Of a stretch of DNA of 64,000 nucleotides, positions 1 through 64,000 are shown one piece after another. The stretch is from the NCBI GenBank assembly GCA_937929915.1, contig CALFUN010000007.1:62001-126000 (forward strand), in the 5' to 3' direction. Every line of letters begins with the position of its first letter. The stretch's first letter is position 1. Under the pieces are notes generated by a model, which did no database searches, was not told where the DNA came from, and worked only from the letters and a program-made list of their open reading frames with translations. This DNA is from an uncultured Caulobacterales bacterium. Its GTDB lineage: Bacteria > Pseudomonadota > Alphaproteobacteria > Caulobacterales > Maricaulaceae. The translations under genes were made by a program, and so were the position numbers.

Positions 1-137
1 AACGGCCAAGCTTTCGCGGACATATAAAGATCATGAGTCATAGCGCGCGATTAGGCCGAGATGGCCTGAACGTCAAGCATGTGTCACTGAAGATAAAACG
101 TCAGATGCAAAAAGACAGCAAAAAAAAGGCGGCCTGC

Positions 138-908
138 CTATCGTTTCCACGTAAATGATAGCGCCGCAGCATCTTCTTTATATGTAAACTCATCCGATGT
201 TGCCGCGCGGCGAAGATAGGACAATGATAAATCCGCACCGCCCACACGATAACCAAGCCCCGCCTTCGCATCTCCGACAAAAACACGGTCTTGTAGCGAA
301 AATCCGTCCCGCGTAAATTCATTCACGCTTGATCCTGAGTAATTGACGCTTTCAGCATCCGCCCCAGCAAAGAAATACCATGTATTATTATCCAAAGCTG
401 AACCCGACTGCGTTTTTTTACTAAATTCAAGCACACCGCCGACTAATGCCGATGACCCATCATCTGTTACCCGTAGCGCGGCGCGTGGACGTAATGAAAT
501 CCCGAGTTTTTTTCGAGCATCCGTAGAAATTAATGTCGTCAAACCCAAATCAGAACGAGAGCCCGCCGTCACACAGCTGCCTTGGCCTGTAATACAAGCT
601 GTATCGAGTACATCCAAATTAAAGACACCCGAGCCAATAACGTCATTAGGAAGGTCAATCACAGGTAAATTGAGGTTTTGCCCTAAAATATCTGCATTAT
701 TTGTCGATGTTGGTAGGTTAAATTTCAGCCCTGTTGACAGCGGCGTGGTGCTTTGGGAGGCAATTTGCGTCGATGGCAGGGACGATGCCTCTTGGGCATG
801 CACCGTGCCTGACATAGCCATCACCATGCCTGTAATGATGAGACATAAAGGCACAAACCTTTTTTGTTTCAAAGGCTTAACTGATGATATATGCCCCACT
901 ACAGACAA
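138..908 (-). CDS. Secreted protein, possible outer-membrane (LpxR/DUF2219-like) family
   Basis: 256 aa. A basic N-terminus is followed by a hydrophobic stretch (about residues 19-37) and a likely signal peptidase I site after VHA38, so the protein is exported. The middle is Ser/Thr/Asn-rich. The last 90 residues carry short alternating hydrophobic/polar strands (WYFFAGADAESVNYSG, GLGYRVGGADLSLSYLRR) ending in FTWKR, which looks like a small beta-barrel end. The C-terminal pattern resembles the end of lipid A deacylase LpxR (DUF2219), but the protein is shorter than LpxR and I could not place the catalytic residues, so the family is tentative. The stop codon lies inside a GC-rich stem followed by eight T on this strand, a weak terminator. 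Its promoter must lie in the 0.3 kb between it and the end of nrdA. Confidence 0.72.
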   Translation of the reverse strand: MSVVGHISSVKPLKQKRFVPLCLIITGMVMAMSGTVHAQEASSLPSTQIASQSTTPLSTGLKFNLPTSTNNADILGQNLNLPVIDLPNDVIGSGVFNLDVLDTACITGQGSCVTAGSRSDLGLTTLISTDARKKLGISLRPRAALRVTDDGSSALVGGVLEFSKKTQSGSALDNNTWYFFAGADAESVNYSGSSVNEFTRDGFSLQDRVFVGDAKAGLGYRVGGADLSLSYLRRAATSDEFTYKEDAAALSFTWKR

Positions 909-1210
909 ATTTCGCTCTCTCTTTCAACCATAATACATCTACATTATAAAATGACAGACGATGATTTATACCACATTTCAAGCCTATGTCGAAATAATAG
1001 CCCTTACGGTTCATTAATAATCATCAAATCATCTTTAAAACGCATTGATAATTTTCACATGCCATAAAACTCTATATTATAACAATAGAAACAAGGCACA
1101 GTAGACTGGGAAAAAATTATCGGGTGTGATTTAAGTCACACTGACTTAAAAAATATGAAAAAAACCGGCAAATGCCGGCCTTTTTATCATAAAATTTATA
1201 AGGTTTGCGG
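909..1210. other. Intergenic region between the secreted protein and nrdA
   Basis: 302 bases, AT-rich. It holds the nrdA terminator (1157-1185) and, beyond it, presumably the promoter of the leftward secreted-protein gene. An inverted repeat of ttaagtcac/gtgacttaa type lies around 1131-1149. I see no gene or RNA in it. Confidence 0.6.
1157..1185 (-). terminator. Rho-independent terminator of nrdA
   Basis: The stem ccggc/gccgg (1165-1169 with 1174-1178) closes a four-base loop and is followed on the minus strand by a seven-base T run. It sits 26 bases after the nrdA stop. A five-base T run on the plus side makes it usable in both directions. Confidence 0.85.
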
Positions 1211-3124
1211 CTACTGACAGGAAATACATTCCCCGTAATTTGTCGGCGCGGCTTTTTCCATGGCAAGCTCCATATCGCTCTTATCTTCTTTACCCGCAAA
1301 TGATGCGCGCTGAACGGATTTAGACCGGCAATAATACAGCGATTTCACGCCTTTTTCCCAAGCTGTCCAATGCAACATATGCAAATCCCACTTATCGACA
1401 TCCCCCGGAATGAAAATATTGAGCGATTGCGCTTGGCAGATTTGCGGCGCACGATCCGCAGCATGTTCAATTACCCAACGTTGATCAATTTCAAACGCCG
1501 TCCGAAATGTCATCTTCTCATGCTCATTCAGATCGTCCAAATGCTGCACAGACCCTTCATTTTCTAAAATTGTCGCCCAAATACCTTTTGTATTTAGACC
1601 TTTTTCTTCCAATAAAGCCTCAAGATGACGATTTTTCACCGTAAATGACCCTGATAACGTCTTATGCGTATAAACATTGGCTGGAATTGGCTCAATCCCT
1701 GCTGATGTGCCGCCGCAAATAATCGAAATTGAGGCCGTAGGCGCAACCGCCATTTTATGCGAAAATCGCTCTGGCTCGCCCATATCTGCAGCATCAGGAC
1801 ACGCGCCGCGTTCTTCAGCCAAAACTTTAGACGCCTTATCCGCGCCGCGGCGCAAATGGTTAAATAGCCGATTATTAAAAGATTTTGCCAAAGCACTTTC
1901 AAACGGAATACCTTTGGCTTGCAGGCGCGAATGGAACCCCATCACGCCCAAACCAACAGAGCGCTCACGCATCGCAGAATAGGCTGCATCCGCCATGCTA
2001 TCAGGCGCGTTTTGAATGAAACTCTCCAAAACATTATCCAAGAAGCGCATAATATCTTCGATAAAACCCTCTTCTTTATGCCAGTCATCCCACTTCTCAG
2101 CATTGACGGAAGATAGGCAGCAAACTGCTGTGCGTTGCTTGCCATATTTATCGAGCCCAGTTGGCAGCATAATTTCGGCACATAGGTTAGATTGCTGCAC
2201 CTTCAAACCTGCATCACGTTGATGCTTGGCCAATGCTTTATTCACTGTGTCAGAGAAAATCATATAAGGCTCGCCTGTTTGTAGACGCATTTCTAAAATT
2301 TTCTGCCATAATTTACGGGCATTGATCTTTTTGATCTCCTCGCCTGTATGCGGGCTGATTAAACCAAACTCTTCATCTTTGCGTACAGCATCCATAAAGG
2401 CATCTGTTATGTTCAGACCATGATGCAGGTTCAAGGATTTACGGTTAAAGTCGCCAGACGGCTTACGAATTTCTAAAAACTCTTCGATTTCCGGATGGTG
2501 AATATCCAGATACACAGCCGCAGAGCCGCGGCGCAAGGACCCTTGAGAAATCGCCAGCGTGAGGCTGTCCATCACACGAATGAACGGGATAATCCCAGAT
2601 GTATGGCCTGCGCGGCCTATTTTTTCACCTATTGAGCGTACATTGCCCCAATATGTCCCGATACCTCCGCCATTTGACGCAAGCCAAACATTTTCTGTCC
2701 AAGCATGTACAATACTATCAAGACTATCATCAACGGCATTTAGGAAACAAGAAATCGGCAGGCCGCGATCCGCTCCGCCATTGGATAAAACAGGCGTTGC
2801 GGGCATGAACCAAAGCTTTGACATATAATCATAGAGACGCTGCGCGTGGGCTGTATCATCAGCATAAGCAACAGCAACGCGTGAAAACATGTCTTGGAAG
2901 CTCTCATTGGGCAGTAAATAGCGGTCCAGTAAAGTACGCTTGCCAAAATCAGTCAGCAAATCATTGCGGGACTTATCTTGACGCGGCGCTTCAATATCTG
3001 CGGCCCGTACAACATCTGGTTTTGGCGAACAGCTCATTTGCGCTGACTCTACCATAGACGCATCTATTTCGGCTAGCTCTGCTCTCGCTAACGCGTCTTG
3101 AAAGTCATCATTTTCAGTCATCAT
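1211..3124 (-). CDS. nrdA: Ribonucleoside-diphosphate reductase, alpha (large) subunit, class I
   Basis: 637 aa. Catalytic subunit of aerobic ribonucleotide reductase, reducing NDPs to dNDPs with a radical supplied by NrdB (not in this window). Active-site landmarks are in order: Cys126 in GLPISCF and Cys336 in CCLSS (the redox pair), Asn313-x-Cys315-x-Glu317 in NLCAEI (thiyl radical site), the radical-transfer Tyr pair in SLYYCRS near the C-terminus, and the swinging-arm cysteines 633 and 636 in the final ECISCQ. There is no N-terminal ATP-cone domain before about residue 50, so the usual dATP activity site seems absent, as in many alphaproteobacterial enzymes of this length. Starts at 3124 and 3121 are both possible (ATGATG). 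An NrdR box lies about 110 bases upstream. Confidence 0.96.
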   Translation of the reverse strand: MMTENDDFQDALARAELAEIDASMVESAQMSCSPKPDVVRAADIEAPRQDKSRNDLLTDFGKRTLLDRYLLPNESFQDMFSRVAVAYADDTAHAQRLYDYMSKLWFMPATPVLSNGGADRGLPISCFLNAVDDSLDSIVHAWTENVWLASNGGGIGTYWGNVRSIGEKIGRAGHTSGIIPFIRVMDSLTLAISQGSLRRGSAAVYLDIHHPEIEEFLEIRKPSGDFNRKSLNLHHGLNITDAFMDAVRKDEEFGLISPHTGEEIKKINARKLWQKILEMRLQTGEPYMIFSDTVNKALAKHQRDAGLKVQQSNLCAEIMLPTGLDKYGKQRTAVCCLSSVNAEKWDDWHKEEGFIEDIMRFLDNVLESFIQNAPDSMADAAYSAMRERSVGLGVMGFHSRLQAKGIPFESALAKSFNNRLFNHLRRGADKASKVLAEERGACPDAADMGEPERFSHKMAVAPTASISIICGGTSAGIEPIPANVYTHKTLSGSFTVKNRHLEALLEEKGLNTKGIWATILENEGSVQHLDDLNEHEKMTFRTAFEIDQRWVIEHAADRAPQICQAQSLNIFIPGDVDKWDLHMLHWTAWEKGVKSLYYCRSKSVQRASFAGKEDKSDMELAMEKAAPTNYGECISCQ

Positions 3125-3234
3125 GTCCGTTTTCCCCCGATCAGATATATAAATTTTTCGTCAAACTATCCCCAAGCTCAATCAACGATTTGAGCCTTAA
3201 ACTCGCTTTAGAGAAAACGAAGCAGGGACGCTTC

Positions 3235-3250
3235 TGTCTATATATAGTGG
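3235..3250 (-). promoter_or_regulatory. NrdR box upstream of nrdA
   Basis: The 12-base core ctatatatagtg matches positions 4-15 of the NrdR consensus (acacwatatatwgtgt). It lies 110 bases from the nrdA start, where the ATP/dATP-sensing repressor NrdR normally acts. NrdR boxes usually occur in pairs about 31 bases apart. Only one clear copy is visible here, with a degraded candidate (acacctagtat) at 3271. Confidence 0.75.
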
Positions 3251-3528
3251 TCATTTCTCGTTACTCGTCAACACCTAGTATCTTCTTATAAGGTGAAAAA
3301 TAGTTACTGAATCCTTAAGCTGTTGGAATTTCTGTAAATTTTTATTTTAACGCCAGCCATGAAAGCTGCATAAAGCCTAAACGTGAAATGCCGCCTTGTG
3401 TTTTCACATCATTTTGCGAGAAATCTTAAACTTTGGGCCGTCTTTTTTCTCAAATTTATCGCTTAATCTTGTTGCACTTACGGAATGAACCGAGTTTAAA
3501 TCGTAAAATTATAAATTTTATACAAGAA

Positions 3529-3537
3529 TTATACACA
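3529..3537 (+). promoter_or_regulatory. DnaA-type box
   Basis: ttatacaca matches the ttatncaca DnaA consensus at every fixed base. It lies in the AT-rich part of the nrdA/glycosyltransferase intergenic region. DnaA control of dNTP-synthesis genes is known in Caulobacter. A single nine-base match can occur by chance. Confidence 0.4.
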
Positions 3538-3663
3538 GGGTGATTCTTACACAAAACGCGGCGCTAGCCAAATACAGGTGAATGTGACAGATTTGCCGAA
3601 AGTCCCCTGCCAAGCTTTTAATAGGCTATATAGATTTATGTTCACAAGGCGCTAAAGAGCTGT

Positions 3664-4824
3664 ATGAAAATCCTTATCGTTACCGATGCGTGGCATCCGC
3701 AAATGAACGGCGTTGTCCGTACACTCGAAAAAACGGCTGAGAACTTAAAGCTATCTGGCCATAGCGTAGAGGTTATCGCGCCATCAGATGGATATTGGAC
3801 GCTCCCTTTACCCACCTATCCAGATATTCGGTTAGCGCTCTTTGCCAAGCGTGATATAGAACGGCGGATTATCCGTTTTGGCCCTGAGGCCATTCATATC
3901 GCTACAGAAGGCCCGCTAGGACAAGCCGCGCGCGCATTATGCTTGCGATGGGGCATGCCGTTCACGACAAGCTACCACACAAAATTTCCTGAATATATTA
4001 AAGCGCGCTTTCCTTTCATCCCTTTAAAACTGCCATATAAATTTGTGCGCGACTTCCATAATTCTGGCGGACGCACCATGGTGACAACCCCGTCTATGGT
4101 TGAATTTTTACAAGCCCGCCATTTCACCAATCTTGCCGCTTGGGCGCGCGGTGTCGATACGGACTTATTCCACCCGAACAAACGCGCCGCTAAAATTAAT
4201 GATGAAACAGATACATATAAAGGGCTAACGCGTCCCATTTGGATCAATATTGGCCGCATAGCCGTCGAGAAAAACATCAAAGCCTTTTTAGACCTCGACC
4301 TACCTGGCTCTAAAGTTGTTATTGGAGAGGGGCCGCAGCGCAAAGAACTGGAACGCAAACATCCCGGTGTGAAGTTTACAGGCGCAAAATTTGGCGAAGA
4401 CCTTGCCAAACATTTTGCCGATGCCGATGTATTTGTATTTCCCTCTAAAACTGACACATTTGGATTGGTTATCATTGAAGCCATGGCAACTGGGACGCCC
4501 GTTGCCGCCTATCCAGTTTCAGGGCCGATTGATATTATACCCGATAGCGGAGCAGGTATTGTCGACAATGACCTTAAAACAGCGTGCTTAAACGCGCTAA
4601 AACTCTCTCGCGAAGATACGCGCAATCATGCCTTGAAATATAGCTGGTCTGCGGTGTCGACTGTATTTTTTGATTATCTCACACCAGAATATGAACCTAT
4701 CGCCCGCAGACGATGGCGGCGCACCAGACGGCTCATGCGTCTTGCCAGCAGTCCCTATCATTTCATAAAACGCAATATAAGACGGTTTTGGCGAATAATA
4801 CGCGGCAAAAGCGTCCCTAAATAA
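3664..4824 (+). CDS. Glycosyltransferase family 4 (GT-B fold)
   Basis: 386 aa. The N-terminal Rossmann half begins KILIVTDAWHPQMNGVVRTL, the GT4 acceptor-domain signature. The C-terminal nucleotide-sugar half carries the E-x7-E type motif in DTFGLVIIEAMATGTP. The conserved TSYHTKFPEY segment (near residue 105) resembles the GT4 enzymes that glycosylate diacylglycerol or mannosylate lipid acceptors in alphaproteobacteria. The last 40 residues are strongly basic (RRRWRRTRR), suitable for peripheral membrane binding. It is followed 90 bases later by a START-like protein and a GT2 enzyme on the same strand, suggesting glycolipid or envelope work. The exact sugar and acceptor cannot be read from sequence. 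Confidence 0.88.
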   Translation: MKILIVTDAWHPQMNGVVRTLEKTAENLKLSGHSVEVIAPSDGYWTLPLPTYPDIRLALFAKRDIERRIIRFGPEAIHIATEGPLGQAARALCLRWGMPFTTSYHTKFPEYIKARFPFIPLKLPYKFVRDFHNSGGRTMVTTPSMVEFLQARHFTNLAAWARGVDTDLFHPNKRAAKINDETDTYKGLTRPIWINIGRIAVEKNIKAFLDLDLPGSKVVIGEGPQRKELERKHPGVKFTGAKFGEDLAKHFADADVFVFPSKTDTFGLVIIEAMATGTPVAAYPVSGPIDIIPDSGAGIVDNDLKTACLNALKLSREDTRNHALKYSWSAVSTVFFDYLTPEYEPIARRRWRRTRRLMRLASSPYHFIKRNIRRFWRIIRGKSVPK

Positions 4825-4914
4825 TCAATAATCCCAACCACATTTATCACCTAGCACAATGCGTTTCACTCAAGTTTGATTTGCGTGTGAATAGGTCCGC
4901 AGTCATAGAAGCGC

Positions 4915-5634
4915 ATGACAAAACTTCGGACAGCCCTTGGCCCTTCTTTGGCCGTCATCGTGATAAGCAGCTATATGGTTAGCGTCTCTGCTTTGGCGAA
5001 AGTTACAGATGATATGTCCGTGAAAACACCTCCTATTTTGTCGCCTTACAATTTAACGCAAGAACAAATCGCAACATTAGACATGGATGTCCCTATCCTT
5101 GATATTTGGGAAGGCGCAATGAATCGTAATATTGTCGAAGTGTTTGGCGCTATAGATGTAAATGCCTCTCCCCAGCAGCTTTGGGACATTATGAAAAATT
5201 GTGAGCTGCAACTGCAAATCATCTCAAACATGACAAGATGTGAGATTCAAAAACAAGATGTCGCCGCTGGGTGGGATGAACGTGTGCAAGTCCTCAAAAT
5301 TGGACGTTTCCTTCCGCGCGTAAAGTCAAAATTTCGGTCTGAATATACACCATATCGGACCATTAAAATCACACGGACAGGCGGAGATTTATCCGTATTG
5401 GACGGAATTTGGAGCCTATCCTCGACTCATGACAACCAAACTCGCATTGCGTATCGGGCACGGTTAAAGCCAAAACTCCCTGTCCCGCGCAAATTGATGC
5501 AAAAAGCAACTCGTAAAGATATGCCTGCAATCTTAATGAACCTTCGGGATTTAGCGGAAAACCGTAACACGCAAACTCAGCCAAGTGATACCTCGCCGCA
5601 TACAACCACGTCGACAACACGGCCAATGCCGTGA
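4915..5634 (+). CDS. Exported START/SRPBCC-like (polyketide cyclase/dehydrase family) protein
   Basis: 239 aa. A hydrophobic N-terminus (residues 8-28, cleavage plausible around ALA-KV) indicates export. Residues about 75-215 show the SRPBCC (cyclase/dehydrase) pattern: an initial strand EVFGAIDVNASPQQLWDIM, then the helix-grip layout of strands WDERVQVL, SEYTPYRTIKITR and GIWSLSS, and a C-terminal helix (PAILMNLRDLA). Such folds bind a hydrophobic ligand, often a lipid. The tail is Thr/Ser-rich. Its stop overlaps the start of the next glycosyltransferase (TGATG), so the two are translationally coupled and a lipid-handling role alongside sugar transfer is a fair inference. Confidence 0.82.
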   Translation: MTKLRTALGPSLAVIVISSYMVSVSALAKVTDDMSVKTPPILSPYNLTQEQIATLDMDVPILDIWEGAMNRNIVEVFGAIDVNASPQQLWDIMKNCELQLQIISNMTRCEIQKQDVAAGWDERVQVLKIGRFLPRVKSKFRSEYTPYRTIKITRTGGDLSVLDGIWSLSSTHDNQTRIAYRARLKPKLPVPRKLMQKATRKDMPAILMNLRDLAENRNTQTQPSDTSPHTTTSTTRPMP

Positions 5635-6386
5635 TGACACCCTCTATTGCCGTCATTATCCCTGTCTATAAAGATGACACAACATTGACGGCCTTATTGC
5701 AAAACCTACGTAATCTGGATGTAGCCGAAATCATCATTGCTGACGGCGAGGCACGCCAGCATATGCCGCAGAGCCTGCAGCTTCAAATCTGCGATAATAT
5801 CCGCTCAAAGCTTATATGGTTAGCCGCAACGCCCAAAGGCCGCGGCCCGCAAATCCAAGCAGGTATAGAGCGCGCCCAATCTGATTATATATTGATATTA
5901 CACGCCGATAGTCATTTAGACTCAAACGCAGCACACGCCATTCGCAGCAATCTTGCAAAGCGCCACATAAGCCTTGGGACATTTACGTTAAAATTCGATA
6001 CAAAACGCAGAGTGTTCTCCTTATTTGCATGGATAAGCCGCATAGATAGCACCCTAACAACTTTTGGCGACCAAGGGTTTTTCTTTCGCCGCAAGGATTA
6101 CAAGGCATTAGATTTAGATTTAAGACTATTTCCATTACTCGAAGATGTCGCCTTGCGCCGCGCCTTCAAACAAACAGGCCGTATCACGCGATCGCGAATT
6201 ATCATTATGACCTCTACGCGTAGATTCATGCAGCGCGGGATTTGGGCAACACAATTATTTAACGCTCAAATTTTATGGCGTTATATGCGCGGGCAGACCC
6301 CCGCCACGCTTTACCGCGCTTATTACCAAACCCCAATAGATACACCGCGAACAGCCCTAAAAAAGCCTGTAACAAAACGCGCCTAA
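5634..6386 (+). CDS. Glycosyltransferase family 2, TIGR04283-like
   Basis: 250 aa from ATG 5634 (a GTG at 5631 adds one residue). GT-A fold: the start SIAVIIPVYKDDTTLTALL is typical GT2, and LILHADSHLD holds the metal-binding DxD-type site. FGDQGFFFRR, the LLEDVALRRAF acidic helix and the STRRFMQRGIW segment match the TIGR04283 (rSAM/selenodomain-associated) transferases. The usual DGGSTDGT loop is reduced to ADGE. The start overlaps the previous stop by one base. Substrate unknown. The basic C-terminus suggests membrane association. Confidence 0.86.
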   Translation: MTPSIAVIIPVYKDDTTLTALLQNLRNLDVAEIIIADGEARQHMPQSLQLQICDNIRSKLIWLAATPKGRGPQIQAGIERAQSDYILILHADSHLDSNAAHAIRSNLAKRHISLGTFTLKFDTKRRVFSLFAWISRIDSTLTTFGDQGFFFRRKDYKALDLDLRLFPLLEDVALRRAFKQTGRITRSRIIIMTSTRRFMQRGIWATQLFNAQILWRYMRGQTPATLYRAYYQTPIDTPRTALKKPVTKRA

Positions 6387-6436
6387 TCCAGTTTCACAAA
6401 GCTTGCCATATTCACAAAAGCTAGATATGGGCAATT

Positions 6437-7075
6437 ATGTTTGATTTGGCTTTATTCTTGTCGGCTTTTACGACTCTTTTCGTCATTATTGACCCCCCAG
6501 GCTGTGCGCCAATTTTTGCGACATTAACCCAAGACACGTCTAAAAAACATCAACGCGATATGGCGTTTAAGTCTGTTGCAGTAGCCTCTGTGATCTTGAT
6601 CGGCTTTGCTTATGCTGGAAAGTTCTTATTCGCCAAACTTGGCATTAGCCTCAATGCGCTGCGCATAGCTGGCGGTATCATGCTCTTTATCATTGGTCTT
6701 AACATGGTATTTGAAAAACGCACCGAAAAGCGCGAAGACCGCGCCGAAGGTGTACTCGAAGACATCTCAGACCCCGAAGATATTTCTGTGTTTCCCATGG
6801 GTATTCCGATGATTGCAGGGCCAGGGACAATGGCCTCCATTTTATTGCTGAAATCCCGTGCGGCTGAAACGGGCAGTGAACTCGCCGTCATTGCCGCCTT
6901 AATCGCTGTGTTAGTGATTACCCTAATTAGCTTTCTAATCGCAGGGCCATTAATGAAGCTTATGGGCAAAACATTCACTAATGTCTTGACCCGCGTTCTA
7001 GGTATATTGCTCGCGACCTTAGCCACGCAATTTATTATTGATGGCATTAAAGGCGCACTATTTCAGGCCATATAG
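6437..7075 (+). CDS. MarC family integral membrane protein (UPF0056)
   Basis: 212 aa with six hydrophobic segments. The first contains FVIIDPPGCAPIFATLT, the MarC/UPF0056 signature, and the repeated half contains FPMGIPMIAGPGTMASILL. A charged cytoplasmic loop (residues about 95-115, EKREDRAEGVLED) separates the halves. MarC proteins are inner-membrane proteins once linked, wrongly, to multiple antibiotic resistance; their transport substrate is not settled. It lies 50 bases after the GT2 gene and converges on astD. Confidence 0.9.
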   Translation: MFDLALFLSAFTTLFVIIDPPGCAPIFATLTQDTSKKHQRDMAFKSVAVASVILIGFAYAGKFLFAKLGISLNALRIAGGIMLFIIGLNMVFEKRTEKREDRAEGVLEDISDPEDISVFPMGIPMIAGPGTMASILLLKSRAAETGSELAVIAALIAVLVITLISFLIAGPLMKLMGKTFTNVLTRVLGILLATLATQFIIDGIKGALFQAI

Positions 7076-7082
7076 CGAGCCG

Positions 7083-8513
7083 CTAAAAACCAACCATCTT
7101 TGGCGCAAGGGCTTGCGGCGCTGTCTGGCTGGCTTGTGGCCACGCACAATAATCTGCCGCGTAATAAGCCGATGGCTTATGATTGCCCGACAAGCCTGGC
7201 CCGCCAAATGGTAGCGAGGAAGCCGCACCTGTCGTTGGTTTATTCCAATTTAAAATACCTGCCTTCATCTCCATTTGCGCGCGCGCCCATAAATCGGCAT
7301 CATCGCTCACCAAACCGCCCGCTAGCCCAAATCGCGTATCATTGGCGCGTGTAAATGCCGTATCTATATCAGCCGCGCGGATAATTTGTAAAATAGGGCC
7401 AAATAATTCCTCATCAGGCGCGGCGGCCTGTGTGACATCAATCATAGCGGGGCGCAAAAATGCTCCCTTTGGATCGGGCCGTTCTAAAGCTTTAATGGAT
7501 GTTCCGCCTTTGGCGATTAACATCGCTTCGAAATCTACCGCCGCTTGCGCTGATCGCGTAGAGACGACTGGCCCCATAAATACCTCTTCATGCCACGGGC
7601 CAATCGTCACATCTTCTATCCGCGCTAAAATCGCAGCAATAACATCATCGCCAAATTTGCCTTCAGGCAAAATAAGTCGCCTTGTGCAAGAACAGCGCTG
7701 CCCGCTTGTGATAAAAGCCGACATAAAAGCAATGTCTGCCGCCGCGCTAACGTCTGTTGGCTGCGCAATAATTAAAGGGTTATTACCGCCCATTTCAAGT
7801 GCGAGCATAATATCTGGACGCCCGCCAAAATGCTTATGAAACGCAGCCCCTGTTTGTGCAGAGCCTGTAAATAATAGTCCGTCAATATCCGCATGTAGCA
7901 AAGCTCCGCCTGTCTCACGCCCGCCGTGAACAAGGTTTAACACCCCGTCTGGCAAGCCTGCCGCACTAAAAGATTCGATCATAATTTGCGCAATAGTCGG
8001 GGTAAGTTCAGATGGCTTGAATATCGCCGTATTCCCCGCTAGCAACGACGGAACAATATGGCCATTGGGCAAATGACCCGGAAAATTAAATGGCCCAAAC
8101 ACAGCCAGAACGCCGTGCGGGCGATGGCGCAAGGACATCCCCTCTTTAATATGATGACCTGTGCGCTCTTCATAAGCCTGAATAGAAATTGCAATCTTGC
8201 CTGCCATAGCCCCCGCTTCTGTACGAGCCTCCCAGAGCGGTTTGCCCATATCGCGAGAAATCGCCAAAGCCAAAGCCTCTTTGCGCGCGATAAGCGCTTC
8301 GCTATATCGCTTTAAAATATTCGCGCGGGCCGTAAACTCTGTACGTGACCAATCATGAAACGCAGCTCTCGCAGATTTTACAGCCGCTGCGACTTGGGCT
8401 GCATCGCCTGCATGGCCTTGCCAGACAGTTTCGCCTGTCGCCGGACAAATACTTTCAAAACCTGCGCCGTTACCCGATTGCCACTCACCTGAAATATAAA
8501 CGTCATGTGTCAT
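7083..8513 (-). CDS. astD: N-succinylglutamate 5-semialdehyde dehydrogenase
   Basis: 476 aa. Fourth step of the arginine succinyltransferase (AST) pathway: oxidises succinylglutamate semialdehyde to succinylglutamate with NAD. Aldehyde dehydrogenase landmarks are present: Asn143 in FGPFNFPGH, the FTGSAQTG cofactor turn (215-222), general base Glu240 in ALEMGGNNPL and nucleophile Cys274 in SGQRCSCTRR. The N-terminal YISGEW and overall length fit AstD better than other family members, and it is the last gene of the astA-astB-M20-astD operon, 17 bases after the peptidase gene. Confidence 0.94.
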   Translation of the reverse strand: MTHDVYISGEWQSGNGAGFESICPATGETVWQGHAGDAAQVAAAVKSARAAFHDWSRTEFTARANILKRYSEALIARKEALALAISRDMGKPLWEARTEAGAMAGKIAISIQAYEERTGHHIKEGMSLRHRPHGVLAVFGPFNFPGHLPNGHIVPSLLAGNTAIFKPSELTPTIAQIMIESFSAAGLPDGVLNLVHGGRETGGALLHADIDGLLFTGSAQTGAAFHKHFGGRPDIMLALEMGGNNPLIIAQPTDVSAAADIAFMSAFITSGQRCSCTRRLILPEGKFGDDVIAAILARIEDVTIGPWHEEVFMGPVVSTRSAQAAVDFEAMLIAKGGTSIKALERPDPKGAFLRPAMIDVTQAAAPDEELFGPILQIIRAADIDTAFTRANDTRFGLAGGLVSDDADLWARAQMEMKAGILNWNKPTTGAASSLPFGGPGLSGNHKPSAYYAADYCAWPQASQTAPQALAPKMVGF

Positions 8514-8530
8514 AATGGATCTTTACCCAA

Positions 8531-9805
8531 TTAATTCGTCATTAAATTTTTAATCGCCTTAGCATCAATGCGGCCATCAGCAATTCGGTTTAAAATCAGC
8601 ACGGCCAGCCCTGCGCGTTCTGAGAGGCTTTCAACAACCATAAATTCATCCGAGGAATGAATACGGCCGCCGCGCACACCTAGCGTATCAATATTCGGCG
8701 TGCCTGCAGCAAAAACATTATTGCCTTCGCACACCCCGCCTGTATCACGAAATGTCAGCGACAGCCCTAAAGCTTTGCCCGTTTCCGTGACATCAGATAG
8801 CAATCTATCTTGCGCCGCATTACGCGGTTTTGGTGGTCGGTAAAACCCGCCGTGAAAATGCCCTGTAATGCCTTTGCGTTTAAGAGCTTTCTCATAGGCC
8901 GCGCGGACATTCTGTGTGGCCCAATCTGCGGATGGCTCGTCAGGGGCACGCACACCCATGCGCACGACGGCGATAGCAGGCACAATATTGACTGCATTGC
9001 CCCCATCAATCGAGCCGACATTTAACGTCACGCCGTCAAATTGACCATTAAGCGCTTCAATATCGAGCGCAAATTCTGCGGCCGCCATCAGTGCGCTATT
9101 CCCATCTTCAGGATTACGGCCCGCATGAGCGCTGCGGCCATGAAAGACAACATCAAACACAGCCGAGCCTTTACGCCCGCCAACCATAGAGCCATCTTCC
9201 ATTGACGGTTCAAATGTTAGGCCAATATGCGCATCTTTCGCGGCGTCCATAATCATCGGATTTGAGCCAAAATTACCCGTTTCTTCATCAGGTGTTAGAA
9301 TAACCGTATAGCCCAATTTATCTTTATCAGTCCCGCTCTCAAAAGCTTTGAGAGCTTCGATCATGACAGTGATACCGCCTTTCATATCCGCAAGACCAGG
9401 GCCATTTAATTTCCCATCGCCAATATCTTTGATGGTTTCAAATGTATTGGGCGGAAACACTGTATCATAATGGCCCGTCAAGATAACTTGCACCTGCGCA
9501 TCTTTACGCGCTTGAGCGCGGATCACAGGGGCCGATTGGAATTGCGTCATTTGGCCTTTATCATCCACCTTTTCGATAGGCGCGGTTGGAATGAAATCTA
9601 TATCTGCGCCTGTTTCAGATAAGGCTTCAGCAAGCTGTTTTGAAAAAGCATTTAGACCCTGCGCATTCCAGCTCCCCGTATTGATTGCCGACCACCCCGT
9701 AACGCGTTTTTCCATCGCCGCTTGGCGAGACTTTATCAAGCTCAATGCCGCTTCATCCGCTTCGGATAAATCCTCTAGCCCAATCATTATATCCGCAGCG
9801 TTCAT
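8531..9805 (-). CDS. M20-family metallohydrolase in the ast operon (candidate succinylglutamate desuccinylase)
   Basis: 424 aa from ATG 9805, chosen because ggag sits six bases upstream; an upstream TTG at 9817 lacks a ribosome site. All M20 dinuclear zinc-peptidase positions are visible: His112 and Asp114 (GHYDTVFP), Asp140 (GLADMKGG), Glu174/Glu175 (PDEETGN), Glu199 (TFEPSM) and His383 (RIHSSDE). The closest flavour is carboxypeptidase G2/ArgE-DapE. It lies between astB and astD, and no M14-type AstE gene is present, so hydrolysis of N-succinylglutamate to succinate and glutamate is the likely job. That is an inference from context. A general acyl-amino-acid hydrolase is the alternative. 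Confidence 0.88.
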   Translation of the reverse strand: MNAADIMIGLEDLSEADEAALSLIKSRQAAMEKRVTGWSAINTGSWNAQGLNAFSKQLAEALSETGADIDFIPTAPIEKVDDKGQMTQFQSAPVIRAQARKDAQVQVILTGHYDTVFPPNTFETIKDIGDGKLNGPGLADMKGGITVMIEALKAFESGTDKDKLGYTVILTPDEETGNFGSNPMIMDAAKDAHIGLTFEPSMEDGSMVGGRKGSAVFDVVFHGRSAHAGRNPEDGNSALMAAAEFALDIEALNGQFDGVTLNVGSIDGGNAVNIVPAIAVVRMGVRAPDEPSADWATQNVRAAYEKALKRKGITGHFHGGFYRPPKPRNAAQDRLLSDVTETGKALGLSLTFRDTGGVCEGNNVFAAGTPNIDTLGVRGGRIHSSDEFMVVESLSERAGLAVLILNRIADGRIDAKAIKNLMTN

Positions 9806-9823
9806 AGTTAGCTCCAAGCTCGT

Positions 9824-11164
9824 TTATCTTTGGAAATCATATAGGGCGCCCAAATCCAGTAGCTGTGTTAAGCTATCAAGAGCTGTACGCATCTCATTGA
9901 GAAATGCGCGATCGCCTATATCTTTTATATCTAGGCGGTCACGGTAATGCGTCTTTACCCAATCTTCGAGCGCAGTTATTTTATCCGCGCTCATGACAAC
10001 GCCTTGATGCAAAGCCTTGCGCTGAGCGGCGTTCATTTGCACCCGCAACCGCAAACAAGCTGGCCCGCCGCCATTACTCATAGACTGCCGCAGATCAAGA
10101 TAATCCGCGCCTGATAATGGCCCGTTCGCCGCGATACAGCTCTCAACAAAAGCTTTGGCACTTGGCGTTTCTTGCGCTTCAATCGGCAAAATCAAATGCA
10201 TTTCGCCGCTTTCCAGCGTAATTAATTGTGAATTAAATAAGTAAGACTTAATCGCATCTGATAACGGCATATCTGCGCGTGGTGCCATAAGAAATACTGG
10301 CTCAAATCCAAGCTTGTCTCCTTGGGCTTGTATCTGGGATTTCAGCGCGGCGACATTCTCGAAAGCCTGTTCATGAAACAGCAACACATTACCATTGGCC
10401 ACGCACACAACATCATTATGAAACGCACCTGCATTAATCGCATCAGGGGATTGCGAGATATGAATAACATGCGCTGCACCGAGGCCATGCAGGCGCGCAA
10501 CCGCTTGGCTAGCTTCTAATGTTTGCCGTGCAGGGAATTTCAAATTTGCCGCACCACCAAGCGCTTGTCGCCCATGGACAAATAATTCTAGCCCCTTTGC
10601 GCCGTGCGAGGCGCTCATACGGTTATGATTCGCCGCGCCTTCATCACCAAATAATGACCCATGCGGCAAAGCTTCATGCACAGCGAAATGCGCTTCGTTT
10701 TTAAAGATAGCTTTCAAAGCTCTATAGGTTTGACGGCCCTCCAGCGCGCGGTGCGGCATCGCTGTTAAATTGGCCGCCGTTAAATGTACGCGGCCATCAT
10801 CTGTATCTGGACTGGGCGAAACTGTGGCTGCATTCGCCGTCCACATGCAAGAGGCTGAAGATAAATTCGACAGCAAGGCTGGATTGTCAGCAAAGGCTCT
10901 TTCAACAATGTGTCCATCATCTCCCGAATAGCCGATTTGACGCAGGGCGGGTATAAAGGGCCGTTCATGCGGCGGCAGAACCGCTTGCGGTATTCCCATA
11001 GACAGCAATTTACGCATTTTCGACAAGCCTTGCAGCGCGGCAGCTTTTGGGTTGGAAACTCGGCCCTTATTGTGATTGGAGGCAAGGTTACCATGACTTA
11101 GCCCCGCATAATTATGCGTTGGGCCAACCAAGCCATCAAAATTCATCTCGCTAAAGTCGTTCAT
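9824..11164 (-). CDS. astB: N-succinylarginine dihydrolase
   Basis: 446 aa. Second AST-pathway step: N2-succinylarginine to N2-succinylornithine plus CO2 and two ammonia. The family opening EMNFDGLVGPTHNYAGLS is unmistakable. The nucleophile is Cys370 in NGGGPACLRLRV, and the pentein-fold catalytic His residues lie in the LPHGSLFGDEGAANH and FHNDVVCVANG segments. The ATG overlaps the astA stop by four bases (ATGA), so the two are coupled. The downstream M20 gene starts 18 bases after its stop. Confidence 0.96.
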   Translation of the reverse strand: MNDFSEMNFDGLVGPTHNYAGLSHGNLASNHNKGRVSNPKAAALQGLSKMRKLLSMGIPQAVLPPHERPFIPALRQIGYSGDDGHIVERAFADNPALLSNLSSASCMWTANAATVSPSPDTDDGRVHLTAANLTAMPHRALEGRQTYRALKAIFKNEAHFAVHEALPHGSLFGDEGAANHNRMSASHGAKGLELFVHGRQALGGAANLKFPARQTLEASQAVARLHGLGAAHVIHISQSPDAINAGAFHNDVVCVANGNVLLFHEQAFENVAALKSQIQAQGDKLGFEPVFLMAPRADMPLSDAIKSYLFNSQLITLESGEMHLILPIEAQETPSAKAFVESCIAANGPLSGADYLDLRQSMSNGGGPACLRLRVQMNAAQRKALHQGVVMSADKITALEDWVKTHYRDRLDIKDIGDRAFLNEMRTALDSLTQLLDLGALYDFQR

Positions 11165-12162
11165 GACACCTGCTTATCTTGGCGGCGCTTATCATAAACC
11201 CGCGCCATATAAATATCATCTTTCATCAGAGCTTCGGCGTCGCTTGCGGCATGTCCGGCCTCCAGATCGCCCAGTCCAAATGTGGCCCGAAAACCGTGCA
11301 ACTGACCGCCAAAATGTATCAGTTTCTCGCCTGAATTTGCCGTAAAGTCTTTTGCTTTTTTCTGCGTCCTTGCGATAAGCGTATCATCCATACGGCATTC
11401 AATCGCAGGGCCGCCGTCAAAAATATCGCATTGATCTGTCTCTTGAAATCCTGCATCCATCAATATTCCGCGCGCGATTGCAGAGAGACTATGCGGCTTG
11501 CCTGTACAATCCCTCACGCTTTGCGGGAGCAAGTTGAGCATAATCGGTAAAGACGGAATTAGCTCTATGATAAAACGGCCATCCGTAGCACTAAGCCTAT
11601 CGGCGACATCAAAATCTGTTTGGATAAATTTTGACGTTAAATGCTGCCAAAATGGAGACCGCCCATTCTCATCAAACCACCCGCGAATTTCTGCCATTAA
11701 TCGGCTATCAAATAAATCTCGGTGACGTTCGATAAATGCAATACGTCCCAAAGAGAGCAAGCGGCTTATGCCTGTGCCTCGCGCTTGGGAGGATGAGTAC
11801 ATCGTGGCAAGTTCCGTATAATCATCAAAATCTGTGGTAAGCTGCAATGTATCATATTTCACAGACAGCCCCATAGCCGAGCTGCGGCGTGCATGGCGCG
11901 TGCGTTTAAACGAATAAAAAGGACGCTCCACGCCCAATTTCGGAATGATACCAGAAATACCTAAGATTTTATCATCGCGTGTCGCGACAAATAAAATACG
12001 ATTCGCTGTTTTATCACCGGATAAAAACCTATTGGCTTCTTCGATATAATCCGTAACACGCTCTCGGCTCCGCGGCACTGTTGTCAGGCCCTCACCTGCG
12101 AGTTTAGTAATCGCGTAGATTTCATCAATGTCAGCTATTGTGGCAACTCGGAAAATATCCAC
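11161..12162 (-). CDS. astA: Arginine N-succinyltransferase
   Basis: 333 aa from GTG 12162, preferred because ggagg lies five bases upstream; a TTG at 12174 is the longer alternative. It transfers succinyl from succinyl-CoA to the alpha-amino group of arginine, the first AST step. The N-terminus FRVATIADIDEIYAI, the SSSQARGTGISRLLSLGR segment (acyl-CoA-binding region of the GNAT-like fold) and the IRGWFDENGRSPFWQHL motif are characteristic. First gene of the operon astA-astB-M20-astD. The 130-base upstream gap should hold the promoter. The aminotransferase AstC is not in the window. Confidence 0.94.
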   Translation of the reverse strand: MDIFRVATIADIDEIYAITKLAGEGLTTVPRSRERVTDYIEEANRFLSGDKTANRILFVATRDDKILGISGIIPKLGVERPFYSFKRTRHARRSSAMGLSVKYDTLQLTTDFDDYTELATMYSSSQARGTGISRLLSLGRIAFIERHRDLFDSRLMAEIRGWFDENGRSPFWQHLTSKFIQTDFDVADRLSATDGRFIIELIPSLPIMLNLLPQSVRDCTGKPHSLSAIARGILMDAGFQETDQCDIFDGGPAIECRMDDTLIARTQKKAKDFTANSGEKLIHFGGQLHGFRATFGLGDLEAGHAASDAEALMKDDIYMARVYDKRRQDKQVS

Positions 12163-12305
12163 GAACGCCTCCAAGACTTAAATTATCATAAGCCGTCCAC
12201 GGAATGTGCCAGCAGTCATGATCGTTGACACGAATTACAAAAAGCTTACCGCTTTAGCAAGGGGCTTTGCGAAAGATATTTTCGCTTATAAACAAACCGT
12301 TTAAG

Positions 12306-13298
12306 CTATGTTTTATCCGCCAAAAGCGCCGCTGCGCCAATTAAAGGGGCCATGGGCGATTTTAGCAGGCGCATAGGAACATCTTTCACATAATCAGATT
12401 GCACATCTCGCTCCAAATAGCGGCTCATCGCATCGGGCTGCATATAAAAATCAATCATACGCTCGCTGACGCCGCCCGCAAAGACAACGCCGCCGCGCGC
12501 GCCGCCAGATAAAACCAAATCCCCGATCGCACTCATCACAGCTGCTGCGCGGATCTGGCAAATATCACGGCATATAGGGTCATCCTCATCTGATCTTGCT
12601 GCAATGACATTTGGCGGCATATACTCATAATCCACGCCATGTATTTCGCAAATCGCTTTATGAATAATCGGCAGCCCGCTGCCTGAACTCACAAGTTCTA
12701 AGGATACAAATTCACGGCTGCGGAGCAAAATTTGTAGCAATTCAAATTCCAAAGCGGTTTTGGGGACATAGGCAATATGCCCGCCTTCCGTTGACATTGT
12801 ATGCCATGTTGCCGCCGTCCCGTCCTGCGTCGAAATTTGCGTAGGAATCAGATAACCAACCCCGAAACCCGTCCCCGCACCCGCCACCAATATTGGCGCA
12901 TCATGATATGACTGGCCTGTACGCAGTTGGACAAAATGCGTTTCATCCAGCTCAACAACCGAGCGCGTCATACCCGCAAAATCGTTGTAAAGCGCGCATG
13001 TTTCAAAACCGTGTAAGCGCGCCACATGAGCTGCAGAAATTTCCCAATCTATATTGGTTAAATTAATACACCCTGCACCAACAGGGCCAGCGGCCGCAAA
13101 TGCCGCTTTAGGGGGGCGCACATCCAATCCGCTTAAATAGGCGTCTATGGCCGCATCGAAAGAGGCAAAATCAGACCCTTTTAATTTCGCAAAATTATGG
13201 ACAATCCATCCGCCCTGCGGTTTATGTTCAAGACATCCGAACCTGGCATTTGTCCCGCCAATATCACCTGCGAGAATTAAATTATCAGAGATCATCAT
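12306..13298 (-). CDS. glk: Glucokinase
   Basis: 330 aa from ATG 13298, seven bases after the ppc stop, with ggataag as a ribosome site; longer starts would overlap ppc. It phosphorylates glucose with ATP. Non-ROK glucokinase family features: the phosphate loop LAGDIGGTNARFG (residues 8-20), the catalytic Asp in ALYNDFAG and the second glycine-rich motif VAGAGTGFGVGYL. It is probably co-transcribed with ppc, linking glucose entry with anaplerosis. A GCGAAA-atatc-TTTCGC hairpin (12269-12285) follows the stop by 21 bases but lacks a T run. Confidence 0.92.
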   Translation of the reverse strand: MMISDNLILAGDIGGTNARFGCLEHKPQGGWIVHNFAKLKGSDFASFDAAIDAYLSGLDVRPPKAAFAAAGPVGAGCINLTNIDWEISAAHVARLHGFETCALYNDFAGMTRSVVELDETHFVQLRTGQSYHDAPILVAGAGTGFGVGYLIPTQISTQDGTAATWHTMSTEGGHIAYVPKTALEFELLQILLRSREFVSLELVSSGSGLPIIHKAICEIHGVDYEYMPPNVIAARSDEDDPICRDICQIRAAAVMSAIGDLVLSGGARGGVVFAGGVSERMIDFYMQPDAMSRYLERDVQSDYVKDVPMRLLKSPMAPLIGAAALLADKT

Positions 13299-13305
13299 AA
13301 TTGAC

Positions 13306-16113
13306 TTATCCAAAGGCATCATAGCTATGCGTAATCGCAATAGAAATTTGCCGCGCCAGTGCCGCCCCGCGCCTCATTGGATTAATAATTGTCTCGGCAA
13401 TATGCGGAAATATACCTTCTTTCATAGGCTCTATATCCGATTTTTCTGTTAGCTGCTCAACCCAATCCACAGATTGCGTTTGAGATGGGTATAGATTTTT
13501 TAAATCAGTGATAATCGAGTCGATTTGGAACGTCTGCAAGCGCTGCAATATATCTAATTGCGATGTGCCATATTTATTATAGGCAGGCAGCTCTGTCGCT
13601 AAAACTAACATTTTCATAATCACAGCCAGGCGCAACGCATGTAAAATCTTCAAGCTCTCATCATCATCCGAGCGTTCCACACCCATCACGCGGGCGCATT
13701 CAAACATATCAATGCGCAAACTATTAGCTAGGTCTGTCACTTGCGAGCGCCAATCTGAAGTTTTGAGCATTTCGGAGACTTGCATAGATTTATCTGACAG
13801 GCTGGGTTCATTGCCTGAGAGCGCCCGGCTTATCCAAAACCCAGGGTCAAATAGGCGCCCATAGCTTGTGAGTATCGAAATATTCGCGCGTTTTGAAGCC
13901 GTTGCCGCTAGAGTAAATATAGATTGAGCCCGCGCAGAATTATCCATAAGCGATGCAAATTTTTCAGAATCAATCCCCGCCGCGCGGCCAAGACCGTAAA
14001 ACACATTGGCGGGCACGCCGAATTGCTGCAAAATCGCATTATGCGGAATGGCCCGTAATTGCCTTGGGTTAAACGCATCGGTTTTGCCCTCTGCCGCTGC
14101 GCGTTTGACGGCCCGCGAGCCTGTTGGAACCAGTAAATTTTGCCCAAAACCCCCCAATAGATTTGTATAATTTGGATTATTATAGAGCGCTTCTTGCTCG
14201 GCTGATAATGTTCGAAACACATCCCAAGAAAAATCTTGATCCGTGTAAAACGGATCGTCCAGCGCATCGTTGCGGTCAGCATATCGGGCTGCAATGATAG
14301 AGGTCACACTGGCATGTGCCAAAGCCTGTGTTTGGAACCACAAAAACCCATCGCCGCCTTGGAAACTTGTTTCATGCAAAATCGGAATATTTTTATCTTC
14401 ATATTGCCGCATCGCCCACGGGCTCATGACGTAATCTATACGGTCTTTCAAATGACCTGGATGTCCGCCGCGCCCCATGGACTCGCCATGTGTGTTAAAG
14501 ACTATAGCTGTGACATCACATAAGCCGCGCTTGCCCAGTTCAGCCGCTAAATGTGATTGCAGGCGTTCAATCGCAAGCGTCGCGGGCAGTTGCCCCATAA
14601 ACCGGCCTGCATCAGAAAAGCCTGTTTGAATTGCAAAAATACCGCGGCGGCGCACATAATCCAAATAGACAGGATTGGCGAGCATCTTCCCAATAATCCG
14701 TCCGCCATTATTGAGCGCATTAGCGGTTTCAAAAAGCGGAGAAATATCCAAGTGATCTTGCAGGCCGTAAAGCCGCGCCAGATATAGCATACCTAGCGGG
14801 ATTAAGCTGTCTTCGCATTCCGCTATCAACATGCGAATAGGCGTTTCCTCGTCAATATATTTATGGATTTGCGCAATTAACATCATTTGTTGATGTGCCG
14901 TATTTTTCTCTAGCTCTAGAGCCGCGAAATTCACCTGCAAAGGTTTCACATTTCGGGTCATTTCAGAAGCGCGTTGCAGCAATGTGCGCGTATCGCTCGC
15001 CTCATCACGAATACCAAAAGCAGCCCGCACACCATTAATCACATGGCGCGAATTAAGGCGGAAATGAATACGCGCTGTGCCAAGGCCAAAGCTTCGCATT
15101 GAGGCGCGCAAAAGCATGAGATCATGGCGTATTTGAGGGGTGTCTGCCTGCTCTATTGCCCGATTAATAAGCGGGAAAAAGCTGGCCGTTGAGCGAATCC
15201 GGCGCTCCGTATCCCGCGTGAGATTATTGGCTGCTGCAATCAGATTTTCAGAGCGGCGCATATCTTTTTTAAAAAATGCTAAATCCTGCTCTGTCGACTC
15301 GCTCGCACGCGTTAAAAGCACTTTTAATTCAGCCAGACTCTGCGAGCTGCTTTCATCAATGGCCTCTACGGAGTGTTTGTAACGAATAAGCTGGGCGTGT
15401 TTTTCAAATAATCGGAGCCGAATGGCATCTGCCCAGCCAATATCTGTGCGCCCATCAATATCATAGCCAACCCAACTATAAAGCTTGAGCAAACAGGGCA
15501 TTAATTGCGTGTATTTTTCTGGAAAATACTCAGCCCCTACCTTTAAAATAACAGCATTGACTTTTGACATGGCCTCTTGGATACGGCCAATCGCAGCTTG
15601 CGTATCTCTATGCTCTTCTTGCAATGTTGGGGCCGCTTTTTGCAAAAATGGCAAAGTTTTTAAATGCTCTGTCTGCGCGCCGCATTCACCAGATCCCGCT
15701 GTCGCAATCTCGCCAAGCGTATCGCGTACCTCAGACGATAAAGAGAATGTCGGATGCGCGGTTAAAACAATGCCCTGCCCCGCTGTTTCGGCCCACGCCT
15801 TAAAAGCCGCAAAACCTTGCTTGGCTTTCACTTGCGCGAGTTCCCGTATAATATCATTTAAAGCGCTTTGCGGCTTCACCCCTGCTCTGTAATGTAGGCG
15901 GCGCGCGCGGCGGCCAGCATTTTCATCAGAGATTAACTTCACCAGCGCTTCAATATCTTTAAACGCCAAATCACGCTTTTCTACGGCTTTAGAAATATCA
16001 TAAGCGAGCAGCTTCACCGGATTGGATTGCGGATCACTATCAATACGGCTTTGATGATGTTTAAGGCTAGTCGATAAAACCTCCAGCCATTCAAATTCTG
16101 TTTTGCGTTGCAA
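13306..16113 (-). CDS. ppc: Phosphoenolpyruvate carboxylase, divergent form
   Basis: 935 aa from TTG 16113 (aagga nine bases upstream). PEP carboxylase makes oxaloacetate from PEP and bicarbonate. Family landmarks are recognisable but altered: VLTAHPTF with the catalytic His120 (canonical TAHPTE), GYDIDGRTD at 217-225 (canonical GGDRDGNP), FSDAGRF at 499-505 (canonical SDSxKDAGR), and THGESMGRGGHPG at 541-553 where the catalytic HGRGGxxGRGGxP loop should be. The terminal NTG of typical enzymes is absent; the protein ends SYDAFG. It is therefore a distant clade whose activity and allosteric control should not be assumed identical. It is followed directly by glk. Confidence 0.85.
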   Translation of the reverse strand: MQRKTEFEWLEVLSTSLKHHQSRIDSDPQSNPVKLLAYDISKAVEKRDLAFKDIEALVKLISDENAGRRARRLHYRAGVKPQSALNDIIRELAQVKAKQGFAAFKAWAETAGQGIVLTAHPTFSLSSEVRDTLGEIATAGSGECGAQTEHLKTLPFLQKAAPTLQEEHRDTQAAIGRIQEAMSKVNAVILKVGAEYFPEKYTQLMPCLLKLYSWVGYDIDGRTDIGWADAIRLRLFEKHAQLIRYKHSVEAIDESSSQSLAELKVLLTRASESTEQDLAFFKKDMRRSENLIAAANNLTRDTERRIRSTASFFPLINRAIEQADTPQIRHDLMLLRASMRSFGLGTARIHFRLNSRHVINGVRAAFGIRDEASDTRTLLQRASEMTRNVKPLQVNFAALELEKNTAHQQMMLIAQIHKYIDEETPIRMLIAECEDSLIPLGMLYLARLYGLQDHLDISPLFETANALNNGGRIIGKMLANPVYLDYVRRRGIFAIQTGFSDAGRFMGQLPATLAIERLQSHLAAELGKRGLCDVTAIVFNTHGESMGRGGHPGHLKDRIDYVMSPWAMRQYEDKNIPILHETSFQGGDGFLWFQTQALAHASVTSIIAARYADRNDALDDPFYTDQDFSWDVFRTLSAEQEALYNNPNYTNLLGGFGQNLLVPTGSRAVKRAAAEGKTDAFNPRQLRAIPHNAILQQFGVPANVFYGLGRAAGIDSEKFASLMDNSARAQSIFTLAATASKRANISILTSYGRLFDPGFWISRALSGNEPSLSDKSMQVSEMLKTSDWRSQVTDLANSLRIDMFECARVMGVERSDDDESLKILHALRLAVIMKMLVLATELPAYNKYGTSQLDILQRLQTFQIDSIITDLKNLYPSQTQSVDWVEQLTEKSDIEPMKEGIFPHIAETIINPMRRGAALARQISIAITHSYDAFG

Positions 16114-16304
16114 GATCGCTGTCCTTATAAAACTTTACTATAACCTAGTCAGAGGTGCCATGCCCAGCCAAGATTAGGCCTATCATCCCGATATATCGTC
16201 ATAGCCATTTATAGCCCTATACATACGGCCAATATGACAGCGCTGTCAATTGGTCTGTAAAACATAGCTTCGCAAGACTATGTAACGACCCGCCTAAAAA
16301 GAGG

Positions 16305-17426
16305 TTAAATGACTGACTTGATCGTGTCTATAATCATATCTTGTGTATTTTCAGCAAGATAAGGGTGCATCGGCAGGCTGATGACTTTATCAATGCAATC
16401 ACATGTATTGGGCAAACCATTGGGCGCAGATGGAAAGTCAAGATACGCCGTTTGCATATGCACAGGCCGTGGATAATAACGCGCCGTTGGAACCCCTTTA
16501 TCTTTCAGCGCGGCGGCAACTCTCTCATGATCAGAAACTTCGATTGTAAATTGCGCCCATGTAGACACAACGCCGTCCAAAAGCGTTGGAACTTTTATGG
16601 CATTACTTTTGAGCCCGCTTATGTAACGCTCTGCGATCACATTGCGCATTGCAATTTCATCTTCAAAAATCGTCAGCTTTGATAAGAGTATCGCGGCTTG
16701 CAAAGTGTCCAATCGCGAATTTATGCCGATACGAACATTATCATATTTATCAACCCCCGCGCCATGAACCCGCAAAGATGTCATAGCCGCTGCAAGCTCG
16801 TCATCATTGGTTAAAACCGCCCCTCCGTCCCCGTAACAACCCAGCGGCTTTGCTGGGAAAAAGCTCGTTGTTGTCACATCCGCCCAATGCAAAGGCTGCT
16901 TATCATGGAGTGTTGTCCCAAAGCTTTGCGCACTATCTGCAATTAATTTGAGATCATGTGCATTCGCAATCGGCGCAATCGCATTATAGTCAGCTGACTG
17001 ACCAAAAAGGTCTACAGAAATAATCGCACGCGGGGTTAATACACCCTCAGCTTTAATCGCTGCAATCGCTTGCTCAAGACTAGCCGCCTCCATATTATAG
17101 GTATTACGGTCAATATCGACAAAGACAGGTGTGGCGCCAATATGGGCAATAACTTCTGCCGTTGCGCAAAATGTAAATGACGGACAAAATACGGCATCTC
17201 CCGGGCCAATCCCCCAAGCGAGCATTGGCAAAATAAGGGCATCCGTGCCATTCGCACAGCCAAGCGCATATTGCGCCTGCCCAAAGCTTGCCAGTTGAGT
17301 TTCAAATTCCCCAACTTCAGGCCCCAAAACATAACGGCCCTCCGACAGCACCTTTGCGATGCGCGCATCAATGTCGTCTTTTAGACGGTTTTGCTGCGAT
17401 TTGAGGTCAATAAATGCGATACTCAT
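16305..17426 (-). CDS. DegT/DnrJ/EryC1 family PLP-dependent sugar aminotransferase
   Basis: 373 aa. It forms amino sugars by transaminating a keto-sugar nucleotide. The opening IAFIDLKSQQNRLKDDIDAR, the GTDAL pocket, Asp164 (IADSAQSFG) and the PLP lysine Lys193 in SFFPAKPLGCYGDGG are all present. The overall pattern resembles the WlbC/WbpE branch (UDP-3-oxo-GlcNAcA aminotransferases) more than perosamine synthases, but substrate assignment from sequence alone is weak. No polysaccharide genes flank it, so it stands alone here. The gene has its own upstream region and reads away from the ribosomal operon terminator. Confidence 0.88.
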   Translation of the reverse strand: MSIAFIDLKSQQNRLKDDIDARIAKVLSEGRYVLGPEVGEFETQLASFGQAQYALGCANGTDALILPMLAWGIGPGDAVFCPSFTFCATAEVIAHIGATPVFVDIDRNTYNMEAASLEQAIAAIKAEGVLTPRAIISVDLFGQSADYNAIAPIANAHDLKLIADSAQSFGTTLHDKQPLHWADVTTTSFFPAKPLGCYGDGGAVLTNDDELAAAMTSLRVHGAGVDKYDNVRIGINSRLDTLQAAILLSKLTIFEDEIAMRNVIAERYISGLKSNAIKVPTLLDGVVSTWAQFTIEVSDHERVAAALKDKGVPTARYYPRPVHMQTAYLDFPSAPNGLPNTCDCIDKVISLPMHPYLAENTQDMIIDTIKSVI

Positions 17427-17601
17427 GCAGTATCTCCGTTAGATTTTTCAGCCCGTAAATTCAGAGAGGTTTAAAACCACGACCATAAATACATAGCATC
17501 TTGCAAGCCATGTAAAACGTATCAACAATGAACACAATCATGGAAAAACAAAAATTAGACTGCAACAAAATTGGTTTTTACAGTCTATATTGAACCACAA
17601 A

Positions 17602-17636
17602 GAAAAACCGAAGCCCCTAAAAGCCTCGGTTCTTTC
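17602..17636 (-). terminator. Terminator after rpsP
   Basis: An inverted repeat of aaccgag/cttcggtt type (17606-17631) forms a GC-containing stem followed on the minus strand by five T. It lies 57 bases after the rpsP stop and ends the ffh-rpsP transcript. Confidence 0.75.
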
Positions 17637-17688
17637 ATTATAAGCTGACGGAATAATTTGACGGCAGGCACCAAATTAAAGCCAATCG

Positions 17689-18201
17689 CTATTCTTTGGA
17701 AGCGTCTTCAGCCGCAGGCGCTTGAGCTGGCGCCTCCTCAGCAGGAGTCTCTTCAGCAGGAGCCTCTTCAACAGGTGCAGCTTCGGCAGCTTTTGCCGCC
17801 TCTTCAGCCGCCTTAGCCGCTTCTTTTGCAGCTTCCTTAGCTTCAGCTTCGGCCGCAGCACGCGCCTCGGCTTTTTCTTTACGCTCTTCGATACGCTCTA
17901 GAGCTTTTTGGCCCGGCTTGCCTTTTTCAGGATTATTGCCAGCTTTCCATTCCCAAAGTCCCGCAGCACCTAGAAAACGCGCAACACGCTCTGTTGGGCG
18001 CGCACCTTTTTTGAGCCAATCTTGAACTTTCTCAACATCGAGCTTAACGCGCTCTTCGCTATCTTTTGGGAGCATCGGATTATAAGATCCCACAATGTCG
18101 ATAAAGCGGCCATCACGCGGCGCGCGGCTATCCGCGGCTACAATGCGGTAATATGGTCGTTTTTTTGCGCCGTGACGGGCGAGACGTAATTTAAGTGCCA
18201 T
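17689..18201 (-). CDS. rpsP: 30S ribosomal protein S16 with long acidic/alanine tail
   Basis: 170 aa, about twice the bacterial S16 norm. Residues 1-85 are the S16 core ([20 protein letters not shown], then [13 protein letters not shown]). From about residue 110 the protein becomes a Lys/Glu/Ala helix and then a low-complexity tail of repeated APAEE/PAEEAP units. Tails of this type occur in alphaproteobacterial S16. It lies 49 bases after ffh, but rimM, trmD and rplS, which usually follow, are absent: a terminator comes next. Confidence 0.96.
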
Positions 18202-18250
18202 GATATTTTCCTTTAATATAGCAATTCAATTTTATATTCAGTTCAGTGAG

Positions 18251-19852
18251 TTATTTCTTTTTTCCAAAGGGATTTCCAAGTCCAGGAAGACCGCCGCCAA
18301 GCCCGGGGAGCTTTGGGCCTGCGCCCCCTAACCCTGGCAATTTCCCTAAACCAGACGGGAGTTGTTTTTTCAAAGCTTCAAGCTGTTCGGGGCTCATATC
18401 CGCTGGGTTTGGCAATCCGCCCATAGGCCCGCCTTTGCCTGGCATCATACCACCTGGCATTTTTGGCATACCTGGCATACCGCCCATTTGTTGCATCAAG
18501 CCAGCCATCCCGCCTTTGCCCATTTTTTTCATCATATCAGACATTTGGCGGTGCATTTTCAAAAGCTTATTAACCTCCTGCACACTCATGCCAGACCCTG
18601 CGGCGATGCGCTTCTTGCGTGAGGCTTTAAGAATTTCAGGTTTCTTACGCTCTTGCGGGGTCATGGACAGAATAATCGCTTGTTGTTGCTTAAGCAGGCG
18701 ATCATCAATTCCGCCCGCCGCGTCGATTTGTTTTTTCATCTTACCCATACCGGGCATCATTTTCATCAGGCCGCCCATACCGCCCATTTTTTGCATTTGG
18801 CCAAGTTGTTTGCCAAGGTCATCCAGATCGAACGTCCCTTTTTCCATTTTCTTGGCGACACGTTCCGCCTCTTTCTGGTCGATAACTTGCGAAGCTTTTT
18901 CGACTAATGAGACAATATCCCCTTGCCCCAAAATACGTCCTGCTAGGCGTTCTGCATCAAAAGCCTCAAGGCCGTCGATCTTTTCGCCTGTTCCCAAAAA
19001 CTTAATCGGCAGACCTGTGACAGCCCGCATGGATAATGCCGCACCCCCGCGGCCATCTCCGTCAATACGCGTCAAGACCAGACCTGTTAGCGGCAATCGC
19101 GCATGAAAACGCTGCGCTGTTTCAACTGCATCTTGCCCTGTCAAACTATCTGCGACAAGCAATGTCTCAATCGGCTGCGTGGCTTTGGCAATCGCTGCGA
19201 CTTCATCCATTAATTCATCATTGATGGTTGTACGCCCCGCCGTATCCAAGAAAACTACATCATAGCCGCCTTTTTTGCCTTCGCTCATAGCGCGTTTGGC
19301 AATACTCAAAGCGCTCTGCCCTTTAACAATCGGTAAAAAGCCAACGCCTGCTTGGGCCGCGAGCATGCCTAGCTGTTCCATCGCGGCAGGACGGTTTGTA
19401 TCGAGCGATGCAAATAGGACCTTCTTTTTCAGCGCTGTGCGCAAATATAGACCCAGCTTACCCGTTGTTGTGGTTTTACCTGAGCCTTGAAGACCAGCCA
19501 TTAAAATCGCAGCAGGGGGTTTAACAGAGAGGTTTAAATGAGATGCCTTAGCCGCCATGTCTTTATCAGCATCATCATCAGATAAAGTGCCGCCAAGCAT
19601 ATCAATCAAAGCATCATTGACGATTTTAACAACCATCTGGCCCGGCTTGATAGATTTAATAACCGCCTCGCCCACTGCATCTTTGCGGACGCGCTCGATA
19701 AAATCTTTGACCACAGGCAGGGCCACATCTGCCTCTAGCAAAGCCACGCGGATTTCGCGCATGGCCGCATTGACATCCTTTTCTGACAAAGCACCGCGGC
19801 CTGTCAGATTGTCAAAAACACCAGAGAGCTTATCACCTAAAGCATCAAACAA
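18251..19852 (-). CDS. ffh: Signal recognition particle protein
   Basis: 533 aa from TTG 19852 (LFDALGDKLSGVF; no in-frame ATG nearby). The GTPase binds SRP RNA and signal sequences and docks with FtsY. The N domain spans residues 1-90. The G domain has the P-loop GLQGSGKTTTTGKLG (120-134), DTNRPAA, DTAGRTTIND and TRIDGDGRGG. The Met-rich M domain (from about 340) includes SGMSVQEVNKLLKMHRQM and ends in an unusually long Gly/Pro/Met tail (GGLPGLGNPFGKKK). Upstream gene of rpsP. Confidence 0.97.
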   Translation of the reverse strand: MFDALGDKLSGVFDNLTGRGALSEKDVNAAMREIRVALLEADVALPVVKDFIERVRKDAVGEAVIKSIKPGQMVVKIVNDALIDMLGGTLSDDDADKDMAAKASHLNLSVKPPAAILMAGLQGSGKTTTTGKLGLYLRTALKKKVLFASLDTNRPAAMEQLGMLAAQAGVGFLPIVKGQSALSIAKRAMSEGKKGGYDVVFLDTAGRTTINDELMDEVAAIAKATQPIETLLVADSLTGQDAVETAQRFHARLPLTGLVLTRIDGDGRGGAALSMRAVTGLPIKFLGTGEKIDGLEAFDAERLAGRILGQGDIVSLVEKASQVIDQKEAERVAKKMEKGTFDLDDLGKQLGQMQKMGGMGGLMKMMPGMGKMKKQIDAAGGIDDRLLKQQQAIILSMTPQERKKPEILKASRKKRIAAGSGMSVQEVNKLLKMHRQMSDMMKKMGKGGMAGLMQQMGGMPGMPKMPGGMMPGKGGPMGGLPNPADMSPEQLEALKKQLPSGLGKLPGLGGAGPKLPGLGGGLPGLGNPFGKKK

Positions 19853-20227
19853 ATCGTCTCATCTCTTTCATTTACGCTTTGCAATAGCACGAAAGCCGCA
19901 GTGAACGTAACACGTCGACTACGGGACTCCGTCTGCATCCTGCACAGCTCGGAGCGCAGGGTTAAAACTGCGCTAGATTGGAGCGGCGTTTACGGCAAGC
20001 AGGCCGTCCTGTCAATATAGGTTTAATCATCTGCCAACAGTTTCGTTTTAAACCATTTTTTGGCCTATTTTGTACAAATACAGCGCAAGACCGCCCAAAC
20101 TATCCGCGCTTCAAATTATGTACCGACCAAAGTAAAACCCCTCACAAAGTGAAGGGCTAGATTATAGTTAAGTCTGAGTATTTTAAGTCTGAAAGTCAGG
20201 CTCAAAACCGTATTTATAATTAAAGGC
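19853..20227. other. Intergenic region between rplT and ffh
   Basis: 375 bases. It holds the rplT terminator (20133-20158) and the presumed ffh promoter and leader. Two hairpins can be drawn close together in the part nearest ffh: CTCCG with CGGAG (19927-19931/19950-19954) and GCGCAG with CTGCGC (19954-19959/19968-19973). I looked for the SRP RNA tetraloop/symmetric-loop motif and for tRNA arms and found neither. Confidence 0.55.
20133..20158 (-). terminator. Terminator after rplT
   Basis: CCCTTCAC-ttt-GTGAGGGG stem on the minus strand (20138-20156) followed by tttta. It lies about 70 bases beyond the rplT stop and ends the rpmI-rplT transcript. Confidence 0.8.
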
Positions 20228-20605
20228 TTAAGCTTTGACAGTATGCGGGTTTGACGCATGCTTTCTTGCTGTTTGCACCAAAGCGGCAAACGCCTCTGGT
20301 TCATTGCCAGCCATATCAGCGAGCACTTTACGATCCAGATGAATACCAGCCTTGTTAAGACCGTCCATAAAACGTCCATATGTCAGACCGTGCAGGCGGG
20401 CCGCAGCATTAATACGCTGGATCCAAAGCGCGCGGAATTGGCGTTTCTTGAGCTTACGGCCAATATAAGCATATTGACCCGCTTTTTCGACGGCTTGATT
20501 GGCAATACGGAACGTATTTTTACGGCGACCGCGATAGCCTTTCGCTGCATCAATAATTTTTTTGTGGCGGGCGTGTTTCGTAACACCGCGTTTTACACGT
20601 GACAT
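20228..20605 (-). CDS. rplT: 50S ribosomal protein L20
   Basis: 125 aa. It has the L20 opening [15 protein letters not shown], then [20 protein letters not shown] and [19 protein letters not shown], matching the family end to end. An early 23S rRNA-binding assembly protein, and in many bacteria an autoregulator of its own operon. aggag lies six bases before the ATG. Ten bases separate it from rpmI. infC, often upstream, is not here. Confidence 0.98.
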
Positions 20606-20614
20606 AACTCGCTC

Positions 20615-20827
20615 CTATTTCTTTTTCTTGCCGTAAGGCATGTATGTTTTCTTGATGACTTTCGCATCCGCATCCGCCAGCACAGTTGTCCCGCGCAGCT
20701 TACGAATTTGATCATTAGTCCGTTTGATCATACCGTGGCGTTTACCAGCTTGGCCGGCTTTCACCTTGCCGCTGGCCGTCAGTTTAAATCGCTTTTTCGC
20801 ACCTGACTTGGTCTTCATTTTTGGCAT
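20615..20827 (-). CDS. rpmI: 50S ribosomal protein L35
   Basis: 70 aa. [23 protein letters not shown] and the GKRHGMI turn are the L35 hallmark, and the basic composition is typical. The start has an aggag site six bases upstream. First gene of rpmI-rplT, with a structured leader further upstream. Confidence 0.98.
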
Positions 20828-20884
20828 TTCGGTCTCCTAATATAAGGCTCTTTCGGTTGAAGTTCCGTCTAAGCCGCCTTTCGA

Positions 20885-20932
20885 GCAATCAGGCATGCCG
20901 TTAGCCTGCATTGCTGCGCCCAAATCTTTGGG
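20885..20932 (-). promoter_or_regulatory. Structured leader upstream of rpmI-rplT
   Basis: On the minus strand GCAAT-g-CAGGC pairs with GCCTG-ATTGC (20885-20914) to give a ten-base-pair stem with a single bulged G. Next to it is a CCCAAA/TTTGGG palindrome (20919-20932). The elements lie 58-105 bases before the rpmI start. L20 binds leader RNA in other bacteria to repress its operon, so this is a candidate autoregulatory leader. I cannot match it to a described L20 motif. Confidence 0.4.
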
Positions 20933-21095
20933 ATGCGGGCTTATAGCGAGTCAAAAATAAAATACAAGCTGAAAAGGCCGGCGCCGCTGCCATATAAATA
21001 GACCCAATATAAGCGGATATAGCCCGCCCTTGTCAGATGAGTAAAATCAAGGCATCCTAGCCGCAATAAGCGCAATAAGAATGAGGCAGAGATAT

Positions 21096-21458
21096 ATGAA
21101 ACTTTATAATCTTTCAAATAGTCTATTTTACATTCTTTATGGCCTGTTTGGCGCCTTCATGCCCAATGGCATGGCAAAGGTAATGGGCTGGACACCTGAT
21201 TTATTAGGCCTGCATCAAATTCGCGCCATATGTTTGGCTATGGCAGCCTTAGGGCTTGCGGGGTTTATCACTGCCCGCCAAAGCGCAAACCAAGCCCCGC
21301 TGGTGAAAGTCTTTATTCTATTAACGCTCGCCTTTATGGCGGGGCGTGTTTTAGGCTTAGTGCTAGATGGTTTCGGCCCCGTGCAAAGCTATGCCGAAAT
21401 CACCTTTGAAATTTTCTGGTCAGTTATTGGCGGCCTCGCATTGAAACGGGGCCGATAA
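21096..21458 (+). CDS. DUF4345-like small membrane protein
   Basis: 120 aa from ATG 21096 (gagg upstream); an in-frame ATG at 21081 adds five polar residues. There are four hydrophobic segments (around residues 8-25, 45-62, 72-92 and 100-116). The motifs PNGMAKVMGW, RAICLAMAALGLAGF and RVLGLVLDG match the DUF4345 pattern. Function unknown. It stands alone between the rpmI leader and the convergent GH3 gene. Confidence 0.75.
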   Translation: MKLYNLSNSLFYILYGLFGAFMPNGMAKVMGWTPDLLGLHQIRAICLAMAALGLAGFITARQSANQAPLVKVFILLTLAFMAGRVLGLVLDGFGPVQSYAEITFEIFWSVIGGLALKRGR

Positions 21459-21477
21459 CAAAACGGCGCTCTAGACT

Positions 21478-24039
21478 CTATTCACTCCCGCAAGTTTTAA
21501 TGGCGTCTATGTCGGCCTCAAGACGTATATTGGATAGGCCTATCGACGCGGGCCCTTCACTGCCAACACGCAGAAATTCTTGAATATAGCCCATATCAAC
21601 GCCGCGCTCTTCAAAGCATTTTAAGCTAATACGCACAGGCTCCCAGTCAGATGATGTCACCTTAAGCGGCACAGTACCCGTACCGCGGCAATTTTCACCG
21701 TCATTACAGCTCATGCTGATATTCAGACTAGCAGGGCCCGCAAAGCTTTTAATGGAAAAAGCAAGCTCCATCGCCCCTGTTGTTTGGCGGGAGAAATCCA
21801 CACGCTCTTGCGTTGCCAGACGAAGCTCGGGGCCAGCCTCGCGCCAATCCACACGCAGCGAGTCTTCTTGAGCCAAATGGTCTGTGCCAGAAATGGCAAG
21901 CTGACCGCCATCCCAAAAATTATCCGTCATACGGGTTTGCGTACCTGCCACCATGCCATAAAGCGACCAAGGCTGGCGCGCTTGCCCGCCAGAAAAGGCC
22001 ACATCTATTTTGCCCTTGCCTTCATCTGTAATACCAGAATCTTCTTTTAACGCCTCAATCATCTTTGAATCCGAATAACTTAACCCATAACCATATGCAA
22101 AAAGTGGATCATAGCCTTTCGTACCTATATTGAGCGGGCCTTGAACGGCTGTTTTAGGCCATGAAAAAGAAAGTTTGCCTTTAAAATCATAGTCAGGCTT
22201 CGTGCGGAATAATACATCTGCAATACCGCCGCCTTCACTGCCCGGTAGCCATGCGGCGACAAACGCATCCGAATCATTAATCTCAGGCGTTGTCCACATG
22301 GGACGTCCTGATAAAAAGACGGATATAACGGGGATATTGCGCGCTTTAAACGCTTCCAGTCGTGAGGTATCAAAATCCGCTGTTTCAAAATCAAGCGTAT
22401 CACGATCCCCTTGGAATTCAGCATAAGCATTTTCACCGTAAACTGCGATCACAGCATCCGCGGTTTGGTTAGAGGTTCCGCTTGGGTCGTAAATGACTTT
22501 GCCGCCGTTCGCATTCACCACCTCTTGAATACCCGCTAATATAGAGTGGCCATTGGGGAATTCTGCATTACTATGCTCTCCGCCTTGCCATGATAAGGTC
22601 CAGCCGCCAGAAGCTTTGGCAATGCTATCTGCGCCATCACCAATAACTAGGATTGTTTTCTGAGCATCAAGCGGCAGTGTTTTATGATTATTCTTTAGCA
22701 GAACCAAGCTTTCCCTAACCGCTTGACGAGCAATATCTTTATGGGCTGGCGAGCCGAGCAGCTCTGTTTTCCCTGCAAATTCTCGCTGGCTTGGCGTCTT
22801 TTTGTCAAAAATACCATAGGCCAGTTTGACCCGCAAAATACGGCGCACAGCATCATCAAGGCGCGCCTCGGGAATACGGCCAGATTTCACATGCCCAAGC
22901 AAGCTCTCATACATTGGCTTCCAGCTATCAGGGGCCATGAACATGTCGATACCCGCATTGAAAGCTTGCGGACAATCAGAATTGGTACAGCCTTCAACTT
23001 GGCCATGCGCGTTCCAATCACTAATGACAAACCCTTGAAATCCCATACGGTCTTTGAGAACACCCGTAATCAAATCCTTATTACCTGTCATTTTCTTGCC
23101 GTTCCAGCTAGAAAACGACACCATCACAGTTTGCACTTGCGAGGACAAAGCAGGAAGATAACCCGTTGTATGTATATCGCGCAGCTCAATTTCGCTGATT
23201 TGCGCATCGCCTTGATCTTTACCATTTAATGTTCCGCCATCTGCCGTAAAATGTTTAGCCGCAGATAAGATACGGTCTTCGGACATAAATTCATCCGTAC
23301 CGAACTGACCTTGCAAACCATTCACAATCCTATCAGAATAAGAGGCAACAATGTCAGGTGTTTCAGAAAATCCTTCAAAGGAACGTCCCCATCTATCATC
23401 TTGCGGCACAGCCAAAGTTGGCGCAAATGTCCAATCATGACCAGACACCAAAAGCTCGCGCGCTGTGACTTCCATAATATCTTCAATAAGGTCAGGGTTA
23501 CGCATCGCCCCTAGCCCAATATTATGCGGAAAGACCGTTGCCCCCGTCAGGTTCGTATGTCCATGGACGGCATCAATCCCCCATATTATTGGGATTGCAA
23601 TCTCAACGCCCTCTGGATCCGTGGACGCTTCGTAATAGCTATCCGCTGCATCTAGCCATGTCTGCGTATCGGCGTAAGGCAGTGGACCTGGCGCAGAATT
23701 ACCGCCGCTTAAGACCGAACCTAGCCGATATTGTTTTATCTCCTGCGGCGTAACCGCAGCGGAATCCGCTTGTAAAGTTTGCCCAACTTTTTGCTCAAGG
23801 CTCATTTGGCTCATAATCTCATCAATGCGGGCTTCCACCGCAGGATCAAGCGCAGGCTGCGCGATGGTTGGCCAAATTTCAGGGTGAATATCGGTTGAAT
23901 TTATATCAAAATCCTCAGACGATACAATTTTTGTCGTCTCCAAAATTTGAGATGTTGAGGTATTTTCAGAATTTGAACATGCGGCAAAACACATAGCGCT
24001 GAAAATGGCTGTTCCCAATTTTATATCGTAACGCGACAT
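21478..24039 (-). CDS. Glycoside hydrolase family 3 beta-glucosidase, lipoprotein
   Basis: 853 aa from ATG 24039 (gagggg upstream; the TTG at 24057 is less likely). The N-terminus ends in a lipobox (FAAC), so the enzyme is anchored to the envelope. The GH3 N-terminal barrel contains FAPTLAVPQDDRWGRSFEG and the nucleophile Asp in GFVISDWNAHG. The alpha/beta sandwich domain holds LVLLKNNHKTLPLD and DAVIAVYGENAYAE. The last 170 residues form a beta-rich galactose-binding-like domain, as in ExoP-type exo-1,4-beta-glucosidases. It probably releases glucose from beta-glucans or cello-oligosaccharides, which would feed the glucokinase at 12.3 kb. Confidence 0.93.
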   Translation of the reverse strand: MSRYDIKLGTAIFSAMCFAACSNSENTSTSQILETTKIVSSEDFDINSTDIHPEIWPTIAQPALDPAVEARIDEIMSQMSLEQKVGQTLQADSAAVTPQEIKQYRLGSVLSGGNSAPGPLPYADTQTWLDAADSYYEASTDPEGVEIAIPIIWGIDAVHGHTNLTGATVFPHNIGLGAMRNPDLIEDIMEVTARELLVSGHDWTFAPTLAVPQDDRWGRSFEGFSETPDIVASYSDRIVNGLQGQFGTDEFMSEDRILSAAKHFTADGGTLNGKDQGDAQISEIELRDIHTTGYLPALSSQVQTVMVSFSSWNGKKMTGNKDLITGVLKDRMGFQGFVISDWNAHGQVEGCTNSDCPQAFNAGIDMFMAPDSWKPMYESLLGHVKSGRIPEARLDDAVRRILRVKLAYGIFDKKTPSQREFAGKTELLGSPAHKDIARQAVRESLVLLKNNHKTLPLDAQKTILVIGDGADSIAKASGGWTLSWQGGEHSNAEFPNGHSILAGIQEVVNANGGKVIYDPSGTSNQTADAVIAVYGENAYAEFQGDRDTLDFETADFDTSRLEAFKARNIPVISVFLSGRPMWTTPEINDSDAFVAAWLPGSEGGGIADVLFRTKPDYDFKGKLSFSWPKTAVQGPLNIGTKGYDPLFAYGYGLSYSDSKMIEALKEDSGITDEGKGKIDVAFSGGQARQPWSLYGMVAGTQTRMTDNFWDGGQLAISGTDHLAQEDSLRVDWREAGPELRLATQERVDFSRQTTGAMELAFSIKSFAGPASLNISMSCNDGENCRGTGTVPLKVTSSDWEPVRISLKCFEERGVDMGYIQEFLRVGSEGPASIGLSNIRLEADIDAIKTCGSE

Positions 24040-24159
24040 AGATTTCCCCTCAGGCAAGCTTGTTATATGAGGCCACCCTCAATATATTGTGTGATAATTT
24101 TTGCTATTTATACATGGTACAAATAAATTGACAAGGTTGTCAATTCGCGGCGTACTGTT

Positions 24160-24193
24160 AAAAAAAAGCCAATACGGCGTCCCGCATTGGCTT
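24160..24193 (-). terminator. Terminator after the DM13 gene
   Basis: AAGCCAAT-gcgg on the minus strand pairs with ccg-tATTGGCTT (24166-24192) and runs into eight T. A strong intrinsic terminator 28 bases beyond the stop of the DM13 protein, which also insulates the downstream GH3 gene. Confidence 0.88.
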
Positions 24194-24220
24194 AAATTCA
24201 TAGTCAGTCTAAATCGGAGT

Positions 24221-24655
24221 TTATAAAACGCCGCCGCCCCATAAAACAGCATATTCTTCGCAATGCAACAGCACTGTCGTAAATTGCGTTAAATCGGTAC
24301 CTGCAGGGATTTCATATTCTTGCGCGCCTTTATTGCTTTTTAAAAAGCCAAGATTCAGGGCGCCGTCAACTGCATTTTTGCCATTAACTGCATCCGCTGT
24401 TTTGGGAGAGAGGAATATCTTAATATCTGGCCCTTTTTTTGTCTTAAAATCATCCGAAAACTGAATATAGGATTTGCCATCACGCTCTATGATCGACCAT
24501 GTGCCTTTGATATTGTATTTTTTCTTAAAAAAGCTTTGATTAATAGCTTGCACCGCTGCGATAGGGGTTGCCGCAAAACTCGGCATGGCTGTGATTGTCG
24601 AGAGCGTAGCCGCGCTTGCAAAAACCAGAGTAAATAATGTGGATTTAATTTTCAT
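24221..24655 (-). CDS. Exported DM13-domain protein
   Basis: 144 aa from ATG 24655 (gagac upstream). The signal peptide is LFTLVFASAATLSTITAMPSFA with cleavage after SFA. The mature part carries a DM13-type domain: GTWSIIERDGKSYIQFSDDF, GPDIKIFLSP, then YEIPAGTDLTQFTTVLLHCEEYAVLWG with the conserved single Cys before the end. DM13 domains are cytochrome-like electron-transfer or cell-surface modules of uncertain function. Stand-alone gene with its own terminator. Confidence 0.82.
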   Translation of the reverse strand: MKIKSTLFTLVFASAATLSTITAMPSFAATPIAAVQAINQSFFKKKYNIKGTWSIIERDGKSYIQFSDDFKTKKGPDIKIFLSPKTADAVNGKNAVDGALNLGFLKSNKGAQEYEIPAGTDLTQFTTVLLHCEEYAVLWGGGVL

Positions 24656-24842
24656 AATTGTCTCATTTCTAATATCTCTAGGAGCTTTATACGTGTTTAA
24701 GAAAAATCTAACCAATAACGATGAAACAACTAGGCGTTAACAACGCGGCATCACATAATCACTTTCTCGATAGTAAAAATTGATTGGTACATTATGCTGC
24801 AATGCGTAATACTCTATATCCAAAAGGAAGACTGAACGCATA

Positions 24843-26336
24843 ATGTTAGCTCGCTCAATTAAATCCATTATTTTATGTATAGTGGTTTTAAGCTTGGCAG
24901 CCTGCGCCTCCAAATCAAAACCTGCCAACATCAAGAAAATTTACGATAAGACCGCGCAATATCACCTACCAGATCGCAACCCTATCATTGTTATACCCGG
25001 CATTCTTGGCAGCAGCTTGATAGATGAAGACACTGGGCAATCCGTGTGGGGCGCCTTTCGGGCCAATTATGCTGATCCTAATACAGCCGAAGGGGCGCGC
25101 CTTATTTCATTGTCACTGGATCCTGACAACCCAACAGATATAGACCATGTACGCCCCAATGGCGTTTTAGAAGATCTAGAACTGAGTCTGGCAGGGTTTC
25201 CGATTACAATCCAAGCTTATGCTGGCATATTAACAACGCTTGGCGCTGGGGGTTACCGCGATGAATCTCTGGGTTTAACATCAATCGATTATGGGACAGA
25301 CCACTTTACATGTTTCCAATTTGATTATGATTGGCGCCGTGACATCACCTATAATGCCAAGGTGCTTAAGGACTTCATCGAAGAACGGCGCGCCTTTGTA
25401 CAAAAAAAATATAAAGAAGATTACGGCATTGAAAAAACAGATATTAAATTTGACATTGTTGCCCATTCAATGGGGAGCCTTTTAACTCGCTATTATCTAC
25501 GTTATGGCGATGCGCCACTGCCGAAAGATGGCTCTATGCCCGAATTAACATGGGCTGGCGCGCAAGATGTGGAACGTACCGTGCTTGTAGCTCCGCCTAA
25601 TGCTGGGTCTTTGGAAGCGTTTGAGCAATTAATTGAAGGCTTTAACACAGGCCGGCCAATCTTACCGCATTACTCCCCTGCCATTTTAGGGACATTTCCA
25701 TCAGTTTATCAGCTCTTGCCTCGGTCAAGACATAACGCGATTGTATGGGACGGAGATGAAAACAAACCCATTAAAGACATATATGACCCAGAGCTTTGGC
25801 AGAAACATGGCTGGGGGTTAAGCAGTCAAGACAAGGAGGCTGACCGTGTGATTGCTCAAATTTTACCCCATATTTCAGATAAAAATGAGCGGTTTAAAAT
25901 CGCATCAAATTTCCAAGCCAAGGCTTTGGCGCGCGCCCAGCAATTCCAAGCCGCATTGGACAGCCCCGCGAAGCGCCCTGACGGGCTAGATTTATTCCTT
26001 GTGGCTGGCGATACCGCAGATACGCCAGCTATTATGAGCGTGGATAGTCAGAGCGGGGATGTGGATATTCTGCAAAATGGTATTGGAGATAAGACTGTGC
26101 TGCGCTCTAGCGCCCTGCTTGATGAACGCGTTGGCGGAACATGGACACCAAATGTTCAAACACCTATAGATTGGACATCTGTATTATTTGTGCCCTCTCA
26201 GCATCGTAAAATCACAAGCCACCCAGTCTTTGAAGATAATATCCTATATTGGCTGCTCGAAGACCCACGCATTTCTACATTTCCATCATCGGCTTTGACA
26301 ACACCCGCCTATAATGCGGTGCAGGCTAATCCTTAA
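24843..26336 (+). CDS. Lecithin:cholesterol acyltransferase (LCAT)-like lipoprotein
   Basis: 497 aa. Lipobox LAAC with Cys21, so envelope-anchored. The alpha/beta-hydrolase core begins NPIIVIPGILGSSLID (47-61). The nucleophile is Ser209 in FDIVAHSMGSLL, and the C-terminal His is probably in the TSHPVFEDNILYWLL segment. The LCAT/PSAT family esterifies or transfers acyl groups from phospholipids. The bacterial members are mostly uncharacterised lipases or acyltransferases. No operon partner; the desaturase follows 254 bases later. Confidence 0.85.
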   Translation: MLARSIKSIILCIVVLSLAACASKSKPANIKKIYDKTAQYHLPDRNPIIVIPGILGSSLIDEDTGQSVWGAFRANYADPNTAEGARLISLSLDPDNPTDIDHVRPNGVLEDLELSLAGFPITIQAYAGILTTLGAGGYRDESLGLTSIDYGTDHFTCFQFDYDWRRDITYNAKVLKDFIEERRAFVQKKYKEDYGIEKTDIKFDIVAHSMGSLLTRYYLRYGDAPLPKDGSMPELTWAGAQDVERTVLVAPPNAGSLEAFEQLIEGFNTGRPILPHYSPAILGTFPSVYQLLPRSRHNAIVWDGDENKPIKDIYDPELWQKHGWGLSSQDKEADRVIAQILPHISDKNERFKIASNFQAKALARAQQFQAALDSPAKRPDGLDLFLVAGDTADTPAIMSVDSQSGDVDILQNGIGDKTVLRSSALLDERVGGTWTPNVQTPIDWTSVLFVPSQHRKITSHPVFEDNILYWLLEDPRISTFPSSALTTPAYNAVQANP

Positions 26337-26590
26337 TTGTAGCCCTGTGGGTATTCGTCTTCCAAGCATAACATCCATTCATAAAACTCTATGGGTTTCA
26401 TGACAAATTTCATGGGCTTTGATGGCAGTCAACCGGCTTAATATGACCCTCTAAACTCAGGCTCACACCAGTTTGATGTCATATGTAATTATCGTGATTT
26501 TATCACGTTTAGATATTGTGTTTATAGGAAGATAATCTTAATCAGGTCGCGATTCTGACCTTTATTTACCAACTCATCAGTAGGATTTAT

Positions 26591-27592
26591 ATGCCATCTA
26601 CAGCCCAGACTTGGTTCCAACGCCTGGCTCCATATCGCACGGCACAAGATGGCCGCGCGGTGTTTGAACTGCTCATTACCCTCTTGCCCTTTTTAGCCTT
26701 ATGGGCTGGCATTTGGGCCTTTATGCAAGCTGGGCATTATTGGGCGATTATCGGCTTTATCCCGGCAGGCGGGTTGATTGTACGTTTATTTATCATTCAA
26801 CATGATTGCGGCCATCAATCCATGTTTCGCCATAAAAAAGTCAATGATTGGATTGGCCGCTTTATCGGCATTTTGACATTAACCCCTTATGATCATTGGA
26901 AACGCTCACATGCTTTGCATCACGCAGGCTCTGGCAATCTGGATCGCCGCGGCATTGGAGATGACATTCTCACATTGACCGTTGAAGAATATCAAGCTGC
27001 TTCAAAATGGGCGCGTTTTAAATACCGCCTTTATCGCCACCCCCTTGTCATGTTTGGCCTTGGCCCAGCCTATGTATTTTTCCTCTGCAACCGCCTGCCG
27101 CTCGGTGCCATGAAAAATGGAATTAAACCTTGGGCCAGCGCATTGCTCACCAATCTTGGCGTGGCTGTGCTTTATGGCGTTTTAATCTGGGCGATTGGCT
27201 GGAAGATATTTGTGCTTATTCAAATCCCGACAATTCTGGTTGGTGCATCTATTGGTGTATGGATGTTCTATGTTCAGCACCAATTTGACGAAACCCATTG
27301 GTCAAGAACAGGGGATTGGGATAGAGAATCTGCCGCGCTTGCAGGCAGCTCTTATTATGATCTGCCTAAATGGCTCATGTGGGTGACAGGTAATATTGGC
27401 GTCCATCATGTGCATCACCTATCCTCTCGCATCCCATTTTATCATCTGCCGAGAATTTTAAAAGATCATCCAGAGCTAAAATCTGTTGGCCGTCTGACAT
27501 TTTGGCAAAGTCTAAAATGTGTAAAATTAGCGCTCTGGTGCGAAAAAACAAAACGTCTCATTAGCTTCCGCGCTGCGCAGACAGCCTGTTAA
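26591..27592 (+). CDS. Membrane fatty-acid desaturase
   Basis: 333 aa. All three histidine boxes of the FADS-like diiron family are present: HDCGH (71-75), HALHH (107-111) and HHVHH (272-276). Four or more hydrophobic segments surround them (about 28-47, 52-68, 180-215). Box spacing resembles the delta-12/omega-3 acyl-lipid desaturases (DesA-like). It inserts a double bond into membrane fatty acids with O2 and ferredoxin/NADH. aggat lies seven bases before the ATG. The 254 bases upstream show no clear operator. Confidence 0.93.
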   Translation: MPSTAQTWFQRLAPYRTAQDGRAVFELLITLLPFLALWAGIWAFMQAGHYWAIIGFIPAGGLIVRLFIIQHDCGHQSMFRHKKVNDWIGRFIGILTLTPYDHWKRSHALHHAGSGNLDRRGIGDDILTLTVEEYQAASKWARFKYRLYRHPLVMFGLGPAYVFFLCNRLPLGAMKNGIKPWASALLTNLGVAVLYGVLIWAIGWKIFVLIQIPTILVGASIGVWMFYVQHQFDETHWSRTGDWDRESAALAGSSYYDLPKWLMWVTGNIGVHHVHHLSSRIPFYHLPRILKDHPELKSVGRLTFWQSLKCVKLALWCEKTKRLISFRAAQTAC

Positions 27593-27604
27593 CAAACTTA
27601 CCCG

Positions 27605-28801
27605 TTAATCAAGCTGTGTCACATCATAGCCATATAGCCAATCCATACCTTTATGCACAATGCTGGGCATAACACGTCCTGCAAGCCACATCGGGCCATA
27701 GGTTTTTATTTGCCCCAGCCATGTTGATTGGTGAAATGTTTTCATATTTGCCCGTGATTTGGCTTGCACCTGACTTGCACGCTCATACCGCAAATTTTGA
27801 TAAGCCTTAAGTGAGTGTTCCACAGGACGCGCCGCATGTGAAATTTCGCGGATCAGCGCCCAAGCATCTTCGACAGCCATCGCCGCGCCTTGCGCGAGAA
27901 AGGGCAGCATAGGGTGCGCTGCATCGCCGAGCAAAACCGCACGGCCATCACTCCAGCGCGGCAAAGGTGCGCGGTCAAATAACGCCCAGCGATATAATGT
28001 ATCGGGCTTGGCGGATTGAATTAAATTCGTAAGAATGGGATGCCAGCCCTCAAAGTCTCTCAGCGCCTCGTCGCGGCTACCACGTTCGCGCCAACCATCT
28101 TGTTGCCAATCATCGCGTTCAACAACACCTACAAAATTCGCAACCTTCCCGCCGCGCAAGCGATAGGTAATACCATGGCGCTTTTTTCCCATCCACAGAC
28201 AGGTTGTTGGATTTGGCACATAATCACCCAGCATATCCACTGGAACAACCATGCGCCATGCCACGCTGCCTGTAAAAACAGGCTTATCTACGCCGAGCAT
28301 AATTTCGCGAATTTGGGATTTAATTCCATCCGCCCCGATCAAAACATCTCCTGAAAATTCACGCCCATCCTTTAAGGTCAGTGTAATTGCATCATTATCT
28401 TGCTTATAGGTCACAACATTTGCGCCAAGCTCTAAAGACTGCGGCACGCGCCTATTGAATACATCTGTTAAAGCTTGAATGTAATCAGCCCGGTGAATAT
28501 GCCAATAAGGCGAGCCCCACATCTCAACCGCCTGACGCGCCAAAGGAATCGTGAAAATGGGCCGCCCGCTTTTCCCCATGCGCGCCTCAATAGCTTCAGG
28601 CTGACAGGCATGTTGTGAGATTACATCATCTATGCCAAGCGCCTCAAAGACTTTCATGGCATTGGGCGGGAGTTGCAGGCCTGCCCCAATCTCTTTAATT
28701 TCAGCAGCTTTTTCGAAAACGGTGACATGATGACCGAAATGATGCGCGCATAAAGCCGCACTTAGCCCCCCAATACCGCCGCCGACAATTAAAACTCTCA
28801 T
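27605..28801 (-). CDS. FAD-dependent aromatic monooxygenase (salicylate hydroxylase-like)
   Basis: 398 aa. Class A flavoprotein hydroxylase: the N-terminal ADP-binding GGGIGGLSAAL (7-17), the DG motif VLIGADGIKSQIRE and the second FAD motif AVLLGDAAHPMLPFLAQGA. It resembles 3-hydroxybenzoate 6-hydroxylase and salicylate 1-monooxygenase, but no aromatic catabolic genes are nearby. Substrate unknown. It converges on the desaturase with 12 bases between. Confidence 0.9.
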   Translation of the reverse strand: MRVLIVGGGIGGLSAALCAHHFGHHVTVFEKAAEIKEIGAGLQLPPNAMKVFEALGIDDVISQHACQPEAIEARMGKSGRPIFTIPLARQAVEMWGSPYWHIHRADYIQALTDVFNRRVPQSLELGANVVTYKQDNDAITLTLKDGREFSGDVLIGADGIKSQIREIMLGVDKPVFTGSVAWRMVVPVDMLGDYVPNPTTCLWMGKKRHGITYRLRGGKVANFVGVVERDDWQQDGWRERGSRDEALRDFEGWHPILTNLIQSAKPDTLYRWALFDRAPLPRWSDGRAVLLGDAAHPMLPFLAQGAAMAVEDAWALIREISHAARPVEHSLKAYQNLRYERASQVQAKSRANMKTFHQSTWLGQIKTYGPMWLAGRVMPSIVHKGMDWLYGYDVTQLD

Positions 28802-28929
28802 GCTAGCCCTTGTTCATGTCACTGATCTGTCTCATGGCATTGATAGTTTTGGCTATCAAAATGTCAGATCAAGTTATGTAGTATTAGCAATGTAATTTTT
28901 TATGGTATATCAAAATAATAAGTTAAAAC

Positions 28930-29490
28930 TTAATCACGGCGAAACGCATCTTGTAAGCGGTTCATTTGGTCAGCCACAGTATTGCCAGCTTGCGCTGCGA
29001 TTGTGCCGTATAATGAGCGGTCAAGGCGCATTATGCGCTCATATAATGTTTCAGATCGAGCCAATAAATCAAGTAAGCGCGCGGGCAAAGCATAGGCCGT
29101 TTTGGCCAGTTCAGAAAAGCTTAAACCTTCATCAGGCTTCACATCCTCTACAAGACGGTATTTCTCGGCCTGAACCTCTGTTAGGCTCATTTCGCCCTCT
29201 TTTAAGGCCCGCTGCACGAGCAACCAGCTTGCAACTTGCATCAACCGCGTCGTCAGGCGCATAGACTGGCTCGCATAGGTTAAAGCATCATCACGACCCA
29301 ATTTTTTACTGTCTTGGCGTCCTGGGCCGTCCAAATAAGCCGCAGTTTCCTCAACCATATCCATACCTTCTCTAAAGGTTTTCGCAAAAAGCTCTGACCG
29401 TGTGAATTCTAGCAATCTGGCTTCGGCTTGTGCTGTAAGGGTAGCTGACATGAGAGATGAATTCTGTTGCGAGGTAGGATGTGTATTCAT
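28930..29490 (-). CDS. rcdA: Regulator of CtrA degradation (DUF1465)
   Basis: 186 aa. In Caulobacter, RcdA is the cell-cycle adaptor that, with CpdR and PopA, brings CtrA to ClpXP at the pole. Family blocks: REGMDMVEETAAYLDGPGR and SMRLTTRLMQVASWLL, followed by the EGEMSLTEVQAEKYRL loop. The C-terminus is a long polar helix (TVADQMNRLQDAFRRD). The ATG at 29490 has agagag upstream; the internal ATG at 29451 has no ribosome site. It runs in the same direction as the DUF1192 gene, 124 bases downstream of it, and divergent from trcR. Confidence 0.92.
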   Translation of the reverse strand: MNTHPTSQQNSSLMSATLTAQAEARLLEFTRSELFAKTFREGMDMVEETAAYLDGPGRQDSKKLGRDDALTYASQSMRLTTRLMQVASWLLVQRALKEGEMSLTEVQAEKYRLVEDVKPDEGLSFSELAKTAYALPARLLDLLARSETLYERIMRLDRSLYGTIAAQAGNTVADQMNRLQDAFRRD

Positions 29491-29614
29491 TTGGCTCTCT
29501 TTTCAGGACATATTTATTATTTGCAAGGCTATTTGCAAGCACAAGGCCAAATCGAACCATTATTGTTAATTATTTCATTTTAATGCAGATAAAGACACGC
29601 TTTACCTTAAAAAT

Positions 29615-29806
29615 TTATGAGGATTTTTTAAATAAAGCATCGGCCGCGCTGCGCTCTGATGTTTTTTTGGCAAGCTCAGCTTCTAAACGAATAATCTCGG
29701 AGCGATAATCTTCAATACGCTGTTGTAATTCATGCACAGATAGGCCGTATAAATCCTCGCCTAAAGTGGGCTGCGCTATCATTTTTCGGGGTAAATTTTC
29801 ATCCAT
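29615..29806 (-). CDS. DUF1192 small protein
   Basis: 63 aa. The DUF1192 core LYGLSVHELQQRIEDYRSEI is followed by a short coiled coil (IIRLEAELAKKTSERSAADALF). This small acidic/helical protein commonly neighbours rcdA in alphaproteobacteria. Function unknown. The coiled coil suggests it works as a partner protein. Transcribed with rcdA. Confidence 0.88.
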   Translation of the reverse strand: MDENLPRKMIAQPTLGEDLYGLSVHELQQRIEDYRSEIIRLEAELAKKTSERSAADALFKKSS

Positions 29807-29875
29807 ATCAGTCTCATTTTCATAAATTCATATCTTTATACAATATATGTTACACATCCGTAGCTATCTCAAAGC

Positions 29876-29904
29876 TTGCCAAAGCCCTCTTAACCTTGTA
29901 AAGA
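29876..29904 (+). promoter_or_regulatory. Candidate trcR promoter
   Basis: TTGCCA (29876-29881) and TAAAGA (29899-29904) are separated by 17 bases, which puts the transcription start near 29911, just before the first leader hairpin. The match to sigma-70 hexamers is moderate and unconfirmed. Confidence 0.35.
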
Positions 29905-29912
29905 CCATATTG

Positions 29913-29961
29913 TCGATAGGGGTTCACTATCGATAGTAACCCCGCCGAGCGGGGTTTTTTT
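29913..29961 (+). promoter_or_regulatory. Attenuator-like three-hairpin leader of trcR
   Basis: Three mutually exclusive stems overlap in order. P1: TCGATAG (29913-29919) with CTATCGA (29927-29933). P2: GGGGTT-c-ACTA with TAGT-AACCCC (29919-29943). P3: AACCCCGC (29938-29945) with GCGGGGTT (29949-29956), followed by seven T to 29961, an intrinsic terminator on the plus strand. P1 excludes P2 and P2 excludes P3, the logic of a transcription attenuator. The terminator lies 24 bases before the trcR ATG and no other rightward gene ends here. Alternative readings: the terminator of a short RNA starting near 29911, or a plain terminator. Confidence 0.6.
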
Positions 29962-29985
29962 AATGCCTAAATTTAGGGGCCTATT

Positions 29986-30663
29986 ATGACACAAATTTTA
30001 ATGCCAAAAGCCACAGCGGTTTGGTTAATTGACAACACCGCTATGACATTCAAACAAATTAGCGAATTTTGCACGCTCCATATTCTTGAAGTCGAAGGCA
30101 TCGCGGACGGTGATGTCGCAGCGGGCATCCGCGGGGCCGATCCGATTGCCAATGGACAGGTCAGCCGTGAAGAAATTGAAAAAGCGGAAGCTGATCCAAA
30201 TTATGCGATGAAATCTAATAAATTTGACAGTGATACACGCATGACGAAACAGTCAAAGAAAAAAGGGCCGCGCTATACACCATTATCGCGCCGCCAAGAT
30301 CGCCCTGACGCGATTGCTTGGATTGTTCGTAACCATCCTGAAATTACAGATGCGCAAATCTCAAAACTTATCGGCACAACAAAACCTACAATTAAATCTA
30401 TCCGTGAACGCACCCATTGGAAAATCAGCATGATTAATCCAACCGATCCTGTGTCCCTGGGGTTATGCACCCAGATTGATCTGGATAGACTCGTTGCCAA
30501 AGCCGCTGAGAAAAAAGCGAAAATGGAAGAAGAGGCAAAGAAAGGCCTTGAAGATGGGGACAGCCTCACCCCTCTTGAAACGCCGAAAGTGGCCGAAGAA
30601 GCCGCTGAAACTGAAAAAGTTGAACATACGCTAGAAAGCTTGTTTAAACCCTCAGGTGAATAA
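29986..30663 (+). CDS. trcR: Cell-cycle transcriptional regulator, DUF1013 family
   Basis: 225 aa. DUF1013 end to end: LMPKATAVWLIDNTAMTF, then KKKGPRYTPLSRRQDRPDAI and a helix-turn-helix-like block DAQISKLIGTTKPTIKSIRE (about residues 122-141), then PVSLGLCTQIDLDRL. The C-terminus is a charged coiled tail (KKAKMEEEAKKGLEDGD). The family is annotated as the TrcR cell-cycle regulator of alphaproteobacteria; I rely on memory for that name. agggg lies six bases before the ATG. It is preceded by the leader structure and followed by its own terminator. Confidence 0.9.
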   Translation: MTQILMPKATAVWLIDNTAMTFKQISEFCTLHILEVEGIADGDVAAGIRGADPIANGQVSREEIEKAEADPNYAMKSNKFDSDTRMTKQSKKKGPRYTPLSRRQDRPDAIAWIVRNHPEITDAQISKLIGTTKPTIKSIRERTHWKISMINPTDPVSLGLCTQIDLDRLVAKAAEKKAKMEEEAKKGLEDGDSLTPLETPKVAEEAAETEKVEHTLESLFKPSGE

Positions 30664-30691
30664 GCCGTACATTACCTAGCTCTATAACCAA

Positions 30692-30724
30692 ATCCGCCTT
30701 GCCCAGTGTGTTAGGCGGTTTTTT
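30692..30724 (+). terminator. Terminator of trcR
   Basis: CCGCCT (30694-30699) pairs with AGGCGG (30713-30718) and is followed by six T. It lies 30 bases after the trcR stop, so trcR is a single-gene transcript. Confidence 0.85.
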
Positions 30725-30731
30725 GTGACGT

Positions 30732-31544
30732 CTACACATCCTGTTTTAATGGCATTTGGTAATTGAGTGCGAGGCGGCCTCCATCAGCGTAAATATGCTG
30801 CCCTGTAATATAGCTCGCATCTTCTGAGAGCAAAAATGCGGCAACCGAGGCAATTTCCTCAGCTTGTCCGATGCGGCCAAGCGGTGTGCGCGCATAGATT
30901 TTATCCAGCGCGGCCTCATCACCAACGACGCCTGCAAGCATATTTGTCTTAATCGACCCAGGCCCAATACCATTGACACGTATACCATATGGCGCGAGTT
31001 CTAAGGCCATAGCTTTGGTCATCTGCTTTAATCCGCCTTTCGAGACTGTATAGGCCAGATAATCCGCTATCGCGACCGTATCATTAATCGAAGACATATT
31101 CACAATCGCATAAGGTCGGTCTGTCAGGCGTGAGCGGTCTTCACGGCTTTCTATTTCTTTGACCATATACCGCGCCACCGCTTTGGATAAAAGAAACGCC
31201 CCGCGCAGATTGACCGCTAGAACACGGTCAAAATTCTCAACAGATAAATCTAACGCTCCGCCCTCAAGCGCAATGCCTGCATTATTAATGAGGCCGTCAA
31301 TTCGGCCAAATGCACCTAATGTTTCGGCAACGAGATTATGTACGGCTAGCGGCTCTGATACGTCACATTCGACAAAAATAGCGCGCTCTGTTTCGGCCGC
31401 AAGGTCGCGCCCCGCCCTCTTGCCTAATGCGGCATCCATATCCGCTAAAACAACATTATGCCCATCATCTATGAGCCGCTGGGCACAGGCCAAACCAATA
31501 CCGCGCGCTGCGCCAGTGACAATATATACGCGATCTGATGACAT
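30732..31544 (-). CDS. Short-chain dehydrogenase/reductase
   Basis: 270 aa, classical SDR. Cofactor loop TGAARGIG (11-18), LADMD (an Asp after the second strand, favouring NAD), NNAGIA, and the catalytic Ser/Tyr/Lys in NMSSINDTVAIADYLAYTVSKGG taken as Ser, Tyr-x3-Lys. The C-terminal SYITGQHIYADGG is typical of FabG-like or glucose dehydrogenase-like enzymes. An insertion (residues about 125-140, EIESREDRSRLTDR) is longer than usual. Substrate unknown. Convergent with trcR. Confidence 0.9.
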   Translation of the reverse strand: MSSDRVYIVTGAARGIGLACAQRLIDDGHNVVLADMDAALGKRAGRDLAAETERAIFVECDVSEPLAVHNLVAETLGAFGRIDGLINNAGIALEGGALDLSVENFDRVLAVNLRGAFLLSKAVARYMVKEIESREDRSRLTDRPYAIVNMSSINDTVAIADYLAYTVSKGGLKQMTKAMALELAPYGIRVNGIGPGSIKTNMLAGVVGDEAALDKIYARTPLGRIGQAEEIASVAAFLLSEDASYITGQHIYADGGRLALNYQMPLKQDV

Positions 31545-31657
31545 AGCTATCTCTTGTGGCTTAACGGTTATCTAGGCGCAATAAGCGCTTCAAACCCCAT
31601 AAGGTCAAGCCTATCTTATCAAGAATATAAAATCAGACTCTAAAAAAGGGATGCTTG

Positions 31658-31843
31658 TTAGCCGTGCGATGCTTGAGATGCCATTGGCTTCTGAAGCATT
31701 TGTTGCTTGAGGTAGAGTTTTTCTTTTTTCAGTTGAGCTAACCGTAAGGTATCGGGAATGGGGTGTCGAAGTTCACGTTGGATTTTCGCATCAAGCTGTG
31801 CATGCTTATATTGTAATTGTTCCAAATGTGCAGATAACGCCAT
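31658..31843 (-). CDS. YdcH family (DUF465) small coiled-coil protein
   Basis: 61 aa. SAHLEQLQYKHAQLDAKIQR followed by LAQLKKEKLYLKQQM is the two-helix DUF465 hairpin. Function unknown. DUF465 pairs upstream of purEK are a common alphaproteobacterial arrangement. Divergent from the second DUF465 gene. Confidence 0.85.
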   Translation of the reverse strand: MALSAHLEQLQYKHAQLDAKIQRELRHPIPDTLRLAQLKKEKLYLKQQMLQKPMASQASHG

Positions 31844-32002
31844 TCAAGCCTCCGTTTTGGATTTGTCATGAAAGTTTCACATAACATAAAAACACCAGAG
31901 AGTCTTGTCGCTATCCTATCAATTTTTCATTATACTTAACTTTATAGAAAATTGCTGCAAAACGCCTTGCTTAAAAGACCTATCACCCCTTAGAAAGCTC
32001 TC

Positions 32003-32281
32003 ATGGTTGATACACCAAAAGATACAGATAATGAACGCGGTCAAAGCCTGTCTGGCAATGAAAAGGCCGCGGAAAGTAATGAGCTGTCTCAGCCAGAATT
32101 ACTGGCCATGCTTGCGGAGTTAAAAAAAGAACACCGGCGCATCGATAATGAAATTTCAGCCCTCATAGATACTGGCGCGGTTGATATGCTGAAAATTGGG
32201 CGCATGAAGATAATCAAGCTCTCAATTAAAGACAAAATCCGCCATTTAGAAAACCAACTCACGCCAGACATCATCGCGTAA
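32003..32281 (+). CDS. YdcH family (DUF465) protein with extended N-terminus
   Basis: 92 aa. The C-terminal 55 residues are a DUF465 hairpin (MLAELKKEHRRIDNEISALI, then KIGRMKIIKLSIKDKIRHLE). The first 35 residues are polar and disordered (DTPKDTDNERGQSLSGNEK). Probably a paralogue of the neighbouring 61-aa protein. Convergent with the diguanylate cyclase, 18 bases apart. Confidence 0.82.
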   Translation: MVDTPKDTDNERGQSLSGNEKAAESNELSQPELLAMLAELKKEHRRIDNEISALIDTGAVDMLKIGRMKIIKLSIKDKIRHLENQLTPDIIA

Positions 32282-32299
32282 TAGCAGGGGCGCTCTGCA

Positions 32300-32923
32300 T
32301 TAATCGCGGCGTTTTGCCATATACATAGCCCTGTCAGCTCGGTCGAGAATTTGATCAGGTGTGTCACCCGCTTCGCAGGGCGCAACGCCCCATGCTGCGG
32401 TCACCTTGATTTTGCCTGTTGGCATATCAACATGTTGATCGGCAATGCGGCACGCCAATGCTGCCGCCTTGGCCTTGGCCTGTATTAAATTGGTTTTAAA
32501 GAGCAAAACGGCAAATTCATCCCCGCCAAGACGGGCCACCATATCGCAATCTCTTACACCTTCTACCAATACATGTCCTATTTTTTTCAAAAGCGTATCT
32601 CCAACCGCGTGACCATATCGATCATTAATCGATTTAAAGGCATTGAGATCAAAAAACAAAACAGTCGATGGCAAATCATAACGGGCCATAACCGTTTGCG
32701 CCCGAGAAATCTCGCGCATAAAGGCACGGCGATTATATACAGGCACAAGCGGGTCAGTATCTGCCGCCCGCTCAAGCTCTAATATGCGTAAACGTAAACG
32801 TGCAATTTCACTGTTTAGATTCTTATTGTCTTCTACAAAGCGGGTGTCGGTGACCCCTTCGCGCTTATAAAGGGGATTTGCACTATCTTGTAATAAAGCT
32901 GAGAGGCGCTGAGATGTCATCAT
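32300..32923 (-). CDS. Diguanylate cyclase (GGDEF)
   Basis: 207 aa. Makes c-di-GMP from two GTP. The active-site loop GGDEF is at 133-137, the metal-binding Asp92 in FFDLNAFKSIND, and an intact inhibitory I-site RxxD at 124-127 lies exactly five residues before GGDEF, so product inhibition is expected. The N-terminal 55 residues form a helix/coiled coil (NKNLNSEIARLRLRILELE) that probably dimerises the enzyme. There is no signal or membrane segment: soluble. No EAL domain. c-di-GMP links to the stalk/adhesion and RcdA/PopA themes of the window, by inference only. Confidence 0.94.
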   Translation of the reverse strand: MMTSQRLSALLQDSANPLYKREGVTDTRFVEDNKNLNSEIARLRLRILELERAADTDPLVPVYNRRAFMREISRAQTVMARYDLPSTVLFFDLNAFKSINDRYGHAVGDTLLKKIGHVLVEGVRDCDMVARLGGDEFAVLLFKTNLIQAKAKAAALACRIADQHVDMPTGKIKVTAAWGVAPCEAGDTPDQILDRADRAMYMAKRRD

Positions 32924-33111
32924 TTTACTCTTAATATTGTTACAATCCCAATCACCTCATACTCTAACACCAATCTTATTAAAGAAACGGAAATTTATAC
33001 ACTTAAACCGTGAACTTCTGTTATTATTTGCATTGTTTTCAACGCAGTTATCATTTGACCCAGCTCGCAGTCTGGTTAATATGATGCGCTTTCTTGTAAG
33101 TAATTGGAAAT

Positions 33112-33621
33112 ATGAAAGCCATGACACCCCCTTCTATTGCGATTATAATGGGCTCGACCTCTGATTGGCCGACCATGCAACATGCAGCTGATATTTTAGA
33201 CGCATTGGACATCTCCTATGAAGCCAAAGTCATCTCCGCGCACCGCACGCCACAGCGCCTCTATGATTTTGCAACAACGGCCGATGCGCAGGGGTTTAAA
33301 GTCATTATAGCTGGCGCAGGCGGAGCGGCGCATTTACCCGGCATGACAGCCTCCATGACCTGTCTGCCCGTCTTAGGCGTTCCCGTAGAAAGCAAGGCTT
33401 TATCGGGCATGGATAGTTTATTATCCATCGCGCAAATGCCGGGCGGAGTGCCTGTCGGCGCTCTTGCGATTGGCAAAGCAGGCGCGAAAAATGCAGCACT
33501 TTTAGCGGCGTCTATTTTGGGCTTATCAGATGATGGCATAAAAACCCGTTTAAGCGCATGGCGCCAAGCGCAGACGCAGAATGTTGCCCATGACCCACAC
33601 GCCAATCATATCCAAGGATAA
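33112..33621 (+). CDS. purE: N5-carboxyaminoimidazole ribonucleotide mutase
   Basis: 169 aa. Class I Pur[22 protein letters not shown], then the catalytic His in [15 protein letters not shown], and [16 protein letters not shown]. Converts N5-CAIR to CAIR in purine synthesis. It is three bases ahead of purK and coupled to it. Starts at 33112 and 33121 are both possible; the first has gga four bases away. The 188-base upstream region shows no obvious riboswitch. Confidence 0.96.
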
Positions 33622-33624
33622 TAC

Positions 33625-34710
33625 ATGCGAGGGTCACGTGAAATTTTAGCGCCTGGCGCGACGATTGGTATTCTTGGCGGCGGACAACTGGCCCGCATGA
33701 TGGGGCATGCAGCCGCGCGCCTTGGCCTAAATGTGCATATTTATAGCCCAGTTGCAGATTGCCCCGCTGCCCAAATCGCGAATTTATTGATAACGGGTGA
33801 GTATGATGATGCCGAGAGCATCATAAAATTTGCTAGCGACTGCGATGTTGTTACCTATGAATTTGAAAATGTGCCTGCTGTGACGGCCAAAGCCGCAGCC
33901 AGCGAAGCCCCCTTACGGCCCAATGCCCGCGCCCTTGATGTAGCCCAAGATCGCCTCACAGAAAAATCCTTTCTGCAAGCCCAACTTGGTATTGATGTAG
34001 CCGGCTTTGAAGATATTGATAATGTCTTCACCTTGCGCCGCGCCCTTAAACGACTTGGTTATCCAGGAGTGTTAAAAACGCGGCGGCTTGGATATGACGG
34101 CAAAGGCCAAGTCATTATCCGCAGCGAGCCAGACATAGATGCGGCATGGGAAAAACTTGGCGGGGATACACTGCCTGAAAATGCGCTTATCCTTGAAGCC
34201 TTCATTCCTTTTACCCGCGAAATATCTATTATTGCCGCGCGAGGTTTGGACGGCTCTTGTAAAGCCTATCCGCTGACAGAAAACACACATGAAAATCATA
34301 TATTGCACACCAGCCTCGCCCCTGCCCCGCGCGATAATGGCGAGGCGCAAAAAATTGCATTTAAAATCCTTGATGCGCTAGATTATGTCGGCGTTATAGG
34401 TGTCGAATTTTTTGAAATGAAGACAGGGAAATTGCTCGTCAATGAAATCGCGCCGCGGGTGCATAATTCAGGACATTGGACACAAAATGGCGGCTGCATC
34501 GATCAATTCGAGCAACATATTCGCGCCGTTGCAGGCTGGCCGCTCGGGAGTACGGTGCCAAATTGCCGCGTTAAAATGACGAATTTAATTGGCGAAGCAG
34601 TCAATCAATGGCCTGCACTCGCCCTCCAAGCCAACACACATATTCATCTATACGGGAAAAAAGAGGTGCGTGCTGGGCGCAAAATGGGCCATATCAATCA
34701 AACCTCATAA
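33625..34710 (+). CDS. purK: N5-carboxyaminoimidazole ribonucleotide synthase
   Basis: 361 aa, ATP-grasp. Opening IGILGGGQLARMMGHAAARLG, then YEFENVPA, the ATP-grasp loop TRRLGYDGKGQ, the metal site VEFFEMKTGKLLVNEIAPRVHNSGHWT. Carboxylates AIR with bicarbonate and ATP and feeds PurE. aagga lies seven bases before the ATG. Forms a two-gene unit with purE. Confidence 0.96.
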   Translation: MRGSREILAPGATIGILGGGQLARMMGHAAARLGLNVHIYSPVADCPAAQIANLLITGEYDDAESIIKFASDCDVVTYEFENVPAVTAKAAASEAPLRPNARALDVAQDRLTEKSFLQAQLGIDVAGFEDIDNVFTLRRALKRLGYPGVLKTRRLGYDGKGQVIIRSEPDIDAAWEKLGGDTLPENALILEAFIPFTREISIIAARGLDGSCKAYPLTENTHENHILHTSLAPAPRDNGEAQKIAFKILDALDYVGVIGVEFFEMKTGKLLVNEIAPRVHNSGHWTQNGGCIDQFEQHIRAVAGWPLGSTVPNCRVKMTNLIGEAVNQWPALALQANTHIHLYGKKEVRAGRKMGHINQTS

Positions 34711-34904
34711 AATAAATTCATATATCAGTTTGCGCGCCTTTGCGGCTTAAAGCTTATATTACACCAGAAAAGCATAATTTCATCAGGTTTCATATTTACA
34801 ATAATACGTTCCAATTTGACATTCATGCCTTCACTTATAGACTCGTTTCAAGTTAAGTGCATTACGGGCATATTCTGAAAGGATATGTTCTGGGAGGATA
34901 TGTT

Positions 34905-36119
34905 TTGGACGCATTGAATTGGCTGATACCTGAACTCACGCATAGTGAACGTCTTTTGCATGGGTTTATATTTATTTTAAATATAGGGCTATTTATCCTC
35001 GCTAAACCCATTTTAAATCTTGTTGCGCCCAATCAGGATAATAAAACTAAGATTAAAATGTTCAGGGCTTTAAATGTCCTCGTTCTTTTATTGCATATAT
35101 TAGATTTAACCTTGCGGCGCGCAGGCGGCGGAACCTATCAAAGCTATTTTATTAATCTTGGCCTGAGCCTAATGATTATTTATGCAGGCATATTCGTTTA
35201 TAGTTTTCTGGGCACTTTATCCAAAAAACGGTTTGGTCGGCAGCGTACCCTTGATCAGCAAGAAATTTATATAGAAACATATAATTCCCGTCTCGTAAGC
35301 CTTGTCTTACTCGGCATTATTACGCTCACTACAGTTTACGGGCTGATTAAATTATGGGGCGCAGATAGCCTGCTTGAAACAACAGGCATATTCGGAATTT
35401 TCATCGCGTTTCTGGCGTTTACAAGCTCTATCTGGGCGCCAGATATTATTAGCGGGCTTATTATCTTAAATAGTGACATCTTGGAAGACGGTAATGTCGT
35501 GACAATTTCTGATCATACGGATGAATATATTATTGCGCGTGTCACGCTGATTTATGTCATATTATATGATATACGCAACAATCACAGAACGCTGATCCGA
35601 AACAGCCAATTCATGCAAAGCCGTATTGATAATCTTAGCCGCATTGCAAGCTCGGATGGGGTCAGGCAAAGCTTAATTTATAAAATTGGATACCCGGCCT
35701 TCTCTGCCGATATTATCTTGCGAGAAGCCGAATTAAATGACTTCAAAGCCAAAATAGACGGATTATTTAACCGCGCTTTCTTGGCCTGTTCACAAGATGA
35801 TTCAATTAAAATTAATGAGCATAAATCCTTTGAATGGGCCTTAACAAATGCTGGCGATTACGCGCTTGAATATACGTTATGGGTCTACTTACAACGCATT
35901 CCTAATACCAAAGTCACAGGGAAAATTCGGCAACATTTAATGGGAACAATTTATAAAGTAAATGAAGCCGTTTATACCGCCTCAATATTAGAAGGCGTAG
36001 ATCTCTCCACCCCTGACCTTATGCAGGCACATATACACCAAGCTGCAAGCTCTATAACACGGCCTAATGCAGGCCAAGAAACTCTGCTCCCAAATAACAC
36101 ATCACGAAAATCTGTTTAA
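34905..36119 (+). CDS. MscS-like mechanosensitive channel family protein
   Basis: 404 aa from TTG 34905, which has ggagga six bases upstream; the longer GTG start at 34857 has no ribosome site. Five hydrophobic helices (about 18-32, 55-70, 85-105, 130-150, 160-178 of this form) precede a pore-like stretch IFIAFLAFTSSIWAPDIISG and a beta domain with LEDGNVVTISDHTDEYI, the MscS beta layout. Probably relieves hypo-osmotic stress. Short direct repeats of ggatatgtt around the start may confuse start calling. Confidence 0.8.
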   Translation: MDALNWLIPELTHSERLLHGFIFILNIGLFILAKPILNLVAPNQDNKTKIKMFRALNVLVLLLHILDLTLRRAGGGTYQSYFINLGLSLMIIYAGIFVYSFLGTLSKKRFGRQRTLDQQEIYIETYNSRLVSLVLLGIITLTTVYGLIKLWGADSLLETTGIFGIFIAFLAFTSSIWAPDIISGLIILNSDILEDGNVVTISDHTDEYIIARVTLIYVILYDIRNNHRTLIRNSQFMQSRIDNLSRIASSDGVRQSLIYKIGYPAFSADIILREAELNDFKAKIDGLFNRAFLACSQDDSIKINEHKSFEWALTNAGDYALEYTLWVYLQRIPNTKVTGKIRQHLMGTIYKVNEAVYTASILEGVDLSTPDLMQAHIHQAASSITRPNAGQETLLPNNTSRKSV

Positions 36120-36198
36120 GCCGCTCACGGCTATGAATTGCCAGATAGCGGCTCTATATGGTAACGCGCGCTTTTAACTCTTAATGTGAGGCGTGATT

Positions 36199-37074
36199 AT
36201 GTGTGATATTTTTACAGAGCAAGACAATGAGGCATTTTTAAAATCACGTGGACTTAACCGCCGAAACTTTAACAAAGTCGGTACGATTGCTGCCTTAACA
36301 GCTATGCTCCCCGCCACAGCTTGCGCGCAAACCATCCAAGAAAAAACCGTACAGATTGATATGCCTGATGGCGTATCTGATTGCTATTTCGTGGCCCCCG
36401 CCAGCGGGCAGCACCCTGCGGTTCTGATGTGGCCTGACATTAAAGGTCTGCGCCCTGCCTTTAAAGTTATGGGTAAACGCATGGCAGAAAATGGCTATGC
36501 CGTGCTTGTCGTTAATCCATTTTACCGTGATTCTGTCGCGCCTGTTGCGGGTGATAACCCTGATTTCAGCGACCCTGATACGCGTAGTTTTTTAATCGGT
36601 ATGGCGCGTAAGCTTACCCAAGATGCCAGCATGTCAGATGCTCGTGCTTATATTAATTTCCTTGATGCACAGAGCAGCGTTGATACATCTCGCAAAGTTG
36701 GTACATGCGGTTATTGCATGGGCGGCCCGCTTATTATGCGCACGGCAGCAGCTATGCCGAACCGCGTAGGCGCAGCCGCATCTTTTCACGGCGGCGGGCT
36801 TGCGACAGACCGTCCTGATAGTCCGCATCTACTCATCCCAGAATCGCCAGCCCATGTACTGCATGCTGTAGCCGAAAATGATGATGAACGTTTCCCTGAG
36901 GCCAAGACAATCTTAGCCAAAGCCTATGCGGCAGCGAATATACCTGCAGAAATCGAGGTCTATGCAGGCACAAAACATGGCTGGTGCCCGCCAGATTCGA
37001 CCGTTTATAACGAAGCCCAAGCCGAAAAAGCCTGGGCGCGTATGCTTGCGCTTTATGAGAGAACTTTAAGCTAA
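36199..37074 (+). CDS. Dienelactone hydrolase family protein with Tat-like leader
   Basis: 291 aa from ATG 36199 (gagg seven bases upstream; GTG 36193 is less likely). The N-terminus has a twin-arginine-like NRRNFNKVG followed by a hydrophobic stretch and ACAQ, suggesting Tat export. The alpha/beta hydrolase has the DLH nucleophile Cys in GTCGYCMGGP, acid in HAVAENDDERFP and His in GTKHGWC. Substrate unknown; not necessarily an aromatic-degradation enzyme. Confidence 0.87.
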   Translation: MCDIFTEQDNEAFLKSRGLNRRNFNKVGTIAALTAMLPATACAQTIQEKTVQIDMPDGVSDCYFVAPASGQHPAVLMWPDIKGLRPAFKVMGKRMAENGYAVLVVNPFYRDSVAPVAGDNPDFSDPDTRSFLIGMARKLTQDASMSDARAYINFLDAQSSVDTSRKVGTCGYCMGGPLIMRTAAAMPNRVGAAASFHGGGLATDRPDSPHLLIPESPAHVLHAVAENDDERFPEAKTILAKAYAAANIPAEIEVYAGTKHGWCPPDSTVYNEAQAEKAWARMLALYERTLS

Positions 37075-37078
37075 ACCC

Positions 37079-39544
37079 TTATTCACAATGCCAGCAATCC
37101 TCTCCTAAAAACCCGCCTTGGCCTATTGGGCCGCCGGGCGGGAGAGCCTTTGCAGATTCAACAGCTTTCACCGCTTCGCGCGGGCGCTCTAAATAAGCAT
37201 CTATTTGCTGTGCGAGCCATTGTCCATGATCGTCCCCGCGTGACTTCGCCTGTACGGCCATATCCCCAAGTGCAGATATAGCGCGAATGTCTACAGCATG
37301 GCTGGCGCCGCTATCAGCAAGCTCCATAAGCGCAAAGGCCAGACGGCTTTGAATGGTTCGCGCAATTTCACCTGCTCGCCCCGTTCCAGATTGGCTCATT
37401 ACATAAATACGGATTGTTCGCAGGACTTCATCAAGACTTGGATTGCGCGCATCACGGCGATGAAATTCCACCAATCGCGCGGCTCTGCGCGGATGCAGCA
37501 AAGCATCCAATGTCATATCTGCCGCCGTATCCGCTGCGGCCGTTACATCAAAAGCGGGATAGGCCGTACGGCGAAACCACTCGCGGTCACTATCAGCAAA
37601 ACCCCAGCTTTGCACAGAGGGCGTTAGTAAATTGAGCGTACTATCTTGAATATCAAGCGCTTGCGCATCAAGGGTCTTCAAGATTTCGGTCAAAGCTTCG
37701 CGCTGTTTGGCAGGCGAGACAATTTGCGCAGGCCGCTGTCCATCACCCCTCAAGCCATAATTAAACCGCATGCCGCCAATAACTTTACTCGCAGCCGCAA
37801 CTTGGTAGCGGTGATAGAGATAAACCGGGACAATGACTTTATTTAAATCAGAGATAGGCTGGCCTTCTGATAGTCTATCTACGCCAAAATTCGCTAACGC
37901 TAAAGCCCGTACCGCCATAGCATCTTTGAGGCCCGTAACAGGATCCGCGCGGTTATCCCATACATTTCCTTCTGGATGGCCTGTGCCTACGCTACGCGCA
38001 TTTGTATCTGCAACATAGAGCAGGCCGTCATCGATTGAAGCTTTCACTAAAGCCGCGCGGGCTTGGGTATCTAAATCACCATAAAGCCATGTCGTCGTAA
38101 ACTCATCCCATGGCCCAACACCAACACCATATGCGTTAGAAAAATCCATCTGCCCATTCGTGACCCGAATATCTGGCGAAGGGTAATCCATCACACTGCC
38201 TTTATCATATGTACTCGCCGCGAAATTATGAGCAAAACCAAGGGCATGACCCACTTCATGAGCTGAAAGCTGACGGATGCGGTCAAGCGCCAGTTCAATC
38301 GGATCATCATCTGCGCCGCTCCCCGTTTTATCTGTACCGATAAGCCCTTCGAAAATCATACGGTCTTGACGCACACGCAAAGAGCCAAGATTAACATGGC
38401 CTTTTAGCATTTCCCCTGTGCGCGGGTCAGACACCCCGCCGCCATAAGACCAACCTCGAGTTTGGCGATGTACCCATTGGACAACATTATAGCGAATATC
38501 AAGTAGATGAGCGTCTTCGGGCAATATCTCTACGCGGTAACCGCCGGGATAACCCGCCGCTTCAAACGCTTTTTCCCACCAACGCGCCCCTTCTAGCAAA
38601 GCTCCGCGAATAGGCTCTGGGGCGCCGCTGTCAATATAATAGACAATCGGGTTGATAACCTTGCCATCTGCGTCTTTTTCAAGACGGTAACGACGGGCAA
38701 AACGGGTTTCAATCGGCGCATCTAAGGCTGCGCTATAATTATAATGCGTTTCCTCCACAACGCCTACGCGCGGGTCTGACGGAAGCGGTGTATAGCCGTC
38801 CTCTGGCAGGCGCACGAAGGAATGATGCTGTATCAATGTGGCATCCGTTCCATTGGCTGCCGTTGTCGCAACTTCGCGGCCAGGGTCTGCCGAAGATAAG
38901 GTAATAAACACATCCACTTCAATATTATCAGGGAAGGCGAATACATTTTTTGTATCTATAACGGTACGGTCTTTCACGATAGAAAAACTGCCTTGTCCCG
39001 TATCTGATAAATGTTGCTTCAATCCCAAAATGTCACGGGTAAGGAAATCGGTTAAATCCACAACAAGCCCGTTTTTTTGCGAGACTATTTTCGCCGTTCC
39101 AATAAAGGAGGTGGCAAAGCTTTCCTTCACAGCGCGGGCCTCAAGTGGATTATCAGGATTAGCGCGATAAGACAGATTTTCTTTTTCAAGTACCACCTTA
39201 TCGCCAAACTTGCGAAACACGACAACAGACCCGCCTTGTCCCCACCCTCTATCTAACCCCACAGGATTAGACCCTAGCCCTGCGGTTAGGCGGGCTGTGT
39301 GAATAAAGCGCAAAGCCGTGCCATCGTCTGCCGCTTTAGGCAATTTGGCTAAAACCCGGTTTGTTTTAGTATCAACATAGAGATCAATAAACCCTGCGCG
39401 GTGCTCAAGCCCAGATAATGGATTGGAGACAACACTCTTTGTATTTGAAGAGGCTTGGCAAGACATCAAAACCAGAGCAGATGCACTTATCATACACGCC
39501 GATATAATTGTTTTCGTGATATGTAATTTGTGATGAGACAACAT
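37079..39544 (-). CDS. Zinc-dependent metalloprotease lipoprotein (DUF5117/DUF4953-like)
   Basis: 821 aa. Lipobox LMSC (Cys29). Metzincin-type zinc site HEVGHALGFAH (His429, Glu430, His433, His439), then the Met-turn candidate SVMDYPSPD. The N-terminal 300 residues match the DUF5117-like pro-region and the C-terminus (DMTLDALLHPRRAARLVEFH) the DUF4953-like tail. Likely an envelope or outer-membrane-facing protease. It converges on the dienelactone hydrolase with four bases between. Confidence 0.88.
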   Translation of the reverse strand: MLSHHKLHITKTIISACMISASALVLMSCQASSNTKSVVSNPLSGLEHRAGFIDLYVDTKTNRVLAKLPKAADDGTALRFIHTARLTAGLGSNPVGLDRGWGQGGSVVVFRKFGDKVVLEKENLSYRANPDNPLEARAVKESFATSFIGTAKIVSQKNGLVVDLTDFLTRDILGLKQHLSDTGQGSFSIVKDRTVIDTKNVFAFPDNIEVDVFITLSSADPGREVATTAANGTDATLIQHHSFVRLPEDGYTPLPSDPRVGVVEETHYNYSAALDAPIETRFARRYRLEKDADGKVINPIVYYIDSGAPEPIRGALLEGARWWEKAFEAAGYPGGYRVEILPEDAHLLDIRYNVVQWVHRQTRGWSYGGGVSDPRTGEMLKGHVNLGSLRVRQDRMIFEGLIGTDKTGSGADDDPIELALDRIRQLSAHEVGHALGFAHNFAASTYDKGSVMDYPSPDIRVTNGQMDFSNAYGVGVGPWDEFTTTWLYGDLDTQARAALVKASIDDGLLYVADTNARSVGTGHPEGNVWDNRADPVTGLKDAMAVRALALANFGVDRLSEGQPISDLNKVIVPVYLYHRYQVAAASKVIGGMRFNYGLRGDGQRPAQIVSPAKQREALTEILKTLDAQALDIQDSTLNLLTPSVQSWGFADSDREWFRRTAYPAFDVTAAADTAADMTLDALLHPRRAARLVEFHRRDARNPSLDEVLRTIRIYVMSQSGTGRAGEIARTIQSRLAFALMELADSGASHAVDIRAISALGDMAVQAKSRGDDHGQWLAQQIDAYLERPREAVKAVESAKALPPGGPIGQGGFLGEDCWHCE

Positions 39545-39628
39545 TAAAACACCCTTCGTTTTTCTTATGCCTAACTCTATAGGCCAAGCAAGGTTATGCC
39601 GTAAATGCTGTTTAGGAGATAAATTTCA

Positions 39629-40462
39629 TCACCGCTTTAGGCTTTGCTCTATCACACCCAAAGCCTCGCCAAGCCGCATTTTCGCGCTGCCTGGTTTAAG
39701 CGGCTTTTGCTGGCTACCATGCGGGGCCCATCCTGACATCCAAAGAATTTCAAACTGGCATTTCAGCTTACCATCATCGCGTGAAAAATGCGTTTTATAC
39801 AGCGCTTCCGCCTTAGCCAAATAGGCTTTGGGCAGGCGCTGTTTACTCCGCGTAGAAAGACAGTTGCTAAGTCCCAAGTCGCGCAAATCCGAAATGAGCG
39901 TGGATAAAGCCTTATATGACACTGTAAATCTATCCATATCAACAACAGGCAAGGTTAATCCTGCATGGCCCAGCAGAGCCGCGCATTGCGAATAATCTAC
40001 CATAGGTATAATCCGCGCAGCCACCCCGCCTAGCATGGCCTGATCTGCCGCATAAAGCGTTTGCCGCAATTCCGTCAGCGTCGTGCCGCCAAAAATAGCT
40101 CCCAAAAATAATCCGTCATCAACAAGGTGATGGCGAATATTCATCAAAGTTTGCGGCAAATTTTCATCACTTTGTAAATGCAGCACACTAATGACAAGCT
40201 CATATTTTTTCGCAAGCTCGCTTGGGCATTGCATATAATCAAAGGCAATCGGATGTTTGTCAGTCGGCAAACCCGCAAGAATAAAACCGCGCACATCAAA
40301 TGGCCCGATAATAAGGGCTGATTTAAACTGGCGAGATATATCCGCAATCCGAGAGGCCGCATCTTCGGCAGCCCGTTTTAATAAAAAAGAGGTGCCTATA
40401 CGCGCTTGCCGATTGACGGCGCGCCGATTGGCAAGAGCTTGGGCTTTAGGGTCGAAAATCAA
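39629..40462 (-). CDS. NDUFAF5-like class I methyltransferase family protein
   Basis: 277 aa from TTG 40462 (gga eight bases upstream). SAM-methyltransferase-like: ALIIGPFDVRG stands where the Gly-rich motif I should be and is degenerate. YELVISVLHLQSDENLPQTL and LVDDGLFLGAIFGGTTLTELR match the NDUFAF5 group, which acts on complex I assembly (arginine hydroxylation of NDUFS7 in mitochondria). It diverges from comF, as in many alphaproteobacteria. The weak SAM motif fits a hydroxylase or non-methyltransferase role. Confidence 0.82.
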   Translation of the reverse strand: MIFDPKAQALANRRAVNRQARIGTSFLLKRAAEDAASRIADISRQFKSALIIGPFDVRGFILAGLPTDKHPIAFDYMQCPSELAKKYELVISVLHLQSDENLPQTLMNIRHHLVDDGLFLGAIFGGTTLTELRQTLYAADQAMLGGVAARIIPMVDYSQCAALLGHAGLTLPVVDMDRFTVSYKALSTLISDLRDLGLSNCLSTRSKQRLPKAYLAKAEALYKTHFSRDDGKLKCQFEILWMSGWAPHGSQQKPLKPGSAKMRLGEALGVIEQSLKR

Positions 40463-40498
40463 ATTTTGCTTTCCAAAGGATTCTGGTTACATTGCGCT

Positions 40499-41248
40499 AT
40501 GAGCTTTATGCAAACAGGCCTCCTACATCAAGCGGCTAAACTCGCGATAGATACCCTCTTGCCGCCGCAAAGCCTGCTCACACTCGAAAATGATCCTATG
40601 TCAAAACGGCTTTGGCAAGATGTTGTGTTTTTAGACGAACCTTGTTGCCAGATTTGCGGTCATCCATTTGAGTTTGAAACATCGCTGCAATCTCTATGTG
40701 CAAGATGCTCGGCCATGCCGCCTAAATATACGAGCGCGAGAGCGGCGATGAAATATGATGATGGCTCACGCGCTTTAGTATTAAGCTTTAAACATGGCGG
40801 GCGCACGGAAGGTTTGGCGATGTTTGCCGCGCAAATGCACAGGGCCGGCCGGCGCGCTTTGGATAAAGCCGATTATATTATACCCGTACCGTTACACATG
40901 CACCGTCTGATTAAACGCCGTTATAATCAATCGGCTTTACTCGGGCGAGCTTTAGCTCATATCTGCGCGGTTAGTTTTGAACCTGATATATTGATGCGAG
41001 TCAAAGCAACACCGAGCCAAGGCGGTAAATCTGTCTCTGCGAGGCGTCAAAATGTTCAAGGCGCCTTTTCTATCAAGCCTAAAGCTGCACACCAGCTTAA
41101 AGGCGCGCATATTGTGTTAGTGGATGACGTAATGACAACAGGGGCAACATTAGAGGCCTGCGCGCAGGTTTTATTGCGCGCAGGTGCCGCAGAAGTGAAC
41201 GGATTATGCCTTGCAAGAGTTGTCAGGCCCGTAAAACTCCCTAAATAG
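40499..41248 (+). CDS. comF: ComF family phosphoribosyltransferase-like protein
   Basis: 249 aa from ATG 40499; longer in-frame starts overlap the divergent gene. The N-terminal zinc finger is CCQICGHPF with LCARC. The C-terminal PRTase fold carries the PRPP loop VLVDDVMTTGATLEAC. ComF proteins act in DNA uptake in naturally competent bacteria; the alphaproteobacterial role is less certain. First gene of the run comF-grxC-nitrilase-DUF1178-gpsA. Confidence 0.88.
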   Translation: MSFMQTGLLHQAAKLAIDTLLPPQSLLTLENDPMSKRLWQDVVFLDEPCCQICGHPFEFETSLQSLCARCSAMPPKYTSARAAMKYDDGSRALVLSFKHGGRTEGLAMFAAQMHRAGRRALDKADYIIPVPLHMHRLIKRRYNQSALLGRALAHICAVSFEPDILMRVKATPSQGGKSVSARRQNVQGAFSIKPKAAHQLKGAHIVLVDDVMTTGATLEACAQVLLRAGAAEVNGLCLARVVRPVKLPK

Positions 41249-41289
41249 AAGGCCGACACAGTTGAAATATAGCTTAGAAAGGCTATCTC

Positions 41290-41547
41290 ATGGCAAAAAT
41301 TGAAATGTACTCTAAAATGATGTGCCCTTTTTGTATACGCGCAAAGTCCCTCCTAAATTCAAAAGGCGTCGACATTATTGATATTCCAGCAGCCGCCAAC
41401 CCAGAGAAACGTCGCGAGATGGTTGAGCGCTCAAATGGTAAAAATACATTCCCGCAAATATTCATAGACGGACAACATATTGGCGGATGTGATGACCTCT
41501 TTGCCTTAGAACGCGCTGGTAAGCTGGATCCTTTACTTGCCGCGTAA
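41290..41547 (+). CDS. grxC: Glutaredoxin 3
   Basis: 85 aa. Dithiol active site CPFC (Cys12, Cys15), the TFPQIFIDG cis-Pro segment and GGCDDLFALE. Reduces disulfides with glutathione. Its stop is directly followed by the start of the next gene. Confidence 0.95.
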   Translation: MAKIEMYSKMMCPFCIRAKSLLNSKGVDIIDIPAAANPEKRREMVERSNGKNTFPQIFIDGQHIGGCDDLFALERAGKLDPLLAA

Positions 41548-42348
41548 ATGAAAGCGGCGATTATTCAAATGCGCTCTGGCATTGATGTGCCAGAGAATAT
41601 TCGGGCGGCCACAGGCTTAATACATAAGGCTGCCACAGACGGCGCGCGTTTTGTCGCGACGCCCGAAATGACCCATCTTATGCAACGTGATAGCGGCAAA
41701 TTACATAAGGCCGTGCGCAAAGAAGATAAAGATTTAGGCGTTAAAACTTTTTCTGAACTGGCTCGTATTCTCGGTATATATTTACTCATCGGTTCATTAG
41801 CAATTTTGCGCGATGACGGGAAAATTGCCAATCGCAGTTTTGTCTTTGACCCTGACGGAACCATAGTCGCGCGTTACGATAAAATCCATTTATTCGAAGC
41901 GGCTATTTCCAAAACAGATATGTGGCGCGAGGCCGATAGCTATGCTGCGGGCGAGCAATCTGTTATCACAGCCATTGATAATTTCGATCTTGGCCTTTCA
42001 ATTTGTTATGACGTACGCTTTGCTAATCTTTATAAAGGCTACGCCCATGCCCGGTCTCATATCATTTCTGTGCCATCAGCCTTTACTCGCGCAACAGGGA
42101 AAGCCCATTGGGAAACTCTGTTGCGGGCCCGCGCGATTGAAACAGGCGCTTATATCATTGCTCCCGCGCAAGGCGGCACACATGCAGATGGCCGTAAAAC
42201 CTGGGGCCGCTCTATGATTATTGGGCCATGGGGCGAGATATTAGCCCATATTGATAATGATGAGCCTGGCTATGCGATTGCAGAAATAAACATATCTAAC
42301 ATCGAACAGGCTCGTGCAAAAATACCAGCTTGGAAATCACCCCAGTGA
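41548..42348 (+). CDS. Carbon-nitrogen hydrolase (Nit2/deaminated glutathione amidase-like)
   Basis: 266 aa. The nitrilase triad is visible: Glu40 (ATPEMTHL), Lys112 (RYDKIHLFEA) and Cys153 (LSICYDVRF). Sequence and position after grxC fit the Nit1/Nit2 branch that removes damaged (deaminated) glutathione. The ATG directly abuts the grxC stop and the next gene overlaps it by four bases, so these are translated together. Confidence 0.92.
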   Translation: MKAAIIQMRSGIDVPENIRAATGLIHKAATDGARFVATPEMTHLMQRDSGKLHKAVRKEDKDLGVKTFSELARILGIYLLIGSLAILRDDGKIANRSFVFDPDGTIVARYDKIHLFEAAISKTDMWREADSYAAGEQSVITAIDNFDLGLSICYDVRFANLYKGYAHARSHIISVPSAFTRATGKAHWETLLRARAIETGAYIIAPAQGGTHADGRKTWGRSMIIGPWGEILAHIDNDEPGYAIAEINISNIEQARAKIPAWKSPQ

Positions 42349-42782
42349 TAAAATATGCACTGATATGTAAAAAGGCAATTTGCCAGCATGAATTTGAGGC
42401 ATGGTTCTCAAACTCGGCCGATTATGACCAACAAGAAAAAGCTCGGCAACTTATCTGTCCTTTATGCCAAAGCACACGCATTGAAAAAGCAATTATGGCT
42501 CCAGCTATCAAATCACCAAAACGCGCGGCATCTACGACGAAAACAACAGAAAATATAGCGGCTATGGCCGCAAAGCTTCGGGCTAACATTTCAAAAAATT
42601 GCGAAGATGTCGGCGATAAATTCGCGGATGAAGCCCGGGCGATACATTATGGCGAAAAACCCGAACGCGGGATTTATGGTCAGGCAAGACCTGCCGATGC
42701 CAAAGCTTTAATTGAAGAAGGGGTTGGCATTGTTCCATTACCCGATATGATTGTGCCAAACTCTAAAAAGACACTCAATTAA
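42345..42782 (+). CDS. DUF1178 family protein
   Basis: 145 aa from GTG 42345, which overlaps the previous stop (GTGA). IKYALICKKAICQHEFEAWFSNSADYDQQ and the CPLCQSTRIEKAIMAP zinc-type pair are the DUF1178 signature. The C-terminus EEGVGIVPLPDM is also conserved. Function unknown, but it consistently neighbours the nitrilase and grxC. Confidence 0.88.
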   Translation: MIKYALICKKAICQHEFEAWFSNSADYDQQEKARQLICPLCQSTRIEKAIMAPAIKSPKRAASTTKTTENIAAMAAKLRANISKNCEDVGDKFADEARAIHYGEKPERGIYGQARPADAKALIEEGVGIVPLPDMIVPNSKKTLN

Positions 42783-42797
42783 CGCCATAAGGCCCGT

Positions 42798-43799
42798 ATG
42801 ACTCAAAATATTATCGTAATTGGCGCAGGCGCTTGGGGAACGGCTCTGGCAAATTTATGCGCACATAATGGTCATAAAACACGCATTTGGGCCTTTGAAG
42901 AAAATTGCGCGGCTGCGATTAACACGCATCATGAAAATAAAGATTTTCTACCAGATATAGCGCTGCACCCAGCGCTTACGGCAACATCAAATACGCCAGA
43001 TTTCACCCAAGCTGATATGTGTTTGGTGGTCAGTCCAGCCCAATTCATGCGCGCAACACTGACAAGATTTCGTAAAGACATAGCTGATGGTTTACCCATT
43101 GTGCTATGCTCGAAAGGCATTGAAAATACAACATTATCCTTTATGAGCGATGTTTTAAGCGAAACCGTCCCGCAAGCCATACCCTTCGTATTATCAGGGC
43201 CAAGTTTTGCCAAAGATGTTGCTCTAGGGCTGCCTACAGCGGTAACGCTTGCAGGGCCAAGTTTTGAACAAGCCGATAAAATAGCCGCACTCATCGCAAG
43301 CGCAAATTTTCGTCCCTATACATCTGATGACATTATTGGCGCAGAAATTGGCGGAGCAGTTAAAAACGTTCTCGCCATTGCCTGCGGAATTGTTTTAGGG
43401 CTTGAGTTGGGACAATCGGCCCATGCGGCGATAATCGCGCGAGGCTTTGCAGAAATGGGACGACTTGGCGCAGCGCTCGGTGCCAATGCTGTGACCTTAT
43501 CTGGGATGTGCGGCTTGGGCGATCTTGTCTTGACGTGCAGCTCGCAACAATCGCGCAATATGTCTTGCGGCTATGCTCTGGGACAAGGCCAAGCTATCGC
43601 CGATATTTTAGCTCTGCGAAATTCAGTCACAGAAGGCGTATCAACCGCGCCAGCATTAAGCGCGCTTGCGATAAAGACAGGGGTTGATATGCCAATATGC
43701 AACGCGGTTGCACAGATTGTCACAGGTCAAATCCATCCGAAAATGGCCGTAGAACAGCTTTTATCCCGCCCGTTAAAAGGCGAATTTAGCCGCTTATAA
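42798..43799 (+). CDS. gpsA: Glycerol-3-phosphate dehydrogenase [NAD(P)+]
   Basis: 333 aa. Dinucleotide loop IVIGAGAWGTALANL (residues 5-19), VVLCSKGIE region (IVLCSKGIENTTLSF), LSGPSFAKDVALGLPTAV, the catalytic Lys in IGGAVKNVLAIACGI, and GMCGLGDLVLTCSSQQSRN. Makes sn-glycerol-3-phosphate for phospholipids. Last gene of the rightward run; converges on the ParB-like gene. Confidence 0.96.
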   Translation: MTQNIIVIGAGAWGTALANLCAHNGHKTRIWAFEENCAAAINTHHENKDFLPDIALHPALTATSNTPDFTQADMCLVVSPAQFMRATLTRFRKDIADGLPIVLCSKGIENTTLSFMSDVLSETVPQAIPFVLSGPSFAKDVALGLPTAVTLAGPSFEQADKIAALIASANFRPYTSDDIIGAEIGGAVKNVLAIACGIVLGLELGQSAHAAIIARGFAEMGRLGAALGANAVTLSGMCGLGDLVLTCSSQQSRNMSCGYALGQGQAIADILALRNSVTEGVSTAPALSALAIKTGVDMPICNAVAQIVTGQIHPKMAVEQLLSRPLKGEFSRL

Positions 43800-43812
43800 T
43801 GGCGCAAATCTT

Positions 43813-44460
43813 CTAGGCCGCAATGCGAGATATTGGCGCGGGTGTTTGCGAAACAATATGTAGGCCATTTTGCATGATGTTCTCCAAAGTTTCACAAATA
43901 TCGTCAGCTTTCGCAAATGGCCCCAACGCATCAAAAACAGAATTTTGCAGCACATGGCGCGGCTCTACAGCATAGTTACGAGCCTGCTCAAAATTAATAA
44001 CCCGCTCAAAAAACAACGTGCGCAAACGCGGGCTTAGATGCGATAATGTTAAAATTTGGCGCACACAATGCCGCGATAAATATAAATCATCCGCGATTTG
44101 CGCTTCGCTATTACCTTCCCAAAACGCATGCGTCACAGTCGTGTAAAGATCACGATTAGACATAAGCGCAGGTGTGGCCGTTTTTATGGCCCGAAAATCT
44201 TTCAACTCAATATAAGGAATATTCACAAGGCTACGCGGTAATTGACCTGCAAAACGTAGCCGCCGAATAGCGGCCAAACGCTTACGACCATCAACGACTA
44301 TCAACCGGCCTTTATGTGCCCTAACAACAATAGGTGACAGTAAACCAAATCTAAGAATAGAATTTTGAATCGCTTTCACATCTTGCAGCAATGTCCCAAC
44401 AAGAATGCGCGGGCGAACAAATGTGAACTTATCCACAGGGGCTGTTGAAATATTAAGCAT
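43813..44460 (-). CDS. Orphan ParB/RepB-like protein
   Basis: 215 aa. ParB-N-like domain: IQNSILRFGLLSPIVVRAHK, then VDGRKRLAAIR (56-66) at the place of the ParB GERRxRA nucleotide-binding motif. It is followed by a helix-turn-helix (SEAQIADDLYLSRHCVRQIL, 118-137). There is no ParB C-terminal dimer domain of usual size and no parA beside it. Probably a DNA-binding regulator or accessory partition protein rather than the chromosomal ParB. A perfect DnaA box lies within its 5' end, and the upstream 225 bases are AT-rich with inverted repeats. Confidence 0.8.
   Translation of the reverse strand: MLNISTAPVDKFTFVRPRILVGTLLQDVKAIQNSILRFGLLSPIVVRAHKGRLIVVDGRKRLAAIRRLRFAGQLPRSLVNIPYIELKDFRAIKTATPALMSNRDLYTTVTHAFWEGNSEAQIADDLYLSRHCVRQILTLSHLSPRLRTLFFERVINFEQARNYAVEPRHVLQNSVFDALGPFAKADDICETLENIMQNGLHIVSQTPAPISRIAA
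44429..44437 (+). promoter_or_regulatory. Perfect DnaA box
   Basis: ttatccaca, the exact DnaA consensus, falls inside the first codons of the ParB-like gene (Val9-Asp10-Lys11 region), 23 bases from its start. In-gene matches can be codon-driven, so functional status is uncertain. Confidence 0.4.
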
Positions 44461-44489
44461 GTCACGTTTCCTTCTATTTAAGAAAGTTT

Positions 44490-44543
44490 ATATGTCTTAG
44501 TCTGTTACAATATGCTTTTGGTTCAATTAAATAAAAGACATAT
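44490..44543. repeat. Inverted repeat upstream of the ParB-like gene
   Basis: ATATGTCTT (44490-44498) and AAGACATAT (44535-44543) are perfect inverted copies with 36 bases between. They lie 30-83 bases upstream of the ParB-like start, a fitting place for an autoregulatory operator. Further along, around 44593-44640, the region is rich in tgtg/caca palindromic patches. Confidence 0.45.
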
Positions 44544-44685
44544 CGTTAACGGGCATTAACCTTTCATCTATTTGATTATATACAGGAAATTACGGTAACA
44601 ATGTGTCACACACGCGTTATATCACACGCATGTGTACATGGTTAATAAAGCGTAAATAATGTATTAATATCGAGTTAATTAACGC

Positions 44686-45450
44686 TTATCGGATGCCGAT
44701 TGTGACGTAGTTTATCGACTTATCCCCGGAAAACGTCCAATTATTATTCACAGGATTGAGAGACATGCCAATTTGAGTTTCGATCTGCAAACCCGCTTTT
44801 TGCATAAATTGTGATAATTCTGACGGTTTTATGAATTTTTCATATTGATGCGTTCCGCGCGGCAACCAACGTAAAATATATTCAGCCCCAACAATCGCAA
44901 GAGCAAAAGCCTTAAATGTACGGTTAATCGTCGAGCAAATCATAATCCCGCCCTCTCTAACCATCGCGCCGCAATCTTTCATAAATTCGGGCGGATTGGC
45001 GACATGTTCTATCACTTCCATATTCAAAACAACATCAAAAGGCGTTTCTCCCGCCTCCACCATCTGTTCGATTGTCCCGTGGCGGTAATCAATCTCAAGC
45101 CCGCCTTGCTCGGCATGGGTCTTGGCCGTTTTGAGGTTTTTTTCTAACGCATCAACACCTGTTACGTGCGCGCCAAGACGGGTCATAGGTTCGCATAAAA
45201 GCCCCCCGCCGCAGCCAATATCCAAAACACGTAAGCCTTTTAGAGGCAAGTCAGCCTCAGGGTCACGGTGGTAATGCGCGCAGACAGCCTCAAGAATAAA
45301 CCCCATACGCGCGCCATTCATCACATGAAGAGGCTTAAACATGCCGCTTGGGTTCCACCAATCTTCGGCCATACGCGCAAAACTTGCCATTTCCGCTGGA
45401 TCAACCGAAATACGAGACATTTTTTCAGGCGTAGTTTCCGCGTGAGCCAT
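44686..45450 (-). CDS. ubiG: Ubiquinone biosynthesis O-methyltransferase
   Basis: 255 aa from ATG 45450 (aagga seven bases upstream); the longer ATG 45555 form adds a non-conserved leader. SAM motif VLDIGCGGGLLCEPM, then VTGVDALEKNLKTAK, the EVIEHVANPPEF motif and MICSTINRTFKAFALAIVGAEYIL, which is diagnostic of UbiG. Carries out both O-methylations of ubiquinone synthesis. Confidence 0.96.
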   Translation of the reverse strand: MAHAETTPEKMSRISVDPAEMASFARMAEDWWNPSGMFKPLHVMNGARMGFILEAVCAHYHRDPEADLPLKGLRVLDIGCGGGLLCEPMTRLGAHVTGVDALEKNLKTAKTHAEQGGLEIDYRHGTIEQMVEAGETPFDVVLNMEVIEHVANPPEFMKDCGAMVREGGIMICSTINRTFKAFALAIVGAEYILRWLPRGTHQYEKFIKPSELSQFMQKAGLQIETQIGMSLNPVNNNWTFSGDKSINYVTIGIR

Positions 45451-45624
45451 ATAAAATCCTTCTTTGAATAGCGTTTTAGCGAGTTTATGCGCAAAGGCAA
45501 TGCAAGGCCCGTCTTTGTGACGGCTTGCCGCAGATAGGCCCGTATGACGTTTCAATTATCTAACGGGTTGAAAAATACCCATATAAGCGTAAAAGCGCCG
45601 CTGATTTAGAATAAAGGACATCTA

Positions 45625-46896
45625 ATGGCGCGCATCGTCATGAAATTCGGCGGCACATCCGTAGCAGACTTAGATCGGATACGCCATGTCGCTGGCCTTG
45701 TGGAAGCCGAAGCCGCCGCGGGCAATGAAGTGGCCGTGGTTGTGTCTGCCATGAGCGGCGAAACAAACCGCCTTGTTGGCTTGGTCGATGCGCTTGACGC
45801 GGATAGCTGCCAAGGCGCAGCGATTGAAGATGAATATGATTCTATTGTTGCGAGCGGCGAGCAAGTCACATCTGGCTTATTGGCGATTGCCCTGCGCCGC
45901 CGCGGCCTAAAAGCCCGCTCATGGCTGGGCTGGCAAATCCCGCTACGCACAGATATGGCACATTCCAAAGCTCGTATCGCCGAGATTGAAAGCTCCGCCA
46001 TTGGCCCGTCGCTTAAAACTGGTAATGTCGCTGTTGTGGCTGGCTTTCAAGGCATAAGCGATGATGGACGTATTTCAACGCTGGGGCGCGGCGGCTCTGA
46101 TACATCAGCTGTAGCCCTCGCGGTTGCCTTAAAAGCCGATCGCTGCGATATTTATACGGATGTAGATGGCATCTACACAACAGACCCGCGCATTTGCCAT
46201 GATGCACGCCGCCTCAACCGTATTGCGTTTGAAGAAATGCTTGAGTTGGCCTCATTAGGCGCAAAAGTCTTGCAAACTCGCTCTGTTGAGCTGGCAATGA
46301 ATAATAATCTCCCCATTCGTGTTTTAACCAGCATGGCGGATGTCGGAGATCATAATCCCGGAACGCTGGTCTGTCATGAGGACGAAACCATGGAAGAACG
46401 TGTTGTCAGCGGCGTGGCCTATAGCCGCGATGAAGCGCAAATTACTTTACTCTCACTCGAAGATAAACCTGGCATGGTCGCGCAAGTCTGCCGCGCAATG
46501 AGCGAAGCCAATGTGAGTGTCGATATGATCGTTCAAGGTATCTCCCGCACAGATAATGCGGCAAACTTGACCTTTACAGTCTCGCAACGTGATCTGGACA
46601 AAGCCTTAGAAGCCCTTGATGCGGCAAAAAATATTATCGGCTTTGAAGGCGTGCGCTTTGATAAAGATGTCACCAAAGTTTCCGTCGTGGGTATTGGCAT
46701 GCGCAGCCATACAGGCGTAGCGCAAACCATGTTCGAAGCGCTCGCAGAGCGCGGCATCAATGTTGAAGTCATCGCCACATCAGAAATTAAAATTTCTGTT
46801 CTCATTGATAGTGAATATACAGAGCTAGCTGTGCGAGCGATACATAATGCCTTTCAATTAGATGCAACAACAGCCCCGAAAGTTTCAGCCCCTTAA
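45625..46896 (+). CDS. lysC: Aspartate kinase
   Basis: 423 aa. Amino-acid kinase domain: MKFGGTSVAD (residues 6-15), GRGGSDTSAVALAVAL and the CDIYTDVDGIYTTDPR segment. Two C-terminal ACT domains (LEDKPGMVAQVCRAM and VVGIGMRSHTGVAQTMF) give feedback control by lysine/threonine. First step of Lys/Thr/Met/DAP synthesis. Overlaps the convergent DUF3137 gene by four bases. Confidence 0.96.
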   Translation: MARIVMKFGGTSVADLDRIRHVAGLVEAEAAAGNEVAVVVSAMSGETNRLVGLVDALDADSCQGAAIEDEYDSIVASGEQVTSGLLAIALRRRGLKARSWLGWQIPLRTDMAHSKARIAEIESSAIGPSLKTGNVAVVAGFQGISDDGRISTLGRGGSDTSAVALAVALKADRCDIYTDVDGIYTTDPRICHDARRLNRIAFEEMLELASLGAKVLQTRSVELAMNNNLPIRVLTSMADVGDHNPGTLVCHEDETMEERVVSGVAYSRDEAQITLLSLEDKPGMVAQVCRAMSEANVSVDMIVQGISRTDNAANLTFTVSQRDLDKALEALDAAKNIIGFEGVRFDKDVTKVSVVGIGMRSHTGVAQTMFEALAERGINVEVIATSEIKISVLIDSEYTELAVRAIHNAFQLDATTAPKVSAP

Positions 46897-47993
46897 ACCT
46901 GTTGATGAATTTCAAGGTTTTTAGAATCCAAAATATAATCTTGCCACGCATAAGGCATAGGGCGCGGCAATTCCAAATGCTGCGCAATCATATGCGGCAC
47001 CGCCGCTTGGCCGATGATAGCGCCAATTTCATCATCTAATTTTTCAGGATCACTTGAGACAGTCTTCAAATTCGGCATGCCGTGAGTTTCGAGTGCCACC
47101 CATATGCGGCCTTTCGTAATAAGTATAGATATAGAAACGCGTTTGACCCCAAGCGCTTGGCGTAAATCCGCATATAAATTATTTAAGCGCATCACCCGCT
47201 CTGGGTCTAAGAATAGATGGGCCAATGTCGAATCATCTGTTCGCACTTTATAGGATTTATTAAAGGCAAGGCTGGCCGTTTTTACCTTATCCATTTTATG
47301 ACGCCGTCCATGTTTTACACGGTCAAATGACCCAGAAAATCTGTAAGTCCTGCGCGAAGTGATTAAGATGCGATTATCAGAATCAAAATCATCTATATCA
47401 AGCTCTAACATCAAGCCTTCAAAGACTTTGACGATACGCTGGCGCGTGCGGGTGCGGCCTTCGCTATCTGTATAAGTTTCTGTTTGCGTGCGTGTGAGCT
47501 TTGTCCCAATAGATTGCGGCGGGCTTTGCCGATTAGAAGGCGTAGTTTTTTTAGGGCCAAGCCCAGCCAAATAATGCACATCTTCATAATATCCAATCAA
47601 TCCAGCTTGGCGAAACGTTTGCAAGGCATGGCCATGTGTGCCGCGAACATCATACATATCAAGCCCAATAGCCTCTTGAACATAACGGCCCAAATCCGCC
47701 TTTGCGGCGCGCAAGCCGCGGTTCTTTTTACGCGCCACAGAATTGGCGGCAAAAAACCCTAAGCCTGTCGCAGCCAGAGCGGGAATTAAGGCCTGTTCCC
47801 ATATATTTGTCAGGCCAAATGTCCCTAACCCGCCGCCAATGAAAGCCAAGACACTAATAATGTTCCACGGATGTTTCTTTGCACCAATTTTATCCTGTAA
47901 CGGTTTGATATGTGTTTCAAACTTTGGCCCCATAGCACCGTTAAACTGGGCTTTTTGCTGCGTGAATAAATCTGTTGGCCAATCCCCTTGCAT
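46893..47993 (-). CDS. DUF3137 membrane protein
   Basis: 366 aa. Two adjacent hydrophobic helices (about 44-62 and 66-84) follow a cytoplasmic helix. Beyond them is a mixed domain with QTETYTDSEGRTRTRQRIVK, FEGLMLELDID and FNKSYKVRTDDSTLAHLFLDP, matching DUF3137. Function unknown. The ATG overlaps the GNAT stop (TAATG), so the two are co-translated. Confidence 0.86.
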   Translation of the reverse strand: MQGDWPTDLFTQQKAQFNGAMGPKFETHIKPLQDKIGAKKHPWNIISVLAFIGGGLGTFGLTNIWEQALIPALAATGLGFFAANSVARKKNRGLRAAKADLGRYVQEAIGLDMYDVRGTHGHALQTFRQAGLIGYYEDVHYLAGLGPKKTTPSNRQSPPQSIGTKLTRTQTETYTDSEGRTRTRQRIVKVFEGLMLELDIDDFDSDNRILITSRRTYRFSGSFDRVKHGRRHKMDKVKTASLAFNKSYKVRTDDSTLAHLFLDPERVMRLNNLYADLRQALGVKRVSISILITKGRIWVALETHGMPNLKTVSSDPEKLDDEIGAIIGQAAVPHMIAQHLELPRPMPYAWQDYILDSKNLEIHQQV

Positions 47994-48481
47994 TAGCTGT
48001 AATCCAATAAGCTGCGCCCCATAAAACGGCTATCCATCGGATTATCATAATATTTCTCAATATCTTGAAACCCTAGCTTTTCATAAATGCTATTGGCGTG
48101 AATCAGGCCATGGTCTGTATCAAGATAAATATCTTTATAACCAAAGCCTTTAGCAAAACACATAGCCTCATGCGTGACTTTCAACCCCAATCCATGACCG
48201 CGCCCATCTTGGCGGCAATATAGCCGCTTTAATTCGCAAATATTAGGCTTAAAAGGTTTAATGCCGCAAGCCGCCATAGCTTTACCATTCACTTTCGCGA
48301 GGAATAGTCCATCATAGGTTTGCGGAAAATCAGAAAATTCCTTTTCGGTATTTTGAAAGCCTAAAGATTGCCCCAAATAATCTTCGACAAAATTCAGATA
48401 TTCTAGAAAAATAATCTTCACGAAATCTATATCCTCAGGCGTTTGTGCGCGCAGGATTTGAATGTCAGAATTGAGGCTCAT
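47993..48481 (-). CDS. GNAT family N-acetyltransferase
   Basis: 162 aa. GNAT fold with the acetyl-CoA loop RLYCRQDGRGHGLGLKV (the R/QxxGxG/A motif as QDGRGHG), motif D IYLDTDHGLIHANSIYEKLGF and conserved Tyr. Closest in flavour to small-molecule/amino-acid acetyltransferases. Substrate unknown. Coupled to DUF3137. Confidence 0.9.
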   Translation of the reverse strand: MSLNSDIQILRAQTPEDIDFVKIIFLEYLNFVEDYLGQSLGFQNTEKEFSDFPQTYDGLFLAKVNGKAMAACGIKPFKPNICELKRLYCRQDGRGHGLGLKVTHEAMCFAKGFGYKDIYLDTDHGLIHANSIYEKLGFQDIEKYYDNPMDSRFMGRSLLDYS

Positions 48482-48536
48482 ACCGCTTTGCTAACGCGCA
48501 AAACAAATTTGGGCAAGAGGTTAGGAAAGTCTTAGA

Positions 48537-51500
48537 TTATGCCCCAACAGCCAGTTCAAGCCGGTCAAGCAATGTCTCATCGACAACCCCTGTTTCGGGC
48601 AATGTATTGGCCTTTTCAAACTCAGTGATAGCCGCGCGTGTTCGCGGCCCCATCGCCCCGTCAGGCGCGCCAACATCATAGCCAAGTTCGGCTAGGAAGC
48701 TTTGCGCTTGGCGAATTTGTTCAACTTTCACGTTTTGTGTAGACGTATTCCGAAAAACCCCATTAACTTCGGCATTAACGGGACGCGGGGTAAAAGCGGC
48801 AATACGCGCATCAGCGGCATCAATCTGTTCAGGGCTAAGGCCTTCTTTCACAAATGGAATACGTTTTTGCGCAAATTGATCGCCTTGTTTTGCCGCGATA
48901 TTATACCAGAAATAGGCCGCATTTAAATCTTGGGCAATCCCTTGGCCTGACTCAGCCAATACAGCGAGATTAAATTGCGAATCAACAACACCAAACTGCG
49001 CCGCTTGCTCAAACCACCCTGCTGCAATACTAACATTGACATCAACGCCGCCGCGCCCGTCTGTGTAATATAGAGCCAGGTCATGCATAGCGATACGGTG
49101 ACCGCTTTTGGCGGCACGTTCTGTTAATTGACGGGCTTGTACTTCATCACGTTCCACCCCCTGACCAATCTCATATAATTTCGCGAGACGGTATTGCGCT
49201 GCAGGTAAATTTTGTGCGGCAGCCTCGCGGATCAATTTAACACCCGCTTGCGTATCGCCAGCCTCAAGACGGCTCATACCCAGTTGATATTGCGCGGCAG
49301 GATTACCGCTATCCGCTGCTCCGCCTAGTGTGACCGCTGCATTCGCATCAATAATGGGCGCTGTATTTTCTACATATTTCCCAATAGGAGCTTGCGTTTG
49401 AGTCTCAGCCGTAAAACTTGCATTCTCGGTAGTTTCCAAACTTGCACTCACATCATTTTCAGAGCCTACTGTGGCAAATGGATTGGAATCTTGTTGCGTA
49501 ACAGTGGCGGTTTGCTCAATAACGGGTGCAAATTTGTCATCGCCGCCAATCACCATTTTCACAGCAAAAAGCGTGAGGACAGTTAACGCACCGCCCATTA
49601 ATAATAATTTTAAATTCCGTCCGCTTATCGGTAGTTTGGATAGGTTAAACTTCGATGCGCCATGGTTTTTGCGCGTCTTCTCACCTGTCTCGCCAATACG
49701 TTCCGCCCGCATTGTATCATTTTCCGCATAAGCAGGGTCTGCATATGGCAAAGCAGGTTCAGTTGAGATATTCTCTACATTTACACCTTCAGCATTATCA
49801 GAATGTGCATAATTAAAGGGGTCGTAAGATTGTGCGCCTGTTAAATCTTGCGGATTATATTCACCATTTGAACCCGTCGGCGGCAATATTGGCGGCGGTG
49901 TCGTGACAGCTTGCGGGATAATAGGCGCATAAGCAGGACTGGCCGCAGCAGGGTTAACCTCAGAGGAGTGAGCTGTGTGCGGAGCAGACATAGCTTGCTG
50001 ATAAGCTGCTGGGTCAAATTCAACAGGCATATTATTTTCAGCCGTTGGAGCCGGGGCCGCTACTGGGGCCGTAACTGGCGCGGGAACCGGGGCTGTGCTT
50101 TGTTGCATAACATTTGGCGCAGCTGCATAAGGATTAGGCGCTGTCGATACAGGCGCAAAAGCGTCTGTTATCGGCACAACATTTGATATATCTGCCCCTG
50201 GCATATGTTGCTGCGGCATAGGTATCGCTTGCACAGGAGCGCCGGGCTGTGCTGGAATTGATTCCATTTTCATGAAGGGCGGCGGCGGTGTGGCCTCTGT
50301 TCTATGCGGTGCAGGCTGTAATTTTATATCGGCTAAATATTGCTCTAGATTTTCCAAACGGCCTTGTAAAAGGTGCATTTGCCGATCTAGATGAGCTTGG
50401 TCGGGGCCGCCCAAATTATTAGCGGGACTGCGGCTTGAAATATCGGCTATATTCCTTGTGACATCGCTCCGTAATGTCTCAAATTCCGCTTGTGTATTTA
50501 AAGTGATCTCGGCAATTTTTTCACTTATATTCGTATTGATCCGAATTTGGCGCTGATCTAATTCACTCGCAAAGTTTTCGATCTTACCGCCCAAACCCTC
50601 TAAAGCTGCGGCCGTATCTGTTTCAATCGTATTAATCTTATCCGCTAAATTCTCCGTTTTATCTTGGAGAGTTTTTTCAATATTATCTAACTTCGCATCT
50701 GACTGTAACTGTAAGTTAGCCGCGCTCTTAGCGATTGCTGCCTCTCGCTGCGCAGTTTCAGTCTCAAACCGTGTCTCAAGGGCTTTTGCAAGGTTAGCCA
50801 GATGGCGGTTGATTTTGGCAATCGCTTCGGCTTGAGATATTTCTGTTTGCTCCAGACGTTCATCAGCACGCGTCAACGCTGCTTCAATCGTTTCAAGACG
50901 CTCCGTAATATTGTTCGAGTTCATCGCGCTAGATAGATCTTTTGCTATCTCCGTTTGGCTATCTGACATCAAGCCAGTTAGTTTTTTATTCAGCGCATTG
51001 ACCTGACGCGTAAAGGCTGCCTTTTGCGTTGTTCGCGCCGTTTTAGATTGCGCCTGTAAATTCGTAACAAGGTGTTCAAGCGCTTTAACATTTTTACGCG
51101 TAGTAGCATGGGCCCGTTTTAAACGGGCTTCGACCTGTTCTAATTTGTCTTGAAGGGTTAAGTCATTGGCAGGTGTTTTTTGACGCACGGGGTTTTTAGC
51201 AAGTGTTGTTTTACGAGCTGTTTTTTGCACGAGCGCTTTTTTAGCCGCAGGTTTTTTAACAACGGTTTTTTTAAGAGCCGCTTTTTTAATAACCGCTTTT
51301 TTAACAATGGCTTTCTTAGCGGTGGGTTTTGAGGGAGTTATTTTTTTAGGAGCTGGGCTTTTAGGGGTCGGGCTTTTAGTGACCAGATTTTTAGAAGCCA
51401 ACTTTTTCGCGGCAGGTTTTTTCGCGGTAGATTTTTTCGGTGCCCGTTTTTTCACGATAGCCTGTTTTGCCGTCGTTTTTTTAACCGCCGCTATCTTAGC

Positions 51501-51614
51501 TGCACGATTTTTAGCTTTCGCTACAGGTTTTTTGACCGCAGGGTCTTGAACACCCTTTTTGGGAGCTGGGCGCGGTTGAGTTTTGGTTTTTGAAGATGTG
51601 GATGCAGTTGCCAT
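48537..51614 (-). CDS. PodJ-like polarity protein: H1-like tail, coiled coil, TM, Sel1 repeats, peptidoglycan-binding domain
   Basis: 1025 aa from ATG 51614. Domain order: residues 18-145 Lys/Ala/Pro-rich with repeats of KKPAAKK/VKKA type (histone H1-like, strongly basic); about 165-430 coiled coil; about 440-650 Pro/Ala-rich linker with PVPAPVTAPVAAPAP; one membrane helix about 665-690 (LKLLLMGGALTVLTLFAVKM); periplasmic Sel1 repeats about 760-905 (NPAAQYQLGMSRLEAGD, LPAAQYRLAKLYEIGQG); and a C-terminal PG_binding_1 domain about 965-1023 (FLAELGYDVGAPDGAMGPRT). The coiled coil-TM-Sel1-PG layout is that of Caulobacter PodJ, which organises the flagellar/pilus pole. The H1-like tail is not part of that model. 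A perfect CtrA box lies 92 bases upstream. Confidence 0.88.
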   Translation of the reverse strand: MATASTSSKTKTQPRPAPKKGVQDPAVKKPVAKAKNRAAKIAAVKKTTAKQAIVKKRAPKKSTAKKPAAKKLASKNLVTKSPTPKSPAPKKITPSKPTAKKAIVKKAVIKKAALKKTVVKKPAAKKALVQKTARKTTLAKNPVRQKTPANDLTLQDKLEQVEARLKRAHATTRKNVKALEHLVTNLQAQSKTARTTQKAAFTRQVNALNKKLTGLMSDSQTEIAKDLSSAMNSNNITERLETIEAALTRADERLEQTEISQAEAIAKINRHLANLAKALETRFETETAQREAAIAKSAANLQLQSDAKLDNIEKTLQDKTENLADKINTIETDTAAALEGLGGKIENFASELDQRQIRINTNISEKIAEITLNTQAEFETLRSDVTRNIADISSRSPANNLGGPDQAHLDRQMHLLQGRLENLEQYLADIKLQPAPHRTEATPPPPFMKMESIPAQPGAPVQAIPMPQQHMPGADISNVVPITDAFAPVSTAPNPYAAAPNVMQQSTAPVPAPVTAPVAAPAPTAENNMPVEFDPAAYQQAMSAPHTAHSSEVNPAAASPAYAPIIPQAVTTPPPILPPTGSNGEYNPQDLTGAQSYDPFNYAHSDNAEGVNVENISTEPALPYADPAYAENDTMRAERIGETGEKTRKNHGASKFNLSKLPISGRNLKLLLMGGALTVLTLFAVKMVIGGDDKFAPVIEQTATVTQQDSNPFATVGSENDVSASLETTENASFTAETQTQAPIGKYVENTAPIIDANAAVTLGGAADSGNPAAQYQLGMSRLEAGDTQAGVKLIREAAAQNLPAAQYRLAKLYEIGQGVERDEVQARQLTERAAKSGHRIAMHDLALYYTDGRGGVDVNVSIAAGWFEQAAQFGVVDSQFNLAVLAESGQGIAQDLNAAYFWYNIAAKQGDQFAQKRIPFVKEGLSPEQIDAADARIAAFTPRPVNAEVNGVFRNTSTQNVKVEQIRQAQSFLAELGYDVGAPDGAMGPRTRAAITEFEKANTLPETGVVDETLLDRLELAVGA

Positions 51615-51705
51615 ATGATAGTGGTTTTCCCAAACGCAAAACGCGAGACGCACTTACGACTCACACACCCTCGTCAGGATGCCCCCCTAATAAGCCTGAA
51701 CGTAG

Positions 51706-51720
51706 TTAATACAGAGTTAA
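51706..51720 (-). promoter_or_regulatory. CtrA box upstream of the PodJ-like gene
   Basis: On the minus strand TTAA-ctctgta-TTAAC, the full Caulobacter CtrA consensus TTAA-N7-TTAAC, with both TTAA halves exact and the trailing C present. It lies 92 bases upstream of the start, where CtrA can activate or repress. rcdA in the same window supports a working CtrA system. Confidence 0.65.
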
Positions 51721-51797
51721 GGCGTTAACCTTTTTCAGGTTTTGGCTTGAATTTTAAGTATTTAAGAAATTTTGGCCAAATTACATCAAATTATCAA

Positions 51798-51828
51798 TTG
51801 ACGTTAACGTTAACGTGAGTCATATATA
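51798..51828 (+). promoter_or_regulatory. MerR-type promoter and operator
   Basis: TTGACG (51798-51803) and TATATA (51823-51828) are separated by 19 bases, the long spacer typical of MerR-activated promoters. A perfect 16-base palindrome (51801-51816, ACGTTAAC repeated to its mirror) overlaps the -35 and fills most of the spacer, where MerR dimers bind. The ATG at 51834 follows so closely that the mRNA may be leaderless. The motif recalls LiuR/MerR operators of fatty-acid and branched-chain catabolism. Confidence 0.65.
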
Positions 51829-51833
51829 AGTCT

Positions 51834-52385
51834 ATGCCATCTAAGCCCGCCAAAAGAGCCACATTACATAGCCCCGCTACAGGAAAAGCGCCTTCAATAG
51901 ACGCGACTTGGGGCATTCGCGAATTTGCGGATATGTTTGACGTCACCCCTCGCACAATCAGATTTTACGAAGACAAAGGGCTGTTAAGTCCAAAGCGTGA
52001 GAAAAATACCCGTATTTTTGGCCCTTTAGATCACGCACGGTTTGAAAAAATCATGCGAGCAAAACGTCTGGGCTTTACGCTCGATGATATAAAGGAAGTT
52101 CTTGATGTCACAGATGGCCGCATAAAGTCTCGCAGTGAGCTTTTGCGCCGTAAACGCAATTTTGAAACCGTTATTCGCAACCTACAACATCGCCGCGAAG
52201 ACATTGATAAGCTCACGCAAGATATGACAGAGATTTGCGATGTGATTAACCGTCACATTGAAACAGTACCTGATATGCCAGAGAATATGAAAGTCTTTGA
52301 TTTAGCGGCAGCCTATGATGCCCAATTTCGTCAGAGCCTTGTTGATGATTTCGCATCTGACACGCCGCTTACAAATATTGCTTAA
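51834..52385 (+). CDS. MerR family transcriptional regulator of acyl-CoA metabolism
   Basis: 183 aa. The MerR winged HTH begins at about residue 26 (WGIREFADMFDVTPRTIRFYEDKGLL), then RAKRLGFTLDDIKEVLDV and a long dimerisation helix (RRKRNFETVIRNLQHRREDI). There are no metal-binding Cys at the end, so an organic (acyl-CoA-type) ligand is likelier. It heads an operon with two acyl-CoA dehydrogenases and a crotonase, 17 bases before the first. No ribosome site precedes the ATG, consistent with a leaderless message. Confidence 0.9.
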   Translation: MPSKPAKRATLHSPATGKAPSIDATWGIREFADMFDVTPRTIRFYEDKGLLSPKREKNTRIFGPLDHARFEKIMRAKRLGFTLDDIKEVLDVTDGRIKSRSELLRRKRNFETVIRNLQHRREDIDKLTQDMTEICDVINRHIETVPDMPENMKVFDLAAAYDAQFRQSLVDDFASDTPLTNIA

Positions 52386-52402
52386 GTTTAAAAGGATAGA
52401 CC

Positions 52403-54193
52403 ATGCCAATTTATAACGCTCCCATTCGTGACATGAAATTTGTGATGCAAGAAATGCTCAATGTCGGACAACTTACGGAATATGACCGCTTTTCCGAAGC
52501 CGATACGGATACGCTTGATGCCATTCTCGAGCAAAGCGGTAAATTTGCAAGCGAGGTGTTAACGCCGTTAAATGTGATCGGTGACCATGAAGGCTGTACG
52601 CGTAATGCGGACGGATCTGTTAGCACGCCAGCAGGGTTTAAACAGGCATATCAGCAAGTTGTTGAAAATGGCATGATGGGGTTAGCTCATGATCCTAAAT
52701 ATGGCGGCCTTGGTATGCCAGGCACATGGCATATTGCAGCCGGCGAGATGCAATCGGCCTCTAACATGGCTTTTGCTATGTATCCGGGTCTTACTAACGG
52801 CGCGACCAAAGCGATTGAAATTGGCGGGAGCGACGCGCAAAAAGCAACATATTTACCGAAAATGATTTCAGGGCAATGGACAGGCACGATGAACCTGACA
52901 GAGCCGCATTGCGGCACAGATCTTGGGCTTTTAAAAACGAAAGCTGTGCCCAATGCAGACGGGTCTTATAAAATTACGGGTCAAAAGATTTTCATCTCCG
53001 CAGGCGAGCATGACATGTCTGAAAATATTATCCATTTAGTTCTAGCCCGCATTCAAGGTGCGCCTGAGGGTGTGAAAGGCATCTCGCTCTTTATTGTGCC
53101 AAAATTCAAATTAGACGCGGATGAAAATCCTGCCGAACGCAATGCGGTGAGTTGCGGCGCACTCGAAGAAAAAATGGGCATTCACGGCAATTCAACCTGT
53201 GTGATGAATTATGACGAGGCCGAAGGCTATCTGATTGGCGAAGAAAATAAAGGCTTGCGCGTTATGTTCGTGATGATGAACCGCGCCCGCCTCGATGTTG
53301 GCATGCAAGGGTTTGCCCAATCCGAAGTGGCTTATCAAAATGCTGTGTCTTATGCCAAAGACCGTTTACAGGGACGATCCCTAACAGGCCCGAAAAATGA
53401 GACTGGCCCCGCAGACCCGCTTATCGTACATCCTGATGTACGCCGTATGTTGATGGAAACCAAAGCTTATAATGAAGGCGCGCGGGCGCTCGTTTATTGG
53501 GCCGCGATGCTCGAAGATATGGAAATGGTGCATCCTGATGAGGCCGTACGCGAGAAATGTGACGATCTGCTAGGTTTGCTAACTCCGGTTATTAAAGGCT
53601 ATCTAACAGATAAAGCTATGGCGACGACGATTGATTGCCAGCAAATTTTTGGAGGCCACGGCTTTATCGAGGAATGGGGCATGAGCCAATTTGTGCGTGA
53701 TACCCGTATCGCGCTAATTTATGAAGGCGCAAATGGCGTTCAAGCCCTTGACCTTGTCGGCCGTAAACTGGCCCGTAAAGGCGGCCGTGCGCTGATGTCT
53801 CTCAATGCCGAGATTGACGAATTTCTGGCTGAACACAAAGATAATGAAAATGTCGCAGAGTTTATGAGCGGCCTTGAAGACGCCAAAAAACAGCTCACCG
53901 AAGGTACAATGTGGCTCATGCAAAACGGCATGACCAATCCTGATAATGCAGGGGCAGGCTCAACCGACTATATGCATATGATGGGCCTTACAGCCTTTGC
54001 TTATATGTGGGCAAAAATGGCCGTTGTGGCGCAGGCCGCGATTGATGGCGGGTCTAATGATGAGTTTTATACAAATAAACTCATTACAGGGCGCTACTTC
54101 GTGTTGCGTATGCTTCCGCAAATGGGCGCGCATCTGGCAAAAATGAAAACAGGTGCAGAGCCGCTCATGGCGTTAGATGCGGCAGCGTTTTAA
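52403..54193 (+). CDS. Acyl-CoA dehydrogenase with C-terminal extension (FadE-like)
   Basis: 596 aa. Core ACAD with MNLTEPHCGTDLGLLKTKA (FAD/substrate turn), QKIFISAGEHDM and the C-terminal region FGGHGFIEEWGMSQFVRDTRIALIYEGANGVQALDL, in which Glu of IYEG is the catalytic base. About 120 extra residues follow (AEIDEFLAEHKDN to LDAAAF), the PF12806 Acyl-CoA_dh_C type. Oxidises acyl-CoA to enoyl-CoA. Strong aaagga site; second gene of the MerR operon. Confidence 0.95.
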   Translation: MPIYNAPIRDMKFVMQEMLNVGQLTEYDRFSEADTDTLDAILEQSGKFASEVLTPLNVIGDHEGCTRNADGSVSTPAGFKQAYQQVVENGMMGLAHDPKYGGLGMPGTWHIAAGEMQSASNMAFAMYPGLTNGATKAIEIGGSDAQKATYLPKMISGQWTGTMNLTEPHCGTDLGLLKTKAVPNADGSYKITGQKIFISAGEHDMSENIIHLVLARIQGAPEGVKGISLFIVPKFKLDADENPAERNAVSCGALEEKMGIHGNSTCVMNYDEAEGYLIGEENKGLRVMFVMMNRARLDVGMQGFAQSEVAYQNAVSYAKDRLQGRSLTGPKNETGPADPLIVHPDVRRMLMETKAYNEGARALVYWAAMLEDMEMVHPDEAVREKCDDLLGLLTPVIKGYLTDKAMATTIDCQQIFGGHGFIEEWGMSQFVRDTRIALIYEGANGVQALDLVGRKLARKGGRALMSLNAEIDEFLAEHKDNENVAEFMSGLEDAKKQLTEGTMWLMQNGMTNPDNAGAGSTDYMHMMGLTAFAYMWAKMAVVAQAAIDGGSNDEFYTNKLITGRYFVLRMLPQMGAHLAKMKTGAEPLMALDAAAF

Positions 54194-54234
54194 CCTCTGA
54201 AATAAACCCATAGAAATAATATAAGAGAGACATA

Positions 54235-55392
54235 ATGCCCGCACTCGATTTTAAAAACCCTGATTGGTACAAAGAGGAAGATATAAATATCTTCCGCGAG
54301 GCCGTGCATGGGTTTTACGCGCGTGAAATGGCGCCGCATTCCGAAGAGTTTCGCAAGAATAAAAAAGTTGATCGCAAATTTTGGAATATGGCCGGCGAGA
54401 TGGGGCTACTAAATTGCGCGATCCCCGAAGAATATGGCGGAGGCGGAGGCGATTATCGCCATGAAATGATTATCATGGAGGAGCTTGTCAAAGCCAATGT
54501 CGACGGCTTTGGCCTCTCGTTGCATAACGCGATTGTCGCGCCGTATATCTTGCATTTCGGCACAGAGGAACAAAAGCAAAAATGGCTCCCGAAAATGGCG
54601 AGCGGGGAATTTGTCGGCGCGATCGCCATGAGCGAACCTGGCACAGGCTCTGATCTGCAAAATGTCAAAACCAATGCCAAAAAAGACGGCAATGGCTGGG
54701 TGATTAACGGGTCTAAGACGTTCATCACCAATGGAGGGACAGCGAATTTAATTATCATTGTCGCCGATACGGGCGGCGAAGGGAAAATGTCGAAGTCTTT
54801 ATTTGTTGTCGAAACAGATAATTTGGAAGGGTTTCGCCGCGGCCGTATCCTCGATAAAGTCGGCATGGACGCTCAAGACACAGCCGAGCTGTTCTTTGAT
54901 AATATGAAAGTCCCTGCCGATAGCCTGCTTGGCCCAGAACCGGGACATGGCTTTATCCAACTTATGAAAGAGTTGCCGCAAGAGCGCCTCAACATTGCCG
55001 TACAAGGCGTAGCGCAAATGGAAGCCGCGCTAGAGATGACGGTCGATTATGTCAAAGAGCGCAAAGCTTTTGGCAAACCGATTATGTCATTTCAAAACAC
55101 GCAATTTGAACTGGCAGAATGTAAGACACTTGTGCAAATCGCTAAGACTTTTACCTATGACTGCGCGGCCAAACATCTGCGCGGGGAGCTGGATACGGTC
55201 ACGGCGTCTATGGCCAAATATTGGGTTACGGATAAAGAATGCGAAGTGATTGACCGCTGCTTGCAATTACATGGCGGTTATGGCTTCATGAATGAGTACC
55301 GCATTGGCCGCATGTATCGCGACAGCCGCGTGCAGAAAATTTACGGCGGCACAAATGAGATCATGAAAATGCTCATCGCACGTTCGCTTTAG
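54235..55392 (+). CDS. Long-chain-type acyl-CoA dehydrogenase
   Basis: 385 aa. ACAD with AMSEPGTGSDLQNVKTNA, INGSKTFITNGG and the C-terminal YRDSRVQKIYGGTNEIMKML. Here Gly replaces the usual catalytic Glu of IYEG, exactly as in long-chain ACAD and isovaleryl-CoA dehydrogenase, where the base is elsewhere. The equivalent Glu250 is present in KELPQERL. Beta-oxidation of long-chain or branched acyl-CoA is likely. Third gene of the operon, 41 bases after the previous one. Confidence 0.94.
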   Translation: MPALDFKNPDWYKEEDINIFREAVHGFYAREMAPHSEEFRKNKKVDRKFWNMAGEMGLLNCAIPEEYGGGGGDYRHEMIIMEELVKANVDGFGLSLHNAIVAPYILHFGTEEQKQKWLPKMASGEFVGAIAMSEPGTGSDLQNVKTNAKKDGNGWVINGSKTFITNGGTANLIIIVADTGGEGKMSKSLFVVETDNLEGFRRGRILDKVGMDAQDTAELFFDNMKVPADSLLGPEPGHGFIQLMKELPQERLNIAVQGVAQMEAALEMTVDYVKERKAFGKPIMSFQNTQFELAECKTLVQIAKTFTYDCAAKHLRGELDTVTASMAKYWVTDKECEVIDRCLQLHGGYGFMNEYRIGRMYRDSRVQKIYGGTNEIMKMLIARSL

Positions 55393-55400
55393 GAAAAATA

Positions 55401-56105
55401 ATGATGACAGACCTCGTAACTTATACATTCGATAACGGCATTGCGACCATTGCTATGGATGACGGCAAGGCCAATGTGCTATCTACTGAGATGATTGTGC
55501 AATTAAATACAGCGTTTGATAAGGCCGAAGCCGAGAACGCTATTATTGTTCTTACAGGGCGCGAGGGTATGTTTTCTGGCGGGTTTAACCTCAAAGAGAT
55601 GCAGGCTGGCCCAAATGAAGCGATGATTTTAACCTCTAAAGGCTCAAAGCTTGCGCGGCGAATTCTGGCCTTTCCTCGTCCTGTCATTGCGCTGGCAACG
55701 GGGCATACGATTGCTATGGGCGCGTTTTTAATGCTGGCTTGTGATTACCGTATGATTGCAGATGGCGACTATAAAATTGGCCTCAATGAGACGATGATTG
55801 GCATGACCATGCATAATTTTGGTATAGAGCTGGCCCGGTACCGTCTGCCCAAACATTATTTCAACCGCTGTGTGTTTAACGCAGAAATTTTTAATCCCAA
55901 AGGCGCGGTGCATGCAGGCTTCTTTGACCGCGCTGTCCCCGCCGAGCAAATGGCTATGGCTGGCCCTATAGCCGCGCAAATGTTTGCACAATTAAATGCA
56001 GAAGCCTTTAGAAACACCAAATTACGCGCGCGCAAAGCTGATTTTGCTATATTCGATCAAGCCATAAAAGACGACCTTGACCCCACCAAAATTCACGCGG
56101 TTTAA
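55401..56105 (+). CDS. Crotonase/enoyl-CoA hydratase family protein
   Basis: 234 aa. Crotonase fold: MDDGKANVLSTEMIVQLN, oxyanion loop GREGMFSGGFNLKEM and FLMLACDYRMIADGDYKIGLNE with a Glu at the catalytic position. The second hydratase motif (GGTQRLPR) is absent: the equivalent stretch reads GMTMHNFGIELARYRL. It may be a hydratase of altered specificity or another crotonase. aggaaaaata precedes the ATG (ATGATG). Last gene of the MerR operon, eight bases after the dehydrogenase. Confidence 0.9.
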   Translation: MMTDLVTYTFDNGIATIAMDDGKANVLSTEMIVQLNTAFDKAEAENAIIVLTGREGMFSGGFNLKEMQAGPNEAMILTSKGSKLARRILAFPRPVIALATGHTIAMGAFLMLACDYRMIADGDYKIGLNETMIGMTMHNFGIELARYRLPKHYFNRCVFNAEIFNPKGAVHAGFFDRAVPAEQMAMAGPIAAQMFAQLNAEAFRNTKLRARKADFAIFDQAIKDDLDPTKIHAV

Positions 56106-56127
56106 TCGTGCCTCACTCGTAAATAAT

Positions 56128-56952
56128 TTAGGCTTTTACATTGCTGCAGATATGTGTCTGTAGAGAATTATGGAAAATTTCGGCGCTAATAACAATATCG
56201 TCCACGCCAATACCGTCAAAAGGGTCTTCCAAATCGGCTTGAATATTATCAAGACTTGATAAGACAAAGGCAAAAAGTGCAGGCACAAGAAATGCGAGAT
56301 AATAATTATCAATCTTGAGCGCGATAGAGGCAAAGACGGGGGCATATAGAATAGGCAAAACAGTGATAAACACATCTGAGAAAGCTTGCAGAGCCCGCGG
56401 CGTTCTATATTGGAAAATATGCTTTAATTCCTCAGTCTCGCCCATAACTGTATTGAGATAATTACGGCATGCGCTTTTTTCCGCACCGTCCACCTCACAC
56501 TCTTTGGCGCGATGTTCAATCATTTGGGCAATGACCGTGAAACTTTCATAAAGCTTTGGTTCATTCTGCCTCAAATCATCAACTGACACTGTAATAACAT
56601 CTCTGATCGCAAAAAGAGGCTTGGCTAAACTCTCTTGCAAATCTGCAATAGAGCCTATGATCTTCTTATCTTGCCAACCACATAAGGTGAAATAAATAGA
56701 GCGTAAATTCGCTTTGATACGGGCATAATGCGCCAATGCCTCTTCGCGGCGATTATAAGCACTATTGATAGAAAAAACGATCGGAAAAATAACCGCCGTT
56801 CCGATTAAGGCCATAGGGTAATCTGCGGTCAATTCCTTTTTCATGCAAAGCAATGTGGCGATAACAGCCGCCCCGCTCAAAACAATACAACGAAAACTAA
56901 AAATTGACACTAAATGTGTTAAAAACCGTTTGATTGTTTTTAAATCCCACAT
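56128..56952 (-). CDS. Bestrophin-like membrane protein
   Basis: 274 aa. Hydrophobic helices at about 15-35, 40-58, 200-220 and 225-245. The last helix is followed by LEDPFDGIGVDDIVI, resembling the bestrophin I/LEDPFxxDxNDL motif, and YRTPRALQAFSDVFI resembles the bestrophin RTP segment. Bestrophins are anion channels. The match is by eye and the N-terminal pore signature is weak. Convergent with the crotonase. Confidence 0.65.
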   Translation of the reverse strand: MWDLKTIKRFLTHLVSIFSFRCIVLSGAAVIATLLCMKKELTADYPMALIGTAVIFPIVFSINSAYNRREEALAHYARIKANLRSIYFTLCGWQDKKIIGSIADLQESLAKPLFAIRDVITVSVDDLRQNEPKLYESFTVIAQMIEHRAKECEVDGAEKSACRNYLNTVMGETEELKHIFQYRTPRALQAFSDVFITVLPILYAPVFASIALKIDNYYLAFLVPALFAFVLSSLDNIQADLEDPFDGIGVDDIVISAEIFHNSLQTHICSNVKA

Positions 56953-57091
56953 TTTATGCTCTCCCCATTAAACGCCCTGTGGTCACAAAGCGTTTTTAAG
57001 CTATATTACAAATAGTTAAATTTTTCATGAATGGCATATAATTAAACTTATAGCTTTACTTACCTCCATAGCCTGACAGATATGATCTGTG

Positions 57092-57988
57092 ATGAAGACT
57101 TATGCCCCCCAGTTACAAAATTATGCCATGTCTGACGGAACGATGTCTGGTGTGCATTTTGGACGAAAAGAAAATCCGTTAAAGCTCGTTTTTCTGCATG
57201 CAAATGGATTTAATGCTTTGGCCTATAGGCAAATAATTGAGGCCTTAGGCATTCACGCTCTGGCATTGGATCTGCGCGGTCACGGGTTTACACGCTTGCC
57301 CACTAATATGGACACGCTCGATAGTTTTCATATTTTTCGCGACGACATCATTGAGTTTTTCAATCGGTATATAGACAGCCCTGTTCTCTTAGCGGGACAT
57401 AGCCTTGGGGCCGTATCGGGGATTTTAGCTGTCCCCAAAATCCAAGAGATATTAAGCGGCTATGTCGGATTTGATCCCGTGAGCTTACCATGGATGGCCA
57501 GATTACCTTTAAAGATAAAGGCGGGCCGTAATTATGCAAAGTCGCGGTTTTCGCTAGCCCGTAATGCAGGGCGGCGTCGATCCATTTTTAGCAGCCCGCA
57601 AGAGGCGTTTGAGCGCTATAAAGATCGCGGCGCCTTTCGCAATGTGACAGATGAAATATTACGCGATTACTTAGAGGGCGGTTTAGAACTTCGGGATGAC
57701 GGGCATTATCATCTATGCTGTGATCCGCTTTGGGAACAAGCCATATATGTCGCGCAAAACCACAATCTTTATGAAGCAACTCGCGCCTTACCCAATAATT
57801 CACATATTATATATGCTGGAAAATTCGGCGCTGTGAGCAGCCCCGCTACGCGCAAAGCTGTACAAAAACGACAACCCAAAATAACAGTCGATTTTGACAA
57901 TGACCTTGCGCATTTATTCCCGTTTCAAAACCCAAATTTAGCGGCAAGCCTCCTAAAACAAACGCTCATTCAAGCCAGTCTGAGTTAA
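57092..57988 (+). CDS. Alpha/beta hydrolase
   Basis: 298 aa from ATG 57092 (a GTG three bases earlier is the alternative). Oxyanion His in FLHANGFNA, LDLRGHGFT, nucleophile Ser in VLLAGHSLGAVSG and a likely terminal His in NDLAHLFPFQN. A general esterase/lipase-type fold. The substrate is unknown. It overlaps the convergent thioesterase gene by four bases. Confidence 0.88.
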   Translation: MKTYAPQLQNYAMSDGTMSGVHFGRKENPLKLVFLHANGFNALAYRQIIEALGIHALALDLRGHGFTRLPTNMDTLDSFHIFRDDIIEFFNRYIDSPVLLAGHSLGAVSGILAVPKIQEILSGYVGFDPVSLPWMARLPLKIKAGRNYAKSRFSLARNAGRRRSIFSSPQEAFERYKDRGAFRNVTDEILRDYLEGGLELRDDGHYHLCCDPLWEQAIYVAQNHNLYEATRALPNNSHIIYAGKFGAVSSPATRKAVQKRQPKITVDFDNDLAHLFPFQNPNLAASLLKQTLIQASLS

Positions 57989-58935
57989 GGGATAAGACCC
58001 GTTCGAATAAAAGCCTGTAAAGTTTCGAGTTGCTTTGCATCAACTTTCGTCAATTTACGGGTTTTTAGGTTAAACAAACACCCATTCACAACAAAGCTTG
58101 ATAGGCATTGCCCCGTAATTGCATCGTTGAAATTATGTAAAAATGTCCGCGTGTAATTATCAGCTGCAATCATGGCAGATCTATATTCATAAGCCTCTCC
58201 TTGGCGCAGGTGCTTATGGAAAACAGCCTGTATTTCCAAGACAGCCGCAGAGCCTTGCGCGGCGTGATAAGCCTCATCAAATAATTCAGGCCAGCCTTCA
58301 TTAAACCAAGCCGCCGTTGCGGTTGATCGTCCAAATAAAGCTTCCGTTGCGACAAAGCCTGCCGGATTTATGTCTGCCTTTGTGAAAACTCCAACACCAA
58401 GGGGGGACAGACCTTGCGCCTCAAGGACATCACGGCTCTGCCCTATATGCGGCGTTTCTGTATCAATATTACGGCTTTGCGCTGATTCAGGCGGCGCGTC
58501 AGGACACGTCGCTGAAAAGGCTTGCGCATTTTCTATTAAGCGCGTTGGCCAATTAAAGGCTCGGTTATTGCGCAAATATATATGTTCAACCGTCTCAACT
58601 TGCGTCGCAGCAATACGGCCATCGGCGTGATACATGATGTGGCATAGGCGAATTGTTTGTTCAGCAACAGATAAAATCGCGCTCATAATTTTAAGCGGTT
58701 GACCAGGGCGGGCTTCACTTTGATATTTGACATGCAGTGCTTTGACACGCACAGAACTTGAAGCGCGTGGTTTAAAGGCGTTTATCAAACCTAGCTTGAT
58801 AAATAGAAATTGGCGCGCTTGGGAAAACTTGCCAACATAATGACGCATATTTAAATGGCCAAGCTCGTCGCACTCCCATGCCGAACATTCCCCAGCCCAT
58901 GTCAGGCAAAAGCCGTCAGTATCAATATTGGCCAT
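57985..58935 (-). CDS. Acyl-CoA thioesterase family protein (double hotdog)
   Basis: 316 aa. Two hotdog halves: the first contains AWECDELGHLNMRHYVGKF (4HBT-like active-site segment), the second GRSTATAAWFNEGWPELFDEA. Hydrolyses an acyl-CoA thioester, probably long-chain or hydroxyacyl. It fits the nearby acyl-CoA oxidation genes, though transcribed separately. Confidence 0.85.
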   Translation of the reverse strand: MANIDTDGFCLTWAGECSAWECDELGHLNMRHYVGKFSQARQFLFIKLGLINAFKPRASSSVRVKALHVKYQSEARPGQPLKIMSAILSVAEQTIRLCHIMYHADGRIAATQVETVEHIYLRNNRAFNWPTRLIENAQAFSATCPDAPPESAQSRNIDTETPHIGQSRDVLEAQGLSPLGVGVFTKADINPAGFVATEALFGRSTATAAWFNEGWPELFDEAYHAAQGSAAVLEIQAVFHKHLRQGEAYEYRSAMIAADNYTRTFLHNFNDAITGQCLSSFVVNGCLFNLKTRKLTKVDAKQLETLQAFIRTGLIP

Positions 58936-58962
58936 GATTAAGTCTGCTATAATGAGAAAGGG

Positions 58963-59394
58963 TTAGGCTATACAAGCCGCGCACGTTCCGTAATGTTCAA
59001 CGATGCTGCGCTTAATCGTAAACCCGTCTGGCTTACAATCGGCGTGGTCATGTGCATGGCGTTCTTCGACCTTACTACAATCTTCGCAAATGAAAAACTC
59101 AGCCAAATGCCCGTCATGAGCATGGTCACATGCAATGAAAGCATTGAGCGCCTCAACACGGTGTATTAGCCCCATCTTAGAGAGGAAATCTAAAGCGCGG
59201 TAAACCGTTGGCGGTTTCGGACTTCCGACTTCAGGTTTCAACCGGTCAAGCAGATCATAAGCTTTAATGGCCCCGCCATCTTGAATAATCAATTCAAACA
59301 CATGTTCACGCAAAGGGGTAAAGCGTTCATTCGCCCCCCGGCAGAGCTGCGCGGCCGCTTCGATGCGTAAAGATATATTTTCAGGTCTATGCAT
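58963..59394 (-). CDS. zur: Fur-family transcriptional regulator, Zur-like
   Basis: 143 aa. Winged helix FTPLREHVFELIIQDGGAIKAYDLLDRL with KPPTVYRALDFLSKMGLIHR, the Zur version of this block. The structural zinc pairs are FICEDC and TCAAC, and a His-rich regulatory site is EERHAHDHADC. Zinc uptake repressor is the best call. It is followed 27 bases on by the thioesterase. Confidence 0.88.
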   Translation of the reverse strand: MHRPENISLRIEAAAQLCRGANERFTPLREHVFELIIQDGGAIKAYDLLDRLKPEVGSPKPPTVYRALDFLSKMGLIHRVEALNAFIACDHAHDGHLAEFFICEDCSKVEERHAHDHADCKPDGFTIKRSIVEHYGTCAACIA

Positions 59395-59972
59395 TAAAAT
59401 CTCTTAGCCTGTTCTGCGCCAAACGGCTAGCTTAAATTACGGGCCTATATTGATAGAGACTTATGCAATATTTCTGGAAAATTTAACCACTCGTTCTAAC
59501 AAACATATAGTCTAATTATATTTATTTTCAGTCGTACTAAAAACTCAGAAGAGGTAACATATTAAATAAAACCCATATGAAATATTTTAGGTTAACGTGA
59601 TAATTTATTTGAAAAAAATAAATTAAATATATCTCACGTCAAGAATTCATACAATTAAGCAGCTGTTTTATATATGTTAAATTTAATATTTAATTTTGAA
59701 AAATATTTTTAGCTATTTTTTAAATTCAAGCTTGACGTAAAGGTTTTGTTAAGATATTGGACTCTCAAGAATTGGGGGCGTACCAAATCTTAACATTGCC
59801 GCTATTAAGCGAAAACAAGCGAGTACATATGTGCTGTCTTGTAGAGAGTTGTCAGGTTTTTTAAATACCTGCGATTCGGATGTAAGGATAATTGCGCCTA
59901 TAATTCACACAAAAGGTGTGGGCTGTAGTTATGCGAATTTACTATGCCCTATAGGAAACGGATTAGGGTATA
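59395..59972. other. AT-rich region upstream of the curli genes
   Basis: 578 bases, very AT-rich between 59480 and 59760. It holds an imperfect inverted repeat (59595-59639) and mirrored ACGTCAAG (59636-59643)/CTTGACGT (59731-59738). TTGACG at 59732 could serve as a -35. It should contain the csg promoter and its regulators. A 79-codon reading frame at 59831-60070 overlaps csgF and has no family features, so I do not call it a gene. Confidence 0.55.
59595..59639. repeat. Imperfect inverted repeat in the csg upstream region
   Basis: Inner arms AATTTATTT (59602-59610) and AAATAAATT (59616-59624) with a five-base loop. Outer arms are ACGTGA (59595-59600) and TCACGT (59634-59639). A candidate operator for a curli regulator, or a cruciform-prone element, about 330-380 bases before csgF. 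Confidence 0.45.
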
Positions 59973-60596
59973 ATGAAACAAATCTTGTTAAGAACCGTAT
60001 TATCAGCCAGCTTTATCGGCTTGTGTGTTGGCTTAAGCAGCCCTGCTGCCGCTCAAGATATAGTCTATGAACCCGTCAATCCATCATTTGGCGGCAACCC
60101 ATTTAATTCTGCGCATCTATTGGCTATTGCTAATGCCCAGAATGATTTTGAACCTGAAGCCCCAGAGGCAAGCACACAATCAGATTTAGACCGCTTCATT
60201 CGCTCATTACAAAGCCGCCTTCTATCCTCTTTATCCTCACAAGTCGCTAATGCTATTTTCGGCGAAGATGCGCAAGATGAAGGCACGATCGTTTTTGGCG
60301 ACCAAACAATTTCATTTGTAAGGGGATTAGACGGGATTCAGTTAACCATCACGGAAGCCGATGGATCCACCACTGTCATTACAGTGCCTGTCTTTACATC
60401 AACATCCCCAGATCCAGACCCAGATACAACGCCCCAGCCCGCCACAACGCCGCCAGAAGGATCAAAACCCTTCACAGCGGTAGTGGCTTCACAATCAAGT
60501 CTGACAGCAGCACCAAGGCTTGCGCAGACTCGAAACTCGACATCATTATTGTCACCACCGCCGTTATCAACGGTTCTTAATCAGCCGATACAATAA
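59973..60596 (+). CDS. csgF: Curli assembly protein CsgF, with long C-terminal extension
   Basis: 207 aa, against about 138 in E. coli. Signal peptide ends SSPAAAQ. The mature start includes YEPVNPSFGGNPFNSAHLL, the CsgF signature that plugs into the CsgG pore, then LDRFIRSLQSRLLSSLSSQ and GLDGIQLTITEADGSTTV. The canonical end is near residue 142 (VITVPVF). The last 65 residues are a Pro/Thr/Ser-rich extension not present in model CsgF. Chaperones the curlin nucleator at the surface. First visible gene of the csg locus. Confidence 0.93.
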   Translation: MKQILLRTVLSASFIGLCVGLSSPAAAQDIVYEPVNPSFGGNPFNSAHLLAIANAQNDFEPEAPEASTQSDLDRFIRSLQSRLLSSLSSQVANAIFGEDAQDEGTIVFGDQTISFVRGLDGIQLTITEADGSTTVITVPVFTSTSPDPDPDTTPQPATTPPEGSKPFTAVVASQSSLTAAPRLAQTRNSTSLLSPPPLSTVLNQPIQ

Positions 60597-60645
60597 TTTT
60601 GAAATTTTGACATAATAAAGTCATCCGAATGAATGGGACGTTACT

Positions 60646-61896
60646 TTGCTAAATAAATTTTCTAAATATGGACGACATAAAACCGTTAGCCTCTTAACGG
60701 CTAGCTGCTTTGCAATGTTAAGTGCCTGCTCAACTGTGCCCGCTTCGCATGATATTCTGACAACGGATGCGAAGATTACAAAGGTCACAAAAACCCAGCT
60801 GGCTTTAAAAGCATTAGCTCCGCCTGATAGTAAGGTGACTGTCGCCGTTTATAATTTCGAAGATAAAACTGGACAATTTCGTCCATCAGAAACAGGGCAA
60901 ACGCTTTCGCGGGCCGTAAGTCAAGGCGGCGATGAGCTTCTTATTAAAGCTTTGCAGGATGCAGGAGATCGTAGCTGGTTTACTGTGATTGAGCGGTCTA
61001 ATTTAAATAATTTACTCAAAGAGCGCCAAATCATTACGGAAATGCGCGCACGTTATCTTGGAGAAACACAGATAAATTCCAAAGCCTTACCGCCGCTTTT
61101 ATTTGCGGGCGTAATTTTTGAAGGCGGAATTGTTGGCTTTGACACCAACACTCTGACAGGCGGCGTCGCGGCGCGTTATCTGGGGATTGGCGGTCAAACG
61201 GATTATCGCCAGAATGTTGTTACGGTTCACCTGCGCGCTGTTAGCGTTAAAACGGGCGAAGTTTTAGCCTCTGTAACCACGGAAAAGACAATTTCATCTG
61301 TTGGCATTGCAGCCAATGCCTTTCGCTTTGTAACCTTTGATAACCTATTGGAGGCCGATGCAGGGATCACATCAAATGAGCCAGGCTTGCTCGCCTTGCG
61401 CCAAGCGGTTGAGAAATCCGTTTACGCCCTTGTTATGGAGGGGTCTGAAGTTGGTCTATGGAGCTTTGCAGACAAAGCCGAAGGCTATGCCTTATTGCAA
61501 GAGTACAAATATGAACGCGACGGTGTAAAATCGGCGTCTAAATCCCAAAATCAGTTTGCAAACCGCAAAGATGCGATTGAGATTGCGGCCATGGAGCCTC
61601 AAAAGCCTACCCGTAAAGTCCAAAATACGGCTACACCTAATCAAGCTGTATCCAGCGCAAAACAGCCTGTAAAAACAGCTCAAAAGACAATAACACCATC
61701 AGCCTCAACGGCCCCTCCTCCTGCGGCAACACCTGCAGTGACGACACAGGCTGATACCCCAAATATAAAAAAAGCCGCAATAAAAAAAGCGGATAAGAAA
61801 ACGGTTTCTGCTCAAGAGATCAGTGACCAAGCACTCTTAGAATTACTGCAACATCATGCAGATAAGGGTGCGTTTCAGACGGTACCCTCCCCCTAA
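60646..61896 (+). CDS. csgG: Curli secretion pore lipoprotein CsgG, with C-terminal extension
   Basis: 416 aa from TTG 60646 (ggga about eight bases upstream). Lipobox LSAC. CsgG core: VAVYNFEDKTGQFRP, GGDELLIKALQDAG, WFTVIERSNLNNLLKERQII, FAGVIFEGGIVGFDTN and VVTVHLRAVSVKTGEVLASV. Forms the nonameric outer-membrane pore for curlin export. E. coli CsgG is 277 aa. Here about 110 extra residues follow the conserved end, rich in Lys/Ala/Pro/Thr (KTITPSASTAPPPAATPAV, then KKAAIKKADKK). Confidence 0.94.
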   Translation: MLNKFSKYGRHKTVSLLTASCFAMLSACSTVPASHDILTTDAKITKVTKTQLALKALAPPDSKVTVAVYNFEDKTGQFRPSETGQTLSRAVSQGGDELLIKALQDAGDRSWFTVIERSNLNNLLKERQIITEMRARYLGETQINSKALPPLLFAGVIFEGGIVGFDTNTLTGGVAARYLGIGGQTDYRQNVVTVHLRAVSVKTGEVLASVTTEKTISSVGIAANAFRFVTFDNLLEADAGITSNEPGLLALRQAVEKSVYALVMEGSEVGLWSFADKAEGYALLQEYKYERDGVKSASKSQNQFANRKDAIEIAAMEPQKPTRKVQNTATPNQAVSSAKQPVKTAQKTITPSASTAPPPAATPAVTTQADTPNIKKAAIKKADKKTVSAQEISDQALLELLQHHADKGAFQTVPSP

Positions 61897-62327
61897 GAGA
61901 TGTACCCTAAGACTTTGTAACGCCATATGGCGCTACAAAAAACGCCGACTTGCTAAAGCCAAAACGCAATCGTGTTAAGGTGGTAAGTGGCGGCTTCCGC
62001 AGATAAGGACGAATGGCAGTTCATCCTAATCTGTTTTAAAAACAACGGTAATATACCGGGAGACATGGATGCTCGTTGGACAACACATGAAACGGTGGTG
62101 CATACCGCCTGCGAAATCCGCCAATGTTCTGTTACCACAGACATGCGGTGTTTCACAGCCCTATTTCCATTGGGTTGCAGTTGAGCGTAACGCTCTGCTT
62201 AAAAGACCAAAATTCTTATCCATGATTTGCGTGACATTACGTGGTTGTTTTCACCGATCCGCCGGCAATTTTGCCATGCGGGGGGAATTTTCAAATTGAA
62301 ATGACATGAAACAAAAAGGATTTTACC
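61897..62327. other. Region between csgG and the curlin gene
   Basis: 431 bases. A near-perfect inverted repeat TTTGTAaCGCC/GGCGcTACAAA (61914-61939) lies 18 bases after csgG, but no T run follows on the plus strand, so it is a weak terminator or mRNA-processing hairpin. A 65-codon frame from GTG 61987 to 62184 has a ribosome-site-like aaggtgg just upstream (EWQFILICFKNNGNIPGDMD) and no family I recognise; it may be chance. The curlin promoter probably lies in the last 150 bases. Confidence 0.5.
61914..61939. repeat. Inverted repeat after csgG
   Basis: TTTGTA-a-CGCCAT mirrored by ATGGCG-c-TACAAA around a central ATAT-type dyad, 12 paired positions interrupted by one base on each side. Followed by more A, not T, so it terminates poorly rightward; leftward it would have a T run. 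Confidence 0.5.
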
Positions 62328-64000
62328 ATGTTTAAGAAACTCATTACGGGCGCATCTGCCCTAGCTCTCATGAGCGGCGTCGCAGCGCATGCTCAAACAC
62401 CACCAGCCGCACCGCCTGCACCAGCGCCTTTTTCTCCGCCTGGTGTCCAGCATAGCATTATTGTCCAAATGGGCGATAACAATGAAGCCAAAACAGATCA
62501 GTCTGGTGGCCGCGAAGGTGTATCAACCATCACTCAAGATAATCTTGATGGCGGTGCTGGTCACTATGCTGACGTACAGCAAAATGATGCTATGACAGAC
62601 GCTGGGCCGTTATTTGGTATTCCAAATAATGTTTCCACTGTTACGCAATCAGGTAATGGCGAAGGTTTTGCACTTGTGACACAAACAGGGAATGCAACAA
62701 CACCGCCGGCTGAAACGAATGAAGTCACAATCGACCAGTCTACACTAGAAGACGGCAACCCATTATTAGCGGCGATAGATCGTGATGGTAACAGCATTGG
62801 TCAAAATGGGGATCAGTTTAACGCTGTCGCTTATGCTGACCAAACTGGTACAGGCAACATCAGCACGATCACACAAAGCGGGTCTGCTAACGTAGCTCGG
62901 TCTAGCCAAGACGGCATCGGTAACACATCTGACATCGACCAAAACGATTCAACCTTCTCAAATAATGGCATAAATAATGCTGATGTTTTATCTGTAGGGA
63001 ATGGAAACGATTCAACTGTTTCGCAAGACCGTATGACGGGTGATGCAGGCAATCAAGATGCTCTTATTACGCAAATGGGTGATAATAATACATCAACTGT
63101 CACGCAAAACACGCCACAAGGCGGCGATCAGCTTGCAACTGTGAACCAAAATGGTTCAGAGGATGAATCCACAGTCACGCAAACCACATCTGATGCATTT
63201 TTCGGTTTTGGCGGTGATAATATCGCAACTGTCAACCAAAGTGGTGACGGCACAGCCGCCAATACGTCAGATATTACACAAGCTGACGGCTTCAATGATG
63301 CTACAGTTACTCAATCTGGTAGCGGAAACGCTTCTACGGTTGATCAATCTGATGATAGCGGAAACTTTGGTGACAATAGCGCCTTCGTCACGCAAGGCGG
63401 GTCAGACAATGTTTCTGATGTTATTCAGACAACAAATGGTGACATTAACAATCAAACATTAGCGACTGTCACGCAAGATGGTACATCTAACGTATCTTTA
63501 GTGGATCAAGACGTTGATTTTGAACTTGGTGTTGGCGTACAAACTGCAACTGTTGATCAAGTTGACGGATCTGATTCATCTTCATCTTTCATTCAGCAAA
63601 GAGGACAAGGCCAAACAGCCACGCTTCTACAGTCTAATGCAGCGACCTCATCATCTGATATTCTGCAAGACGGCGATGATAATGTGGCATTGGTTTCACA
63701 AACAGATGTTATCGATTCAGACTCGACCATTAATCAGGACACTGTTTCAACAATCGCATCTGGAAACCTTGCAGTCGTTACGCAATTAGATGGAACCAAT
63801 TTAAGTTCTGATATTGATCAGCAAAATGATGATAATGATGCCAATGTATTCCAAACAGGTACATATGCTACGTCTGAAATTGACCAAGACGGTGATGATG
63901 TCGCCGATGTTGAGCAAACTGGCGCAGGCGCAAATGGTGGTGAAACATCTTTTTCAACCATTGACCAAAATGATGGCTCACAATTTGCTATAGTAACACA
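62328..64000 (+). CDS. Very long curlin-repeat amyloid protein, 3' end outside window
   Basis: At least 557 codons, open at the right edge; E. coli CsgA is 151 aa. Signal peptide ends VAAHAQ, then a Pro-rich spacer (PPAAPPAPAPFSPP). The rest is a curlin-type repeat: short strands of the form S/A-x-V/I-x-Q followed by a D/N/G turn, such as STVTQSGNGEGFALVTQTGN, ATVNQSGDG, STVDQSDDSGNFGDNS and SEIDQDGDDVADVEQTG. About 30 such strands are visible. Composition is very rich in Asp, Gln, Thr, Ser and Asn, with no Cys or Trp and almost no Lys in the mature part. aaaagga lies eight bases before the ATG. Secreted through CsgG and assembled outside the cell as amyloid; CsgA versus CsgB role cannot be decided. 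Confidence 0.9.
   Translation, partial: MFKKLITGASALALMSGVAAHAQTPPAAPPAPAPFSPPGVQHSIIVQMGDNNEAKTDQSGGREGVSTITQDNLDGGAGHYADVQQNDAMTDAGPLFGIPNNVSTVTQSGNGEGFALVTQTGNATTPPAETNEVTIDQSTLEDGNPLLAAIDRDGNSIGQNGDQFNAVAYADQTGTGNISTITQSGSANVARSSQDGIGNTSDIDQNDSTFSNNGINNADVLSVGNGNDSTVSQDRMTGDAGNQDALITQMGDNNTSTVTQNTPQGGDQLATVNQNGSEDESTVTQTTSDAFFGFGGDNIATVNQSGDGTAANTSDITQADGFNDATVTQSGSGNASTVDQSDDSGNFGDNSAFVTQGGSDNVSDVIQTTNGDINNQTLATVTQDGTSNVSLVDQDVDFELGVGVQTATVDQVDGSDSSSSFIQQRGQGQTATLLQSNAATSSSDILQDGDDNVALVSQTDVIDSDSTINQDTVSTIASGNLAVVTQLDGTNLSSDIDQQNDDNDANVFQTGTYATSEIDQDGDDVADVEQTGAGANGGETSFSTIDQNDGSQFAIVT

Follow-up and report, generated by a model that had tools for sequence, protein, structure and literature searches.

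A conserved predicted terminator behind a 5' hairpin in the leader of the polymerase-associated factor gene trcR

Results

The window, by which we mean the whole 64,000-nucleotide stretch of DNA analysed from an uncultured Caulobacterales bacterium, carries on its forward strand the gene for the RNA-polymerase-associated factor TrcR (29986-30663, 225 aa, with its ATG at 29986), which matches PF06242 (TrcR) with an E-value of 4.1e-63. Upstream of it, a DUF1192 gene (29615-29806), the neighbour of trcR, and a DUF1465 gene (28930-29490) both lie on the reverse strand. The forward strand ahead of trcR holds what looks like a leader, in which a promoter comes first, a 5' hairpin and an intrinsic terminator follow, and the ribosome site stands last before the gene.

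The candidate promoter consists of TTGCCA (29876-29881) and TAAAGA (29899-29904), separated by a 17-nt spacer on the forward strand, and would place the RNA start at about 29911, right before the 5' hairpin and in agreement with the original prediction, though the -10 (TAAAGA) is weak. This site does not appear in the output of a promoter scan of 29000-31500; a CTTG-type -35 is repeated across most of the clade-A leaders that we compared by eye. An insulating terminator with the trcR promoter downstream of it is not favoured, since the gap between terminator and start codon is only 21-29 nt in several genomes (G033, G058, G049, G023, G046, G037, G038 and G000, among others), leaving little room for a promoter there.

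Three hairpins, P1, P2 and P3, stand on the forward strand at the coordinates where they had been predicted. P1, the 5' hairpin, pairs TCGATAG (29913-29919) with CTATCGA (29927-29933) as its core, and weak pairs extend it to 29908-29938. P2 (29919-29943) is an alternative hairpin of this genome, pairing GGGGTT (29919-29924) with AACCCC (29938-29943), and is not conserved. P3 (29938-29961) has the form of an intrinsic terminator, in which 29938-29945 pairs with 29949-29956 as an 8-bp stem around a CGA loop, with a run of seven T (29955-29961) that shares two of its letters with the stem. Folding of 29905-29965 gives P1 plus P3 with an energy of -26.9 kcal/mol (z -5.9), which none of 200 shuffles reaches. 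At the 5' arm of P1 (window 29910-29919), near-palindromic TTGTCGATA-like letters recur in G003, G005, G014, G017 and G018, and these could be a protein site in the DNA.

A generic terminator scan is uninformative for 29000-31500, with three terminators found and 3.0 expected in shuffles. A likely trcR 3' terminator, seen by eye on the forward strand at 30694-30724 (CCGCCT, a 13-nt loop, AGGCGG and six T), is missing from the output of the terminator scan, which limits loops to 8. We describe P3 by a stricter rule, namely a G-C-closed stem of -9 kcal/mol or lower with at least five T in the next 8 nt, at most 110 nt upstream of the gene.

We located trcR in 97 of 100 relatives and read all 97 upstream regions. 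Identical upstream stretches suggest that the window's family (f1) contains Hellea, Litorimonas, Algimonas, Robiginitomaculum and Euryhalocaulis, that f2 contains Henriciella, and that f4 contains Aquidulcibacter and Phycosocius; judged by similar leaders, f3 would be Caulobacteraceae-like and f5 Parvularculaceae-like. A terminator that passes the strict rule stands upstream of trcR in 51 of the 57 genomes of the window's family, and in 1/10 of f2, 0/10 of f3, 3/10 of f4 and 0/10 of f5, so that any control by termination would not be order-wide. In other orders it is found in 1 of 39 upstream regions, a set hand-picked from the top of the listing of 224 class genomes with a TrcR match (241 searched), in which two regions have short contig ends and matches beginning at residues 2-5 place up to 12 nt of the gene inside the scanned stretch. 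Within the window, one of 53 crudely called genes has such a terminator, and that gene is trcR. The pattern CCCCGCNNAGCGGGGTTTTT occurs at one place in the window's own genome, and the window's form of the terminator, allowing up to three mismatches, at one place in the window; we reject the reading of P3 as a generic terminator sequence.

The six genomes of the family that miss the strict rule still show, on inspection by eye, a hairpin followed by T-rich letters, and they miss through a weak stem (G032), an interrupted T tract (G057), a distance of 95 nt from the start (G053) or a mismatched stem (G039, G050 and G059). Eighty further trcR loci comprise 34 duplicates of the main set and 46 new loci, of which 18 pass; all 18 belong to Hellea, Robiginitomaculum or uncultured Caulobacterales, and most of those that do not pass come from other families. 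Among these, L148, L184, L185 and L193 combine a T run with a stem that contains mismatches. The terminator is also present in Litorimonas cladophorae and Hellea balneolensis (L145 and L158).

Hairpins of -12 kcal/mol or lower, which we call strong, are present in 52/57 genomes of the window's family, in all ten of f2 and all ten of f3, in 8/10 of f4 and 6/10 of f5, in 10 of the 39 regions from other orders and in 1 of the 53 window genes. On this sequence comparison the hairpin is kept by most of the order, and the T tract is mainly confined to the window's family.

For the counts of P3 pair types, leader folding, P2 complementarity and ATG codons we left out hairpins weaker than -8 kcal/mol, namely 3/57 in the window's family (G039, G050 and G059), 2/10 in f4 and 1/10 in f5. 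That 324 of 324 P3 positions are paired is not itself evidence, because the stems were chosen for pairing. The types of pair are more telling: across the family each of the six outer positions shows more than one type with pairing kept, and at stem position 4, for example, the 54 leaders have CG in 33, GC in 12, AT in 6, TG in 2 and TA in 1. Conservation of this stem among relatives, on which the original prediction had staked itself, is thus borne out for P3.

In f2 and f3 (for example L083 and L059) the GC-rich hairpin before trcR, present in 10/10 and 10/10, nearly always lacks a T tract and is followed by CTGCATTT- or GTTTCTGG-like letters; in f3 it lies near the predicted 5' end. In L021 and L023 (G014 and G035), letters upstream of P3 and letters beyond the T tract can, by eye, pair with each other and so enclose the terminator, as CTAGAGGC with GCCTCTAG in G035.

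The terminator does not depend on what lies upstream. By regular expression, the upstream neighbour in the window's family is divergent and DUF1465-like in 33/57 genomes, codirectional with a GKILL-type end in 21/57 and neither in 3/57; one codirectional neighbour protein (G024) matches zinc-binding dehydrogenase families. Its presence with both neighbour orientations rules out P3 as the terminator of an upstream gene and assigns it to trcR. The expectation that it can only act on a trcR leader or a short RNA is supported, as it is in the window itself, where the DUF1192 gene is on the other strand.

We compared the folding of the 48 nt before P3 with dinucleotide shuffles, counting a leader when p <= 0.05. 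In the window's family 24 of 54 leaders fold better than their shuffles; the mean z is -1.51, and it is negative in 15 of 18 genera. Among control segments taken from the window the count is 9 of 104, with a mean z of -0.32. The corresponding counts are 3/8 in f4 and 2/9 in f5, and the signal is absent from f2 (1/10) and f3 (1/10).

Covariation in P1 was examined in two clades chosen by eye. In eight alignable close relatives the covariation score is 0.170 against 0.080 in shuffles, none of 500 of which scores as high, with shared ancestry uncorrected. Double changes occur at four pairs (18/500 shuffles as high), further pair types are unremarkable (75/500), and P3 is invariant in this set. 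The second clade comprises 15 of the 18 genomes with an AAATC element (G020, G037 and G051 were left out), aligned by anchoring on the flanking AAATC and (T/C)CGG letters. There, 110 of 120 P1 arm positions pair, where re-dealt arms average 72.5 and reach at most 95 in 5000 trials, again with shared ancestry uncorrected. The covariation check proposed for P1 as a 5' hairpin thus comes out in its favour in both clades.

P2 fares differently. Its stand-alone energy in the window (-10.6 kcal/mol) matches that of P1 (-10.9), and at equilibrium it is favoured when the RNA ends at about 29946-29950 (probability 0.99 at 29950). Its probability is near zero once the RNA reaches 29953, and with P3 complete the combination of P1 and P3 is ahead of the P2 state by about 9 kcal/mol (-24.3 vs -14.9). 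Across the family, six bases able to pair with the outer arm of the terminator are found in 2 of 54 leaders (G000 and G027) where 3.54 are expected, with 186 of 200 shuffles as high, and the energy of the leader-to-arm duplex beats shuffles (p <= 0.05) in 2/54, the window (G000) among them at p = 0.035. P2 is ruled out as a conserved antiterminator and is at most a feature of this genome. In relatives, the complementarity behind the proposal that P1 allows the terminator and P2 prevents it is no commoner than chance. Our comparison does not support the three-hairpin switch, and the predicted leader terminator itself is real and conserved.

When we looked through leaders by eye, no reading frame stood out between the predicted start and the terminator. 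Beyond the T tract, 29 of 54 leaders have an ATG no more than 15 nt from the stem, against a background of 0.18, but these ATGs spread over all three frames (11 in frame with trcR, 8 and 10 in the other two), and we reject a coding upstream reading frame after the T tract as improbable on that account. Where a stop overlaps the start codon of trcR in one of the frames, this is a trivial consequence of ATGA. The letters AATGSC are common right after the T tract in leaders of the window (29962-29974) and its clade-A relatives. Downstream of the terminator, AGGGG (29975-29979, forward strand) is the ribosome site of trcR as judged from sequence. It had been suggested to compete for the CCCC of P3, an idea that does not carry over to the family, where most leaders have, by eye, GGAGG-like sites unlike the AGGGG of the window.

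A covariance model built from eight relatives, with the window excluded, returns the window's leader (29905-29962) as its top match in its own genome at an E-value of 1.9e-4, the next-best match there having 0.154. The 60 genomes searched include 28 of the family that lie outside the training set; at E <= 1 it recovers the trcR leader in 10 of these, missing many leaders of the family. It also matches other places, one at 8.6e-4 in G025; all of these E-values are rough. Rfam gives no match on the leader in window 29500-30800 or in 20 relative loci, and a literature search of titles and abstracts returned no description of a trcR leader.

Genes for other elongation and termination factors were considered in the same genome. 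The rho gene has no comparable terminator upstream, so termination-factor genes of this genome do not carry a leader terminator as a rule. The GreA_GreB and NusG families have no match in G000, a 92%-complete assembly, most likely reflecting missing contigs.

Discussion

We propose, with a probability of about 0.6, that trcR is preceded by a promoter-hairpin-terminator leader that its transcription must read through, with read-through set by the polymerase and, by analogy, fed back on by TrcR. Transcription would begin just 5' of P1, and P1 and then P3 would be made within the first 50 nt or so. Most transcripts would probably stop at about 29956-29961, giving a short RNA of about 45-51 nt, and trcR mRNA would come only from read-through; trcR output would thus probably depend on how often polymerase passes the leader terminator. 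P1 probably shields P3 from interference by upstream RNA or protects the 5' end. Because no antiterminator is conserved, the extent of read-through would most likely depend on the state in which the elongating polymerase arrives, and not on an RNA switch. TrcR is reportedly, according to a 2021 PNAS paper, a factor that acts in elongation. Since TrcR tracks with RNA polymerase, the leading idea is that it may exert feedback on the leader of its own gene, in the manner of GreA and GraL; we infer both the termination itself and any part of TrcR in it. A further step, in which TrcR senses polymerase behaviour at its own leader terminator and thereby sets its own level, with the short RNA possibly also acting in trans, is a tentative extension to which we give somewhat less than even odds.

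The proposal has precedents. TrcR has been described as an RNA-polymerase-associated factor in the parts of the literature consulted here (PMC12864828, PMC10754441). The nearest parallel is GraL, the leader of E. coli greA, for which the cited account gives about one third read-through and has GreA repressing its own gene via the leader (PMC6829880). As in GraL, the gene downstream of the trcR leader encodes a polymerase-associated factor (PF06242 TrcR), and an intrinsic terminator lies in a short 5' UTR near the start; a short terminated RNA is reported for GraL in that account and predicted for trcR. The differences are that GraL has about 19 nt before its terminator and, in the passages of PMC6829880 used here, no hairpin of the P1 type is described, whereas the trcR leader has P1. 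TrcR is, moreover, unrelated to GreA, and both termination and feedback at trcR would be by analogy with GraL.

The rimP-leader, which precedes rimP-nusA-infB operons, offers a second comparison. The relevant part of PMC2965389 describes a conserved terminator mostly without a visible antiterminator and proposes a termination protein such as NusA, and it shares with the trcR leader a conserved terminator stem before transcription-factor genes. The arms are reversed in base composition (GGGc...gCCC in the rimP-leader vs CCCCG...CGGGG before trcR), and the rimP-leader belongs to another gene family, is found in Firmicutes and Gammaproteobacteria and, in that part of the source, has no such 5' hairpin described. 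In the broad sense in which the same passage speaks of attenuators, the trcR leader would be a premature-terminator leader, with a predicted terminator before a single gene family in 51/57 genomes. Closer in phylogeny is UpsM, which the cited portion of PMC5089854 presents as a short RNA from the 5' UTR of the dcw cell-division gene cluster of Rhodobacter sphaeroides; like the trcR leader it is an alphaproteobacterial Rho-independent leader terminator, but its UTR is 268 nt long and it serves other genes in the Rhodobacteraceae. Given these leader terminators before greA, rimP-nusA and the division cluster, as the parts of PMC6829880, PMC2965389 and PMC5089854 that we cite describe them, the original prediction of a new kind of control overstates the case.

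Among the competing readings, a trans-acting sRNA gene that shares the promoter, with termination yielding the sRNA and trcR read-through secondary, is unlikely. Short stable RNAs are laid out in this way, with a start followed by a 5' hairpin and a terminator, and for GraL and UpsM the cited passages report or propose action in trans (PMC6829880; PMC5089854), but every instance we examined sits before trcR, and the letters of P1 and the linker diverge strongly between clades while the structure stays, so that we see no broadly conserved seed. We regard as rather improbable a fixed damper, a constitutive partial terminator with a 5' hairpin that lowers trcR expression free of regulation. It would fit the lack of any conserved sensor domain or antiterminator and the fact that other families manage without the T tract; the terminator and P1 nevertheless persist through divergence and changes of the upstream gene, which, as an argument, would come at a cost if a damper were all they provided, since a weaker promoter could do the same. 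A classic attenuator, in which P2 is in competition with the other two hairpins and a signal selects it to block termination, is very improbable, because the window's own P2, with its matched energy, brief advantage at intermediate RNA lengths and duplex, has to be set against chance-level complements in relatives, the roughly 9 kcal/mol lead of the completed P1 and P3, and the failure to notice an upstream reading frame by eye or find a known ligand motif.

TrcR connects RNA polymerase with the cell cycle and antibiotic tolerance in alphaproteobacteria, and our literature search found no description of how its level is set. The family-wide leader terminator, with its covarying 5' hairpin, offers a concrete candidate control point for trcR. 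It also adds a third, unrelated family of polymerase-associated genes, after greA and rimP-nusA, to the pattern in which genes for elongation or termination factors keep a terminator in their own leader. If the self-sensing extension is true, the trcR leader would be an elongation-factor leader that is read by its own product, here a cell-cycle regulator.
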